Source: Actinomycetospora termitidis (GTDB lineage: Bacteria; Actinomycetota; Actinomycetes; Mycobacteriales; Pseudonocardiaceae). From it: DNA of 64,000 nt. Position numbers and translations under genes: made by a program. Positions 1 through 64,000 of this stretch are shown one piece after another. The stretch covers positions 124,001 through 188,000 of the forward strand of contig NZ_JASVWF010000004.1 of NCBI RefSeq assembly GCF_030286555.1. Direction: 5' to 3'. The notes under the pieces were generated by a model that was not told where the DNA came from, did not search any database, and was given only the letters and a program-made list of their open reading frames with translations. Position 1 is the first letter of the stretch. Each line of letters opens with the position of its first letter.

Positions 1-1076
1 AGGTAGAACGGCACCCCGGCCCAACGGCGGGTGTTCACCTCGCAGGTGATCGCCGCGTAGGTCTCGGTGACCGAGTCGGGCGGGAACCCGTCCTCCTGCT
101 GCAGCCCGCGCACCTCGGCCGAGCCCTGCCAGCCGGCCGCGTACTGGCCGCGGGCGGTGGTCTCGTCGAGGGGCTCGGCGAGCTTCGTCGCGGAGAGGAC
201 CTTGATCTTCTCCTCGCGCAGGTCGTTCGGCGCGAACGACAGCGGCTCCTCCATCGCGGTGAGGGCGAGGAGCTGCAGCAGGTGGTTCTGGATGACGTCG
301 CGGGCGGCGCCGATCCCGTCGTAGTAGCCCGCACGGCCGCCCACCCCGATGTCCTCGGCCATCGTGATCTGCACGTGGTCGACGTGGTGGGCGTTCCAGA
401 TGGGCTCGAAGAGCTCGTTGGCGAAGCGCAGCGCCAACAGGTTCTGCACCGTCTCCTTGCCGAGGTAGTGGTCGATGCGGAACACCGAGTCCTCGGGGAA
501 GACGTCGTTGACGATCGCGTTCAGCTCACGCGCCGAGTGCAGGTCGTGGCCGAACGGCTTCTCGATGACGACGCGGCGCCACGCGTCCTCCGCCGACTCC
601 GCGAGGCCCGCCCGCGAGAGCTGCTTGCAGACCGTGGGGAAGGCGTCCGGCGGGATCGACAGGTAGAAGGCGTGGTTGCCGTCGGTCCCGCGCTCGGTGT
701 CCAGCTCGGCGACGGTGTCGGCGAGCCGGTCGAACGCGGCGTCGTCGTCGAAGGTCCCCTGCACGAACCGCAGACCCTCGGCGAGCCGGTCCCACACCTC
801 GGAGCGGAACGGCGTGCGGGAGTGCTCCCGCACCGAGTCGTGCACGATCTCGGCGAAGTCCTCGTGGGACCAGTCCCGCCGGGCGAACCCCACCAGCGCG
901 AAACCGGGCGGCAGCAGACCCCGGTTCGCGAGGTCGTAGATCGCCGGCATGAGCTTCTTGCGCGCGAGGTCGCCGGTGATCCCGAACAGCACGAGGCCGC
1001 TCGGGCCGGCGATCCTCGGCAGACGCTTGTCCCGCTCGTCGCGCAGCGGGTTCCGCCAGTCGGCGGGAGCGGTCAC
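1..1076 (-). CDS. zwf: Glucose-6-phosphate 1-dehydrogenase, 3' end cut by window edge
   Basis: Oxidises glucose-6-phosphate to 6-phosphogluconolactone with NADP+, the entry step of the oxidative pentose-phosphate branch in the cytosol. The first 358 codons are present. The nucleotide-binding motif GITGDLARKK lies at residues 32-41 and the substrate-binding signature RIDHYLGKE at residues 200-208. The family is about 500 residues, so roughly the last 150 are missing beyond position 1. The GTG start at 1074-1076 overlaps the pgi stop by 4 bp (GTGA), which implies translational coupling. It is the last visible gene of a tkt-tal-pgi-zwf run. By family synteny opcA and pgl would be expected next, outside the window. 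Confidence 0.96.
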   Translation of the reverse strand, partial: MTAPADWRNPLRDERDKRLPRIAGPSGLVLFGITGDLARKKLMPAIYDLANRGLLPPGFALVGFARRDWSHEDFAEIVHDSVREHSRTPFRSEVWDRLAEGLRFVQGTFDDDAAFDRLADTVAELDTERGTDGNHAFYLSIPPDAFPTVCKQLSRAGLAESAEDAWRRVVIEKPFGHDLHSARELNAIVNDVFPEDSVFRIDHYLGKETVQNLLALRFANELFEPIWNAHHVDHVQITMAEDIGVGGRAGYYDGIGAARDVIQNHLLQLLALTAMEEPLSFAPNDLREEKIKVLSATKLAEPLDETTARGQYAAGWQGSAEVRGLQQEDGFPPDSVTETYAAITCEVNTRRWAGVPFY

Positions 1077-2719
1077 CGTCTCACCTCTCCCAGTGCGTTC
1101 GTCAGGGCCACCAGACCGGCGGCGCGATCCGCGAGGTGCAGCCGGAGCACCGGCCGGCCGTGCTGGGCGATGACCTGCGCGTCCCCGGCGGCCTGGGCGT
1201 GCTGGAGCTCGCCGAAGGTGAAGGGCTGGTCCGGGATCGCCAGGTCGTCCGCGACGGAGCCGGTGATCTGCAGGAACACCCCGTTCTGGTGCCCACCCTT
1301 GTGGTACTGCCCGGTGGAGTGCAGGAACCGCGGGCCCCAGCCGAAGGTCGTCTGCAGCCCGGTGTTCTTCGCGATCTCCGGGCGCAGCACCTCGGCCGAG
1401 GCGTCGTCGAGCCGGTCGAGGTAGGCCTGCACCGCGACGTACCCGCGGTCCGGGGCCTGGTCGAGGAGCTGCTGCAGCGCCTCGGCCAGGGTCCTCGGGT
1501 CGCGCAGCCACTCGCCGCGGACCTCGATCGCCCCCTCGACCAGCACCGGGGCCTCGTCGGTACCGGCGGCGCCGCTCCCGTCGAGCAGGTCACGCGTGGC
1601 CTGCTTGGCCGACTCCACGTCGGGCTGGTCGAACGGGTTGATCCCGATCAGGCGCCCGGCGAGGGCGACGGCGGTCTCCCAGAGCAGGAACTGCGCCCCG
1701 AGCGACCCCTCGGTCGAGATCTGCGCGTTCCCGACGGCGGGTCCGAGCGCCACCGTGGTGGCGTCGGCCCCGTGGTCGGTGAAGCCGGGGGCGTCGGGGG
1801 ACTCGACGACCACCGGGAGCAGGCCGAGGCCCTGCTTGCCGGTGGACTCCGCGATGAGCTGCTCGGCCCAGTCGCCGAAGCCGATCAGACCGGAACCCGA
1901 GTCGGCGAGGACGACCTTCTCCGCGCCCGCGGCGTGGGCGGCCGCGAGGGCCGCGCCGAGCAGGATCGCCGGGTTGTCGGCCGAGTCGCGCTGCAGCTCG
2001 GGAGCCGCGGCGGCCGCCTCGTCCAGGAGCCCCTCGACGTCGACCCCGGCCAGGGCCGACGGCACGAGACCGAACGCGGTCAGCGCGGAGTACCGGCCGC
2101 CGACGTTCGGGTCCGCCTCGATCGTGGCCCGGTAGCCCTGCTGACCCGCGAGGTCGGCGAGCTTCGTGCCCGGGTCGGTCACGACGACGATCCGGCTCGC
2201 CGGGTCGATCCCGTTGGCTGCGAAGACCTCGGTGAACACCCGGCGCTGGCTGTCGGTCTCGACGGTGCCGCCGGACTTGGAGCTGACGACGAGCACGGTG
2301 CGCGAGAGGTCGCCGGCGAGGGCGTCGGAGACCTGGCCGGGGTCGGTGGTGTCGAGCACCGTGATCGGGTACGTGCCGCCCACGGCCGAGCCCGACCGCG
2401 TGTGGCAGATGACCTCGGGGGCCAGGGACGAGCCGCCCATGCCGGCGAGCACGACCCGGTCGACGCCCTCGGCGTGCAGGTCGCCGCGGAGCGTCGTCAG
2501 GCGCTCCACCAGGGGCTTCGAGGTCTCGTGCAGCGTCACCCAGGACAGCCGCTTGGAGGCCTCGCTCTGCGCGTCCGGGCCCCACAGAGAGTCGTCCTGG
2601 CGGGCCAGCTTGGACGCCACCTGGTCCCCGACGAGCTTCTCGACCCCGGCCGCGGCGGCGTCGGCGAGCTGCGGGTCGACGAGGGAGACGCTCAGCGGCG
2701 CCTCGAGCGGCGCACTCAC
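1073..2719 (-). CDS. pgi: Glucose-6-phosphate isomerase
   Basis: Interconverts glucose-6-phosphate and fructose-6-phosphate in the cytosol, linking glycolysis to the pentose-phosphate genes around it. The product is 548 residues, the usual size for actinobacterial Pgi encoded beside zwf. The sugar-phosphate (SIS-type) motifs MGGSSLAPE (about residues 88-96) and SSKSGGT (about 143-149) are intact. The start chosen is the GTG at 2717-2719, which overlaps the tal stop (GTGA). A reading frame 20 codons longer exists but would run into tal. It also overlaps zwf by 4 bp, so tal, pgi and zwf form one coupled unit. Confidence 0.95.
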
Positions 2720-3834
2720 GACTGCTCCGGGCTGCGGCGCGTCAGCTGCTCGGACACCGTCTCGAGGAGCTCCTGCCACGACTTCTCGAACTTGTCGACG
2801 CCCTCGTCCTCGAGCACCTGGTAGACGTCGTCGACGTCGATGCCCACGCCCGCGAGGGCGGCGAACACCTCACCCGCGGCGTCGGCGGTGCCGGTGACGG
2901 CGTCGCCGTGCAGGTCGCCGTGGTCGGCGAACGCGTCCAGCGTCGCCTCCGGCATCGTGTTCACGGTGTCCGGGGCGGCCAGCTCGGTGACGTAGAGCGT
3001 GTCCGGGTACGCCTTGTTCTTCACCCCGGTCGAGGCCCAGAGCGGGCGCTGGGCCTTTGCGCCGGCACCCTTCAGGGTCGCCCAGCGCTCGGTGGAGAAG
3101 GCCTCCAGCCACGCCTGGTAGGCCAGGCGGGCGTTCGCGACGGCGGCCGTGCCCCGCAGCGCGAGGGCGGCGTCCGTCCCGATCGCGTCCAGGCGCTTGT
3201 CGACCTCGCTGTCCACGCGCGAGACGAAGAACGAGGCGACCGAGGCCATGACCGACAGGTCGTGGCCGTTGGCGCGCGCCTGCTCCATGCCCGCGAGGTA
3301 GGCGTCCATCACCGCGCGGTAGCGGTCCACGGAGAAGATCAGCGTGACGTTGACGCTGACGCCCTCGGCGAGCACGCGGGTGATCGCCGGCAGGCCCTCC
3401 GGCGTGGCCGGGATCTTGATCATCAGGTTCGGCCGGTCGACGGTCTTCCAGAGGTCGAGGGCCTCGCCGACGGTCTTCTCGGTGTCGTGCGCGCTGCGCG
3501 GGTCGACCTCGAGGGAGACGCGGCCGTCGACGGCGTCGGTCTCGGAGAACACCCCGCGGAAGACGTCGCACGCACGGCGGACGTCGTCGGTGGTGATCTC
3601 GCGGACCGCGTCGTCGACCGAGGCGCCGCGGCGGGCCAGGTCGTCGAGCTGCTCGGCGTAGTGGTCCGCGTCGGACAGCGCGCTCGCGAAGATCGTCGGG
3701 TTGGAGGTGACGCCGACGACGTGCTTCTGCTCGATCAGCTCGCGCAGGTTCCCGGACTCGATGCGCTGCCGGGACAGGTCGTCGAGCCAGATGGAGACGC
3801 CGGCGGCCGAGAGGTCGGCCAGGGGAGTGCTCAT
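2716..3834 (-). CDS. tal: Transaldolase
   Basis: Transfers a dihydroxyacetone unit between sugar phosphates in the non-oxidative pentose-phosphate branch. The 372-residue product matches the long actinobacterial class. The Schiff-base lysine is K140 in [11 protein letters not shown]. The N-terminus ([19 protein letters not shown]) and the [14 protein letters not shown] stretch are typical of the family. The ATG start lies 30 bp after the tkt stop, and the 3' end overlaps pgi by 4 bp. Confidence 0.95.
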
Positions 3835-3864
3835 GATGTCCTCACTCGGAGTCGCTGGAGGGGT

Positions 3865-5991
3865 TCACTGCGAGACGCGCGCCAGCGAGCGACGCGCGGC
3901 GTCGACGACGGCCTCGGCGGTGAAACCGAACTTCTCGAACAGGGTCTGGTAGTCCGCGCTCGCGCCGAAGTGCTCGATCGAGACCGGCTCCCCGAGGCGG
4001 CCGAGCAGGCGGTACCAGGGCTGGGCGACGCCCGCCTCGACGGACACCCGGGCGTCCACGCCGGCGGGGATGACGCTCTCCTGGTAGTCCGCGTCCTGGT
4101 TCTCGAACCAGTCCAGGCACGGCATCGAGACCACGCGGGTCGGAACGCCGTCGGCCTCGAGGGTCGTCCGGGCCTCGACGGCGAGCTGCACCTCGGAGCC
4201 GGTGGCGATCAGGATGACCTGCGGGTCGCCGGAGGCGTCCTGGAGCACGTAGCCACCGCGCGCCACGCCCTCGGCCGAGGTGCCCTCGAGCACGGGCAGG
4301 TTCTGGCGCGTGAGCGCCAGGCCGGCCGGGCCGTGCGGGTTGTCGAGCACCGCCTTGAACGCGTACGCGGTCTCGTTCGGGTCGCCCGGGCGCACGACCG
4401 ACATCCGGGGGATCGCCCGGAGGCTCGCCAGCTGCTCGATCGGCTGGTGGGTCGGGCCGTCCTCGCCGAGACCTATCGAGTCGTGGGTCCAGACGTAGGT
4501 CGTCGGCAGGTTCATCAGCGCCGCCAGGCGGACCGGGGGCCGCATGTAGTCGGAGAAGATGAGGAAGGTCCCGCCGAACACCCGGGTGCCGCCGTGCAGC
4601 GCGATGCCGTTGAGGATCGAGCCCATCGCGTGCTCGCGGACACCGAAGTGCAGGACGCGGCCGTAGGGGCTCATCTGCCCCCACATGTTCGTCTCCACCG
4701 TCGACGGCCCGAACGACGGCGAGTCGGGGATCGTCGTGTTGTTCGACTCGGCGAGATCGGCCGAGCCGCCCCACAGCTCGGGGAGCACGGGGCCGACCGC
4801 GCCCAGGATCTTCTGCAGCGCCTTGCGGGTGGCCAGCGGCTTGTCGTCGGTGGTCCAGGTCGGCAGGGAGTCCGCCCACCCGGCGGGCAGCTCGCGCTTG
4901 GCCATCCGGTCGAACAGCTCACGCCGCTCGGGGTTGGCGTTCGCCCAGTCGTCGAAGCGCTTGACCCAGGCCTCGTGCGCCTCCCGGCCGCGGTCCTTGA
5001 CCTTGCGCGCGTGCTCCAGGACGTCGTCCTCGATCTGGAACGACTTCTCGGGGTCGAACCCGAGGATGTTCTTGATCGAGGCGACCTCGTCGTCACCGAG
5101 GGCGGCACCGTGCGCCGCGCCGGTGTTCATCTTCTCCGGCGCGGGGTAGCCGATCACGGTGCGCAGCGCGATGAAGCTGGGCCGGTCGGTCACGGCCTTG
5201 GCGTTCTCGATGGCCTCGCGGATGCCGACGACGTTCTCGCCGCCGCGCACGACCTGCGTGTGCCAGCCGTAGGCCTCGTAGCGGCCGACCACGTCCTCGG
5301 AGAGCGCCACGGTCGTGTCGTCCTCGATGGAGATGTGGTTGTCGTCGTAGAAGACGACGACGTTGCCGAGCTGCTGGCGGCCGGCGATCGAGCTCGCCTC
5401 CGCCGTCACGCCCTCCTCGATGTCGCCGTCCGAGGCGATGACGTAGATGAAGTGGTCGAACGGGCTCTCGCCGGGCGCGGCGTCCGGGTCGAACAGGCCG
5501 CGCTCGCGGCGGGCCGCCATGGCCATGCCGACGCTGGAGGCGAGCCCCTGACCCAGCGGGCCCGTAGTGATCTCGACGCCGGTGGTGTGCTGGAACTCCG
5601 GGTGCCCGGGGGTGAGCGAGCCCCACGTGCGCAGCGCCTCGAGGTCGGACATCTCCAGCCCGTAGCCGGCGAGGAAGAGCTGGATGTAGAGCGTCAGGCT
5701 GGAGTGCCCGGCGGAGAGCACGAAGCGGTCGCGCCCGGGCCAGTCGGCGTCGTTCGGGTCGTGCGTCATCGTGTGCTGGAAGAGGGTGTACGCGAGCGGG
5801 GCGAGCGACATCGCGGTGCCCGGGTGGCCGTTCCCGACCTTCTGCACGGCGTCGGCGGCGAGCACGCGGATCGTGTCCACGGTGCGCTGGTCGAGGTCGG
5901 ACCAGTCGTCGGGCCGGTGCGGGGTCGTGAGGGCGGCGATCTCCTCGGGCGTCTCACTCGCGGGTCGGGTGCTCGCGTCGGTCGTGGTCAC
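3865..5991 (-). CDS. tkt: Transketolase
   Basis: Thiamine-diphosphate enzyme moving two-carbon ketol units between sugar phosphates, cytosolic. The product is 708 residues. The N-terminal GHPGTAMS motif is near residues 55-62, the diphosphate-binding SDGDIEEG segment near residue 185, and the C-terminal half has the pyrimidine-binding and transketolase C domains. I chose the GTG at 5989-5991 (VTTTDASTRP), with GGGAGA a few bases upstream. A frame reaching 6162 is open but its N-terminus looks non-coding. It is the first gene of the tkt-tal-pgi-zwf run and is divergent from ctaB. Confidence 0.94.
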   Translation of the reverse strand: MTTTDASTRPASETPEEIAALTTPHRPDDWSDLDQRTVDTIRVLAADAVQKVGNGHPGTAMSLAPLAYTLFQHTMTHDPNDADWPGRDRFVLSAGHSSLTLYIQLFLAGYGLEMSDLEALRTWGSLTPGHPEFQHTTGVEITTGPLGQGLASSVGMAMAARRERGLFDPDAAPGESPFDHFIYVIASDGDIEEGVTAEASSIAGRQQLGNVVVFYDDNHISIEDDTTVALSEDVVGRYEAYGWHTQVVRGGENVVGIREAIENAKAVTDRPSFIALRTVIGYPAPEKMNTGAAHGAALGDDEVASIKNILGFDPEKSFQIEDDVLEHARKVKDRGREAHEAWVKRFDDWANANPERRELFDRMAKRELPAGWADSLPTWTTDDKPLATRKALQKILGAVGPVLPELWGGSADLAESNNTTIPDSPSFGPSTVETNMWGQMSPYGRVLHFGVREHAMGSILNGIALHGGTRVFGGTFLIFSDYMRPPVRLAALMNLPTTYVWTHDSIGLGEDGPTHQPIEQLASLRAIPRMSVVRPGDPNETAYAFKAVLDNPHGPAGLALTRQNLPVLEGTSAEGVARGGYVLQDASGDPQVILIATGSEVQLAVEARTTLEADGVPTRVVSMPCLDWFENQDADYQESVIPAGVDARVSVEAGVAQPWYRLLGRLGEPVSIEHFGASADYQTLFEKFGFTAEAVVDAARRSLARVSQ

Positions 5992-6440
5992 GAACCTGGT
6001 CTCCCTGTGTCTCGCGTCCTCGGGCCGCCCGCGCGTGCGCACGTCCCGTCTGTCCGGTTCCCTCGACCCCGCCACCGGTCGACCCGGCGCCGGCCGGGTC
6101 GGTCCGGGACTGGATCGATCCCGAGTGTCCTTCGGGCCCATGCTGTCACGCCGGGGTGACACTCAGGTGCACCGTCGGAATCCACTGGGCGCAATACCCG
6201 CTCACGCGCGCGCGGACACGCACGTCAGGGCTGATCCGCGAGTCTCCCGCGGGCCCTCTACGATCAAGGCCTGCTGCTCGGCACCCGCGCCCTCGCGGGT
6301 GACGTACCCCGCACCACCACCCCCTGCCCGGGGGGCGGGCGAGCGAGAGGGACGTCCGGGGTGCAGACTGCACCGACGACAGCGTGTAGGAGGCGGCCCG
6401 GCGGGCCGTCGGCGAACGCCTGAAGGGACCGGGTGATCGG
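5992..6440. promoter_or_regulatory. Divergent tkt/ctaB intergenic region with an 18-bp palindrome
   Basis: These 449 bp hold no convincing gene and must carry the promoters of tkt (leftward) and ctaB (rightward). A perfect inverted repeat, TGTCAC-GCCGGG-GTGACA, lies at 6144-6161 and looks like a dimeric-regulator operator. TACGAT at 6259-6264 is a possible rightward -10 element without a clear -35. No known riboswitch motif was recognised. Confidence 0.5.
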
Positions 6441-7397
6441 GTGAGCACGGCGGTCGGTCCGGCGCCGACGGGGGCACGGACCAGGCTCGGCGGGTACTGG
6501 ACCCGCTCCGTCGCCACCGTCCGCGCGTACCTCGCGCTGACGAAGGCCCGGATCATCGAGCAGCTGCTGGTGGTCACGGTGCCGGCGATGATGCTCGCCG
6601 AGCGCGCGGTGCCGTCGCTATGGTTGGTGCTCGCGGTGCTCCTCGGCGGGGCGGCCGCGGCGGCGAGCGCCCACGCGCTGAACTGCGTGATCGACGCCGA
6701 CATCGACGCGAAGATGGCGCGCACCCGCAAGCGGCCGCTCGCCCGCGACGCCGTGCCGCGCTCGCACGCCCTGGTCTTCGGCCTCGTCCTCGGCGCCGCG
6801 TCCGCGGTGTGGCTCGGCCTCACGGCCAACTGGGTCGCGGCCGCGCTGTCGGTGGCGGCGATCGCGTTCTACATCGTGGTCTACACGCTCGTGCTCAAGC
6901 GCCGGACCTCGCAGAACATCGTCTGGGGCGGCGCCGCGGGCTGCATGCCCGTGGTGATCGGCTGGGCCGCCGTGACCGGTGGCGTGGGCTGGCCGTCCCT
7001 GGTGCTGTTCGGGATCATCTTCTTCTGGACCCCGCCGCACTTCTGGGCCCTCGCGATGCGCTACCGCGACGAGTACGCCGCCGCGGGCGTCCCGATGCTC
7101 CCCGTCGTCGCCGCCCCGCAGCGCGTCTCGCGCCAGATCGTCCTCTACTCGTGGGCGATGGTGGCCTGGTCGGTGCTCCTGGTGCCGGCGACCTCGTGGA
7201 TCTACCTCGCGACGGCCGTCGTCGGCGGGGTGTGGTTCCTGATCGCCGCGCACCGCCTCGACCGCGCCGTGCACCGGGACGAGGTCGTCAACTCGATGCG
7301 CCTCTTCCACCTCTCGAACACCTACCTCACGGGCCTGTTCGTGGCGGTGGCGGTGGACTCGGCCTTCGGCTGGCCCGCCTTCGGCTGGCCCTTCTAG
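6441..7397 (+). CDS. ctaB: Protoheme IX farnesyltransferase (heme O synthase)
   Basis: Attaches a farnesyl group to heme B to give heme O, the precursor of heme A for cytochrome aa3 oxidase. It is an integral membrane UbiA-family prenyltransferase of 318 residues with about nine hydrophobic segments. The prenyl-diphosphate motif NCVIDADIDAKMARTRKRPL is present near residue 80, and a second conserved loop reads KRRTSQNIVWGGAAG. The GTG start at 6441 follows a weak AAGGGA site. Its partner ctaA (heme A synthase) lies 1.3 kb downstream on the opposite strand. Confidence 0.95.
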   Translation: MSTAVGPAPTGARTRLGGYWTRSVATVRAYLALTKARIIEQLLVVTVPAMMLAERAVPSLWLVLAVLLGGAAAAASAHALNCVIDADIDAKMARTRKRPLARDAVPRSHALVFGLVLGAASAVWLGLTANWVAAALSVAAIAFYIVVYTLVLKRRTSQNIVWGGAAGCMPVVIGWAAVTGGVGWPSLVLFGIIFFWTPPHFWALAMRYRDEYAAAGVPMLPVVAAPQRVSRQIVLYSWAMVAWSVLLVPATSWIYLATAVVGGVWFLIAAHRLDRAVHRDEVVNSMRLFHLSNTYLTGLFVAVAVDSAFGWPAFGWPF

Positions 7398-7417
7398 CCC
7401 TTCCCGACGACGGGTCG
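7398..7417 (+). repeat. 20-base element directly after the ctaB stop (copy A)
   Basis: The 20 bases directly after the ctaB stop codon (core TTCCCGACGACGGGTCG) are identical to those directly after the fabI stop codon at 55095-55114. A CCCG/CGGG stem could form. Close variants of the core lie inside or near coding sequence at 8721, 12999 and 44613. The function is unknown; it could be part of a 3' end or terminator signal. Confidence 0.6.
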
Positions 7418-7448
7418 CTCGGCGCTTCTCCTGCGAGCCTCTCCTCCG

Positions 7449-7504
7449 CGAGTGCTACACCACGCAGGTCCCGGCGCCGCCGGACCTGCCCCACGTCGCA
7501 CTCG
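7449..7504. repeat. Palindromic repeat, copy 1
   Basis: This is a 56-bp imperfect palindrome. The left arm begins CGAGTGCTACACCACGCAGG and the right arm ends CCCCACGTCGCACTCG; the arms pair at roughly 18 of 23 positions around a GC-rich loop. It lies about 50 bp after ctaB and is one of four related copies around the nuclease-like gene. Confidence 0.8.
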
Positions 7505-7541
7505 ACGGGCACACGCCTCACGAGGGCGACCCGCCCCCCGC

Positions 7542-7599
7542 GCGAGGGCTACACCACGCAGGTCCACCCGCCTCGGAACCTGCCCCACGTAGCACTCGC
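7542..7599. repeat. Palindromic repeat, copy 2
   Basis: This is a 58-bp relative of copy 1. It shares GGCTACACCACGCAGGT in the left arm and ends CCCCACGTAGCACTCGC. It finishes only 5 bp before the first possible start codon of the nuclease-like gene, so it occupies that gene's 5' flank. It may act as terminator for ctaB, as a mobile-element end, or both. Confidence 0.8.
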
Positions 7600-7604
7600 A
7601 GCGC

Positions 7605-8519
7605 GTGTGGAACCGATTCGATGCCGCAGGGCTCCAAGTCGATGTGGAGAACATCAGCGGGCCGTTCCGGGGGAGCGAGGCCCTGGCAGCAGGAGACATC
7701 ACGCGGGGTCGGCTCGCCGGTCCGCGGACGACGAAGCTCTACCCGAACGTCCACGCGTTCACCGAGTGTGTGGCAGCCCCGGAGGACCTGATCGGGCGGG
7801 CCCGGGAGGCCGTGCTCTACGTCCGCGGCGCTCCACCGGTCGTCGGTGGCTACGCCGCCGCGGAGGTGCACGGGGCGGACTGCGCACCGATCGGGGTGCC
7901 GGTCGACCTCGTTGTCGGGAAGCGAGCGGTCCGCGCCCGGCCAGGCCTCATCGTCCGGCGAGAGGTGCTCGGGCCCGACGACGTGGTGGAGAAGGACGGG
8001 TTCCTGGTGACCAGACCGGAGCGCACGGCGTGGGACCTGGTCCGGCGGCTGGGGTTCACCGAGGGCGTCGTCGCCCTGGATGCGCTCGCCCGCGTCGGCG
8101 AGTTCGACCCGGCCGTCCTCCTCGACCGGCCACCCGGAGCCCGTGGGTGTCGACGGATCGTTGCTGCGGTCGAGGCGTCGGACCCGCGGGCGGAGTCACG
8201 GCCCGAGACGATCATGCGACTCACCATGGTCGAGCACCACGTCCCGACACCCACGCCCCAACTCGAGGTGGACAACGAGTACGGCGCGTTCGTCGCCCGG
8301 GTCGACTTCGGCTGGGACGAGTTCCGGGTGGCGGCCGAGTACCAGGGCGACCAGCACCGCATGGACCGGAGGCAGTGGCGCCGGGACCAGGCCCGGACGG
8401 CCGATCTTGCCGCGTGCGGCTGGGTGATGGTCCCGTGGACTGGGGACGACCTCCTGAACCCGGCCCGCTTCGTCCGGCGGCTGCTCTCGACCCTGGTGCA
8501 GCGCGGCCACGTGCTCTGA
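7605..8519 (+). CDS. AbiEi-like / DUF559-type endonuclease-domain protein
   Basis: A protein of up to 304 residues. The N-terminal part (PFRGSEALAAGDITRGRL, then a TKLYPNVHAF stretch) resembles the winged-helix start of AbiEi-like antitoxin families. The C-terminal part, with VDFGW, AEYQGDQHR and WRRDQARTADLAACGW, resembles a very-short-patch/DUF559 PD-(D/E)XK nuclease core. The GTG at 7605 has no good ribosome site; an internal GTG at 7644 (VENISGPF) fits family starts better. Palindromic repeats bracket it within 5 bp upstream and 2 bp downstream, which suggests a mobile cassette. Base composition looks a little less GC-extreme than its neighbours. Such genes occur in many copies in actinobacteria; the function is unproven. 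Confidence 0.75.
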   Translation: MWNRFDAAGLQVDVENISGPFRGSEALAAGDITRGRLAGPRTTKLYPNVHAFTECVAAPEDLIGRAREAVLYVRGAPPVVGGYAAAEVHGADCAPIGVPVDLVVGKRAVRARPGLIVRREVLGPDDVVEKDGFLVTRPERTAWDLVRRLGFTEGVVALDALARVGEFDPAVLLDRPPGARGCRRIVAAVEASDPRAESRPETIMRLTMVEHHVPTPTPQLEVDNEYGAFVARVDFGWDEFRVAAEYQGDQHRMDRRQWRRDQARTADLAACGWVMVPWTGDDLLNPARFVRRLLSTLVQRGHVL

Positions 8520-8520
8520 A

Positions 8521-8578
8521 CCGAGTGCTGCAGCAGGCAGGTCGGGGGTGCCCGGGCCCTGCGTGATGCAACACTCGG
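8521..8578. repeat. Palindromic repeat, copy 3
   Basis: This 58-bp palindrome opens CCGAGTGCTGCAGCAGGCAG and closes CCTGCGTGATGCAACACTCGG. It starts one base after the stop codon of the nuclease-like gene, in the convergent gap before ctaA. It is more diverged than copies 1 and 2 but keeps the CGAGTG/CACTCG ends. Confidence 0.75.
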
Positions 8579-8614
8579 CGCACATGGCCTCGGCCTCCCG
8601 AGGAGCGCCGACCG

Positions 8615-8670
8615 CGAGTGCTACATGGGCCAGCTCGGAGGCGCCCACGACCTGCGTGGTGTCGCACTCG
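8615..8670. repeat. Palindromic repeat, copy 4
   Basis: This 56-bp palindrome runs from CGAGTGCTACATGGGCCAG to ACCTGCGTGGTGTCGCACTCG-type ends, 12 bp before the ctaA stop. Its position at a convergent junction is compatible with a bidirectional terminator. Confidence 0.75.
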
Positions 8671-8682
8671 GCGCGGGGACGA

Positions 8683-9633
8683 TCAGGACTGCGCGGCCGC
8701 CATCGCGCGCGAGGTCCCCGTTCCCGACGACGGGTCGGGCACGGCGGGGCTCGTCGTCCCGGCCCAGAGCCACGCGGTCGCGGCGACGACCAGCATGGAC
8801 CCGAGGACGTGCAGCGCGACCAGCACCTCGGGCACGCCGATCGCGTACTGGATCCCGCCGAGCAGGCCCTGGGCGAGCGTCACGGCCACGAGCACCCGGA
8901 ACCGCACGAGGACCGTCCGCGGCGCGGCGACGGCGTGCAGCAGGAAGCCCAGGCCCACGAGCAGCCCCAGGAAGGCGAACAGCAGGTGGGCGTGCGCCAT
9001 CGCGAGGTCGGCGACGGAGAACGCGGTCAACCGCGGGGTCGCGGGGTCGCCGGCGTGCGGTCCGGCGGCGGTCACCAGCGTGCCGACGACGACCAGCGCG
9101 GACAGCACCGCCGCACTGACCCCGAGCAGCCCGCGCACCGCCCGCGGCACGACGACCTCACGCCGCTCGCCGGAGTCCGGCAACGCCCACGCGTCCCGGG
9201 CGAGGAGCACCGCCAGCCACACGAGCGGCACCGAGACGATGAAGTGCGGGGCGACCGTGTACCAGGCCAGGCCCGTCAGCACCGTGATGCCGCCGATCAC
9301 CGCCTGGGCGACGACGCCGAGGGGCATCGTGCACGCCAGCCAGAGCAGCCGCCGGCGCCGCGGACGGACGAAGAGGGCCGCGATCACGCACGCACCGGTG
9401 ATCAGCACGAGCGCGACGCCGAGCAGTCGGTTGCCGAACTCGATCCACTGGTGCAGCACCGCGACCTCGGCGTGCGCCACCGGGACCATGCTGCCGGGGA
9501 AGCACTGCGGCCAGGTCGGGCAGCCGAGGCCCGACCCGGTCACGCGCACGGCCGCGCCGGTGACGGCGATGCCGCCCTGACCGACGACCGCCGCGACCGC
9601 GAGCCCGCGCATCAGGGCCGGGGGAGTCCTCAC
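8683..9633 (-). CDS. ctaA: Heme A synthase (COX15/CtaA family)
   Basis: Oxidises heme O to heme A in the membrane for cytochrome aa3 oxidase. The product is 316 residues with eight hydrophobic segments. The conserved GLGCPTWPQCFPG cysteine loop and the heme-ligand histidine regions (HQWIEFGNRLLG and VAPHFIVSVPLVWL) are visible. The start lies 25 bp after the ABC permease stop, so it may be transcribed with the mptB-ABC run. M. tuberculosis has the same order (Rv1456c next to Rv1457c-Rv1459c). Confidence 0.93.
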   Translation of the reverse strand: MRTPPALMRGLAVAAVVGQGGIAVTGAAVRVTGSGLGCPTWPQCFPGSMVPVAHAEVAVLHQWIEFGNRLLGVALVLITGACVIAALFVRPRRRRLLWLACTMPLGVVAQAVIGGITVLTGLAWYTVAPHFIVSVPLVWLAVLLARDAWALPDSGERREVVVPRAVRGLLGVSAAVLSALVVVGTLVTAAGPHAGDPATPRLTAFSVADLAMAHAHLLFAFLGLLVGLGFLLHAVAAPRTVLVRFRVLVAVTLAQGLLGGIQYAIGVPEVLVALHVLGSMLVVAATAWLWAGTTSPAVPDPSSGTGTSRAMAAAQS

Positions 9634-9658
9634 GCTTCCAGCCTACGACAGGCCGTAG

Positions 9659-10438
9659 TCAGTCCCACTTCAGCGTCCGCGCGGCCACCAGGCCCGCCAC
9701 CGCACCCCAGACGAGCAGCACCACGACGTGCCCGAGGCCGGGCGTCCCGCCCAGCAGCACCGACCGCAGGCCTTCGGCGAGCGCCCCGCTCGGCAGGTAC
9801 TCCACGACGATGCCCAGCGCCCCGGGGAGCTGGTCGGCCGGCACCACGATGCCGCCGACGAAGAGCAGGACGAACCACACGACGTTGGCGATCACCAGCA
9901 CGAGGTCCGCCCGCACCGACCCGCCGAGGAGCAGCCCGCACGCCCCGAAGGCGCCCGCGCCGAGCAGCACCAGCAGCAGCGCCCAGCCGATCGACCCGCC
10001 GTCGGGACGCCATCCGAGGGCGAGGGCGACCGCGGAGAGGACCACGACCTGGATGACGACGACGGCCGCCATCCCGCCGAGCCTGCCGGTCACCACCAGC
10101 CAGCGCGGGATCGCCGTCGCGGCCAGGCGCCGCATCAGCCCGTAGCGGCGGTCGAAGCCCAGCGCGATCGCCTGGGAGGTGAAGCCGGTGGACATCATGG
10201 CCAGGGCGAGCACGGTGCCCAGGGCGGCGTTCACCCGCGGCTCGGGGAGCTCCACGAGGCCCTCGAGCAGGGTCAACCCGACCAGCAGCGCCAGCGGGAT
10301 CACCAGCGTCAGCAGGAGCTGCTCGGAGTGCCGCAGGGCCAGCAGCGTCTCGGTGCGGGTGTGCACCGCGAGCATCCGCAGCCGTGACCCGACGCCGGGG
10401 TCGGGGGAGAAGGTGCCGGAGTCGAACGTGGCGCTCAC
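9659..10438 (-). CDS. ABC-2 type exporter permease
   Basis: Membrane half of an ABC-2/DrrB-like exporter, 259 residues with six hydrophobic segments, including the conserved FTSQAIALGFDRRYGLMRRL loop. The GTG start at 10436-10438 overlaps the ATPase stop (GTGA). Its position matches M. tuberculosis Rv1457c. The substrate is unknown. Its permanent association with mptB and ctaA suggests an envelope or heme-related role, but this is inference. Confidence 0.9.
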   Translation of the reverse strand: MSATFDSGTFSPDPGVGSRLRMLAVHTRTETLLALRHSEQLLLTLVIPLALLVGLTLLEGLVELPEPRVNAALGTVLALAMMSTGFTSQAIALGFDRRYGLMRRLAATAIPRWLVVTGRLGGMAAVVVIQVVVLSAVALALGWRPDGGSIGWALLLVLLGAGAFGACGLLLGGSVRADLVLVIANVVWFVLLFVGGIVVPADQLPGALGIVVEYLPSGALAEGLRSVLLGGTPGLGHVVVLLVWGAVAGLVAARTLKWD

Positions 10439-11361
10439 GATCGCAGGTCCCGTCCGGTGAGCTCGAGGAAGACGTCCTCGAGGCTGCGGCGCCCGACCCG
10501 CACGTCGTCGGCGAGGACGCCCTGGCGGGCGCACCACGCGGTGACGGCGGCGAGCACCTGCGGGTCGATGTGGCCCGACACGGTGTAGTGCCCGGGCGGG
10601 CCCTCCTTCGACAGGTGCCCCTCGGGCAGCACGTCGTCGAGCAGCGCCAGGTCCATCCCCGGCGGCGCGCGGAAGCGCATCGTGTCCTCGGCACCCGACG
10701 TCGTCAGCTCGTCGGGGGAACCGGCCGCCACGACCCGGCCGTGGTCGACGATCACGACGTCGTCGGCCAGGGCCTCGGCCTCCTGCATGAAGTGGGTGGT
10801 GAGCAGCACCGCGACGCCGTCGGCGCGCATCGCGCGAACGAGGTCCCACACCAGGTGGCGGCCCTGCGGGTCGAGGCTGGCCGTGGGTTCGTCGAGGAAG
10901 ACCAGCTCCGGGCGCCCGACGACGGCGCACGCGAGGCTCAGACGCTGCTGCTGGCCGCCGGAGAGCCGCTTGTAGGGCAACTTCGCGCACGAGGCCAGCC
11001 CGAGCGTCTCCACGAGCCACCCGGTGTCGAGCGGCCGCGCCGAGCAGGCCGCCACGAGGTCGAGCATCTCGCGCACGCGCACCATCGGGTACGCGCCGCC
11101 GCCCTGGGGCATGACGCCCATCCGGGCCCGCAGCGCCTCGGGCGCCCCGGTCGGGTCGGCGCCGAGCACCCGGACCGAGCCGGACGTCCGCGACCGGAAC
11201 CCCTCGCACACCTCGACGGTGGTGGTCTTGCCGGCGCCGTTGGGCCCGAGCAGCGCGAGGACACGACCGTGCCGCAGGTCCAGGTCGAGGCCGTCGACCG
11301 CCGTCGTCGCGCCGTAGCGCACGACGAGGTCGCGCACCTCGACGGCCGGTTGTGCACCCAC
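10435..11361 (-). CDS. ABC exporter ATP-binding protein (DrrA-like)
   Basis: ATPase of the exporter, 308 residues. Walker A is GPNGAGKTT, the signature is LSGGQQQRLSL, Walker B is LVFLDEPTASLD and the switch histidine is in LLTTHFMQEAEAL. The ABC domain is followed by a C-terminal extension typical of drug-export ATPases. The GTG start at 11359-11361 is 10 bp from the mptB stop. Orthologous position to Rv1458c. Confidence 0.93.
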   Translation of the reverse strand: MGAQPAVEVRDLVVRYGATTAVDGLDLDLRHGRVLALLGPNGAGKTTTVEVCEGFRSRTSGSVRVLGADPTGAPEALRARMGVMPQGGGAYPMVRVREMLDLVAACSARPLDTGWLVETLGLASCAKLPYKRLSGGQQQRLSLACAVVGRPELVFLDEPTASLDPQGRHLVWDLVRAMRADGVAVLLTTHFMQEAEALADDVVIVDHGRVVAAGSPDELTTSGAEDTMRFRAPPGMDLALLDDVLPEGHLSKEGPPGHYTVSGHIDPQVLAAVTAWCARQGVLADDVRVGRRSLEDVFLELTGRDLRS

Positions 11362-11371
11362 GTGGCCCAGC

Positions 11372-12976
11372 CTAGGGCCGGGGACCGACGGCCTCGTCCC
11401 GTGGGGCGGCGCTGCGCGGCGGGATGCGGGGTGTGTTCCCGCGCGCGGCCAGCAGCGGGACGATCGCGACGAGCAGCGCGGCGGTGATCGCCATCGGCAG
11501 CTGGTAGGCGCGGAAGGTGAAGTCGTTGCCGGTGGGCGGCACGAGCAGGGCCACGGCGGCCGTCACCGCCACCGCGCAGCCCCGCACCCGCGGCGCCGTG
11601 ACCGAGCAGGCCAGCGGGACCATGAGCCACAGCAGGTACCACGGGTGCAGCACCGGCCCGGCGAGGAACACCGTCCCGAAGCCGTAGGCGACTCCGGCCA
11701 CCGGGTGCAGCCGCCCGCGCAGCACCATGAGCACGAGGAGCACGCAGACCAGGGCGGCGACGCCCAGCCCGGCCGAGCGGGTGAGCGAGAGCACCGCGTC
11801 GGTGTGGTCCCCGAGCCCGAGCCCGATGCCGATCTGGCCCCCGAGCACCCCGAGGTCGGTGGTCACCGACAGCCAGGACCGCAGCAGGTTCGGCACCGAG
11901 AGCGCGGTGATCCACCCGAACCCGAGGCCGGAGCCGACCGAAACGGCGGCCACCACGGCGAGCCCGGTCGCCGAGACCGCCGCGCCCCACCGGATCAAGG
12001 CGATCAGCCCGTCCCGACCGCGCGGGTCCTTCCCCGCGGCCAGGCACCGTTCCCGGGCGACGTGCGCGGCCAGGAAGGCCAGGGCCAGCACGGCGGGAAT
12101 CTTCCCGGAAGCGCCCAGCCCGATCAGCAGCGCACCGACGAACCACGAGGACCGGAAACCGATCTCGAGGCCGAACAGGACGACGCCCATCATGATCGCG
12201 TCGTTGTGGATGCCCGAGACCAGGTGGAACAGCACCAGCGGGCTGACGGCCAGCCACAGGGCCGCGATCGGCTCCACACCGGCGCGGCGCGCGAGGTGCG
12301 GCGCGGCCCAGATCACCAGGCCCAGCCCGACGAGCGCCAGGATCCGGTGCAGGTAGACCCCGAGGACGATGTTCTCGCCCGCGATCGAGGTGACGAGCCG
12401 CCCGAAGGTGAGGAAGCCCGGGCCGTAGGGCGACGGGGTGGTCCGCCAGATCGTGGGGATCGAGGCGACCAGGGGATCGTCGAGACCCAGGGCCTGGGCC
12501 GCGCCGAAGACGTACGGGTCGAAGCCGCGCGAGACCACCTCGGCCTGCGAGAGGTAGCCGTAGACGTCGGTGGAGAACAGCGGCGGCGCGACGGCCAGCG
12601 GCGCGCACCACATGACGAGGATGCGCGAGAGCTGGCGCACCGTGAGCCGCACCCGCCCGGGCCACGCGAGGCGCCCCAGCCAGAGCCAGGCGAGGACGAG
12701 CATGCCCATGCCCACGTACGCCATCGCGAGGGAGACGGTGGGCAGCCGGCCCGGCAGCCCGAGCACCCGCATGCCGAGCAGGGGGTTGTACGCCGAGGCC
12801 GGCGTCGCACCGCAGCCCAGCGCCCCGACCGCCATGAGCAGCGCCCCGGTGAACCCGAACCGACGGCAGAAGCGCAGCCGGCGCCGCTCGTCGGGGGTGG
12901 CGGGCGCCTCGCGGGCGGCCCGCGCCGCCGAGGCCCCGTCGGCCCCGGGGAGGGCCTGCGGGGCCGTCGCGGTCAC
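11372..12976 (-). CDS. mptB: Alpha-(1->6)-mannopyranosyltransferase, MptB type
   Basis: Polyprenyl-phosphomannose-dependent GT-C membrane glycosyltransferase that starts the alpha-1,6-mannan backbone of lipomannan-type glycolipids. The product is 534 residues with about a dozen membrane segments. The extracytoplasmic loop FSTDVYGYLSQAEVVSRGFD carries the GT-C acidic motif, and later segments include SGIHNDAIMMG and GPVLHPWYLLW. I chose the GTG at 12974-12976. It is divergent from sufR, as Rv1459c is from Rv1460. Confidence 0.88.
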   Translation of the reverse strand: MTATAPQALPGADGASAARAAREAPATPDERRRLRFCRRFGFTGALLMAVGALGCGATPASAYNPLLGMRVLGLPGRLPTVSLAMAYVGMGMLVLAWLWLGRLAWPGRVRLTVRQLSRILVMWCAPLAVAPPLFSTDVYGYLSQAEVVSRGFDPYVFGAAQALGLDDPLVASIPTIWRTTPSPYGPGFLTFGRLVTSIAGENIVLGVYLHRILALVGLGLVIWAAPHLARRAGVEPIAALWLAVSPLVLFHLVSGIHNDAIMMGVVLFGLEIGFRSSWFVGALLIGLGASGKIPAVLALAFLAAHVARERCLAAGKDPRGRDGLIALIRWGAAVSATGLAVVAAVSVGSGLGFGWITALSVPNLLRSWLSVTTDLGVLGGQIGIGLGLGDHTDAVLSLTRSAGLGVAALVCVLLVLMVLRGRLHPVAGVAYGFGTVFLAGPVLHPWYLLWLMVPLACSVTAPRVRGCAVAVTAAVALLVPPTGNDFTFRAYQLPMAITAALLVAIVPLLAARGNTPRIPPRSAAPRDEAVGPRP

Positions 12977-13102
12977 CCCCGGGACGATACCGAGGGCCTT
13001 CCCGACGCCGGGTCGGACCCGGTCGGGTGCGGATCTCCGGCCCCGGCCGTGGGTGACCCGTGCCACGTCGGGGGCCCGGCGTTGGCCGCGTCCGGGCATA
13101 TA

Positions 13103-13146
13103 GGCAAGACTGGTGTTGCCAAAAGCGACGGGCGATGTGTCATGAT
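13103..13146 (+). promoter_or_regulatory. Probable sufR promoter with SufR-type operator
   Basis: The near-palindrome GGCAAGACTGGTGTTGCC (13103-13120, one mismatched pair) overlaps a -35-like TTGCCA (13116-13121). A -10-like CATGAT (13141-13146) follows 19 bases later and lies 27 bp before the sufR ATG. A repressor bound here would cover the -35. SufR autorepression is known for the family; this exact site is inference. A second -10-like TATAGG occurs at 13099-13104. Confidence 0.55.
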
Positions 13147-13173
13147 CGCCGAGGACCCGATCGGAGGTGGGAG

Positions 13174-13947
13174 ATGACCGCGCCGGAGACCGCTCACGCC
13201 GAGCACGCGCGTTCCGCCGCCGACGGCCGTACGCGGGACGCCGTCGTCCGGCTCCTGCTCGAGCGCGGCCCGACCACCGCGGCCACGCTCGCCGACCGCC
13301 TGCACCTGTCCGGCCCGGGGGTCCGGCGCCACCTCGACGCCCTGTGTGCCGAGGGCAGCGTCGCCACCCGCGACGCACCCGCGTCGGGCAAGCGCGGCCG
13401 TCCCGCCCGTCAGTTCCTCCTCACCGGGAGCGGGCGTGCCCGCGCCGGGCGCGGGGAGCACGGGTCGGCCGAGCTCGCGGTCGCGGCCCTGCGTCGCCTC
13501 GGCGAGGCGGCGGGGGAGGAGGCCGTGAAGGCCTTCGCGCGCGAGCGGGCGCTGTCGATGGTCGGCGCGCACCGCGAGCACGTCGAGGCCGGAACGGACC
13601 GGGCCGACCGCACGCGGCGCCTGGCCGACGCCCTGACCGCGGAGGGCTACGCGGCGAGCAGCCGCAGCAGCGCCGACGCGCGGGTCGCCGGCGAGCAGCT
13701 CTGTCAGCACCACTGCCCGGTGGCCGACGTCGCCGCGGAGTTCCCGCAGCTCTGCGAGGCCGAGGCCGAGGTGTTCGCCGAGCTGCTGGGCACCCACGTG
13801 CAGCGGTTGGCCACCATCGCGCGCGGCGACGCCGCGTGCACCACACACGTGCCGGCCCAGCGCTCGGACACGCAGACGGGCACCACGGCTCCGACCGACA
13901 CCACCACCGGTGGAGCACCCGAGAACCAGGGAAGGCAGGTCGTATGA
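13174..13947 (+). CDS. sufR: Iron-sulfur-cluster-sensing repressor of the suf operon
   Basis: DeoR/ArsR-like winged-helix regulator of 257 residues. The helix-turn-helix [20 protein letters not shown] is near residues 33-52. Cysteines C177, C181, C194 and C222 are in the C-terminal half; C181 and C194 keep the C-x12-C spacing used to bind the cluster. With a bound cluster it is expected to repress its own operon. The ATG at 13174 follows GGAGGTGGGAG. The stop overlaps sufB by 4 bp (ATGA). Confidence 0.93.
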
Positions 13948-15377
13948 CCAGCGCGCCGGAGAAGGAGACGCTGACCCAGGAGGAGACCCTCGCCTCCCTG
14001 GGCAGCTACCAGTTCGGCTGGCACGACAGCGACACGGCGGGCGCCAGCGCGCAGCGCGGGCTGAACGAGGCCGTCGTCCGGGACATCTCCTCGAAGAAGG
14101 ACGAGCCCGACTGGATGCTGCAGCTGCGCCTCAAGGCGCTCGGGATGTTCGACAAGAAGCCGATGCCGCAGTGGGGCTCCGACCTCTCGGGCATCGACTT
14201 CGACAACATCAAGTACTTCGTGCGCTCCACGGAGAAGCAGGCCGCCTCCTGGGAGGACCTGCCCGACGACATCAAGTCGACCTACGACAAGCTCGGCATC
14301 CCCGAGGCCGAGAAGGCCCGCCTCGTGGCCGGTGTCGCGGCGCAGTACGAGTCCGAGGTCGTGTACCACCAGATCCGCGAGGACCTGGAGCAGCAGGGTG
14401 TCATCTTCATGGACACCGACACCGGCCTGCGCGAGCACCCGGAGCTGTTCGAGGAGTACTTCGGCTCGGTGATCCCGGCCGGGGACAACAAGTTCTCCGC
14501 GCTGAACTCGGCGGTGTGGTCCGGCGGCTCGTTCATCTACGTGCCCAAGGGCGTCCACGTGGACATCCCGCTGCAGGCCTACTTCCGGATCAACACCGAG
14601 AACATGGGCCAGTTCGAGCGGACGCTGATCATCGTCGACGAGGACGCCTACGTCCACTACGTCGAGGGCTGCACCGCGCCGATCTACTCGAGCGACTCGC
14701 TGCACTCCGCGGTCGTCGAGATCGTCGTGAAGAAGGGCGGCCGCTGCCGCTACACGACCATCCAGAACTGGTCGAACAACGTCTACAACCTGGTCACCAA
14801 GCGCGCCAAGGCCGAAGAGGGCGCGACCATGGAGTGGGTCGACGGCAACATCGGCTCCAAGGTGACCATGAAGTACCCGGCCGTCTGGCTGACCGGCCCG
14901 CACGCCAAGGGCGAGGTGCTCTCGGTGGCGTTCTCCGGCGAGGGTCAGCACCAGGACGCCGGCGCCAAGATGGTGCACCTGGCCCCGCACACGTCGTCGA
15001 CGATCATCTCGAAGTCGGTGGCGCGCGGCGGCGGCCGGACCTCCTACCGCGGCCTGGTCCGCGTGAACAAGGGGGCGCACCACTCGCGGTCGACGGTGAA
15101 GTGCGACGCGCTGCTGGTCGACACGATCAGCCGCTCGGACACCTATCCCTACGTCGACGTCCGCGAGGACGACGTGACGATGGGCCACGAGGCGACCGTC
15201 TCGAAGGTCAGCGAGGACCAGCTCTTCTACCTGATGTCCCGCGGCCTCACCGAGGACGAGGCCATGGCGATGATCGTGCGCGGGTTCGTCGAGCCCATCG
15301 CGCGCGAGCTCCCCATGGAGTACGCGCTCGAGCTCAACCGCCTGATCGAGCTGCAGATGGAGGGCGCTGTCGGATGA
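13944..15377 (+). CDS. sufB: Fe-S cluster assembly protein SufB
   Basis: Scaffold subunit of the SufBCD complex on which Fe-S clusters are built. The product is 477 residues with the SufB/SufD beta-helix domain. Signature stretches are [20 protein letters not shown], the [17 protein letters not shown] region and the C-terminal [19 protein letters not shown]. The ATG start is coupled to the sufR stop, and the stop overlaps sufD. No intein is present; the M. tuberculosis SufB has one, but this frame is uninterrupted. Confidence 0.97.
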
Positions 15378-16633
15378 GTGACGGTCCCGTGGCGCAGTCC
15401 GGGGGCGGCGTCATCGACGCCCCCGGCGCCCCGGTCCTCGACGTGGACCCGGGCATCAAGACCGCCTCGTCACCGAAGATCGCGCCGTGGGAGGAGCGGT
15501 TCACCTCCTACGACGTCGAGGCCTTCGAGGTCCCGCGCGGTCGCGAGGAGCAGTGGCGGTTCACGCCGCTGCGTCGCCTGCACGGCCTGCACGACGGGTC
15601 CGCGGCCGCGGACGGCGAGGTCGCCGTGTCGGTGCACTCCGGATTCGGCGACTCCGCCACCGAGGACCTCGGCGGCGTGCGGGTGGAGCACGTCGAGCGG
15701 GGCGACTCCCGCCTCGGCGACGGCGGCATCCCGGCCGACCGCGTCGCCGCGCAGGCCTGGTCCTCCTTCCCGACAGCGACCGTGGTCACCGTGAACGAGG
15801 CCCGGTCCGACGACGAGCCCCTGACGGTCACCGTCGAGGGACCCGGCGTCGGGAAGACCGCCTACGTCCACCTGCAGGTCCGGCTGGAGCACCACGCCGA
15901 GGCGGTCGTCGTCCTCGACCACCGCGGTTCGGGCACCGTCGCGGCGAACACCGAGCTCGTGGTGGCCGACGGCGCCAAGCTCGAGATCGTCGAGGTGCAC
16001 GACTGGGCCGACGACGCCGTGTACGTCGGCGCGCAGCACCTCTCGGTCGGTCGCGACGCGACGATCCGGCACACGTCGATCACCCTGGGCGGCGACCTCG
16101 TCCGGCTGTCGCCGGTGGTCAACTACCGGGCGCCCGGCGGCGACGTCGAGCTCGACGGGCTGTACTTCGCCGACGGCGGGCAGCACTTCGAGCAGCGCCT
16201 CCTGGTCGACCACTCGGTGCCGAACTGCCGGTCGAACGTCATGTACAAGGGCGCGCTGCAGGGCGCGGACGGCGACAAGGCCGCGCACACCGTGTGGATC
16301 GGCGACGTGCTGATCCGCAAGGAGGCCGAGGCGACCGAGACCTACGAGCTCAACCGGAACCTGCTGCTCACCGACAACGCCCGCGCCGACTCGGTGCCGA
16401 ACCTCGAGATCGAGACGGGCGAGATCGTCAGCGCCGGCCACGCCTCGGCCACCGGTCGCTTCGACGACGAGCAGCTGTTCTACCTGATGGCCCGCGGCAT
16501 CCCCGAGGAGCAGGCCCGGCGTCTCGTCGTGCGCGGCTTCTTCGGCGAGGTCATCAACAAGGTCCGCGTGCCCGCGCTGCGTGACCGGCTCGAGGCGGCC
16601 GTCGAGGCCGAGCTCGAGGCCGTCGGTTCCTGA
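15374..16633 (+). CDS. sufD: Fe-S cluster assembly protein SufD
   Basis: SufB partner in the SufBCD scaffold, 419 residues. It has a variable acidic N-terminus, then [20 protein letters not shown], and the beta-helix core. It ends with [20 protein letters not shown] and [20 protein letters not shown], which match SufD proteins. The ATG overlaps the sufB stop (ATGA). Confidence 0.96.
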
Positions 16634-16654
16634 AGTCCACCACTGCGTTGCTGA

Positions 16655-18733
<2,079 letters not shown>

Positions 18734-18745
18734 GAGGAGGTCGTC

Positions 18746-19219
18746 GTGAAGCTCGAGACCATGTACCAGGAGATCATCCTGGACCACTACAAGAACCCCC
18801 ACGGCAAGGGGCTCCGCGAGCCGTTCGAGGCCGAGGTCCACCACGTGAACCCGACCTGCGGCGACGAGGTGACCGTGCGGGTGCACCTGGAGGGCTCGGG
18901 GGCCGACGCGAAGGTCGTCGACCTGTCCTACGACGCGCTCGGCTGCTCGATCAGCCAGGCGGCGACCTCGGTGGCCTACGACCTGATCGTCGGGCACACC
19001 GTCGGGGAGTCGTTCGAGGTGCTGTCGGCCTACCAGGAGATGGTGCAGGGCCGCGGCAAGGTCGAGCCCGACGAGGACGTCCTCGACGACGCGGTCGCCT
19101 TCGCCGGCGTCGCCGCGTACCCGGCCCGCGTCAAGTGCGCGCTGCTGGGATGGTTGGCGTTCAAGGACGCGGTGGCCCAGGCTGACGAGAACGCCCCCGA
19201 ACTGGAGGGACAGGCATGA
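18746..19219 (+). CDS. sufU: SufU-type sulfur acceptor
   Basis: Zinc-dependent sulfurtransferase partner of SufS (IscU-like fold), 157 residues. The conserved cysteines are C38 (NPTCGDE), C67 (LGCSISQ) and C131 (RVKCALLGW), with the aspartate following C38 retained. GTAGGAGGAGG precedes the start. The stop overlaps sufT by 4 bp. Confidence 0.95.
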   Translation: MKLETMYQEIILDHYKNPHGKGLREPFEAEVHHVNPTCGDEVTVRVHLEGSGADAKVVDLSYDALGCSISQAATSVAYDLIVGHTVGESFEVLSAYQEMVQGRGKVEPDEDVLDDAVAFAGVAAYPARVKCALLGWLAFKDAVAQADENAPELEGQA

Positions 19220-19617
19220 CGGAGACCGAGACGCCCCGGGGCGCCGAGGGGATGCCGGACGCGCCGGCCCCGAAGGCGGACACCCCGTCGATCGACGACC
19301 TCGAGGAGGCCATGCGCGACGTCGTCGACCCCGAGCTGGGGATCAACGTCGTCGACCTGGGCCTGCTCTACGGCATCGACGTGCACCAGGACGACAGCGC
19401 GGGCACCGTCGCGACGCTGGACCTCACCCTGACCTCGGCGGCCTGCCCGCTGACCGACGTCATCGAGGACCAGTCGCGGGCGGCCCTGACCACCGGTCCG
19501 GGCGGTGGGCTCGTCGACGACGTGCGCATCAACTGGGTCTGGATGCCCCCGTGGGGCCCGGACAAGATCACCGACGACGGCCGCGAGCAGCTGCGCGCGC
19601 TCGGGTTCACGGTGTAG
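19216..19617 (+). CDS. sufT: SufT / MIP18-family Fe-S maturation protein
   Basis: DUF59-family protein of 133 residues that assists Fe-S protein maturation. It carries VVDPELGINVVDLGLLYGI and TSAACPLTDVI, the hypothesised cluster-contacting cysteine region. It is the last gene of the suf operon and ends before a strong hairpin. Orthologous position to M. tuberculosis Rv1466. Confidence 0.93.
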   Translation: MTETETPRGAEGMPDAPAPKADTPSIDDLEEAMRDVVDPELGINVVDLGLLYGIDVHQDDSAGTVATLDLTLTSAACPLTDVIEDQSRAALTTGPGGGLVDDVRINWVWMPPWGPDKITDDGREQLRALGFTV

Positions 19618-19644
19618 GTGGCTCCGCCCTCCGGGCGCGAACCC

Positions 19645-19692
19645 ACGAACGGGCCGTTCATCACGTTCTTCCGTGATGGACGGCCCGTTCGT
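19645..19692. terminator. Bidirectional hairpin between sufT and the adenylate cyclase gene
   Basis: ACGAACGGGCCGT (19645-19657) pairs perfectly with ACGGCCCGTTCGT (19680-19692). An inner 8-bp stem (TCATCACG/CGTGATGG, one wobble) closes a 6-base loop, giving about 21 bp in all. It lies in the convergent gap and no U-tract follows, as is common for high-GC actinobacteria. Confidence 0.85.
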
Positions 19693-19718
19693 CGTTCCGA
19701 GGGCCGGTGCTCAGGGCC

Positions 19719-20711
19719 TCAGGACGACCGGCGCACCACGTGCGGCTTGAGGTGCCGGTACCCGCGCACGTGCAGCGGCGGGACCGAGCGCAGGTCGACG
19801 TCGAGGTCCGCAGCGCGGATCGCGGCCGTCATCTCGTCGTCCACCAGGGTCGTGCCGGGGCGGGCGTGGGACGTGAGGCGGCTGGCGATGTTCACCGTCG
19901 GGCCGTAGACGTCGCCGTACCGGGGCAGGACGTCGCCGAAGGCCAGGCCGATGCGCAGCGCGATGCGGTCGTCGGAGTCGGGGACCTCGTCGTGCAGGGC
20001 GAACGCGATCTCGCAGGCCGACGGGGCGTCGTCGCACACGAAGAGCACCTCGTCGCCGAGGGTCTTCACGACGCGCCCGCCGGAGCGGGACACGACGTCG
20101 TTGGACACGCCCTCGAAGCGCTCGAGCAGCGCGCGGAGCTCGTCGGCGTCGATGCGGCGCGACAGCGAGGTGAACCCGACGATGTCGGCGAACCCGACCG
20201 CGGCCGTCGAGTGGCCCCCGTCGCCGTCGGCATCGTTGGTCGCGAGCGCGCTCATCATGCGGCCCGCGGTGACGAGCAGGTGCCGACGCCAGGTGTAGGC
20301 CTGCAGGTCCTCCATCAGCGGTGCGAGCGTGCGCACCGCCGCGACGACGGCCGCCGGGTCGTCCCCGGACCCGCGCTCCACGATCACCCGCCGCAAGAGA
20401 TCGGCCTGCCACTCGGCGAGCCGGGCCATGCTCTGCCCGAGCGTGCGGGCGATCGTGAGCGCCTCGGTCTCGTCGAACGCATCCTGGTGGACGAGGTCCT
20501 CGAGCAGCTTCAGGGCGTCGAGATCGGACCCCGCGAACGCCTCGACGTCGTCGGGCACCCGCGGGAAGCCCAGGGCGCTCCAGAGCCGCCCGGTCCGCTC
20601 GGCCGGCACCCCCGCCTGCTCCGCGACGTCGCCGCGCGTCAGCGTGCGCTCCCCGCCGATCAGGAAGTCCTCGACCTCGCGCCGGGCATCGGCCCAGGAC
20701 GGGTCGGTCAC
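19719..20711 (-). CDS. Class III adenylate cyclase with N-terminal regulatory domain
   Basis: Makes cAMP from ATP, cytosolic, 330 residues. The N-terminal ~155 residues are a helical regulatory part like that of the Rv1264/Rv2212 class; no membrane segment is seen. The catalytic domain has FADIVGFTSLSRR (metal D176), GGRVVKTLGDEVLF (K216 and metal D220) and YGPTVNIASRLT (transition-state N and R). The GTG start overlaps the stop of the universal stress gene, so the two are coupled. Confidence 0.92.
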   Translation of the reverse strand: MTDPSWADARREVEDFLIGGERTLTRGDVAEQAGVPAERTGRLWSALGFPRVPDDVEAFAGSDLDALKLLEDLVHQDAFDETEALTIARTLGQSMARLAEWQADLLRRVIVERGSGDDPAAVVAAVRTLAPLMEDLQAYTWRRHLLVTAGRMMSALATNDADGDGGHSTAAVGFADIVGFTSLSRRIDADELRALLERFEGVSNDVVSRSGGRVVKTLGDEVLFVCDDAPSACEIAFALHDEVPDSDDRIALRIGLAFGDVLPRYGDVYGPTVNIASRLTSHARPGTTLVDDEMTAAIRAADLDVDLRSVPPLHVRGYRHLKPHVVRRSS

Positions 20712-21154
20712 GTGGTGTGGACGATGAGCACGTCGGTCGGGGCCTTGCGCGAGATGCCCTGCGGCACCGAGCCGAGCAGGCGTCCGGAGAGGCTGTTCAG
20801 GCCGCGGTTGCCGATGACGAGCAGGTCGGCCTTGCGGTCGGTGACGACGTCGGTGACGACCTCGATCGGGTCGCCCTCCTTCGCCACGGTCTCGACCTCG
20901 CCCACGCCCTTGGCCGACGCGCGCTCCTTCGCGTCGCGCAGCGCCTCCTCGGCGGGGGTGGAGCCGACGACGTGGTAGGCGGCGTCCTCACCGAGCTGCT
21001 GCTCGGCGGACCCGGTGTTCTTCGCGGGGTGGTAGGCGCTGATGATCAGCAGGGTGGCACCCGCGTCGGCGGCGACGACGGCCGCGCGGTCGACGGCGCG
21101 GAAGGAGGAGTCGGACCCGTCCGTACCGACGGCGACGAGCTGGTAGGCGCCCAT
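20708..21154 (-). CDS. Universal stress protein (UspA family, ATP-binding type)
   Basis: Single-domain Usp of 148 residues. It opens with AVGTDGSDSSFRAVDRA and carries the ATP-binding GNRGLNSLSGRLLGSVP loop near the C-terminus. Its 3' end overlaps an adenylate cyclase gene, so stress and cAMP signalling may be linked here. Mycobacterial Usp proteins that bind cAMP are known, which makes the pairing suggestive. Confidence 0.92.
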   Translation of the reverse strand: MGAYQLVAVGTDGSDSSFRAVDRAAVVAADAGATLLIISAYHPAKNTGSAEQQLGEDAAYHVVGSTPAEEALRDAKERASAKGVGEVETVAKEGDPIEVVTDVVTDRKADLLVIGNRGLNSLSGRLLGSVPQGISRKAPTDVLIVHTT

Positions 21155-21244
21155 GGTGATGCTCCGATTCTGGCGGTCGCGTCCCGCCCGACGACGGAAC
21201 GAGCGGGAGTCGCGGATGGTAACGCGGTGCTCCGTTCGGACCTG

Positions 21245-22450
21245 CTAGTACCCGTTCTGGTCGATTCGATCGCCACCGGCACCCAGAAGTGATCCGGCGA
21301 TCAGGTGACGGCGCAAGCGGGGGGACAGGTGGACGAACACCGAGAGCATCGCCCGCATCGAGCCCCGGACGTCGTCGTGCGCGCCCAGGTAGGCCCGCTG
21401 GGCCTCCGGCGGGACGCTGAAGAACCGCTCGAAGAACTCGGGCACCTCGGCCGACGGCATCCGCAGCAGCACGTCCAGGCCGCGGCGCCGCATGACGTGC
21501 ACGGCGGACGCGGCCCGTCCGCCGACCGCTCGACCGGCGGCGTCGAGGACGTCTCCATGATCCGGTCGAGTGGCCAGGGCATCCGCCAGTCGAGTGGCCG
21601 TGGCGAGGGAGCGCGTCACGGAGTAGCCGGTGGCCGGGTGGACGAGGGGTACGGCGGCGCCGAGGGGGACGACGCCGGTGGGGGAGCGGTGCGCCGGCGT
21701 GTCCACCGGGAAGCGGACGTGCTCGACGCGCGACCGGTCGTCGAGCGGGATCTCCCCGGGACGCAGGCCGTGCGCGACGAGGCGGTGCCGCAGCCGTTCC
21801 GTCAGCTCGCGCAGCGGCAGGCCCGGCCGGCGGGCGAGCGAGGTCTCCTCGAGCAGCCAGTCGTCGCCGCCGAGCGGGATCGCGTAGAGGAACGTCGGCC
21901 AGCCCGCACGGCCGTGCGACGGCCGCCAGTCCATGAACGTGAGCCGCCCGCCGGTGACCCGCCGGGCGACCGCGGAGGGCACCACGACCCCCACCGCCGT
22001 CTGCTCGGCCGCACGCCCCACCCGGCGTCGGGAACGGGAGAGGGCCTGGGTGGCGCCGGTGGCGTCCAGGACCAGCCCGCCCGGCACCCGGCGCCCGTCG
22101 TCGAGCACCGCCGCGCGCTCGCGCCCGCCCTCGACGCCGACCACACGGCCCGCGACGACGGCGACGGCGTCGTGGCGCAGCGCGGCCTGCAACGCGGGGG
22201 TGTCGAGGACGGCGTACGAGCCGGTCAGCCGGTGGGTGCGCCGTGCGATCGCCCACACCGGGGCCGAGGCGGCCACCACGGACGGGTCGAGGGCGTCCGG
22301 CCCGGTGACGGGCACCTCGTCGCCCCAGGAGCCGTAGGTCTGGCGCCAGGTCCGGTCGGGGTGCGGGTCGACCAGCGTCACCGCGAGACCACGACGGGCA
22401 CAGGCCCGCGCCGCCGACCACCCGGCGGGTCCTCCGCCCGCGACGATCAC
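21245..22450 (-). CDS. FAD-dependent lycopene cyclase family protein
   Basis: Likely cyclises the ends of lycopene to ionone rings. The product is about 401 residues. The dinucleotide-binding IVAGGGPAGWSAARA is at the N-terminus, followed by TYGSWGDEVP, LTFMDWRP and FLYAIPLGGDDWLLEETSLA, all hallmarks of the CrtL-type family. The start is uncertain. GTG at 22448-22450 is used here. A CTG at 22460-22462 overlaps the upstream stop (CTGA) and would add four residues. No crtB, crtI or crtE lies nearby. Confidence 0.82.
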   Translation of the reverse strand: MIVAGGGPAGWSAARACARRGLAVTLVDPHPDRTWRQTYGSWGDEVPVTGPDALDPSVVAASAPVWAIARRTHRLTGSYAVLDTPALQAALRHDAVAVVAGRVVGVEGGRERAAVLDDGRRVPGGLVLDATGATQALSRSRRRVGRAAEQTAVGVVVPSAVARRVTGGRLTFMDWRPSHGRAGWPTFLYAIPLGGDDWLLEETSLARRPGLPLRELTERLRHRLVAHGLRPGEIPLDDRSRVEHVRFPVDTPAHRSPTGVVPLGAAVPLVHPATGYSVTRSLATATRLADALATRPDHGDVLDAAGRAVGGRAASAVHVMRRRGLDVLLRMPSAEVPEFFERFFSVPPEAQRAYLGAHDDVRGSMRAMLSVFVHLSPRLRRHLIAGSLLGAGGDRIDQNGY

Positions 22451-22458
22451 GTCGGCGT

Positions 22459-22857
22459 TCAGAGTCCGCCGTTCTCCCGCTGCTCCGCCTCCCACGCGGC
22501 GAGCCTCTCGCGATCGGCCTTGGCCCGCGCGTTCCAGTCCCGCATCGCCTGGGGGTAGCCGGTCACCTGGACGTCGTACACCGGCACCTTGCACCGGCGG
22601 GCGAGCTTCTCCGCGGCCCGCGGCGTGCCCACCCGGCGCCGCGTCCACTCGCCGTCCTGGGCCACGGCGACGACCGTGGTGTCGGTGGCGGTGGTCTCCG
22701 GCTCGACGAAGAACTCCACCCCGGTGCGGGTGCTCGCGAAGAGGCGCAGGTGCTCGAGATCGGCCGGGCCGCCCTCGCGGTCGAGGACCTGACGGCGCCC
22801 GTCCGCGCCGAGCCCGGACGACCCGGATCCGCGGCGAAACCAGCTGAACAGGCCCAT
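22459..22857 (-). CDS. Conserved hypothetical protein
   Basis: A 132-residue soluble protein starting MGLFSWFRRGSGSSG, with a basic N-terminus and a charged C-terminal helix (RDWNARAKADRERLAAWEAE). No catalytic motif or named domain is recognised. It overlaps or abuts the lycopene cyclase gene and is divergent from the ABC-F gene. Confidence 0.75.
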   Translation of the reverse strand: MGLFSWFRRGSGSSGLGADGRRQVLDREGGPADLEHLRLFASTRTGVEFFVEPETTATDTTVVAVAQDGEWTRRRVGTPRAAEKLARRCKVPVYDVQVTGYPQAMRDWNARAKADRERLAAWEAEQRENGGL

Positions 22858-22933
22858 ACGTCCCAGTATCCCCGGCCGGTGTGAAGAATCCCTACATCGC
22901 CACCGGGCGGGAGGGTGCGGTCGACGCCTCGCC

Positions 22934-22947
22934 TACACTGGACTCCT

Positions 22948-22950
<3 letters not shown>
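22934..22950 (+). promoter_or_regulatory. -10 element and leaderless start of the ABC-F gene
   Basis: TACACT (22934-22939) is a good actinobacterial -10. The GTG start codon at 22948 falls 9 bases after its last base, exactly where transcription would begin. No ribosome-binding site precedes the GTG, so the mRNA is probably leaderless. Confidence 0.55.
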
Positions 22951-24570
<1,620 letters not shown>

Positions 24571-24752
24571 GCGGCCGTTGATCGTCGAACAGCCTTGATG
24601 ACCTGGACGGATGCCGGATTGGTCCGCCCGGACGGATCTCGCTCCGATCGGCCCAACCGCTCACCGATCATGTGGAATGTGCCGTGGCGCACAGTGCCGC
24701 TGGCGATCATCATGGGTCGACCGGGCACCGTCCGGGAGAGGGGTGGATGACC

Positions 24753-24965
24753 ATGGCCGACCTGAAGAAGGGCGCCCGCATCACGGGCGACCAGCGCGAC
24801 AAGCTCGCGACGGACCTGAAGAAGAAGTACGAGAAGGGGGCGAGCATCCGCTCGCTCGCGGAGTCCACGGGCCGGTCGTACGGCTTCGTGCACCGGGTGC
24901 TCTCCGAGTCCGGGGTCACGCTGCGCGGGCGCGGCGGCGCCACGCGCACGAAGAAGACCTCCTGA
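24753..24965 (+). CDS. Small helix-turn-helix protein
   Basis: A 70-residue basic protein. The HTH segment GASIRSLAESTGRSYGFVHR is followed by VLSESGVTLRGRGGATR and a lysine tail. GGGAGAGGGG (24734-24743) favours the ATG at 24753 over an ATG 6 bp upstream. It matches the position of Rv1473A beside the ABC-F gene. Near-identical proteins occur across actinobacteria. DNA binding is probable but targets are unknown. A weak GCCCG/CGGGC hairpin lies about 25 bp downstream. Confidence 0.85.
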   Translation: MADLKKGARITGDQRDKLATDLKKKYEKGASIRSLAESTGRSYGFVHRVLSESGVTLRGRGGATRTKKTS

Positions 24966-25194
24966 CGGCGCGCCGCCGCTGACCCGGGCCCGTCCACCAG
25001 CGGGCGGGCCGGGCCGGTGTCGCACGTCTGCTCGCCCTGCGCGAACTCCCCCGGGTGATCGCGCGTCGCCGCGCCCCGCGGCGGATACTCGGCGGTCGGA
25101 CCGGCGGACCACCACCCGCCGAGGCCGTTCGGGCGCCGCTTGACCTCAACCATCGTCGAGGTCGCACGCTCGGAGCCGGGTCCGAGCGAACGGG

Positions 25195-27099
25195 GTGAGT
25201 GGCGTGGAGAACGCCTGGATGTTGATGATGTCGATGTCGCAGGGCGAGAAGCTGCCGCGGTCGGTGCCGAAGGGCACGCTGCCGCGCATCTGGCGCTTCG
25301 CGGCCGCGCACCACCGGATGCTCTACGGCTTCCTCGCGCTGACCACGGTGTCCGCGGTGATCGCGGTGGGCGTGCCCGTCCTCGCCGGCCGGGTCGTGGA
25401 CGCGATCGTCAACCGCACGGGCCTGGCCACGGTCGTCTGGATCGCGGCGGCCATCGCCGGCCTCGCGATCGCCGACGCGCTGCTCGGGCTGGCCGAGCGC
25501 TGGATGAGCTCCCGCATCGGCGAGGGGCTGATCTACGACCTGCGTCGCGCGGTGTTCGGGCACGTGCAGTCGATGCCGGTCGCCTTCTTCACCCGGACCC
25601 GCACCGGGTCGCTCGTCAGCCGGCTGAACAACGACGTCATCGGGGCGCAGCGGGCCTTCACCTCGACGCTGTCCGGCCTCGTCACCAACGTCATCCAGCT
25701 GGTGCTGACCGTCGCGGTGATGGTCACCCTGGCCTGGCAGATCACCCTGCTCGCCCTGGTCCTGCTGCCGATCTTCATCCTCCCCGCTCGCCGGATGGGC
25801 CGCACCATCGCGGCACTGCAACGGGAGTCCGCGAACCTGAACGCGGCCATGACGGGGCAGATGACCGAGCGCTTCTCCGCGGGCGGCGCCACCCTGGTCA
25901 AGCTGTTCGGGCGCCCCGAGGCCGAGGCCGCCGAGTTCGGCGACCGCGCCGACCGGGTCCGCGGCATCGGGGTGCGCACCGCGATGGCCAACCGCGTGTT
26001 CATGACGAGCCTGACGCTGGTCAGCGCCCTCGCCCAGGCCATGGTCTACGGGGTCGGCGGGTGGCTCGCCTTCACCGGGCGGATCGAGGCCGGCACCGTG
26101 GTGAGCCTCGCCCTGCTGCTCACCCGGCTCTACGGTCCGCTGACCCAGCTCGCGAACGCCCGCGTCGACGTCATGAGCGCGCTGGTGAGCTTCGAGCGGG
26201 TCTTCGAGGTGCTGGACCTGGAGCCCTCGATCACGCAGCGCCCGGACCCGCGGCCTCTCCCCGCGACCCCTCTCGGGGTGCGGCTGCGCGACGTCCGGTT
26301 CACCTACCCGGACGCGTCGACGGTGTCGCTCGCGAGCCTGGAGGAGGTCGCGACCCTCGACCACACCGAGAACCACGAGGTGCTGCACGGCGTGGATCTC
26401 GAGGTGGCGCCGGGGCGGATGCTCGCCCTGGTCGGCCCGTCGGGGGCTGGCAAGTCCACGATCGCCTCGCTGGTCCCACGTCTCTACGACGTGGACTCGG
26501 GCGCGGTGGAGGTGGGCGGGGCGAGCGCAGCGACGGGGGAGGCGACGCCGGGCGCCTGGACCGACATCCGCGACCTGTCGTTCGCCGACCTGCGCGGGGC
26601 CGTCGGCGTGGTCACGCAGGACGGCCACCTCTTCCACGACACCGTCGCGGGCAACCTGCGCTACGCGAAGCCGGAGGCGACCGACGCCGAGCTGGTTACC
26701 GCCCTGGAACGGGCCCGCCTGGGGCCGCTGCTGCGCGGCCTGCCCGAGGGTCTGCAGACCGTGATCGGCGAGCGCGGCTACCGCCTCTCCGGCGGGGAGC
26801 GTCAGCGTCTGACGATCGCGCGCCTGCTGCTCGCCGCCCCACGGGTGGTCATCCTCGACGAGGCCACGGCCCACCTGGACTCCGAGTCCGAGGTCGCGGT
26901 CCAGGAGGCGCTGGCCGAGGCCCTGGTGGGGCGCACGGCGATCGTCATCGCGCACCGGCTCTCGACGATCCGCAGCGCGGACACGATCGCCGTGGTCGAG
27001 GACGGCCGGGTCGTCGAGCAGGGATCGCACGAGGTCCTGCTGGCCCGGGCGGGGCGCTACGCCGACCTCCACCACACCCAGTTCGCCCCCGCCGCATGA
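25195..27099 (+). CDS. ABC exporter, fused membrane and ATPase domains
   Basis: Type IV (multidrug/lipid-type) half exporter of 634 residues that should work as a homodimer in the membrane. Six hydrophobic helices lie in residues ~35-330. The ATPase domain has GPSGAGKST (about residue 415), the Q-loop VTQDGHLFHDTV, signature LSGGERQRLTIARLL (about 532) and Walker B VVILDEATAHLD. A 20-30 residue insertion rich in acidic residues sits between the membrane and ATPase domains. The substrate is unknown. The 229-bp gap upstream holds no gene. Confidence 0.92.
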   Translation: MSGVENAWMLMMSMSQGEKLPRSVPKGTLPRIWRFAAAHHRMLYGFLALTTVSAVIAVGVPVLAGRVVDAIVNRTGLATVVWIAAAIAGLAIADALLGLAERWMSSRIGEGLIYDLRRAVFGHVQSMPVAFFTRTRTGSLVSRLNNDVIGAQRAFTSTLSGLVTNVIQLVLTVAVMVTLAWQITLLALVLLPIFILPARRMGRTIAALQRESANLNAAMTGQMTERFSAGGATLVKLFGRPEAEAAEFGDRADRVRGIGVRTAMANRVFMTSLTLVSALAQAMVYGVGGWLAFTGRIEAGTVVSLALLLTRLYGPLTQLANARVDVMSALVSFERVFEVLDLEPSITQRPDPRPLPATPLGVRLRDVRFTYPDASTVSLASLEEVATLDHTENHEVLHGVDLEVAPGRMLALVGPSGAGKSTIASLVPRLYDVDSGAVEVGGASAATGEATPGAWTDIRDLSFADLRGAVGVVTQDGHLFHDTVAGNLRYAKPEATDAELVTALERARLGPLLRGLPEGLQTVIGERGYRLSGGERQRLTIARLLLAAPRVVILDEATAHLDSESEVAVQEALAEALVGRTAIVIAHRLSTIRSADTIAVVEDGRVVEQGSHEVLLARAGRYADLHHTQFAPAA

Positions 27100-27260
27100 T
27101 CACCGTCGGTGAGGTTGTCGGGGGTCCGTGATACGCCAGACACCGACGGCGCGAACCCCTGCACCTCGTGGGGGCCGCGTGTAGCGTCGTTCGGCGTGCC
27201 TCACGGGACCCGTGGGACGCACGTGATCACCCACGAGTACCGAGGGGAGATGAGGCACGG

Positions 27261-28649
27261 ATGGCCGCTCCCGCGCTCGAGCTCGACCCCGCGGCGCCGG
27301 TCCCGGACCGCGCGGCCGCCGCCGCGTACGTCGCGTCGGTGTGCTTCAAGCACGGGCCTCCGCGACTGCTGGGCGCCGAGCTGGAATGGCTCGTGCGGTC
27401 GGCCTGGCGGCCGGCCGATCCCGTGGACCCGGCGCAGCTGCTGCGCGTCCTCGGCCCGCACGCCCCGGGCACCCTGCGTTCCTCCGTCCCCACCGTGACC
27501 GGCGCGCCGCCTCCGCCGCAGGCCGCCCGGGCTCCGGAGCCGCTCCCGTCCGGGAGCGACGTCACCGTCGAGCCCGGTGGTCAGGTCGAGATCGCCACCC
27601 CTCCCGTCGCGAGCCTGTCCGAGCTGGTCAGCGCGGTCAGCGCCGACACCGCCGCGATCCGGGAACGGCTGGCCACCGAGGGCCTCACCCTCGTCGACCG
27701 CGCCGCCGACCCGCTCCGTCCTCCCCGCCGCCTGCTGCGCGTCCCGCGCTACGCGGCCATGGAGGCGGCCTTCGACCGCGTCGGGCCGCACGGTCGGACC
27801 ATGATGTGCTCCACCTCCGCGGTCCAGCTCTGCGTGGACGCGGGGGAGGGGACGGCGGTCGCCGACCGCTGGCGGGCCCTGCACGAGATCGGCCCGGCCC
27901 TGGTCGGGATGTTCGCGAACTCGCCCGCGGTGCACGGCCACCGCACCGGGTGGAAGTCGTCACGCATGGCGGCCTGGCTCTCGCTCGACCCGGAGCGCAC
28001 GCGTCCGCCGCGCGGGCTCGGCGACGACCCGGCCGTCGAGTGGGCCGAGCGGGCCCTCGCCACGTCCCTGCTCTGCGTCCGGCGTCACGGGCACTGGAAC
28101 GCCCCGCCGGCCGTGACGTTCGGTGACTGGATCGACGGTCACGGTGGCCTCGACGTGGCACCCACGTGGGACGACCTCGACTACCACCTGACGACGCTGT
28201 TCCCGCCGGTCCGCCCGCACGGGCACGTCGAGATCCGCTACGTCGACCAGCAGCCCGGCGGCGAGTGGGCCGTGCCCCTCGCCGTGATCACGGCGCTGCT
28301 GGCCGACCCGCGCACCCTCGACGCGGCCCGCGAGGCCGCGGCGCCGGTCGCCGACCGGTGGGTGGCCGCGGCACGCCACGGCCTGGCGGACCCGGCCCTG
28401 CAGCGCGCCGCCGCCCGGCTGGTCGACCTCGCCCACCGCGCCCTGGCCACCACCGACCCCGCGCTCGCGACGCTGGTCGGCGAGGTGGCCGAGCGGCGGG
28501 TGCTGCGGGGCCGCTGCCCGGCCGACGACCCGACCGTCGAACCCGGCGAGGGCGAGCTCGGACCCGCCGTCGAGAACCCGTACCCGTCCCCCCGCGACCC
28601 GGACGACCACCCGGACCACCCGGCCCTCCCCGGAGGCGATCCCGCATGA
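27261..28649 (+). CDS. egtA: Ergothioneine pathway glutamate-cysteine ligase EgtA
   Basis: Joins glutamate and cysteine to make gamma-glutamylcysteine, the sulfur donor for EgtB. It is a GCS2-type ligase of 462 residues with GAELEWLVR near the N-terminus, EPGGQVEIATPP, MMCSTSAVQL and the GWKSSRMAAWLSLDP region. The ATG at 27261 is preceded by GAGG. First gene of the ergothioneine operon; the stop overlaps egtB (ATGA). Confidence 0.94.
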   Translation: MAAPALELDPAAPVPDRAAAAAYVASVCFKHGPPRLLGAELEWLVRSAWRPADPVDPAQLLRVLGPHAPGTLRSSVPTVTGAPPPPQAARAPEPLPSGSDVTVEPGGQVEIATPPVASLSELVSAVSADTAAIRERLATEGLTLVDRAADPLRPPRRLLRVPRYAAMEAAFDRVGPHGRTMMCSTSAVQLCVDAGEGTAVADRWRALHEIGPALVGMFANSPAVHGHRTGWKSSRMAAWLSLDPERTRPPRGLGDDPAVEWAERALATSLLCVRRHGHWNAPPAVTFGDWIDGHGGLDVAPTWDDLDYHLTTLFPPVRPHGHVEIRYVDQQPGGEWAVPLAVITALLADPRTLDAAREAAAPVADRWVAAARHGLADPALQRAAARLVDLAHRALATTDPALATLVGEVAERRVLRGRCPADDPTVEPGEGELGPAVENPYPSPRDPDDHPDHPALPGGDPA

Positions 28650-29986
28650 CCCGTTACCCCGACGACCTGCGCGTCCGGCTGGCCGAGGAGCTGGCCGCGG
28701 CCCGGCGCCGCACCCAGGTCCTCACCGACGCCGTCGACGACGTCGAGCTGACCCGCCAGCACTCGCCGCTGATGTCACCCCTGCACTGGGACGTCGCGCA
28801 CATCGCGAACATGGAGGACTTCTGGCTGGTCCGACGCGCGAGCCCCGGCGAGGAGCCGACGCCAGGCGTCCGCGAGGACCTCGACCACCTCTACGACGCG
28901 TTCACCAACCCGCGGGCCGGCCGCCCGGAGCTCCCGCTGCTCGACCCGGTCGCGGCGCGCGCGTACGGCTCGACGGTCCGCGAGCGGACCCTCGAGATCC
29001 TCGAGGAGGCCGGCGCCGACGGCCGCGCGCTGCTCGAGGACGGCTTCGTCTACGGGATGATCGCCCAGCACGAGCAGCAGCACGTCGAGACGATGCTCGC
29101 CACGCACCAGCTGCGGCAGGGCCCGCAGGCCCTGCACGCCGACCCGCCGCCGCGCTCGGAGCTCGCCGCCGAGCTGATCGGCACCGAGGTGTTCCATGCC
29201 GGCGGTCGGTTCACGATGGGCGTCGACGCGGTCGGACCCGACGTGTACGCCCTGGACAACGAACGGCCGGCGCACGCCGTCGAGGTCGCGCCCTTCCACC
29301 TCGACGCCGTGCCGACCACCAACGGTGAGTACGCCCGCTTCGTCGACGATGGCGGGTACGCCCGCCGCGAGCTGTGGTCCGACGCCGGCTGGGAGCACAT
29401 CACCGCCGAGGGCTGGTCCGCGCCGATGACGTGGGAGCAGGTCGCCGGCGCCTGGCACCGCACGAGCTTCGGCGAGCGCCAGGCGATCGCCGACGTCGCC
29501 GACCAGCCCGTGATGCACGTGTGCTTCCACGAGGCCGCCGCCTACGCCCGGTGGGCCGGCAAGCGCCTGCCCACCGAGGTGGAGTGGGAGTACGCGGCGC
29601 GGTTCGACCCGGCGTCGGGCACCACGCGGCGCTTCCCGTGGGGCGACGACGAGCCGACCCCGGAGCTCGCGAACCTGGACCAGCGTCACCTGCAGCCGGC
29701 GCCGGTCGGGGCGTACCCGAAGGGCGCCTCGCCCCTCGGGGTGCACCAGCTGGTCGGCGACGTGTGGGAGTGGCTGGACTCCGGGTTCGAGGGCTACCCG
29801 GGGTTCGCGCCGTTCCCGTACAAGGAGTACTCCGAGGTCTTCTTCGGCGGCGATTTCCGGATGCTGCGCGGCTCCTCGTTCGGCGTGGGCACGATCAACG
29901 CCCGCACCACGTTCCGGAACTGGGATCTGCCGATCCGCCGGCAGATCTTCTCCGGGTTCCGGCTCGCCCGGTCCGCCGAGGCCTGA
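28646..29986 (+). CDS. egtB: Hercynine oxygenase EgtB
   Basis: Non-heme iron enzyme that couples hercynine with gamma-glutamylcysteine and oxygen to form the sulfoxide. The product is 446 residues: an N-terminal DinB-like domain and a C-terminal formylglycine-generating-like domain. Iron ligands are H52 (DVAHIANMEDFW), H142 and H146 (QHEQQHVETM). The C-terminal part contains RFTMGVDAVG, WAGKRLPTEVEWEYAARF and GSSFGVGTINARTTFRNWD. It is coupled to egtA by a 4-bp overlap; egtC follows after 5 bp. Confidence 0.96.
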   Translation: MTRYPDDLRVRLAEELAAARRRTQVLTDAVDDVELTRQHSPLMSPLHWDVAHIANMEDFWLVRRASPGEEPTPGVREDLDHLYDAFTNPRAGRPELPLLDPVAARAYGSTVRERTLEILEEAGADGRALLEDGFVYGMIAQHEQQHVETMLATHQLRQGPQALHADPPPRSELAAELIGTEVFHAGGRFTMGVDAVGPDVYALDNERPAHAVEVAPFHLDAVPTTNGEYARFVDDGGYARRELWSDAGWEHITAEGWSAPMTWEQVAGAWHRTSFGERQAIADVADQPVMHVCFHEAAAYARWAGKRLPTEVEWEYAARFDPASGTTRRFPWGDDEPTPELANLDQRHLQPAPVGAYPKGASPLGVHQLVGDVWEWLDSGFEGYPGFAPFPYKEYSEVFFGGDFRMLRGSSFGVGTINARTTFRNWDLPIRRQIFSGFRLARSAEA

Positions 29987-29991
29987 CGCCC

Positions 29992-30744
29992 GTGTGCCGA
30001 CACCTGGGCCACGTGGGCCCGCGGCCGGTCACCCTCGCCTCGCGGGTGACCGAGCCGCCGCACTCCCTGCTCGTGCAGTCCTACGCCCCCGCCGACATGC
30101 GCGGCGGGGGCACGGTCAACGCCGACGGCTTCGGCGTCGGCTGGTACTCCGACACCGGACCGCACTCCTACCGCTCGCCGGTCCCGATGTGGACCGACGG
30201 CTCCTTCCTCGACCTGGCCACCGCGATCTCCTCGCCCGCGTTCGTGGCGGCGGTGCGCTCGGCCACCGTCGGGATGCCGGTCTCGACCGGGGCGTGCGCC
30301 CCGTTCCGCGACGGCGACCGCGTGTTCAGCCACAACGGCGTCGTCCGCGGCTGGCCCGGGTCCCTGCGCGACCTCGCCGCCGAGCTCGACCCCGAGACGC
30401 TGATGACCCTCGACGCACCGACCGACTCGGCCGTGCTCTGGGCGCTCGTGCGGCGTCGGCTGGACGCGGGGAAGGACCCCGCCGACGCGGTGGCCGACGT
30501 CATCACGCGCACGCTGGACGCCGCGCCCGGCTCCCGGCTGAACCTGATGCTGCTGACGACCGGCCCGGCGGGAGAGCCGACCCTCGTGGCCACCGCCGTC
30601 GACCACGCCCTGTCCTACCTCGCCGACGACGAGGGCGTGACCGTGGCCTCGGAGCCGCTCGACGACCGCGCGTGGACCCCGGTCGACGACCGCCGGCTCG
30701 TCGTCACCCGCGACGCCGCGACCGTCGCCGTCACCGCCCTCTAG
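29992..30744 (+). CDS. egtC: Gamma-glutamyl-hercynylcysteine sulfoxide amidohydrolase EgtC
   Basis: Class II glutamine-amidotransferase-like (Ntn) hydrolase that removes glutamate from the EgtB product. The product is 250 residues. The N-terminal nucleophile is Cys2 (MCRHLGHVG), and NADGFGVGWY and FSHNGVVRGWPG are conserved. The GTG at 29992 places the cysteine directly after the initiator. It lies in tandem between egtB and egtD. Confidence 0.94.
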   Translation: MCRHLGHVGPRPVTLASRVTEPPHSLLVQSYAPADMRGGGTVNADGFGVGWYSDTGPHSYRSPVPMWTDGSFLDLATAISSPAFVAAVRSATVGMPVSTGACAPFRDGDRVFSHNGVVRGWPGSLRDLAAELDPETLMTLDAPTDSAVLWALVRRRLDAGKDPADAVADVITRTLDAAPGSRLNLMLLTTGPAGEPTLVATAVDHALSYLADDEGVTVASEPLDDRAWTPVDDRRLVVTRDAATVAVTAL

Positions 30745-30829
30745 GGCGCTCCTGATCCGTTCCCGATGACGTGAACCAGGCCTGCCCCGAGACGGGTCGG
30801 CCGCAACCGATCGGACGTGAACTCCCGCC

Positions 30830-31846
30830 GTGACCACCCCGCACGGAACCCTCCCGACGCTCGACGTCCATCTCACCGAGGCCGACGCCGACGCCGCCCT
30901 GCGCGCGGACGCGCGCCGGGGCCTGACCTCGACCCCGAAGGTCCTGCGCCCCCAGTGGCTCTACGACGCCCGTGGCTCCGAGCTGTTCGAGCAGATCACG
31001 GCGTTGCCGGAGTACTACCCGTTCACCGCCGAGCGCGAGGCGCTCGCCGGGGGCGCGGACGAGATCGCCCGGATCGCGGGGGCGGACACCTTCGTCGAGC
31101 TCGGCTCGGGGTCGTCGACCAAGTCGACGCTCCTGCTCGACGCGATGTCGCGCACCGGCGAGCTGCGCCACTACGTCCCGGTGGACGTGTCGGCGGCGGC
31201 GCTCGAGGAGGCGGTGCCCGGGCTCGTCGCGGGCTACCCGGACCTCGAGGTGCACGGGGTGGTCGGCGACTTCACCGCCGACCTGCGCAGCATCCCGCAG
31301 GTCGGCCGCCGCCTCGTCGTGCTGCTCGGGGGCACGATCGGCAACTTCGAGCCCGAGGAGCGCCGGGCCTTCCTCGACGCGCTGTCCGACGCGCTCGTCC
31401 CCGGTGAGCACTTCCTCGTCGGGACCGACCTGGTCAAGGACGAGGCGACCCTGGTCGCGGCCTACGACGACGCCGCGGGCGTGACCGCGGAGTTCGAGCT
31501 GAACGCGCTCACGGTGCTGAACCGGGTGCTCGGGGCGGACTTCGACGTCGAGGGCTTCGACTACCTCGCCGTCTGGGTCCCGCAGTCGAGCCGGATCGAG
31601 ATGCGGGTGCGCGCCCGGCGGGCGATGACGGTGCAGGTGCCCGCGCTCGACCTCGTCGTGGAGTTCGCGGACGGCGAGGAGATGCGCACCGAGATCTCCA
31701 CGAAGTTCACCCGCGCCGGCATCGCCGGTGAGCTCGACGCGGCCGGGTTCGACGCCGTCGGCTGGTTCACCGACCCCGGCGAGCGGTTCGGGCTGACGCT
31801 GGCCCGCCGGAGACGGAGCGGAGCGGAGCCCGACCAGGAGCGCTAG
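30830..31846 (+). CDS. egtD: L-histidine N-alpha-methyltransferase EgtD
   Basis: Trimethylates histidine to hercynine with S-adenosylmethionine. The product is 338 residues. RGSELFEQITALPEYYPFTA and the SAM-binding ELGSGSSTKSTLLL (about residue 90) are diagnostic, followed by GGTIGNFEPEERRAFL. The GTG start at 30830 has no strong ribosome site. An 85-bp gap separates it from egtC. Confidence 0.95.
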   Translation: MTTPHGTLPTLDVHLTEADADAALRADARRGLTSTPKVLRPQWLYDARGSELFEQITALPEYYPFTAEREALAGGADEIARIAGADTFVELGSGSSTKSTLLLDAMSRTGELRHYVPVDVSAAALEEAVPGLVAGYPDLEVHGVVGDFTADLRSIPQVGRRLVVLLGGTIGNFEPEERRAFLDALSDALVPGEHFLVGTDLVKDEATLVAAYDDAAGVTAEFELNALTVLNRVLGADFDVEGFDYLAVWVPQSSRIEMRVRARRAMTVQVPALDLVVEFADGEEMRTEISTKFTRAGIAGELDAAGFDAVGWFTDPGERFGLTLARRRRSGAEPDQER

Positions 31847-31848
31847 TC

Positions 31849-32364
31849 GTGGACTGGAACGACCGCTTCGCGGCGTCGGGGCCGGGCGAGCCCGGACCAC
31901 CGTCGGTGCTCGTCGGGCGCGAGGACCTCGTCCCGACGACCGGTCGCGCGCTCGACGTGGCGTGCGGGCGCGGCACCGTCGCGGTGTGGCTCGCGCAGCG
32001 GGGCCTCGTGGTCGACGCGCTCGACGCCGCCCCTGCCGGGCTCGCCCTGGGCCGGGCGGCGGCCGACGCCGCCGCTGTGACGGTGCACTGGATCGAGGCC
32101 GACCTCGACGAGGGTCTGCCCGTCACCGGCGGGTACGACGTGGTGGTCTGTCAGCGCTTCCGTGACCCGGCCCTCTACCCGGCGCTCGCGGGAGTGCTGG
32201 CGCCCGGCGGGCTGTTGGTGGTGACGGTGCTCTCCGTCGTCGGCGACGCCGGCGGCCGCTTCCGGGCGGAGCCGGGAGAGCTCCGGGGGGCGTTCGCGGA
32301 CCTCGACGTGCTCGTCGACGAGGAGGGTGGCGGTGAGGCACACCTGGTGGCGCGGCTCGACTGA
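31849..32364 (+). CDS. Class I SAM-dependent methyltransferase in the egt operon
   Basis: A 171-residue protein. The SAM site is ALDVACGRGTVAVWLAQRG, followed by VDALDAAPAGLALG and DVVVCQRFRDPALY. It starts 2 bp after the egtD stop, with AGGAG inside the egtD end, so it is almost certainly co-translated. It is small for the family and its substrate is unknown. It stands where other actinobacteria may carry egtE, but it is not a PLP lyase. Confidence 0.85.
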   Translation: MDWNDRFAASGPGEPGPPSVLVGREDLVPTTGRALDVACGRGTVAVWLAQRGLVVDALDAAPAGLALGRAAADAAAVTVHWIEADLDEGLPVTGGYDVVVCQRFRDPALYPALAGVLAPGGLLVVTVLSVVGDAGGRFRAEPGELRGAFADLDVLVDEEGGGEAHLVARLD

Positions 32365-33280
32365 CCTGACGTGGTTGGTCGCGCTCGGCGCCGCACTGTG
32401 GGGGACCGATGCGCTGCTGCGCGCACCGTTGGCCGGTGGGCTCCCCGCGGCGAGCATCGTGTTCTGGGAGCACCTGATCATCGTCGTGGTGCTCGTCCCG
32501 TGGCTCCCGCGGGCATGGCGCGCGTTCCGGGCGATGGCGCCGCGCGCCCGGATGGCGATGGCGGTGATCGGGGCGGGCTCGTCGGCGCTGGCCACGGTGC
32601 TGTTCACCGAGGCGCTCGTGCTGGGCGACCCGATCACGCCGTTGGTGCTGCAGAAGATCCAGCCCCTGGTCGCCGCCCTCGGCGCCGCGTGGCTGCTCGG
32701 CGAGCGGCTGCGCCGCGGCTACTGGACGTACGCGGTGCCGGCGCTGGTCGGCGCGTGGCTGCTGGCGTTCGCCGACCCGCTCGACGTGCACGTCCAGGCG
32801 GTGGTGGCCGCGCTCCTCGCGGCGGGCGCCGCGGTGCTGTGGGCGGCCGGGACCGTGCTGGGCCGCTACGTCGGACGGTCGGGCACCTCGCCGTGGGACA
32901 TCACCGTGCTGCGGTTCGCGGTCGGCCTGCCCGCGTCGCTGGTGGTCCTGCTGGTCTCGGGCGGGCCGGTCGCGGTGAGCGTCGGGCAGCTCCCGCCACT
33001 GGTGGCGTTGGCACTGGTCCCCGGGCTGCTCGGTCTCGCGCTCTACTACCCGGGCCTGCGGCGGACCCCCGCCGCCCGGGCGACGCTGGCCGAGCTGGCC
33101 TTCCCAGTCACCGCGACGATCCTCGGGGTCACGCTGCTCGGCGGGACGTTGACCGCGACCCAGGTGCTGGGGCTCGTCGTCGTCGCGGTCTCGGTGACCG
33201 CGCTCGGGCTGCGGGAGCGGTCCCGACGGCCGGTGGTGACCGGCGAGGGCGCGGCGGAGCCGGTCAGGGCCCGCAGATGA
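32333..33280 (+). CDS. EamA/DMT-family transporter
   Basis: Ten-helix metabolite transporter of 315 residues with two EamA halves, including ALGAALWGTDALLRAP and LALVPGLLGLALYYPGLRRT. AGGAGG at 32321-32326 lies 6 bp before the GTG at 32333; another GTG at 32327 is too close. It overlaps the methyltransferase by 32 bp, so it belongs to the egt operon and could export or import ergothioneine or a related compound (inference). Confidence 0.85.
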   Translation: MRHTWWRGSTDLTWLVALGAALWGTDALLRAPLAGGLPAASIVFWEHLIIVVVLVPWLPRAWRAFRAMAPRARMAMAVIGAGSSALATVLFTEALVLGDPITPLVLQKIQPLVAALGAAWLLGERLRRGYWTYAVPALVGAWLLAFADPLDVHVQAVVAALLAAGAAVLWAAGTVLGRYVGRSGTSPWDITVLRFAVGLPASLVVLLVSGGPVAVSVGQLPPLVALALVPGLLGLALYYPGLRRTPAARATLAELAFPVTATILGVTLLGGTLTATQVLGLVVVAVSVTALGLRERSRRPVVTGEGAAEPVRARR

Positions 33281-33653
33281 CGTCCTGCCCGGGCGCCGGG
33301 ATCGTCCGGGCGACGACCGTCCGGCCGTCGACGGTGATGCGGCAGGAGATCCGCGACCCGGGCCGGACCCCGACGAGCCCGGCCTGGAGCTTGGGCTCCG
33401 GCGTATACGGCACGGTCAGGGTGCGCTCGAACGGCACGCCGGAGAAGTTGACCTGCTGGTTGCTGCCCAGCTCGCCGACGGTGACGTAGCGGCCGAACGC
33501 GGACCCGCCCGCCGTCCCGGTCACCGAGAACTGCACCGTGTACTGCCGCGCCGGGGGAGGTGGCGGCTCCGAGGAGCACGCGGCGCCGCCCACCAGGACC
33601 ATCGCCGCACCGGCCACCGCGCCCGCCGTCCGGCTCCATCGCCTGCGTCCCAC
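33264..33653 (-). CDS. MmpS-like secreted/lipoprotein
   Basis: A 129-residue protein. An N-terminal signal (basic RRRWSR, then a hydrophobic run ending GGAACSS) has a possible lipidated C26. A beta-rich C-terminal domain follows, in which QVNFSGVPFERTLTVPY, ISCRITVDG and a final VICGP resemble the MmpS accessory proteins of MmpL transporters. No MmpL gene is in the window. GGGGAGG precedes the GTG start. The 3' end overlaps the EamA gene by 17 bp, tail to tail. Confidence 0.6.
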   Translation of the reverse strand: MGRRRWSRTAGAVAGAAMVLVGGAACSSEPPPPPARQYTVQFSVTGTAGGSAFGRYVTVGELGSNQQVNFSGVPFERTLTVPYTPEPKLQAGLVGVRPGSRISCRITVDGRTVVARTIPAPGQDVICGP

Positions 33654-33682
33654 TGGTTCCTCCCCCGGATGAGGGCGGCAGC

Positions 33683-34807
33683 CTACTGCGCGGTAGGGGG
33701 CACCGTGCACGGCGGCTGCCACCCGAGCACGCCGTCGAGGGCGCGCAGGGTGAGGGCGGCCGGGAGGAGCCGGCCCAGGCCGTCGCGACCCGCCGTCGGG
33801 AAGGGGCCGGAGAGACCCGCGACGAGGCCGGCGAGCCGGGACCGTCGGGTGAGGGCCGCGGTGCGGGGACGGCGGAGGCGGTCGTACCGGTCGAGGTCGT
33901 GGGAGCACCGGGCGAGGACCGCGGCGTCCTCGAGGGCGAGGCACCCGCCCTGGCCGAGGTTCGGGGTCATGGCGTGGGCGGCGTCGCCGAGCAGCACGGT
34001 TCGTCCGGACCGGAACGTGCGCAGCGGCGGCAGCCAGGACAGGCCGGTGACGTGGGCGGAGTCCGGGTCGGCCGCGGCGAGGAGCTCGGGGATCGGGGCG
34101 TGGACGTCGGCGAACCGGCGGCGCAACGCCGCCGGGTCGCGAGCGGCCGGCTCGTCGTCGCGCACGACGGCCCAGAGGTTGACCCGTCCGTCCCGCAGCG
34201 GCGCGATCCCGGCGTAGCAGCCGTCGGCCCAGGTCTCGCCGCCCTCGGTGGGCGGGTCGTCGACGTGCGCCACGAGCCGCCAGGCCACGGTGCCCGTGGA
34301 GCCCGGCCGGGCGCCGGGGGCGACGAGGCGACGCACGGTGGAACCGATCCCGTCCGCGCCGACGACGAGGTCGGCGTCGATCTCCTCGGGCCGCTCCACC
34401 GGCGCGCCGGTGTGCACGACGCCCGGTGGGAGGCGCTCGCGCAGGATCGCGAGCAGCCGGGCGCGAGGGAGGACCGTGACGCCGTCGCCGTGGCGCTCGA
34501 TCATCCGGGCCTGGTCGGTGCGCACGATCCAGCGTCCCCGCCGGTCCCGGATGCCGCCCGCGGCCTGGACCAGGCCCTCGTGCCGGACGGCGTCGCCGAG
34601 TCCAAGGACGTCCAGGGCGCGCAGCGCGTTCGGCCACAACGAGATGCCGCCGGGCCCGGCGGCGTGCTCGAGACGCTCCCGGACCTCGACGTCCCAGCCC
34701 GCCCGGACCAGACCGCACGCCGCCGCCAGTCCGCCGATCCCGCCGCCGACGACCACCGCCCTGCCCACCCGCACCGCATCCCCGCCCCGGGCGGAGGCGA
34801 ACCTCAT
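33683..34807 (-). CDS. FAD-dependent monooxygenase (PHBH-type)
   Basis: Flavin aromatic-hydroxylase-like enzyme of 374 residues. VVVGGGIGGLAAACGLVRAG binds FAD, DLVVGADGIGSTVRRLV is the DG motif, and LLGDAAHAMTPNLGQGG (near residue 275) is the GD motif. The ATG overlaps the TetR stop (ATGA), so the regulator and enzyme are coupled. The substrate is unknown; the family hydroxylates aromatic or urate-like compounds. Confidence 0.88.
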   Translation of the reverse strand: MRFASARGGDAVRVGRAVVVGGGIGGLAAACGLVRAGWDVEVRERLEHAAGPGGISLWPNALRALDVLGLGDAVRHEGLVQAAGGIRDRRGRWIVRTDQARMIERHGDGVTVLPRARLLAILRERLPPGVVHTGAPVERPEEIDADLVVGADGIGSTVRRLVAPGARPGSTGTVAWRLVAHVDDPPTEGGETWADGCYAGIAPLRDGRVNLWAVVRDDEPAARDPAALRRRFADVHAPIPELLAAADPDSAHVTGLSWLPPLRTFRSGRTVLLGDAAHAMTPNLGQGGCLALEDAAVLARCSHDLDRYDRLRRPRTAALTRRSRLAGLVAGLSGPFPTAGRDGLGRLLPAALTLRALDGVLGWQPPCTVPPTAQ

Positions 34808-35376
34808 GCCGCCCGCGGACCGTCGATCGCCCGGCGGAAGATCGCGTGCACCTCGTCGGCCGACGGGGCCGGGTCGGCGATCGCGGTCTGCATCAGCAGG
34901 CCGCAGAACAGACCGGCGAGGACGCGGCCGGTGAGGGGGTCGGTGCGCCGGCCGAACACCTCGACCAGGGCCTCGTCCCACGCCGCGCTGACCGGGCGTA
35001 GGCGGGGCCGGTGCAGCGCGGCGACGTAGAGGTCGTACTCGACGACGGTGTGCGTGCCCTCGCCAAGGTAGCTCAGGACGAGGTCGGTCAGTGCGGCGGC
35101 GAACCCGGCGTCGGGATCGAGGGCCGACTCCCACGCGCGGATCGCGCCGATGTTGTCGTCCGCCGCGTGGCGTAGCGCCTCCTCGAGCAGGTCGTCGAGG
35201 GTGCGGAAGTGGTAGGTCGTCGAGCCGAGCGGGACGTCCGCGGCCGCGGCGACGGCGCGGTGGGTCAGCCCGTCGACCCCGCGTTCGGCGACCACGGCGA
35301 TGGCCGCGCGGGCGATGCGCTCGCGCCGCTGCGGGTCGGCGGTCCCCGACCGGGTGCGCGGTGCGGCTTCCCCCAT
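34804..35376 (-). CDS. TetR-family regulator
   Basis: A 190-residue repressor-type regulator. The N-terminal HTH reads RAAIAVVAERGVDGLTHRAV and DVPLGSTTYHFRTLDDLLEE; the C-terminal half is a ligand domain. It is divergent from the aldehyde dehydrogenase gene, with a TGTACA palindrome in the gap, and coupled to the flavin monooxygenase. It may control both directions. Confidence 0.9.
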   Translation of the reverse strand: MGEAAPRTRSGTADPQRRERIARAAIAVVAERGVDGLTHRAVAAAADVPLGSTTYHFRTLDDLLEEALRHAADDNIGAIRAWESALDPDAGFAAALTDLVLSYLGEGTHTVVEYDLYVAALHRPRLRPVSAAWDEALVEVFGRRTDPLTGRVLAGLFCGLLMQTAIADPAPSADEVHAIFRRAIDGPRAA

Positions 35377-35398
35377 GGGCGCCCAGGCTACCGCCGTC

Positions 35399-35412
35399 TG
35401 TACAGATGTACA
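35399..35412. promoter_or_regulatory. Candidate TetR operator
   Basis: TGTACAGATGTACA is a perfect inverted repeat of TGTACA with a two-base centre, between the divergent TetR and aldehyde dehydrogenase genes. The inner TCTGTACAGA is itself a 10-bp palindrome. Its position and symmetry fit a TetR-family site. Confidence 0.65.
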
Positions 35413-35464
35413 CGGTGGTCGTACCGTCGGGGCTCCCACCGACATCGACCGCGACAGGAGGACC

Positions 35465-36955
35465 GTGGGCCAGCTCTTCATCGACGGGACGTGGACCGAC
35501 GCCGCCGAGGGCGGCAGCCGCGAGATCCGCTGCCCGGCCGACGGGCGGCTGGTCGCCGAGGTCAGCGAGGCGACCGCCGTGGACACCGACCGCGCGATCG
35601 CCGCCGCCCGCACCGCCTTCGACGACGGCCGGTGGTCGTCCGTCCCGCCCGCCGAGCGCGGCGCCCTGCTGCTGCGGGTGGCCGACCTGCTCCAGCGGGA
35701 CCGGGACCGGCTCGCCCGCGCCGAGACCCTCGACACCGGCAAGCGGATCGCCGAGTCCGAGATCGACATGGACGACATCACGAACTGCTTCCGGTGGTTC
35801 GGGCACATCTCCGCGACCGACGACGGGCGCCTGGTGGAGACCGGGCAGCCGGACGCGCGCAGCAAGGTCGTCCACGAGCCCGTCGGCGTGTGCGCGCTGA
35901 TCACGCCGTGGAACTACCCGCTGCTGCAGACCGCATGGAAGGTCGCGCCGGCGATCGGCGCCGGGTGCACCTTCGTGCTCAAGCCCAGCGAGCTGACCCC
36001 GCACACCGCGATCATCCTCATGGAGCTGCTGACCGAGGCCGGCCTGCCGGCCGGCGTCGGGAACCTGGTGCTCGGGGCGGGCGCGACGGCGGGTGGCCCG
36101 CTGTCGGTCGATCCGCGCGTGGACATGGTCAGCTTCACCGGCGGCCTCGCGACCGGCCGCGTCCTCATGGCGAACGCCGCGGCGACGGTGAAGAAGGTCG
36201 CGCTCGAGCTGGGCGGCAAGAACCCGTTCGTGCTGTTCGCGGACGCCGACCACGAGACCGCCGTCGACAACGTCCTGACCGGGATCTTCCTGCACTCCGG
36301 CCAGGTCTGCTCCGCCGGGGCGCGCCTGGTCGTCGAGGAGTCCGCGCACGACCGCGTCGTCGACGACCTCGTCCGCCGCGCGCAGAACATCGTCCTGGGC
36401 GGCCCGGACGACCCGGGCACCGAGACCGGTCCGCTGATCTCCGCCGCCCACCGCGAGAAGGTCGAGGCCTACGTCGCGCGGGGCGTCGCCGAGGGCGCGG
36501 TCCTGCGCTGCGGCGGCGAGCGCCCGACCGACCCGAGGCTGGCGGACGGCTTCTACTACCCCCCGACGATCCTCGACCGCTGCACCCAGGACATGTCGGT
36601 GGTGCACGACGAGTCGTTCGGCCCGGTGCTCACCGTCGAGACCTTCACCGACCTCGACGACGCCGTCCGCATCGCCAACGACACCGAGTACGGCCTCGCG
36701 GGCGCGGTGTTCTCCGCCGACCACGGGGTCTGCGAGGAGGTCGCGGGCCGGCTGCGCCACGGGACGGTGTGGATCAACGACTTCGGGCCCTACGTCCCGG
36801 CCGCCGAGTGGGGCGGCTTCGGGCACTCCGGCGTGGGCCGCGAGCTCGGGCGCGCGGGCCTCGCGGAGTACCAGGAGGCCAAGCACATCTGGACGAACAC
36901 CCGGCCGGGCCCGACCGGGTGGTTCCCGTCGTCGACCCCGGGGAGCGGTTCGTGA
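35465..36955 (+). CDS. Aldehyde dehydrogenase, betaine-aldehyde dehydrogenase type
   Basis: NAD(P)+-dependent oxidation of an aldehyde to an acid, 496 residues. Catalytic C282 is in HSGQVCSAGARL and the general base E248 in ALELGGKNPF; ITPWNYPLLQTAWKVAPAI and SFTGGLATGR form the cofactor site. GGAGG lies 3 bp before the GTG at 35465. It is followed 47 bp later by a GMC oxidoreductase, the usual betB-betA order for choline to betaine. Other quaternary-amine aldehydes such as trimethylaminobutyraldehyde are possible substrates. Confidence 0.9.
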   Translation: MGQLFIDGTWTDAAEGGSREIRCPADGRLVAEVSEATAVDTDRAIAAARTAFDDGRWSSVPPAERGALLLRVADLLQRDRDRLARAETLDTGKRIAESEIDMDDITNCFRWFGHISATDDGRLVETGQPDARSKVVHEPVGVCALITPWNYPLLQTAWKVAPAIGAGCTFVLKPSELTPHTAIILMELLTEAGLPAGVGNLVLGAGATAGGPLSVDPRVDMVSFTGGLATGRVLMANAAATVKKVALELGGKNPFVLFADADHETAVDNVLTGIFLHSGQVCSAGARLVVEESAHDRVVDDLVRRAQNIVLGGPDDPGTETGPLISAAHREKVEAYVARGVAEGAVLRCGGERPTDPRLADGFYYPPTILDRCTQDMSVVHDESFGPVLTVETFTDLDDAVRIANDTEYGLAGAVFSADHGVCEEVAGRLRHGTVWINDFGPYVPAAEWGGFGHSGVGRELGRAGLAEYQEAKHIWTNTRPGPTGWFPSSTPGSGS

Positions 36956-37002
36956 CCGGCACCGACGAGACCACCACCGACCCCGCCCGGGAGGCATGAA
37001 CC

Positions 37003-38571
37003 ATGGACACCGAGTTCGACTACGTGATCGTCGGCGGCGGGACCGCCGGGTGCGCCGTGGCCGCCCGGCTGTCCGAGGATCCCGACGTCAGCGTCTGTCT
37101 GATCGAGGCCGGGCCCTCCGACGTCGGCGACGACGCGATCCTCGACCTCTCGCGCTGGATGGAGCTGCTCGAGTCCGGCTACGACTGGGACTACCCGATC
37201 GAGCCGCAGGAGTCGGGCAACTCGTGGATGCGCCACGCCCGGGCGAAGGTCCTGGGCGGCTGCTCGTCGCACAACTCCGCGATCGCCTACTGGGCGCCGC
37301 GCGAGAACCTCGACGACTGGGCGGCCGGCGGCGCGACCGGGTGGTCGGCCGACGAGTGCTACCCCTTCTACCGCAAGCTCGAGACCGCGCTGGACGGCGC
37401 CGAGCACGCCGAAGCACCGGGTCGGGGCACCGACGGTCCGGTGACCATCCGGACCGTCGGCGACCAGGACCCGTGCGGCGAGGCGCTGCTGCGCGCCTGC
37501 GATCAGGTCGGGCTCCCGACGACGCCGTTCAACACCGGCCGCACCGTCGTCCGCGGGGCGAACTGGTTCCAGGTCAACGCGCGGCCGGACGGCACCCGCT
37601 CGTCGGCGTCCACGGCCTACATCCACCCGAACCTCGACCGTCCGAACCTCACGGTGCTGACGGGCTACCGGGCCGAGAAGCTCACCCTCGACCTCTCCGG
37701 CCCCCGGCCGCGGGCCACCGGGGCGCGGCTGCGCACGCCGGACCAGCGGCGCTCGATCGAGGTCACGGCCCGCCGCGAGACGGTGCTCTCGGCCGGCGCG
37801 ATCGACGGTCCGAAGCTGCTCATGCTGTCCGGCATCGGCCCGGCCGGGCACCTCCGCGAGGTCGGCATCGACGTCGTCGTCGACGCGCCCGGCGTGGGGG
37901 AGAACCTCCAGGACCACCCGGAGGGCCTCGTCCAGTGGGAGGCCCTGCAGCCGATGCCGACCGCCTCCACGCAGTGGTGGCAGATCGGCATCTTCGCGGG
38001 CTCCGAGAGTCGGACGACGCCGGACCTGATGTTCCACTACGGCTCCGTGCCGTTCGACCTGAACATCGTGCGGTACGGCTACCCGACCGCCGAGAACACC
38101 TTCTGCCTGACGCCGAACGTGACGGGCGCCCAGTCCAAGGGCACCGTCCGGCTGTCCTCGCGCGACTTCCACGACAAGCCGAAGGTCGACCCGCGGTACT
38201 TCACCCACGAGCACGACCGCGAGGTGATGATCCGCGGCATCCGGGTCGCCCGGGAGATCGCCGCGGCACCGGCGCTGAAGGACTGGGTCGGCAAGGAGCT
38301 GGCGCCGGGGGAGCAGGACACGACCGACGAGGAGCTCTTCGAGTACATCCGCAAGACCCACAACACCGTCTACCACCCGTCCTGCACCGTGAAGATGGGC
38401 GCCGACGACGACACGATGGCGCCGGTGACCCCGACGCTGCACGTCAAGGGCGTGGACGGGCTGCGGGTGGCCGACGGCTCGGTGATGCCGGACCTGATCA
38501 CCGTGAACCCGTGCATCACCACGATGATGATCGGCGAGCGCTGCGCCGACTTCATCCGTCGCGGGGTGTGA
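37003..38571 (+). CDS. GMC-family FAD oxidoreductase, choline dehydrogenase type
   Basis: Oxidises an alcohol to an aldehyde with FAD, 522 residues. FAD motif VIVGGGTAGCAVAARLS, GMC signatures VLGGCSSHNSAIAYWAPREN and SAGAIDGPKLLMLSGIGP, and the active-site histidine in YHPSCTVKMG with the later VNPCITT segment are all intact. Together with the upstream dehydrogenase it could convert choline or a related amino alcohol to the acid. The ATG follows GGGAGG at 8 bp. Confidence 0.9.
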   Translation: MDTEFDYVIVGGGTAGCAVAARLSEDPDVSVCLIEAGPSDVGDDAILDLSRWMELLESGYDWDYPIEPQESGNSWMRHARAKVLGGCSSHNSAIAYWAPRENLDDWAAGGATGWSADECYPFYRKLETALDGAEHAEAPGRGTDGPVTIRTVGDQDPCGEALLRACDQVGLPTTPFNTGRTVVRGANWFQVNARPDGTRSSASTAYIHPNLDRPNLTVLTGYRAEKLTLDLSGPRPRATGARLRTPDQRRSIEVTARRETVLSAGAIDGPKLLMLSGIGPAGHLREVGIDVVVDAPGVGENLQDHPEGLVQWEALQPMPTASTQWWQIGIFAGSESRTTPDLMFHYGSVPFDLNIVRYGYPTAENTFCLTPNVTGAQSKGTVRLSSRDFHDKPKVDPRYFTHEHDREVMIRGIRVAREIAAAPALKDWVGKELAPGEQDTTDEELFEYIRKTHNTVYHPSCTVKMGADDDTMAPVTPTLHVKGVDGLRVADGSVMPDLITVNPCITTMMIGERCADFIRRGV

Positions 38572-38581
38572 GACTGCGGGC

Positions 38582-39400
38582 GTGAGCCCGCGACGTGGTC
38601 CCGGCCGGACCCGGGTGCGCGGCCTCGACGAGGCACCGCCGCCCGGGGCGGCCGAGGTGTTCGTGCAGCACGTGCGGCTCGGTCCCGACGCGGGGACCGA
38701 CGGCTACCCGTACGACCTGCCGGTGGTGCGGGCCCTGCGCGCGAGTGGTGGGCTCGCGTTCGACCGGCCGGTCACGTTCCTGGTCGGGCACAACGGGTCG
38801 GGGAAGTCGACGCTGGTCGAGGCCCTCGCCGTCGCGCTCGGGCTGAACGCCGAGGGCGGCTCGCAGAACTTCCGGTTCGCGACGGCGGACGCGCACTCCC
38901 CGCTGGGCGAGGCCCTGGTGGTGCGGCACGGACGCCGCAAGCCCCGCAGCCGGTACTTCCTGCGCGCCGAGAGCTTCTTCAACGTCGCCTCGGAGATCGA
39001 TCGGCTCGACCGCGAGGGCGGCGGCCCGCCGATCATCGACGGCTACGGCGGGGTGCCGCTGCACGAGCGCTCGCACGGGGAGTCGTTCCTCGACCTGTTC
39101 GTCCACCGCTTCGGGCCGGACGGGCTGTACGTCCTCGACGAGCCCGAGGCCGCGCTCTCGCCGCAGGGCGCGATGGCCGTCCTCGCGCGCGTGCACGAGC
39201 TCGCGCGGGCCGGCGCGCAGTTCGTGATCGCCACGCACTCGCCGATCCTGCTCGCGGTCCCGGACGCCCGGATCCTCGAGATCGGCGACGACGGGTCGTG
39301 GCACGCCGTGGCCTACGACGAGGCCATGCCGGTCGTGCTCACGCGCGGCTTCCTCGCCGATCCGGCACGGCACGTCGCGGAACTCCTCGAGGACGGGTGA
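38582..39400 (+). CDS. AAA-family ATPase (SMC/RecF-like nucleotide-binding protein)
   Basis: A 272-residue protein. Walker A is VGHNGSGKST (about residues 68-77), Walker B is YVLDEPEAALS (about 183-193) and the switch region is FVIATHSPILLAVPDARIL. It belongs to the stand-alone predicted-ATPase group related to ABC/SMC heads. Its role is unknown. The start is 10 bp after the GMC gene, so they may share a transcript. Confidence 0.82.
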   Translation: MSPRRGPGRTRVRGLDEAPPPGAAEVFVQHVRLGPDAGTDGYPYDLPVVRALRASGGLAFDRPVTFLVGHNGSGKSTLVEALAVALGLNAEGGSQNFRFATADAHSPLGEALVVRHGRRKPRSRYFLRAESFFNVASEIDRLDREGGGPPIIDGYGGVPLHERSHGESFLDLFVHRFGPDGLYVLDEPEAALSPQGAMAVLARVHELARAGAQFVIATHSPILLAVPDARILEIGDDGSWHAVAYDEAMPVVLTRGFLADPARHVAELLEDG

Positions 39401-39475
39401 TCGACGGGCCGCTCGGGGAGGTGCCGGTGATCGTCGGAGGCCCCTAGGGTGGCTCGGCGACGAGAGGGGGCCGAC

Positions 39476-40333
39476 GTGGGCTCGGGCGTGATCGACGTGG
39501 CCGACGTGGTGGACCGGGCGCGGTACCCGCTCGACGCACCCGGGAGCCCCCGCTGGGTCGAGGTGGTCGAGGGCGCCCGGGAGGAGCTGCGGGCCCGGGG
39601 CGCGACCGTGCTGCGCGACGTCGTGCGACCCGCGCTGCGCGACCGGCTCCGCGCCGAGGGCGACGCCGTGGCCCCGGAGGCCCACACCGCGGTGGCGCGG
39701 GTGAACGTCTACAACACCGACCCCGACCCGACGTTGTCGGCGGACCACCCGGCGTCGGTCGTCCTGTCCCGGCGCAACGCGTTCGTGGCGCGCGACCACA
39801 TCCCCGCCGGGCACCTGATCCAGCGGCTCTACGCCGACCCCGGCCTGCACGCCCTGCTCGCCGCCTGCTTCGAGCTGCCCGCGGTGCACCCGCTCGCCGA
39901 CCCGTACTCCGGGCTCACCCTCAACGTCGTCGCGCCCGGGGACGACCACCCCTGGCACTTCGACACCAACGAGATCGCGGTCAGCCTGCTGACCCGCGCC
40001 CCGGAGGCGGGCGGGACCTTCGAGTACTGCCCCGGCATCCGGGCGCCGGGCGCGGAGAACCTCGCGGCCGTGCGCGCGGTGCTCGACGGCGACCGCGCGC
40101 CGGTGGCGCACCTCGACCTGCGGCCCGGCGACCTCCAGCTGTTCCGCGGGCGGTTCGCGCTGCACCGCGTGACGACGGTGCGGGGGAGCACCCCGCGCCA
40201 CACCGCGATCCTGGCCTACAGCGACCGCCCGGGCGTGGTCGGGTCGCCGACCCGGACCCGCCAGCTCTTCGGCCGGGTCGCGCCCGCGCACCTCGCCGGT
40301 GCCGCGGCGCGCGGCGACGCCCTGCTCGACTGA
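39476..40333 (+). CDS. Fe(II)/2-oxoglutarate-dependent oxygenase, HalD/ArpA-like
   Basis: A 285-residue non-heme iron enzyme. The metal triad appears as H161 and D163 (PWHFDTNEIAVSLLT) plus H230 (RFALHRVTTV), with a 2-oxoglutarate arginine in TPRHTAILAYS. HxD rather than HxG/A means it should hydroxylate, not halogenate. Relatives act on free amino acids such as arginine or lysine. GAGAGGGGG precedes the GTG at 39476; an upstream frame to 39449 lacks a ribosome site. Its neighbours are a carnitine-type acyltransferase and choline-type dehydrogenases. Confidence 0.8.
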   Translation: MGSGVIDVADVVDRARYPLDAPGSPRWVEVVEGAREELRARGATVLRDVVRPALRDRLRAEGDAVAPEAHTAVARVNVYNTDPDPTLSADHPASVVLSRRNAFVARDHIPAGHLIQRLYADPGLHALLAACFELPAVHPLADPYSGLTLNVVAPGDDHPWHFDTNEIAVSLLTRAPEAGGTFEYCPGIRAPGAENLAAVRAVLDGDRAPVAHLDLRPGDLQLFRGRFALHRVTTVRGSTPRHTAILAYSDRPGVVGSPTRTRQLFGRVAPAHLAGAAARGDALLD

Positions 40334-40364
40334 CCCGCCCGACCGACCCGACCCGAGGACCCCC

Positions 40365-42173
40365 ATGCCGGACGGCACCCCCAGCACCTTCGACCTCGAG
40401 GACGGCCTCCCGCGCGTGCCCGTACCCGCGCTGGCCGACACCGCCGACCGCTTCGTCGCGTGGAGCTCCCCGCTGCTCGACGACGACCAGCGCGCCGCGA
40501 CCCGGGCCGCCGTCGACCAGCTGCTGCGCCCCGACGGCCCCGGCCCGGTCCTGCAGGCCGCCCTCGAGGACTACGCCGCCGCGCCGAGCACCCACAGCTG
40601 GCTCGACGAGTTCTGGGAGTCCCGCTACCTCGGGCGCCGCGACCGGATCGCGCTCAACGCCAACTTCTTCTTCCTGTTCCGCCCGAGCTCCGACCCCGCG
40701 GAGTCCGATCAGGCCGGGCGGGCCGCCGCGCTGATCCTGGGCGCGCTGGACCATCAACACCAGGTCGACACCGGCGCCCTGCCCCCGGCCCGGCGGCGCG
40801 GCGAGCCGATGACCATGGAGCAGCACAAGTTCCTCTTCTCGGCCACCCGCATCCCCGGCGAGGAGCAGGACACCGCCCGCACGCCCTACACCGACGCCTG
40901 GCCCGGCCCCTCGCGGGAGCGCCACGTCGTCGTGTTCGCGCGCGGGCACGCGTTCCGGCTCGACGTCCTCGGCCCCGACGGGACCCCGCACACGGCGTCC
41001 GAGATCGCCGACGCCCTGCGGCGGCTGCGCGCCTCGGTCGGGGGCACGGGCGCCGGGGTCGGGCGACTCACGACGAAGGCCCGGGCCGAGTGGGCTCGCA
41101 GCCGGGACGCCCTGCGCGCCGAGGATCCCGCCAACGCCGCGGCGCTCGAGGAGATCGAGACCGCGCTGTTCTGCGTGAGCCTGGAGGACGTCGCCCCCAC
41201 CGACGACACGTCCCGCGGCAAGGAGCTCCTCGCTGGTGACGCGTCCAACCGCTGGTTCGACAAGGCGGTCACCTTCGTCGTGTTCCCCGACGGCGAGGCC
41301 GGCATCAACACCGAGCACTGCCGCCTCGACGGGACGACGGTGCTCGCCCTGGTCGACGGCATCTTCGCGATGTCGACCGCCGAGCACGCCGAGCGTCTCG
41401 GGGCCCGGTCCCAGGGCGAGCCGGCCACGACGGAGATCCGGTTCGAGCTGACCGACGAGCGCGCCGCCGACGTCCGGGCGGCGGGCGAGGACTTCACGGC
41501 GTTCGCCGACTCCGTCGCCACCCGGCTCGTGGTGTTCGACGACCGCGGCAGCGACCGCGCGAAGGAGCTGAAGGTGTCCCCGGACGCCTTCGCCCAGCTC
41601 GCCTACCAGCTGGCGCACCGCCGGGCGAAGGGCTTCGTCGGGGCCACGTACGAGTCCATCGCGACGCTGCAGTTCCACCACGGACGCACCGAGGCGATGC
41701 GCGTGGTCACCCCCGAGATCCTGGCCTTCACCGCCGCCATGGACGACGCCTCCGCCGACGGCGACGCCCGCCGGGACGCCTTCGACGCGGCGGCCGAGGC
41801 CCACGGCCGCCGGGCCCGCGCGTGCCAGGCCGGGGACGCCCCCGAGCAGCACCTGTGGGAACTCTCGCTGATCCAGCAGCGTCGGGGGGAGGAGCTGGGG
41901 GCCACCGAGCCGCTCGAGGTCGTCGACTCGCCCGGCTGGCGCATCATGCGCGACGACTTCATGTCGACCAGCTCCGCGCCCTCGGTCAACGTGCGGGTGT
42001 TCGGGTTCGGCTCGACCAGCACCCAGTGCATCGGGGTCGCCTACGTCCTGCTGCCCGACCGCTGGATCGTCCACCTCAGCACGCCCGCCGCCGTGGGGGA
42101 GGAGATGGAGCGCTTCGCGGACGAGCTGCGGGCCGCCGTCGACGAGATCGAGGCCCTGCTCGCGGCCCGCTGA
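40365..42173 (+). CDS. Carnitine/choline O-acyltransferase (eukaryote-type family)
   Basis: A 602-residue member of the family that moves acyl groups between CoA and carnitine or choline. The catalytic histidine is H318 in GINTEHCRLDG. The carboxylate/hydroxyl-binding STS triplet is at 534-536 (DFMSTSSAP), and TYESIATLQFHHGRTEAMR matches the family's conserved region. No membrane anchor or targeting peptide is seen, so it is cytosolic. It lies 31 bp after the 2OG oxygenase gene. Such enzymes are uncommon in bacteria; substrate choice is not determined by sequence alone. Confidence 0.88.
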   Translation: MPDGTPSTFDLEDGLPRVPVPALADTADRFVAWSSPLLDDDQRAATRAAVDQLLRPDGPGPVLQAALEDYAAAPSTHSWLDEFWESRYLGRRDRIALNANFFFLFRPSSDPAESDQAGRAAALILGALDHQHQVDTGALPPARRRGEPMTMEQHKFLFSATRIPGEEQDTARTPYTDAWPGPSRERHVVVFARGHAFRLDVLGPDGTPHTASEIADALRRLRASVGGTGAGVGRLTTKARAEWARSRDALRAEDPANAAALEEIETALFCVSLEDVAPTDDTSRGKELLAGDASNRWFDKAVTFVVFPDGEAGINTEHCRLDGTTVLALVDGIFAMSTAEHAERLGARSQGEPATTEIRFELTDERAADVRAAGEDFTAFADSVATRLVVFDDRGSDRAKELKVSPDAFAQLAYQLAHRRAKGFVGATYESIATLQFHHGRTEAMRVVTPEILAFTAAMDDASADGDARRDAFDAAAEAHGRRARACQAGDAPEQHLWELSLIQQRRGEELGATEPLEVVDSPGWRIMRDDFMSTSSAPSVNVRVFGFGSTSTQCIGVAYVLLPDRWIVHLSTPAAVGEEMERFADELRAAVDEIEALLAAR

Positions 42174-42461
42174 GCCGCCCGCGAGGACCAGGCACGGCAC
42201 CGCAACGGCCGGTTCGTCGTCGACGTCGTCCAGCTCCGCGGACAGCCAGGGCTCCTCGCAGAGTGCGTCCCACGCCGATGGCGAGAGCACCTCCGCGGCG
42301 ACGTCGTAGGCCAGGTCGACGAGGTCCTGCACCGAGCCCGTGCGCGCCACCTCGACCAGCCGCTCCGCGACGTCCGCGACGTCGTGGCCGTCCTCGACGA
42401 AGGCCCGCAGGGTCGAGGCCACGACACCCCGCCACACCTCGTCGAACACCAGTTCGTCCAT
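42174..42461 (-). pseudogene. Small acidic hypothetical reading frame lacking its own stop
   Basis: From the ATG at 42459-42461 the frame codes an acidic, plausible ~95-residue protein (MDELVFDEVWRGVVASTLRA, then DLVDLAYDVAAEVLSP). The frame then continues without a stop deep into the antisense of the acyltransferase gene, to 39981. The sensible part ends where the acyltransferase stop lies. It may be a gene whose stop was lost or that was truncated when the neighbouring gene was inserted. No domain is recognised. Confidence 0.35.
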
Positions 42462-42500
42462 GCCGGGGACGATAGCCGGTCCCCCCGACAGTCTCGCGGC

Positions 42501-42734
42501 TCAGCAGTCCTCGACCGGCCCGGTCATCGGCGGCATCCCGCCCGGAGGAGCGGTCGCGTCGGACGCGCCGGCCCCGGACACGACACTCACCGGCCCACCC
42601 GGGCCGTCCAGCGTCACCTCGTCCGCGTCCGGGTCCCGGAACCGCGCCTCGAGCCAGCCCACGCGCACCGTCCTCGGCCCGACCCACGCCACGGTCACAC
42701 CGGCCGCCGAGTCCGAGCGGGTCGCGCCCACCAC
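42501..42734 (-). CDS. Small hypothetical protein
   Basis: A 77-residue frame (VTVAWVGPRTVRVGWLEARF, ending MTGPVEDC) on the same strand as the membrane-protein gene 36 bp upstream. No recognised domain, no signal peptide and only a weak start (GTG-GTG). It could be a real short gene or chance coding. Confidence 0.35.
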   Translation of the reverse strand: MVGATRSDSAAGVTVAWVGPRTVRVGWLEARFRDPDADEVTLDGPGGPVSVVSGAGASDATAPPGGMPPMTGPVEDC

Positions 42735-42770
42735 CCGGAGCGCCGGCTCGGACGAGGGCGGCCAGACGCT

Positions 42771-43184
42771 TCACCGTCGCGCCAGGACACAGAGGTCGGC
42801 GACGACCGCGACGCCGACCGCAGCCATCCGCGCGCGGTTGAGCACGAACCAACGGGCCACGAGTCGGTCCCCCTCCGGCGCCGCGCCCCGCAGCGGGAGG
42901 ACCACGGTGCGTACGAGGACGGCGGAGATCGCCACCGCGAGCGCCGTCGCGAGGGCCGACGTTCCGACGACCGGATCGCCCCGGTGCCGCACGCACGTAC
43001 CCACGGAGGCGGCCACCGTCGGCGGAGCGACCAGTGCGTAGAAGAACGGGGGCCACCCCGGTTCGAACACCGACGTCGGCGGGTTCGCGGCCCACCGCTC
43101 GATCGTGCGGCGGTGGGCTTCGACGCCGTTGCCGACCAGCCACGCGAGCCGGCCGACCAGTCCCGTCGTCAGGAAGAGGTCCAC
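42771..43184 (-). CDS. Hypothetical membrane protein
   Basis: A 137-residue protein with about three or four hydrophobic segments (PPFFYALVAPPTVAASVG, then SALATALAVAISAVLVRTVV) and a C-terminal WFVLNRARMAAVGVAVVADL. The layout resembles small DUF1772-like membrane proteins, but the match is not firm. It starts with GTG 19 bp after the methyltransferase gene and could be in its operon. Confidence 0.55.
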   Translation of the reverse strand: MDLFLTTGLVGRLAWLVGNGVEAHRRTIERWAANPPTSVFEPGWPPFFYALVAPPTVAASVGTCVRHRGDPVVGTSALATALAVAISAVLVRTVVLPLRGAAPEGDRLVARWFVLNRARMAAVGVAVVADLCVLARR

Positions 43185-43203
43185 ACCGCCCGATGATCGG
43201 CGG

Positions 43204-43995
43204 TCAGGAGCAGAAGTCCAACGCCCAGGAGGCCGGGCGCTGCCCGCCGACCCAGGGCAGCGCCATCGCGACCTGCGGCCACGGCCGGCGGAAGAGCCCG
43301 CGACCCGACGGCCACGGCAGTTCCCGCACCGCGGCCACGCCCGGGACGCGCAGCCGGCGCATCGCGGGGACCGAGATGCCCCACGGCATCGGGGGCGCGG
43401 TGTAGTGCTCGGTGATCGCGAGGCCCTCGAGGGTCCGCCGGCTGAACCAGGGCGGGATCGTGTCGAACAGCATCCGGCCGCCCGGGAAGCGGGCCGCGCA
43501 GGCGGCGATCAGGCCCAGCGCGTCGGCCTCGGAGAAGTACATCAGCAGGCCCTCCGCGGTGACGATCGCGGGCCGGTCGACGGGCACGGCGTCCATCCAG
43601 CCCGGGTCCAGCGCGGAGCCGGTCACCGCGCGGGTGTCCGCCGGCAACAGCGCCGCCCGCAGCTCCTGGACCTCGGGTAGGTCGACCGACACCCACGGCA
43701 CCTCCCGCCCGATCCGCCAGTAGGAGGTCTGCAGACCCTCACCGAGGGCGACCACCACCGCGTCCGGGTGCAGGTCGAGGAAGTCGACGGTCTCGGCGTC
43801 GAACGCCCGCGCGCGCAGCGGGTGCATCTGCGACGGCGAGCCGAAGCGCTGCCGGTACGGGTACTCCAGGACCTCGCACAGCCGCTCGGCCCACGGGTCG
43901 GCGAACGTCGGCTCCGTCGCGCGGTTGAACAGGGTCCACAACGCCGTCTCGGGCACACCGGTCAGCGAGACCGGCCGGTGGTCGGCTTCCGTCAT
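43204..43995 (-). CDS. TcmP/leucine-carboxymethyltransferase-like SAM methyltransferase
   Basis: A 263-residue methyltransferase of the LCM/TcmP group. VPETALWTLFNRATE, FADPWAERLCEVLEYPY, VVVALGEGLQTSYWR (SAM loop) and VTAEGLLMYFSE are typical. Substrates in this family vary (polyketides, protein C-termini, small acids). It is divergent from a siderophore-interacting protein across an iron box, which suggests iron regulation and perhaps a role in siderophore tailoring (inference). Confidence 0.85.
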   Translation of the reverse strand: MTEADHRPVSLTGVPETALWTLFNRATEPTFADPWAERLCEVLEYPYRQRFGSPSQMHPLRARAFDAETVDFLDLHPDAVVVALGEGLQTSYWRIGREVPWVSVDLPEVQELRAALLPADTRAVTGSALDPGWMDAVPVDRPAIVTAEGLLMYFSEADALGLIAACAARFPGGRMLFDTIPPWFSRRTLEGLAITEHYTAPPMPWGISVPAMRRLRVPGVAAVRELPWPSGRGLFRRPWPQVAMALPWVGGQRPASWALDFCS

Positions 43996-44000
43996 GGTGG

Positions 44001-44016
44001 GTTAGGCTAGCCTAAC
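44001..44016. promoter_or_regulatory. Iron box (IdeR/DmdR/DtxR-type operator)
   Basis: GTTAGGCTAGCCTAAC is a perfect 16-bp palindrome with the TTAGG...CCTAA halves of the actinobacterial iron-box consensus. It lies between the divergent methyltransferase (start 43995) and siderophore-interacting protein (start 44041). Both genes should be repressed when iron is plentiful. Confidence 0.88.
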
Positions 44017-44040
44017 TTCATCACGACGAGGAGGGGTGAG

Positions 44041-44892
44041 ATGACCGCCGAGGCGACCACGACCGGCACGCCCTACGCCCTGCGCCAGGCCGAGGTGCTC
44101 GACGCGCGGCGGGTCAGCCCCGCGGTCGTGCGGGTGACGCTCGGCGGTCCGGATCTCGGCGATCTGCCGCACGCCGCGCCGGACGGCTACCTGAAGCTGT
44201 TCTTCCCGCGGGGTCGCGGGGACGTGCCGGAGCTGCCCGAGGTCCCCGCCGATGGCGACATCGGACGCTGGTACCGCTCGTACCTCGCGATGCCCGACGC
44301 CGTGCGGCCACCGATGCGGACCTACACGCTGCGCCGCCGCCGCGACCACCCCGGCGGTGTGGAGATCGACGTCGACCTCGTACTGCACGGCGACGGCCCG
44401 GGCTCGACGTGGGCCCGCGACGCCGCCGCCGGCGACCGCGTCGCCTTCACCGGCCCCTACGGCCTCTACGCGCCGCGGGACGAGCACGACGCGGTCCTCC
44501 TGGTCGGCGACGAGACCGCGGTGCCCGCCATGGGCGCGATCGTCGAGGCCCTCCCGGCCGGCACCCGCGCCGAGATCATCGCCTCGGTGTCCTCGGCGGC
44601 GGAGACGGTGTCCTTCCCGACGACGGGTGCGGTCGAGACGAGCTGGGTGCACGGTGGGCCATCGCTGCTCGACGTGCTGCGTCAGGCCGAGCTGCCCGGC
44701 GAGCGCCCGTACGTGTGGCTGGCGGGGGAGGCGGGCGTGGTCCGCGACCTGCGCCGCCACCTCATCCGCGAGCGCGGCGTGGACAAGCGCGACATCCAGT
44801 TCTGCGGGTACTGGCGTCGTGGGAAGAGCGAGGACCAGGCGGCGGCCGAGGCCCTCGCCGCGGCGGAACGGGGCGAGGAACCGGCCGAGTGA
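44041..44892 (+). CDS. Siderophore-interacting protein (flavin ferric reductase)
   Basis: Cytosolic FAD/NADPH reductase of 283 residues that releases iron from ferric siderophores. The FAD-binding RTYTLRRRR is near residue 93, with the FAD/NAD-binding barrel before it (VTLGGPDLGDLP, FTGPYGLYAPRDEHDAVLLV). The family-typical C-terminus is VWLAGEAGVVRDLRRHLI and IQFCGYWRRGKSED. GAGGAGGGG precedes the ATG. The iron box lies 25-40 bp upstream. Confidence 0.93.
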   Translation: MTAEATTTGTPYALRQAEVLDARRVSPAVVRVTLGGPDLGDLPHAAPDGYLKLFFPRGRGDVPELPEVPADGDIGRWYRSYLAMPDAVRPPMRTYTLRRRRDHPGGVEIDVDLVLHGDGPGSTWARDAAAGDRVAFTGPYGLYAPRDEHDAVLLVGDETAVPAMGAIVEALPAGTRAEIIASVSSAAETVSFPTTGAVETSWVHGGPSLLDVLRQAELPGERPYVWLAGEAGVVRDLRRHLIRERGVDKRDIQFCGYWRRGKSEDQAAAEALAAAERGEEPAE

Positions 44893-44905
44893 GGCCCGTG
44901 TCAAG

Positions 44906-45631
44906 GTGACCCCCGTGCGCGAGCTGCTCTGGTCGACGTTCCTGCCCTGGGTGCGGATCCCCGGCACGCCGGTCTTCCGCGCGGTGCCGGCCCCGGCCGA
45001 CCTCCCCGGCTACCACCCCTACGACGCCGGCCACGAGCTGCCGGGCGCGACGATCGACGACACCCGCTCCCGGCGGGTGTGCGCCCGGATCCTCGCCGCC
45101 GAGCCGGCGCGGACCACCGAGATCGTGGCCGTGCTCGAGCGTCTCGGGTTCGAGCACGGCGCCGACGAGGAGTCCTGGCGGGCGATCGGGACGTGGTTCG
45201 CCGACCGGGCCGTCGACGACGCGACCCCCTCGCTCGCCCTCGACCTCGGGCTCCTGCTCGGCCGGCGCATCGTCGACGCCCGGGAGGGCGCCCGCTGGGA
45301 CGCCGACGCGGACAGCGTGCAGGCCTACCCGCAGGTCGTGCTCGGGGAGAGCGCGACCGTGATCGCCCTGCCCCTGCAGGCCGTCGAGAGCCACACCGAC
45401 CTCGGGGACGTCCTGACGACGGCCTCCGAGATGAGCGAGTACGACCCGGCGGCGGACTTCGTCGCGCACCTCGAGCAGGTGCTCGACGAGCAGGACACGC
45501 CACTCACCCGCGACGAGCTCGGCTGGCTGCTCTCCGAGTACGACCTCGACGACCTGCCCGAGCTCCCCGAGGACCTCCGCATCCGCCTCTCCGAGCAGCT
45601 CGACCCGCCGTCGGGAACCCGCCCGGAATGA
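44906..45631 (+). CDS. Conserved hypothetical protein
   Basis: About 241 soluble, acidic residues (TPVRELLWSTFLPWVRIPGT, later SEYDPAADFVAHLEQVLDE). No recognised domain. Start uncertain: GTG at 44906 or 44915; the siderophore-interacting gene ends only 13 bp before. It may be carried on the iron-regulated transcript. It ends at a strong convergent hairpin. Confidence 0.65.
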   Translation: MTPVRELLWSTFLPWVRIPGTPVFRAVPAPADLPGYHPYDAGHELPGATIDDTRSRRVCARILAAEPARTTEIVAVLERLGFEHGADEESWRAIGTWFADRAVDDATPSLALDLGLLLGRRIVDAREGARWDADADSVQAYPQVVLGESATVIALPLQAVESHTDLGDVLTTASEMSEYDPAADFVAHLEQVLDEQDTPLTRDELGWLLSEYDLDDLPELPEDLRIRLSEQLDPPSGTRPE

Positions 45632-45680
45632 ACGAACGGCACCCTCGCAGCCTCTACGGGCGCGAGAGTGCCGTTCGTTC
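45630..45680. terminator. Bidirectional hairpin before acnA
   Basis: GAACGAACGGCAC (45630-45642) pairs with GTGCCGTTCGTTC (45668-45680). After one mismatch the stem extends by CTCGC/GCGAG around a 13-base loop. It sits between the hypothetical gene and the convergent acnA stop, and its ACGAACGG base is shared with the hairpins at 19645 and 57130. Confidence 0.85.
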
Positions 45681-45699
45681 GGAACCGGGACTGCGCTGA

Positions 45700-48522
<2,823 letters not shown>

Positions 48523-48902
48523 GCCTGTCCTCCTCGTCCCGAGGGCCCGTGGTGTGAGCCCGTCGGTGTGGCTGCTCTGCGGCCGGTCGTCGGGTGTGTG
48601 GTGCCCCGCGCCGCGGCCGGTCAGTCGTGGTCTGCGCCGGGGCCCGCGGCCGCACGCGGGGGCCGCACCGCTCCCCGGCTCGCGCGGGGAGTCTCGCGCA
48701 CGACCCCGGACGGCGCACTCGCACCCCCGGACCTGCTCCGACCAGGTTACGACGATCACGTCGGGCGGGCGGGGTGCCGCCGCTCACGCCGGTCGGTCCA
48801 CGCCCGCGCAGCCCGACACGCCCACGGCGGCGTGGTGCCGGTGCCAGGCCTCCGTGACCTGATCCACTACGGCGGTCGGTCCTGGTCAGGAGGAGGCACG
48901 CG
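48523..48902. promoter_or_regulatory. Divergent acnA/ripA-like intergenic region
   Basis: 380 bp without a credible gene, carrying promoters for acnA and the NlpC/P60 gene. GTTACGACGATCACGTCG at 48746-48763 is a loose 9-mer direct repeat resembling MtrA boxes, and MtrA controls ripA in mycobacteria. I looked for a c-di-AMP (ydaO) riboswitch, common before such hydrolases, and did not recognise one. The Rv1476-like membrane gene found here in mycobacteria is absent. Confidence 0.45.
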
Positions 48903-50210
48903 GTGGTGCGAGCGGTCGTCCTGACGGGCGTCCTGCTGCTCGCGCTCGCGACGCCGGCCGCCGCGCAGACCACCCCGCCCCCGGCGCCTCCGGGCGGGCC
49001 GGCCGCCGAGGTCGGCCGCCTCGTCGGGCAGCTCTCCACCCTGCAGACTCGCCTGGACGACCTCGCCGCCACGGCCGGGCACCGTCGGGAGCTCGCCAAC
49101 CGGGCCGTGGCGGACGAGACCGCCGCTCAGGCGCGGGTGCAGCAGACGCGCGGCGACGCGGACACCGCCCGCGCCGACGCGGCGCGCATCGCGGGCGAGG
49201 CCGAGCAGGCCCGGGCCCGGGTCGACGCCTGGGTGGCCGCGCAGTTCCAGCAGGCCGACGCCGCGAGCGTCGCCGCCGCGCTCGCCGGGACGAACGGGCC
49301 GAACGACGTCGCCGACCGGCTGCAGCTGCAGGGGATCATCACCGCGGAGCAGACCGAGGCCCTCGACGGCTACGAGCGGGCCCGCGTGGACGCCGCCAAC
49401 GCCGACTCGCGCGCCCGGAAGGCCGCGGCGGACGCGGAGTCGGCCGCCGCCACCGCGGCGACCGCCGCGAGCACCGCCCGCGACCAGCTCGCCGCGGCCC
49501 AGTCCGCCGTCACCGACCAGCAACAGCGGATCGCCGCGGTCAGCGCCCAGCGGGACGCCGCGCAGGCCCGGCTGGCGACCCTCGAGGCCTCCGACGCCGC
49601 CCTCGCCGCCCAGCGACGACGGGCCGAGGCGGCGCAGGCCGACCAGGACCGGGCGCGCGATGCCGCCGATGCCGCCCGGAAGGCGGCCGCGCAGCAGCGG
49701 CTCGCCCGGGCCCCCGCGGTGACCACCCCGGACCCGACCCCGCCCACCGGCACCGCCCCGTCGACGGGAACGGGGAGCGCGCCGTCCGACCCGGTCGAGA
49801 TCGTCATCGACCGGGCGCTCTCCGAGCTCGGGACGACGTACGCCTGGGGTGGCGGGGACGGCGACGGCCCGACGCGCGGGGTGCGCGACGGTGGCACCGC
49901 GGACGCCTTCGGCGACTTCGACAAGGTCGGGTTCGACTGCTCGGGGCTGATGATCTACGCGTTCGCGGGGGTCGGGAAGGCGTTGCCGCACTACTCGGGC
50001 TACCAGGCCGAGGCGGGGCGGAAGGTCCCGCTCGACGACCGCCGACCGGGCGACATGCTGTTCTGGGCGGACTCCGACGGCATCCACCACGTCGCGCTCT
50101 ACCTCGGCGACGACCAGATGGTCGAGGCACCGGAGTCGGGCAAGGTCGTGCGGGTGACCTCGGTGCGGTTCGACGACGAGATCGTCCCGACGGTGACCCG
50201 CCTGCTCTGA
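48903..50210 (+). CDS. Secreted NlpC/P60 peptidoglycan hydrolase, RipA-like
   Basis: D,L-endopeptidase that cuts peptide stems of peptidoglycan during division. The product is 435 residues: a signal peptide (VVLTGVLLLALATPAAAQ), an Ala/Gln-rich coiled coil of ~220 residues, a Pro/Thr linker and the NlpC/P60 domain. The catalytic cysteine is C346 (VGFDCSGLMIYAF) and the histidine is H396 (IHHVALYLGDD). GGAGGAGG precedes tandem GTG codons at 48903 and 48906. The coiled coil is expected to inhibit or localise the enzyme, as in RipA. Confidence 0.92.
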   Translation: MVRAVVLTGVLLLALATPAAAQTTPPPAPPGGPAAEVGRLVGQLSTLQTRLDDLAATAGHRRELANRAVADETAAQARVQQTRGDADTARADAARIAGEAEQARARVDAWVAAQFQQADAASVAAALAGTNGPNDVADRLQLQGIITAEQTEALDGYERARVDAANADSRARKAAADAESAAATAATAASTARDQLAAAQSAVTDQQQRIAAVSAQRDAAQARLATLEASDAALAAQRRRAEAAQADQDRARDAADAARKAAAQQRLARAPAVTTPDPTPPTGTAPSTGTGSAPSDPVEIVIDRALSELGTTYAWGGGDGDGPTRGVRDGGTADAFGDFDKVGFDCSGLMIYAFAGVGKALPHYSGYQAEAGRKVPLDDRRPGDMLFWADSDGIHHVALYLGDDQMVEAPESGKVVRVTSVRFDDEIVPTVTRLL

Positions 50211-50278
50211 GGAACGGACCAGGGACGGACCACCGCCTCACCTCACGTTGTCGGTGGGGGTGGGTACCGTCACGCACG

Positions 50279-51417
<1,139 letters not shown>

Positions 51418-51421
<4 letters not shown>

Positions 51422-52502
51422 GCTCGGCAGGGAGCGGCACCGGCCCCTCGTGGTGGCCGCGGCTGCTGGGCCGGCTCGGGGTGGCGGCGGAGTCGGATCC
51501 GTCGGAACCTGCCGCGAGCACGCCCGAGCGGGGCGAGCGGCGTCCGGGCGGTCCGGCCGAGCCGCACCCGCCGTCGTTGGCGCCCGGGTCGGCGCACCTC
51601 GAGGCGGCGCTGAAGACCCTCGAGCTAACGGTGCGGCGCCGGCTCGACGGGCTCCTGCAGGGCAACCATCTCGGGCTCGTGCCCGGGCCGGGGTCCGAGG
51701 CGGGGGACGCGCGGGTCTACCAGCCGGGTGACGACGTCCGGCGGATGGACTGGTCGGTCACCGCCCGCACGTCCGAACCGCACATCCGCGAGACGATCGC
51801 CGACCGCGAGCTGGAGACCTGGCTCGTCGTCGACCTCTCGCCAAGTCTCGACTTCGGTACCGGCGGATGCGAGAAGCGCGACCTCGCGGTCGCGGCCTGC
51901 TCGGCGGTGGTGCACCTGACCCGGGGTGGCGGCAACCGGATCGGGGCGGTGGTCGCCAACGGCACCGGCCTGGTCCGCCTCCCCGCCCGCGGGGGCTCCG
52001 CCCACGCGCACGGGCTGATGCGCCGGATCGCCGGTACCCCTCGGGCGCCGGAGGGCACCCGGGGCGACCTGACGGGCGCGCTGGAGGCACTGCGCAACCC
52101 GCCGCGACGGCGGGGCCTGGTGGTCGTCGTCTCGGACTTCCTCGGCGACACCGACTGGAACCGGTCGCTGCGCGGCCTGGCCGTGCGGCACGACGTCCTC
52201 GCGATCGAGGTGGGGGACCTGCGCGACGAGGAGCTGCCCGACGTCGGGACGGTCGTGCTCGCCGATCCGGAGTCGGGGCACTCGCGCGAGGTGACGACCA
52301 CGCCCACCCTGCGCCGCCGCTTCGCCGCCGAGGCCACGGCCCACCGCGAGCGCGTGGCCCAGGCGATCCGCGCCGCCGGGGCCGGGCACCTGCGCCTGCG
52401 GACCGACCGGGACTGGATCGCCGACGTGGTGCGGTTCGTCGTCGCCCGCAAGCGTGGATGGTCGGGTCAGGGCAGCGGAGCGGCGATGCGGGGGAGCGGC
52501 TG

Positions 52503-52503
<1 letters not shown>
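51418..52503 (+). CDS. DUF58 / VWA-like protein
   Basis: A 361-residue MoxR partner. The DUF58 core is GDARVYQPGDDVRRMDWSVT and TWLVVDLSPSLDFGT, with a VWA-like metal-site remnant DLSPS. The first ~60 residues are Pro/Glu-rich and probably disordered. The GTG overlaps the moxR stop (GTGA). These proteins are thought to help MoxR assemble or activate envelope or metalloprotein targets. Confidence 0.9.
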
Positions 52504-54291
<1,788 letters not shown>

Positions 54292-54326
54292 GTGCCTCCG
54301 GCCACCTCACTCGACAAGGAGAATTC

Positions 54327-55094
54327 GTGGGACTGCTCGACGGCAAGCGCATCCTGATCACGGGGATCATCACGGACGCGTCGATCGCGTTCCACGTCGC
54401 GAAGGCGGCGCAGGAGGCGGGCGCGACCGTCGTCGTCACCGCGTTCGGCCGGGTGTCTCTGGTGAAGCGGATCGCGCAGCGCCTGCCCGAGCCCGCGCCG
54501 GTGATCGAGCTCGACGTGCAGAACCAGGAGCACCTCGACGGGCTGGCCGACGCCGTCCGCGAGCACGTCGACGGCCTGGACGGCGTCCTGCACTCGATCG
54601 GCTTCGCCCCCGCCTCGGCGCTGGGGGAGGGGGCGTTCCTGAACGCCCCGTGGTCGGACGTCGCGACCGCCATCGAGGTGTCGGCGTACTCGCTGAAGTC
54701 GCTCGCGGTGGCGTGCAAGCCGCTGATGGGCCGCGGGTCGAGCATCGTCGGGATGGACTTCGACAACCGCGTGGCGTGGCCGGCCTACGACTGGATGGGC
54801 GTCGCCAAGAGCGCTCTCGAGTCGACCACCCGCTACCTCGCGCGGGACCTCGGCCCCGACGGCATCCGGGTCAACCTGGTCGCCGCGGGCCCGCTGAAGA
54901 CGATGGCCGCGAAGTCGATCCCCGGCTTCCAGTCGTTCGAGCAGGCCTGGACCGACCGCGCCCCGCTGGGCTGGGACCTCTCCGACCCGACACCGGTGGC
55001 GAAGACCGCGTGCGCGCTGCTCTCGGACTACATGCCGACCACGACCGGCGAGATGGTCCACGCCGACGGCGGTTTCCACGCGGTCGGCGTCTGA
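54327..55094 (+). CDS. fabI: Enoyl-ACP reductase, InhA type
   Basis: NADH-dependent last reduction of the type II fatty acid cycle. The product is 255 residues. GIITDASIAFHVAKAA is the nucleotide site, S90 sits in HSIGFAP (InhA S94 equivalent), and catalytic Y154 and K161 are in YDWMGVAKSALES. AAGGAGAA precedes the GTG start. The sequence is closest to mycobacterial InhA rather than E. coli FabI, as expected for this synteny block. Confidence 0.95.
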   Translation: MGLLDGKRILITGIITDASIAFHVAKAAQEAGATVVVTAFGRVSLVKRIAQRLPEPAPVIELDVQNQEHLDGLADAVREHVDGLDGVLHSIGFAPASALGEGAFLNAPWSDVATAIEVSAYSLKSLAVACKPLMGRGSSIVGMDFDNRVAWPAYDWMGVAKSALESTTRYLARDLGPDGIRVNLVAAGPLKTMAAKSIPGFQSFEQAWTDRAPLGWDLSDPTPVAKTACALLSDYMPTTTGEMVHADGGFHAVGV

Positions 55095-55114
55095 CCCTTC
55101 CCGACGACGGGTCG
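55095..55114 (+). repeat. 20-base element directly after the fabI stop (copy B)
   Basis: Identical to the 20 bases after the ctaB stop at 7398-7417 and at the same zero distance from the stop codon. Here it is followed at once by a strong hairpin at 55118. Confidence 0.6.
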
Positions 55115-55117
55115 AGA

Positions 55118-55164
55118 GGACCCTCATCGGGCCGCCGGGAGGTCGGCGACCCCGATGAGGGTCC
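55118..55164. terminator. Bidirectional hairpin between fabI and the M50-like gene
   Basis: GGACCCTCATCGGG (55118-55131) pairs perfectly with CCCGATGAGGGTCC (55151-55164); flanking GAG/CTC extends the stem past one mismatch. The loop is about 19 bases. It lies in a convergent gap. Confidence 0.85.
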
Positions 55165-55208
55165 GCTCGTCACGCGTGGCCCCGGCGTCCCGCTGCGCCC
55201 TGCTCCGG

Positions 55209-55913
55209 TCACGCCTGCTCGTTGAACGGCCACACCCCGTCCGGCCACGCCTCGCCGAGGAACAGCAACCGTCCGCCCGCGTAGAGGCAGGCGAGCGCGA
55301 CGATCACCCAGAACGCCTGCCACGCGAGCGCCGGGACCAGGGTCAACGACTGCATCCGTGCGGCGTCGGACGGCGCCTGCCGGCTCATGATCACCGATGC
55401 CCGCACGCCGCCGAGCAGCAGCCACCACACGACCACGATGGCCAGCGCGACCTGCAGCTCGTTGCTTCCCTGCCAGAGCGCCAACACGACCCCGGCGAGA
55501 GCAACAAGGGTGACGACGTTGGCGAGGGCACTGCCGGCGATGACGAAGGTGATCGCGAGGATCACGACGACTCCGGCGAGGACGCCCCAGGCGTTTCCGT
55601 CCGCGAGGACAGCGGCGCCTCCCAGGCCGAGTAGCGGCGGGCCGAGATAGCCCGCAGGTACCACCAGGTAGAGCCCGACACCCCACTCCCCGGTCTTCGA
55701 CTCCGTGTATCCGCCTCCACCATCGGAGAGATGGACTCCACGGAGGCCCCGGAAAGTCAGGACGTTCATCAGGGCATGAGCACCTTCGTGGGTCAGCGTG
55801 GGGATCGACCCGGCCCACGAACCCGTGAACACCACGAGCAGCAGGGCGACGAAGCCGGCGCCGTAGACCACCGGTTCGCCCACGATCGAGACGTCGATCA
55901 GTTCGTCCACCAC
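55209..55913 (-). CDS. M50-like membrane metallopeptidase family protein
   Basis: A 234-residue protein with about six hydrophobic segments. A zinc-site HExxH appears as H42-E43-G-A-H46 (LTHEGAHALMNVLTF), like M50B-type site-2 protease relatives in actinobacteria. A second zinc ligand motif is not obvious, so activity is uncertain. The GTG start at 55913 is divergent from the ferrochelatase gene. Confidence 0.75.
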   Translation of the reverse strand: MVDELIDVSIVGEPVVYGAGFVALLLVVFTGSWAGSIPTLTHEGAHALMNVLTFRGLRGVHLSDGGGGYTESKTGEWGVGLYLVVPAGYLGPPLLGLGGAAVLADGNAWGVLAGVVVILAITFVIAGSALANVVTLVALAGVVLALWQGSNELQVALAIVVVWWLLLGGVRASVIMSRQAPSDAARMQSLTLVPALAWQAFWVIVALACLYAGGRLLFLGEAWPDGVWPFNEQA

Positions 55914-56053
55914 GCCCCCCGCGCTCCGTCGACGAGCCCCCTCGCCGTGCGTAGTCAGAAGATAGATCGACTCACCCGTTCGTGGAGATAGGCCGTTCGG
56001 GGCAGTTCGCGATCACAGGTGGCGGGCACCGCGAGACGGGGAACGATGAAGGG

Positions 56054-57124
56054 GTGAGCACCACCCCGTACGACGCCGTCCTCGTCCTGTCCTTCGGTGG
56101 CCCCGAGGCCCCGGAGGAGGTCCGCCCCTTCCTGGAGAACGTCACCCGTGGGCGCGGCGTCCCGCCGGAGCGGCTGGACGCGGTCGAGGAGCACTACCAG
56201 CACTTCGGCGGGGTCAGTCCGATCAACGCCCTCAACCGGGAGCTGATCGCGGCGTTGCGTCGGGAGCTCACGGCGGCGGGACTCGATCTGCCGGTCTACT
56301 TCGGCAACCGCAACTGGCACCCGTTCGCCGAGGACACCGTCACCGAGATGGCCCGGGACGGCGTGACGAACGCGTTGGTCTTCGCGACCAGCGCCTACGG
56401 CGGCTACTCGGCCTGCCGGCAGTACCACGAGGACGTCGCGCGAGCCCGCGAGGCGTGCATCGAGCGCACCGGCGGCGCCCCGGACCTGACGAAGCTCCGG
56501 CACTTCTACGACCACCCGCTGTTCGTCGAGTCCGTGGCCGACGGCGTCCGGGCCGCCCGGGAGAAGCTGGACGCGGGGCACGACGCCCGGCTGGTGTTCA
56601 CGGCCCACTCGATCCCGGTCTCCGCCGACGAGACGGCCGGGTTGCCCTCGGAGGGCGGGCACCGCTACTCACGGCAGATGAGCGAGGCGGCGCAGCTCGT
56701 GGCGGACGCGGTCGGGGCCGAGGACCACGACCTCGTCTGGCAGTCCCGCTCCGGCCCCCCGCAGATCCCGTGGCTGGAGCCGGACATCGTCGACCACCTG
56801 GACACGCTGCACGAGAAGGGCGTACCCGCCGTCGTCGTGAGCCCGGTCGGGTTCGTCTCCGACCACCTCGAGGTCGTCTGGGACCTCGACAACGAGGCCT
56901 CCGAGCACGCCGGCGAGATCGGCATGGGCTTCGCCCGGGCGGCCAGCGCCGGGTCGGACCCGCGGTTCGTGCGGATGATCGTCGAGCTGATCACCGAGCA
57001 GGTCGCCGACGCCGCCCCGCGCGCCCTCGGCACGGCCCCGCGCGCCGGGGTCGGCTGCAACGGGAACCTGTGCGCCCCGGGGTGCTGCGAACCGCCGGCT
57101 CGGCGCCGCCCTGCGTCCTCCTGA
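56054..57124 (+). CDS. hemH: Ferrochelatase (coproporphyrin type, [2Fe-2S] class)
   Basis: Inserts iron into the porphyrin in heme synthesis; actinobacterial enzymes use coproporphyrin III (CpfC). The product is 356 residues, with VLSFGGPEAPEEVRPFLENV at the N-terminus and FTAHSIP carrying a conserved histidine. The C-terminus has CNGNLCAPGCCEPP (C335, C340, C344, C345), as needed for a [2Fe-2S] cluster together with an internal cysteine (C121 or C135). The GTG at 56054 is chosen because homologues start just before YDAVLVLSFGG. It complements ctaA and ctaB here. Confidence 0.93.
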   Translation: MSTTPYDAVLVLSFGGPEAPEEVRPFLENVTRGRGVPPERLDAVEEHYQHFGGVSPINALNRELIAALRRELTAAGLDLPVYFGNRNWHPFAEDTVTEMARDGVTNALVFATSAYGGYSACRQYHEDVARAREACIERTGGAPDLTKLRHFYDHPLFVESVADGVRAAREKLDAGHDARLVFTAHSIPVSADETAGLPSEGGHRYSRQMSEAAQLVADAVGAEDHDLVWQSRSGPPQIPWLEPDIVDHLDTLHEKGVPAVVVSPVGFVSDHLEVVWDLDNEASEHAGEIGMGFARAASAGSDPRFVRMIVELITEQVADAAPRALGTAPRAGVGCNGNLCAPGCCEPPARRRPASS

Positions 57125-57129
57125 GCGGC

Positions 57130-57177
57130 ACGAACGGGTCGTTCGTCACGCAAGAAGGTGACGAACGGCCCGTTCGT
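57130..57177. terminator. Bidirectional hairpin after the ferrochelatase gene
   Basis: Bases 57130-57149 (starting ACGAACGGGTCGTTCG) pair with 57158-57177 over 20 bp with a single T-G wobble, around an 8-base loop. It lies 6 bp after the hemH stop in a convergent gap and shares the ACGAACGG base with the hairpins at 19645 and 45630. Confidence 0.88.
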
Positions 57178-57205
57178 ACGAAACGAGGGGCGGGGCCGGA
57201 GCCGA

Positions 57206-57997
57206 TCAGGCCGCCGACAGCACCCGCACGGTCTCGGCCACGGCCGCCACACGCGCCGCCCGGACCGCCGTGGCCAGCGGGCGCAGGGCGTCAGTGCGGG
57301 CCAGCGCGGCCCCTGACGTCAGCGCGCCGCCCGGATCGTCTCCGGAGGCCGCGACGAGGATCGCCTCCACCTCGTCGGCGTGCTGCAGCACCCGCAGCGG
57401 CCGTCCTGGGGTCCCGCTCGGCCACGTCGGCTGCGGACGACGGCGCAGCGTCGCCGCGATCTCCTCCCGCACCCCGGCCCGGGGCCAGGCGACGTCCATC
57501 GCCGCCAGCGTCGAGGCGGCGTCGCGCACGCCCGAGCGCAGGTCGGCCTCGGCGTCCGGCAGCGACGGGTGGGCCTGCGGGGGCACGGTGTCCACCTCGA
57601 ACGCCGTCCACCGCAGCACCCCGTCGGCGACGACCGACGGCACCACCGCGAGCCCGGCCCCTGCGAACACCGCGCACTCGCCGACCTCCAGGGCCGCCGT
57701 GCGCAACGCGTCCGGGCCGGGCAGACCGCGCACGTCCCCGGGCGCCGGCAGGACCACCCGGGCGTCGAGGCCGAGCGGTCCGCACCGCTGCCGCAGCAGC
57801 ACCAGCAGGGCTCCGAGCGCCGAGCCGGCGTGGTCGGGGGTCGGCAGGTCGGTGGCCGCGGCCACGCCGATGTCGGCCGCCACCACGTCGTGCGCCTCCG
57901 ACCACGGGGTCAGGGCGTCGAGGACGTCGTCGGCCGCCGCGGCGCCGGCGACCCACGCCGCGCTCCACACCGCCAGGGACGCGCTCGCTGCAGGCAT
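57206..57997 (-). CDS. Conserved actinobacterial hypothetical protein
   Basis: A 263-residue Ala-rich, mostly soluble protein (SLAVWSAAWVAGAAAADDVL, later AALEVGECAVFAGAGLAVVP). No catalytic motif recognised. It lies tail-to-tail with the ferrochelatase gene as Rv1486c does in M. tuberculosis, and its size is similar. Function unknown. Confidence 0.8.
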   Translation of the reverse strand: MPAASASLAVWSAAWVAGAAAADDVLDALTPWSEAHDVVAADIGVAAATDLPTPDHAGSALGALLVLLRQRCGPLGLDARVVLPAPGDVRGLPGPDALRTAALEVGECAVFAGAGLAVVPSVVADGVLRWTAFEVDTVPPQAHPSLPDAEADLRSGVRDAASTLAAMDVAWPRAGVREEIAATLRRRPQPTWPSGTPGRPLRVLQHADEVEAILVAASGDDPGGALTSGAALARTDALRPLATAVRAARVAAVAETVRVLSAA

Positions 57998-58016
57998 CCC
58001 TCCAGGCTAACGATCC

Positions 58017-59864
58017 TCAGAAGTTGGAGATCACGTCGTTGAACACCTTCCGGAGGGTCGACGGGTCCCGGGCGTCGTAGGCGTAGCCGCCCGAGCTCAG
58101 GGCGATCTGGTCGAGCTTCGCGTACCCGCCGTCCTCGCTCCCGGCGTCCGGGCTGTAGGCGATCGCGAACAGGCGCGTCGGACGGGTGGGGTCGGACGCG
58201 ACGGCGCGCATGGTCTCTGCGACGGCGTCCGGGCGGGTGTCGTCGGTCTCCTCGCCGTCGGTCAGCAGTACGAGGGCGTTGATCCGTCCGGGGTCCGCGG
58301 TGCTCCGGATCTGCGTGATGGCGTCGCGGGCGGTCCGGTAGATCGCGGTGTTCCCGGTCGGGACGAAGTCCGGCGGGAACGCCCGCGCGACGATGTCGGC
58401 CGGCGTGTTCCCCGACCCCGGTGGTCCCACCGTCGTCGGTGGGGCCGGGCGGTAGGGCGGCGACCCGGAGCTGAAGGTCCACACGCCGAGGGTGTCGCCC
58501 GGCCGCAGCCGGGCGAGCGCCCCCGCCGCCTGCTGCTGCACGGCCTCCAGGCGGGACTGGCCGTCCTTCGGGCAGGCCTCCTGCCGCGCGGGTGCGACGG
58601 GCGGGATCCAGGAGGCCTCGCAGGCCATCGACCCGGAGGTGTCGACGGCCAGCGTGAGGTTGGCGGGCTTGCGCAGTCGCGTCGACCAGAGGTCGACGGC
58701 CCGGGTCACGACCTCCGCGGACGGGACCGGGAGCGTCGGGCCTCCCTCCTCCGCCGGGTGCGTGGTGCGCTCCAGGGCGGGGTCGGCACTCCCGTCGCTG
58801 CCCCGGAACCCGTTGGCCCGCAGCTCGTCCTGCTGAGCGGGTTCACCGAACCAGGAGCGCAGGTCGTCCGCCGCGGCCCGGGTCTCCGCCGAGGTCTCCG
58901 GCCAGCCGAGGGTGACCCAGGGGTTGTCGGAGACGAAGGTCCCGTCCCGAGGGACGAACGAGACGAGCTGTTCGGCCGGGGCCGTCGCGCCCACCGGTGC
59001 GGGCACGTCGGCCTCCGGGTTGCCCCGGTTGTAGTCCCACACCGCCTTCTCCTGCACGGCGATGGCGCCGACGTAGGCGGACGGGCTGCCCCGCTTGACG
59101 GCGGCGTCGGCCATGTTCCGCAGGAACTCCTGCTCGGTGTTCCCGTAGTGGACGACGCCGCTCTCGATCCGCTGCTCGAGGTCCAGCGCGCGCGGGTCGT
59201 CCATCAGCTCCGGGCGGTCGAGCGCGCCGGGCACGCCCGGGGTCGAGGCGAAGGCGCCGAGCAGGGCGAACAGGCCCGGGGTGGACAGTGCGGGGTTGGT
59301 CTTGCCCAGGGTGAACGAGCCGGACGACACGGCCCCGGCGAGGTCCGGCCAGCCGAGCGTCGCGCGTGGCCAGCCGAAGCGCGCGCGGGCGACCGACTCG
59401 GGCACGGCGAGCACCACGCGGTTCTGGGCGATCGACCGGGACGGGTCCACGTCGGTGGGGATCGCCGGGGGCGGGCCCGTGGTCCCGGGCGGAGCCGGCT
59501 CGGTCGTCCGCCTGCGGTTGGCCACCCCGAGCCAGACGCTCGACGACGGCGTCCACACGTCCGGACGCGGGCCGAGGGAGTCGTCCCAGCCGTGGGCGAG
59601 GACGTCGACGGCGATCCCCGACGGCACGCCCACGACGGTCGCGTCCGCGCACCGGCCCGGCTGCCGGTCGTACCGGGCGACCATGCTCTCGACGAGCGCC
59701 GACTTCTCCGTGGACGACGCCACCACGAGGGGTGTGCGCGAGGTGCACGCCGCTCCGCCGCCTCCGGGCCCCGTCGTCGAGGCGTTCCACACCACGACCC
59801 CGGCGACCAGCACGAACACGACGCTCAGGACGAGCGGGGCGAGCCGGCGGACGCGTCCGGACAT
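58017..59864 (-). CDS. Membrane-anchored solute-binding-like / VWA fusion protein
   Basis: A 615-residue protein. One N-terminal helix (LAPLVLSVVFVLVAGVVV) is followed by an extracellular type-2 binding-protein-like region of ~340 residues (PLVVASSTEKSALVESMVAR, DVWTPSSSVWLGVA, FVPRDGTFVSDNPWV). A C-terminal VWA domain has its metal site at D408 (VDTSGSMACEA) and LVLLTDGEETDD. It has no lipobox and no ABC permease nearby. ATG overlaps the upstream gene's stop by one base. Likely a surface sensor or adhesin-like receptor; function unproven. Confidence 0.82.
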   Translation of the reverse strand: MSGRVRRLAPLVLSVVFVLVAGVVVWNASTTGPGGGGAACTSRTPLVVASSTEKSALVESMVARYDRQPGRCADATVVGVPSGIAVDVLAHGWDDSLGPRPDVWTPSSSVWLGVANRRRTTEPAPPGTTGPPPAIPTDVDPSRSIAQNRVVLAVPESVARARFGWPRATLGWPDLAGAVSSGSFTLGKTNPALSTPGLFALLGAFASTPGVPGALDRPELMDDPRALDLEQRIESGVVHYGNTEQEFLRNMADAAVKRGSPSAYVGAIAVQEKAVWDYNRGNPEADVPAPVGATAPAEQLVSFVPRDGTFVSDNPWVTLGWPETSAETRAAADDLRSWFGEPAQQDELRANGFRGSDGSADPALERTTHPAEEGGPTLPVPSAEVVTRAVDLWSTRLRKPANLTLAVDTSGSMACEASWIPPVAPARQEACPKDGQSRLEAVQQQAAGALARLRPGDTLGVWTFSSGSPPYRPAPPTTVGPPGSGNTPADIVARAFPPDFVPTGNTAIYRTARDAITQIRSTADPGRINALVLLTDGEETDDTRPDAVAETMRAVASDPTRPTRLFAIAYSPDAGSEDGGYAKLDQIALSSGGYAYDARDPSTLRKVFNDVISNF

Positions 59865-61225
59865 CACGCGCACCGGTCCGCGGAGTAGCGGAGCCCCAGG
59901 GCCTGGAGGCCGCTGGCGTCGTCGAAGGCCGACAGCAGGTACACGACCTGGCACGGGTCGCCCTGCGGGGTGAAGCCCAACGGACCGGAGGCCCCGTCGT
60001 AGTCGATGTCGGTCGCGGGGTTCTGCCGGAGCAGGGCGACGCACGCGGCGTAGTCCGCGCACTTCTGTCCGCCGCGGGTCACCTGCGGGAGCTGGGTGGC
60101 GATCCTCGCCGGGTCGTCGGTCCCCGCCGCGGCCGCCGCGAGGGAGACGGCGATCACGGCGTCGTAGGCCTGCGCGCCGTGCGTCAGGTCCGCGAGACCG
60201 CCCCGGAACGCCTTGAGCCGCTCGTTGAAGCCCGGGTCGGCCCACGGGACGAAACCCCGGAAACCGGCCAGCCGACCCGGCGCGCCCGGGGAGGCCTGCT
60301 GGGCGAAGGTGTTGAACAGGAAACCCTCGCTGCCGTACATCTTCCGGTTCGCCGGGGTGACGCCCCGGCTCAGGAGGTTGTTGACGAGGCCCGCGACCTC
60401 GGTGAACCCGACGAAGACGATGCCGTCGTACGGCGCCCCCGCGAGCTGACCGGCGATGTCGTTGAAGCGGGGCGCCTCCGGGTCGTAGGTCAGCACCGTC
60501 GTAGGGACCGAGCGCCCCTTCAAGTCCTCGACGATCGAGTCCGACAGGTCGGTCGCGTAGGGCTCGGTGCTCGTCACGACCGCGACGTTGCGGTTGCCGT
60601 CCTCGGCGACCAGGGCGGCGAGCGCCCCGCCCTGCACGTCGTTCGACGACGCCGTGCGGAAGAACAGGCCGCCGTCCGGGGCGTCCGACAGGGCGGAGAG
60701 GGTGCTCGCGGGCGACACCATCACGCGTCCGGCGCCGGTGAGGGCCGGGTAGGCCGCCGACGAGTCCACGGAGGCGGACGGGCCGACGACCGCGTCGGTG
60801 CCCGCGGTCAGCAGCGCCGTCGCCGCCGCGCACGTCGCGCCCGAGCCCGGGACCCCCGAGTCGCGCTGAGTCCCGGGTCCCAGCGGGGCGAGCCCGAGCC
60901 CGGGGACCCCGCCGGCCGCGCTCACGTCCCGGACCGCCATCTCCGTCGCGGCCGTGAGGGCGGGGCCGGTCGCGTCGAGCTCCCGCCCCGTCAGCGGGAC
61001 GATGGTCCCGATCGTCAGGACGCCGTCCACCGGGCTGCGGCCACCGGCCGGTGGCGGGCCGCAGGGGGACGGCGGAGCCGGCGCGACCGAGTCCGGGATC
61101 GGGGTCACGGGGGGCGGGGCGCCGTCCTGGCCGCTCGCGCCCCGCACGACGACCACCGCGACCACGAGGAACACGACGGTCAGGACGACGGGCAGGGCGC
61201 GCCGGAGACGCGCGGCGGTCGACAT
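59864..61225 (-). CDS. Membrane-anchored type-1 periplasmic binding protein
   Basis: A 453-residue protein with an N-terminal helix (ALPVVLTVVFLVVAVVVV), a Pro-rich linker and a Leu/Ile/Val-receptor-like domain: GTIVPLTGRELDATGPALT, AVVGPSASVDSSAAYPAL, FFRTASSNDVQGGALAALV and GFTPQGDPCQVVYLL. Its anchor closely resembles that of the next gene. It lacks a lipobox and any ABC transporter partner, so ligand sensing is more likely than transport. GGAGG lies before the ATG at 61223-61225, 26 bp after the SEDS-PBP gene. Confidence 0.85.
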   Translation of the reverse strand: MSTAARLRRALPVVLTVVFLVVAVVVVRGASGQDGAPPPVTPIPDSVAPAPPSPCGPPPAGGRSPVDGVLTIGTIVPLTGRELDATGPALTAATEMAVRDVSAAGGVPGLGLAPLGPGTQRDSGVPGSGATCAAATALLTAGTDAVVGPSASVDSSAAYPALTGAGRVMVSPASTLSALSDAPDGGLFFRTASSNDVQGGALAALVAEDGNRNVAVVTSTEPYATDLSDSIVEDLKGRSVPTTVLTYDPEAPRFNDIAGQLAGAPYDGIVFVGFTEVAGLVNNLLSRGVTPANRKMYGSEGFLFNTFAQQASPGAPGRLAGFRGFVPWADPGFNERLKAFRGGLADLTHGAQAYDAVIAVSLAAAAAGTDDPARIATQLPQVTRGGQKCADYAACVALLRQNPATDIDYDGASGPLGFTPQGDPCQVVYLLSAFDDASGLQALGLRYSADRCA

Positions 61226-61251
61226 GGTCGGGCCTCCTTCGACGGGACGGT

Positions 61252-63801
61252 TCACGGCAGCAGGGCGGACGGTCGGGCCTCGCCGGGGCAGGTCGGCGGG
61301 ACCGGGGTCAGGACCGGCGGGAGGGCACCGAGCACGCGGGAGCCCGCGTCGACCGCCGTGCCCTCCCGGGCGGCCCCGTGGGCGACGAGCGTGAGGACCC
61401 AGCGGTCGTCGACGATCGCGGTGACCCACGAGTCGGTCGCGCCGCCGGGGACCTGCGCCGTGCCGGTCTTCGCAACGACGTCGTGGCCGGCCGGGGCGAG
61501 GCGGCGGGCGGTGCCCTCGCTGACGGCGCGGGCCATGCCCCCGCGGATCACGTCGGCCACCGGACCGGGCAACGGGCGACCGATCGGCGCCGAGGGTGCC
61601 GTCGGCTCGGGATCGCCGCCCGGACACGTCGCGGCGATCACGGACGGCCAGGGCGTGGTCGTCCCGGCGTTCGCCACGACGGCGGTCGCGAGGGCCACCC
61701 CGAGCACGGTCGAGCGCACCGACTCCTGACCGATGCCGGTCCGCGCGAGGGCTCCCGTCCCCGGGTCGGCGGCGCCGAGGCCGGTGTCCAGCCCCGCCGC
61801 GTCCAGCCCGTCGAGCCGGACCGGGGTGTCGGCGCCGAACCAGGTCCGGGCGACCCGTGCCAGCTCCGGTGCGCCGACCTGCACGGCCTCCCAGCCGAGC
61901 ACGGAGTTGCAGCTGTGGGCGAGGGCGGTCGCGGTGTCCGCCGCCGGGCAGGTGGACCCACCGTCGTTGCCGAGCACGGAGCCGTCGTCGCCGCGGTAGG
62001 CACCGAGCGGTGCGGCGGCCGGGTCGACGCCGGCGAGCAGGGCGGCGGCGGCGGTCACGAGCTTCATCGTCGAGCCCGGCGGACCCTGCCGGGAACGGGC
62101 GCGGGACGGCACCCCGGGCTCGGTCGAGGCCGAGGAGAACAGGCCGGTGACGGCCCCCGTGCGCGCGTCCAGGAGGACCGCCTCCCCGTCGAGCCCCGCC
62201 ACGCCGGCGGCGAGGGCGGCCTGGACCCGGGAGTCGACGGTGGTGACGACGTCGGCGGGGCGGCAGACCGGGTGGAAGAGCCCCGCCAGCACGTCGGCGG
62301 CACCCAGCGCTCCGCCGCAGGTCAGCGTGTCCGCCGCCACCGCCTCCACCCCCCGGTGCGTCCCGTTCCACCGCGCGAACCCCAGGTCCGCGTAGCGCCC
62401 GCCGGCGGGGTAGGTGCGCCCCGCGCCGTCGTCCGCCGCGATCACCCTGCCGTCCGCGGTCCAGATCGTGCCCCGCGGCATGCGGACCTGCTCGGCGTCG
62501 GAGATGGTCCGGGGGCCGACGACCAGCAGGACGGCCGCGGCCACGAGCAGCACGGCGACCCCGCGCACCCCGCCGACCGTCGCCGTCGTCAGGGCGGACG
62601 TGCCCGGGGCGGTCCGCCCCGTGCGGTCCGGGCGGTCCAGCAGGCCGACGACGAGGCCCAGGACCAGCGCCGACGTCGTGAGCGAAGCTCTCGAGAACCC
62701 CAGGAACGGCGCGTTGAGCCCGGTGAGGGGCAGGACCGCGACCGTCCCGAGCGCGTTCCACGCCCCCTGGGCGACCAGGGCAGTCGCGAGGGCCACGGCC
62801 AGGGAGGCCGCCGCGCCGCGCCGGGCGGCCGCGACGCGCACCAGATGGGCCAGGGCCGCCAGCAGGCCGAGCAGGACCGGGACGACGACGAGGGCCCCGA
62901 GGTCGGCGACCAGGGCCGCCACGGCGTAGTCCGACCCGATGGCGGGCACGCCGTCCACCAGCGGGCTGCGGCCGGGGCCCGGGCCGATCAGCCCGCCCGA
63001 CCACGCCGCCGTCAGGGCCGCCCGCAGCTGGTCCCCGGGATCCACGACCTCCAGCGCCCGCCCGCGCACCACCGGCACCGTCGCGAGCAGCGGGATCGCG
63101 ACCACGACGGCGAGCGCTCCCGCGACCACCCACCGGACCGGCAGACCGCGGACGTGCACGACCGCAGCGAGCACCGCCACGACGACGAGCGCGGCGGGGC
63201 CGAGATCGCGGACCACGACCAGGAGCGCGAGGGCACCCGCACCGAGCCCGCCCGCGAGCAGGTGGAACCGCCGGTCGGAGGCCCGCCAGCCCGGTGCCCG
63301 GGAGACCTGCTCCGCGACCGCCAGGGCCGCCCCGCCGACGACGAGCCACCGAGTCAGCTCGCCGACCTGCACCCCGAGCAGCGGGAGGGTGCCCGACGCG
63401 GGTGCCGGCCCCAGGAGGGTGAGCGCGCGCAGGACGAGGCCCGCCGCGAGGGCGGCCAGGGCGGCCAGCCGGCGCGAGGCCGGCCGCTCGAGGCCCCGGC
63501 CGAGCCGGGGCGAGCGACCCACCACGACCCCGGCCGTCAGCAGGACGGACGCCGCGGCCGCGACGAACGCGACCCGCCCGGCCGGCGCACCGAGGCGCAG
63601 CGGGACCAGCGTCCCGAGTGTCGCCGCGAGCAGGGCGGTCCCGACGACGGCGGGGTGGCGGCGGGCCGCGAGGCACGGCGGGACGGCGAGCACGGCGGCG
63701 CCGACGGCCCAGAGGATCGGCTCCGGGCGCGCCGGAGCCGGCAGCAGACCGGCGAGCCCGGCCGCCAGGACGGCCGGGAGCGCCCAGGCGGCGCGCCTCA
63801 T
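61252..63801 (-). CDS. SEDS (FtsW/RodA) polymerase fused to penicillin-binding transpeptidase
   Basis: An 849-residue bifunctional cell-wall synthase candidate. Residues ~1-450 form a multi-helix SEDS domain with VVRDLGPAALVVV (R198-D199), GSDYAVAALVADLG (289-302) and NALGTVAVLPLTGLNAPFLG (from 349), matching FtsW/RodA landmarks. One more helix (VAVLLVAAAVLLVVG) leads to a class B-like PBP part starting PRGTIWTADGRVIAAD. All three transpeptidase motifs are present: S577-TMK580, S630-CN and K778-TGT. The dimerisation region is shorter than in PbpA or FtsI. The ATG overlaps the FHA stop (ATGA). SEDS and PBP are usually separate proteins. Confidence 0.9.
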   Translation of the reverse strand: MRRAAWALPAVLAAGLAGLLPAPARPEPILWAVGAAVLAVPPCLAARRHPAVVGTALLAATLGTLVPLRLGAPAGRVAFVAAAASVLLTAGVVVGRSPRLGRGLERPASRRLAALAALAAGLVLRALTLLGPAPASGTLPLLGVQVGELTRWLVVGGAALAVAEQVSRAPGWRASDRRFHLLAGGLGAGALALLVVVRDLGPAALVVVAVLAAVVHVRGLPVRWVVAGALAVVVAIPLLATVPVVRGRALEVVDPGDQLRAALTAAWSGGLIGPGPGRSPLVDGVPAIGSDYAVAALVADLGALVVVPVLLGLLAALAHLVRVAAARRGAAASLAVALATALVAQGAWNALGTVAVLPLTGLNAPFLGFSRASLTTSALVLGLVVGLLDRPDRTGRTAPGTSALTTATVGGVRGVAVLLVAAAVLLVVGPRTISDAEQVRMPRGTIWTADGRVIAADDGAGRTYPAGGRYADLGFARWNGTHRGVEAVAADTLTCGGALGAADVLAGLFHPVCRPADVVTTVDSRVQAALAAGVAGLDGEAVLLDARTGAVTGLFSSASTEPGVPSRARSRQGPPGSTMKLVTAAAALLAGVDPAAAPLGAYRGDDGSVLGNDGGSTCPAADTATALAHSCNSVLGWEAVQVGAPELARVARTWFGADTPVRLDGLDAAGLDTGLGAADPGTGALARTGIGQESVRSTVLGVALATAVVANAGTTTPWPSVIAATCPGGDPEPTAPSAPIGRPLPGPVADVIRGGMARAVSEGTARRLAPAGHDVVAKTGTAQVPGGATDSWVTAIVDDRWVLTLVAHGAAREGTAVDAGSRVLGALPPVLTPVPPTCPGEARPSALLP

Positions 63802-64000
63802 CGCAGGCTCACCTGCGCCAGGCGCTGCTCGTCGAGCCACACGACGTCGCCCACGGCCAGGGCGGTCGGTGTCCCCGGCGCGAGCAGCTCGGTCTCCCCA
63901 CCGGCCCGCTCGACCCACGTGCCGTTCGCCGAGTGCAGGTCCTCGACCTGGCACGTGCCGCGGACCCAGGTCAGCTCGGCGTGGCGGCGGGAGACCTCGT
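63798..64000 (-). CDS. FHA-domain protein, 5' end cut by window edge
   Basis: C-terminal 66 codons of a forkhead-associated (phosphothreonine-binding) protein. EVSRRHAELTWV and VEDLHSANGTWVER are the classic SRxH and NGT motifs of the FHA core. The stop overlaps the SEDS-PBP start by 4 bp, so the two are co-translated. By analogy with FhaA/FhaB it may be recruited by a Ser/Thr kinase that would lie further upstream, outside the window. Confidence 0.9.
   Translation of the reverse strand, partial: EVSRRHAELTWVRGTCQVEDLHSANGTWVERAGGETELLAPGTPTALAVGDVVWLDEQRLAQVSLR

Follow-up and report, generated by a model that had tools for sequence, protein, structure and literature searches.

A SEDS-class B PBP fusion of Actinomycetospora termitidis as a candidate single-chain peptidoglycan synthase in a signaling cassette

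A gene of Actinomycetospora termitidis, located at 61252..63801 on the minus strand of the 64,000-nucleotide stretch of DNA analyzed here (the window), is very probably a genuine fusion of a SEDS domain and a class B penicillin-binding protein (bPBP), judging from its sequence. The reading of the whole that we favor, and to which we give somewhat better than an even chance, is that it encodes a single-chain peptidoglycan synthase housed in a horizontally acquired phospho-signaling cassette. Most likely, the protein would act as a second wall synthase, one that is inducible and answers to a phospho-signal of its own. SEDS-PBP fusions are already known. The unusual aspects of this one are 2-fold. 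(i) It is set in a small signaling cassette that is absent in sister species. (ii) Its SEDS half has lost a Trp that is thought to be invariant.

The gene is a single uninterrupted frame of 849 codons plus the stop, beginning with an ATG at 63801. A preliminary description of the window had claimed this frame and its division into two domains, both of which hold, although it omitted the strand and overlooked the surrounding kinase/FHA cassette. A codon-usage gene caller gives the frame the top score, 248, among the 12 genes called in 50001-64000. The first half proved in a Pfam search to be of the FtsW/RodA type, as claimed. FTSW_RODA_SPOVE (PF01098) matches residues 160-386 with 52.6 bits (cut-off, 26.4) over profile positions 114-349 of 356, leaving the first third of the profile unmatched. 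The SEDS-like membrane domain, which we cut at residues 1-405, corresponds to 62587..63801 (minus strand). It is followed by a hydrophobic segment, residues 411-429 (62515..62571, minus strand), which by Kyte-Doolittle hydropathy is the probable transmembrane link to the PBP domain and agrees with the extra joining helix described earlier. Ten hydropathy segments precede the link, a rough count by a method that gives nine for E. coli RodA, and one further segment inside the transpeptidase domain is probably false. The Transpeptidase match itself spans residues 541-806 (61384..62181, minus strand; 69.2 bits, curated cut-off 22.1), and all three of the PBP motifs named in the preliminary description are present: STMK at 577 with the active Ser577, SCN at 630-632, and KTGT at 778-781. 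A class A PBP is ruled out, as Pfam finds no GT51 glycosyltransferase match.

The PBP dimerization region had been called unusually short, and it is: 148 residues separate the link segment from the active Ser. The same gap measures 194 to 207 residues in three PbpA proteins, 269 in the bacterium's own FtsI, and 291 in E. coli PBP2. Yet this length is typical (140 to 168) of six related proteins referred to here as cassette fusions, namely, those of the window, a Herbiconiux plasmid, two Rhodococcus plasmids, and two genomes, G538 and G301. Pfam finds neither PBP_dimer nor PBP_dimer_2 in the window fusion; PBP_dimer_2 is matched in the Herbiconiux homolog. A profile made from the six sequences aligns with residues 17-460 of 462 of PDB 3un7, "Penicillin-binding protein A." The PBP half also aligns with PDB chains named "Peptidoglycan glycosyltransferase" (4mnr and 4jbf among them), which presumably come from RodA-PbpA fusions of Coriobacteriia of the operon-borne kind described below. 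Could the joined frame be an accident? A frameshift or stop between the domains is ruled out in the given sequence, which reads through without interruption and matches a full-length homolog on both sides of the junction. The fused frame is also conserved, since the plasmid homolog from Herbiconiux matches over its full length (33% over 793 amino acids, E=1e-62), and this conservation speaks against an assembly accident.

Is the SEDS half equipped to polymerize? In an alignment with E. coli RodA, six positions carry the same residue, with Gln111, Glu114, Asp159, Arg210, Pro257, and Asp262 of RodA corresponding to Q145, E148, D199, R248, P286, and D291 of the window fusion. The last of these, Asp291 (62929..62931, minus strand), aligns with the residue that is catalytic in E. 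coli RodA (PMC10449877). Lys117 of RodA is replaced by Arg151. The catalytic Asp is conserved in all six cassette fusions, although overall the other five are only 26 to 38% identical to the window protein, and on the transpeptidase side, Ser577/Lys580, Ser630/Asn632, and Lys778/Gly780/Thr781 are invariant in all six. What about the Trp of periplasmic loop 2? According to PMC10449877, this residue (E. coli Trp102) is invariant in all species analyzed there and is suggested to serve processivity, and its exchange for Ala lowered the activity of E. coli RodA-PBP2. Its equivalent is missing in four of the six cassette fusions (window, Herbiconiux, G538, and G301); the alignment of the loop contains gaps, and these four proteins have no Trp anywhere in it. 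It is kept in both Rhodococcus fusions, in five MreB-linked fusions (described below), and in the 11 canonical RodA/FtsW proteins aligned. Because this Trp is absent, we refer to the domain as SEDS-like and divergent, with the catalytic Asp of SEDS proteins retained. Such a divergent domain, having lost Trp102 and exchanged Lys117 for Arg, may be weak, nonprocessive, or dead. The earlier proposal of a single-chain SEDS-bPBP synthase fits the sequence with a reservation, as the SEDS half lacks a residue called invariant in PMC10449877.

The fusion is one of six genes in the cassette, which encodes a Ser/Thr kinase, a 241-amino-acid protein, an FHA protein, the fusion, and two anchored binding proteins. 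By gene calls and Pfam, the FHA-domain protein has one hydrophobic segment, and the 3' part of its gene lies at 63798..64000 (minus strand; to 64898 if the first ATG is used). It overlaps the start of the fusion by 4 bases, both in the window and on both Rhodococcus plasmids. On the other side of the fusion, also on the minus strand, lie a periplasmic-binding-protein-like gene (Peripla_BP_6; 59864..61225) and a gene for a solute-binding and von Willebrand A protein (58017..59864), each product having an N-terminal hydrophobic anchor. Beyond the window, on the plus strand, are the gene for the 241-amino-acid protein, which has no family, and that for the kinase, which has one C-terminal hydrophobic segment. 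The 241-amino-acid protein (L011:8897-9622, between the FHA and kinase genes) has no match in Pfam or PADLOC and no similarity to a neighbor of the fusion in G538 with which it was compared.

Comparison with congeners places the cassette in an extra segment of about 9.24 kb (L011 2011-11249), of which 58011..64000 falls in the window, while the right end, at 67249, is outside it. The genus sample numbered 18 genomes: the bacterium's own, 15 that were compared at the site, and two incomplete ones with no DUF3097 match. The flanking genes, encoding a 254-amino-acid protein and DUF3097, are adjacent in all 15 congener regions with no gene called between them, and in one (L033) only 3 bases separate the aligned flanks. 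Gain in A. termitidis would be a simpler reading than loss in its congeners. The GC content is 76.5% in the segment and 75.3 to 75.4% in the flanks, so that its composition matches the genome, and no integrase, tRNA, target-site duplication, or terminal repeat was found at the segment ends; both points weigh against the reading that we favor. Elsewhere in the window, a gene run at 50279-53471 presumably encodes, by the look of the translations, a MoxR-type ATPase, a DUF58-like protein, and a VWA membrane protein; genes resembling this run are present in many congener regions.

The genome contains three SEDS matches, with 368.6, 290.9, and, for the fusion, 54.7 bits, a low score that marks its SEDS half as very divergent, and seven transpeptidase matches. 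The two strongest SEDS proteins are taken as FtsW and RodA on the basis of score and gene order. Genes in the canonical order FHA-FHA-PP2C-rodA-pbpA-kinase-kinase lie on another contig, with names assigned by similarity and order and in part presumed. As the other two SEDS matches score far higher and one canonical operon of the rodA-pbpA type is already present, the fusion is an extra copy and presumably an additional synthase. A canonical RodA-PbpA ortholog would group with the RodA/PbpA proteins of the class and lie with them in the kinase operon, whereas the fusion forms a separate group in the trees discussed below and the canonical-type pair is located elsewhere in the genome.

How widespread are relatives of the fusion? 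Full-length matches are rare in the genome samples, which overlap and whose search may miss weak cases in its first pass. Among 61 relatives (E 1e-20), only the bacterium's own genome has one, and none occurs in the other 60. The same holds for 200 genomes of the family (1e-18), in which nine others match the transpeptidase part alone, and for 246 genomes of the class (1e-20). The 200 genomes of the order (1e-40) yield the own protein and that of G538. A larger class sample of 394 genomes gave matches in 313; among the matches listed, only the own genome and G301 are full length, and nearly all others match through the PBP half. Plasmids add the Herbiconiux homolog, found in two records with the same protein, and three Rhodococcus records, two of which represent one and the same plasmid of R. 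fascians D188. No relative turned up in a single scan of viral contigs, and 11 phage records have a match, of which the 10 listed involve the PBP half only; a phage or viral origin is rejected on these grounds. Single scans of a collection of genome contigs found nothing with the fusion or with the solute-binding/VWA protein.

The neighbors of the cassette fusions are recurrent and variable at once. The Herbiconiux fusion is accompanied by genes for NYN, PP2C, a DO-GTPase2-like protein below the cut-off, and, about 7 kb away, an FHA protein known from the record's annotation. On this plasmid (NZ_CP139147.1), the cassette region of about 20 kb lies between two modules (L046:1871-5855 and L047:20499-24483), as in a composite element; the modules comprise integrase, HTH, ArsR, and cation-transporter genes, and the protein accessions are the same in both copies. 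The Rhodococcus plasmid fusions have NYN, DUF4407 (with a kinase domain in pFiD188), and PP2C genes nearby and an FHA gene directly before the fusion. The order in G538 is PP2C, GTPase-like (below the cut-off), FHA, and fusion. In G301, it is kinase, DO-GTPase2 (above the cut-off), an 866-amino-acid protein without a family name, and fusion, and there is no FHA gene within the stretch examined around it. In all, at least one of kinase, PP2C, and FHA is near each of the six cassette fusions, FHA being found in five and PP2C in four. Since the partner genes vary among these relatives, no fixed regulatory partner is proven. A literature search of open-license papers found no description of a kinase/FHA/fusion cassette.

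Fusions of the same two domains outside this group turned up when the architecture was sought in other genomes, as the preliminary description had proposed. In a sample of 396 genomes of the phylum, 90 match at E 1e-66, and besides the own genome, 35 match both domains without an internal stop, although one of these matches extends no further than profile position 684. These 35 belong to four families (12, 12, 9, and 2 genomes). A further 13 full-length matches have internal stops and were left out of the count, and the rest of the 90 are partial. The fused architecture is thus not the novelty, because it occurs in 35 of the 396 sampled genomes and natural fusions are mentioned in print (PMC10449877). 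Twelve of the regions were inspected. All seven without stops contain a single frame in the order fhaA-fhaB-PP2C-fusion-kinase (L108, L109, L110, L112, L113, L115, and L117), and all five with internal stops contain separate, adjacent rodA and pbpA genes. The place of these operon-borne fusions suggests that they are housekeeping copies. Another kind of SEDS-PBP fusion, of about 1,000 amino acids, is found in eight of 17 congeners (L014-L021; e.g., L018:4410-9092). PBP_dimer is matched in both of the two that were scanned, seven of the eight have an mreB gene nearby on the contig that carries the fusion, and a small membrane gene lies beside most. MreB is present in exactly those eight of the 18 genus genomes that have this fusion.

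Do all of these fusions share one origin? Trees were made from 29 sequences: six cassette fusions, five of the eight MreB-linked and seven operon-borne fusions, nine canonical proteins, and two others. The cassette fusions form one group, with support of 97/93 for the transpeptidase and 89/84, below the starred level, for the SEDS domain (78/68 in an earlier tree of 22 sequences). In the SEDS tree, the operon-borne fusions group with canonical RodA (100/98), while the MreB-linked fusions group with E. coli RodA (SEDS, 99/96) and with E. coli PBP2 (transpeptidase, 90/92). A joint clade of cassette and operon-borne fusions is rejected for the SEDS domain (p-AU 0.012), whereas the transpeptidase does not reject it (0.12), and for a joint clade of cassette and MreB-linked fusions, the 22-sequence trees give p values of 0.0019 (SEDS) and 0.056 (transpeptidase). 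These results suggest that the SEDS-bPBP fusion arose more than once. As the labels come from gene context and were partly set after the first trees, and as long branches are present, several origins are likely rather than proven.

How might the cassette work? In the reading that we favor, the N-terminal SEDS domain would polymerize lipid II, and a single membrane helix would tether it to the PbpA-type transpeptidase on the outside, which would cross-link the strands. The cassette kinase, together with the PP2C phosphatase in the four of six cassettes that have one, would control the level of a phosphothreonine signal. The reader of this signal would be the FHA protein, which is encoded by the overlapping gene and anchored in the membrane and which would then switch the synthase, while both anchored binding proteins would sense something outside. 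The sequence establishes the gene content, the extra segment, and the conserved residues; horizontal acquisition, both enzyme activities, regulation, sensing, and host benefit are all things that we infer. Among the observations in favor of this reading, kinase, PP2C, and/or FHA genes lie near all six cassette fusions, and the site is empty in all 15 congener regions. The canonical and operon-borne rodA-pbpA loci looked at share this type of operon, and PbpA is a substrate of PknB (PMC3989709).

The same signaling genes can be read in another way. The protein might be a divergent but ordinary RodA-PbpA pair that became fused and plays a routine role in growth or sporulation, its cassette context being incidental. 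The canonical loci looked at do have FHA, PP2C, and kinase genes together with rodA-pbpA, and RodA-PbpA fusions do occur within the usual fha-PP2C-kinase operon in four families of the phylum. We consider this unlikely, because the genome keeps its own canonical rodA-pbpA-type operon and a SEDS gene taken as ftsW, the segment is missing from the site in all 15 congener regions compared, and none of the other 60 relatives searched has a match at E 1e-20 or better. The trees, too, set the window fusion apart from the canonical pair as well as from the operon-borne fusions, even if a joint transpeptidase clade with the latter is not rejected. Improbable to a similar degree is a specialized transpeptidase whose SEDS half no longer polymerizes and has become a membrane anchor or regulator. 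Loss of the Trp102 position in four of six cassette fusions would fit this, given the lowered activity of the E. coli Trp102Ala mutant (PMC10449877), as would the long branches in the SEDS tree. Against it, Asp291 and the five other active-site positions are kept in the window fusion, and the Asp persists in all six proteins despite identities as low as 26 to 38%.

Could the cassette instead serve in biological conflict or stress, with the synthase as an effector that makes or repairs wall when an attack is sensed outside? DO-GTPase systems are defined in PMC7159879, and DO-GTPase2-like genes lie beside some relatives, with 29.0 bits in G301 (cut-off, 27) and, below the cut-off, 21.3 in Herbiconiux and 21.0 in G538; the plasmid location and patchy distribution of the relatives also agree with such a role. 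Still, we rate it as the least probable of these alternatives. The window cassette has no Pfam GTPase match, and membership in a DO-GTPase/GAP1 conflict system is not supported, as no DO-GTPase Pfam match occurs there. The main text of PMC7159879 mentions neither FtsW, RodA, penicillin-binding, nor transpeptidase. The PADLOC match of the kinase (242.7 bits) is nonspecific, being surpassed by the best matches of two kinases from the canonical operon (377 and 646 bits), for which reason a defense kinase of the PD-T4-6 type is rejected.

Beyond the single-chain, signal-controlled synthase that we favor for A. termitidis, a broader and frankly tentative proposal is that a clade of mobile, signal-gated single-chain synthases moves among actinobacteria in kinase/FHA/PP2C cassettes and that part of this clade polymerizes lipid II without the Trp that is proposed to confer processivity. 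If so, short or differently patterned glycan strands might be made on command. In a natural single-chain synthase, polymerase and cross-linker are paired in a fixed way, which is handy for structural work and enzymology, and a version without the Trp would allow a direct test of the part that this residue plays in processivity. A wall synthase that is portable and brings its own kinase and FHA reader would also be a small natural model for the control of actinobacterial wall growth by Ser/Thr phosphorylation.

Among known systems, RodA-PBP2 and FtsW-FtsI have the same two domains, active-site Asp, and Ser/Lys motifs as the window fusion, but they consist of two chains, whereas the window fusion is one chain with a SEDS half devoid of Trp102 and a short PBP stalk. 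In a setting described earlier, pknA and pknB are in an operon with rodA and pbpA, FHA proteins belong to the cluster, and PbpA is the PknB substrate already mentioned (PMC3989709). In C. glutamicum, a SEDS-bPBP can support polar growth, and so can a class A PBP (PMC8262863). Natural single-frame SEDS-PBP fusions are mentioned in a 2023 paper that cites the Rhodococcus RHA1 genome (PMC10449877); like the window fusion, the RHA1 protein, known here from that citation, would combine both activities in one open frame. The two plasmid-borne Rhodococcus fusions belong to the tree group of the window fusion; they keep the Trp that it has lost and adjoin NYN, DUF4407, and PP2C genes. The operon-borne RodA-PbpA fusions resemble it in domain order and signaling neighbors, but they replace rodA-pbpA in the usual operon (seven of seven loci), whereas the window fusion occupies a separate cassette and a separate tree group. 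Finally, the MreB-linked fusion of the congeners also joins SEDS and transpeptidase domains in one chain, yet it differs in its length of about 1,000 amino acids, its PBP_dimer match (in the two of eight scanned), the mreB gene close by, and its grouping with E. coli RodA and PBP2.
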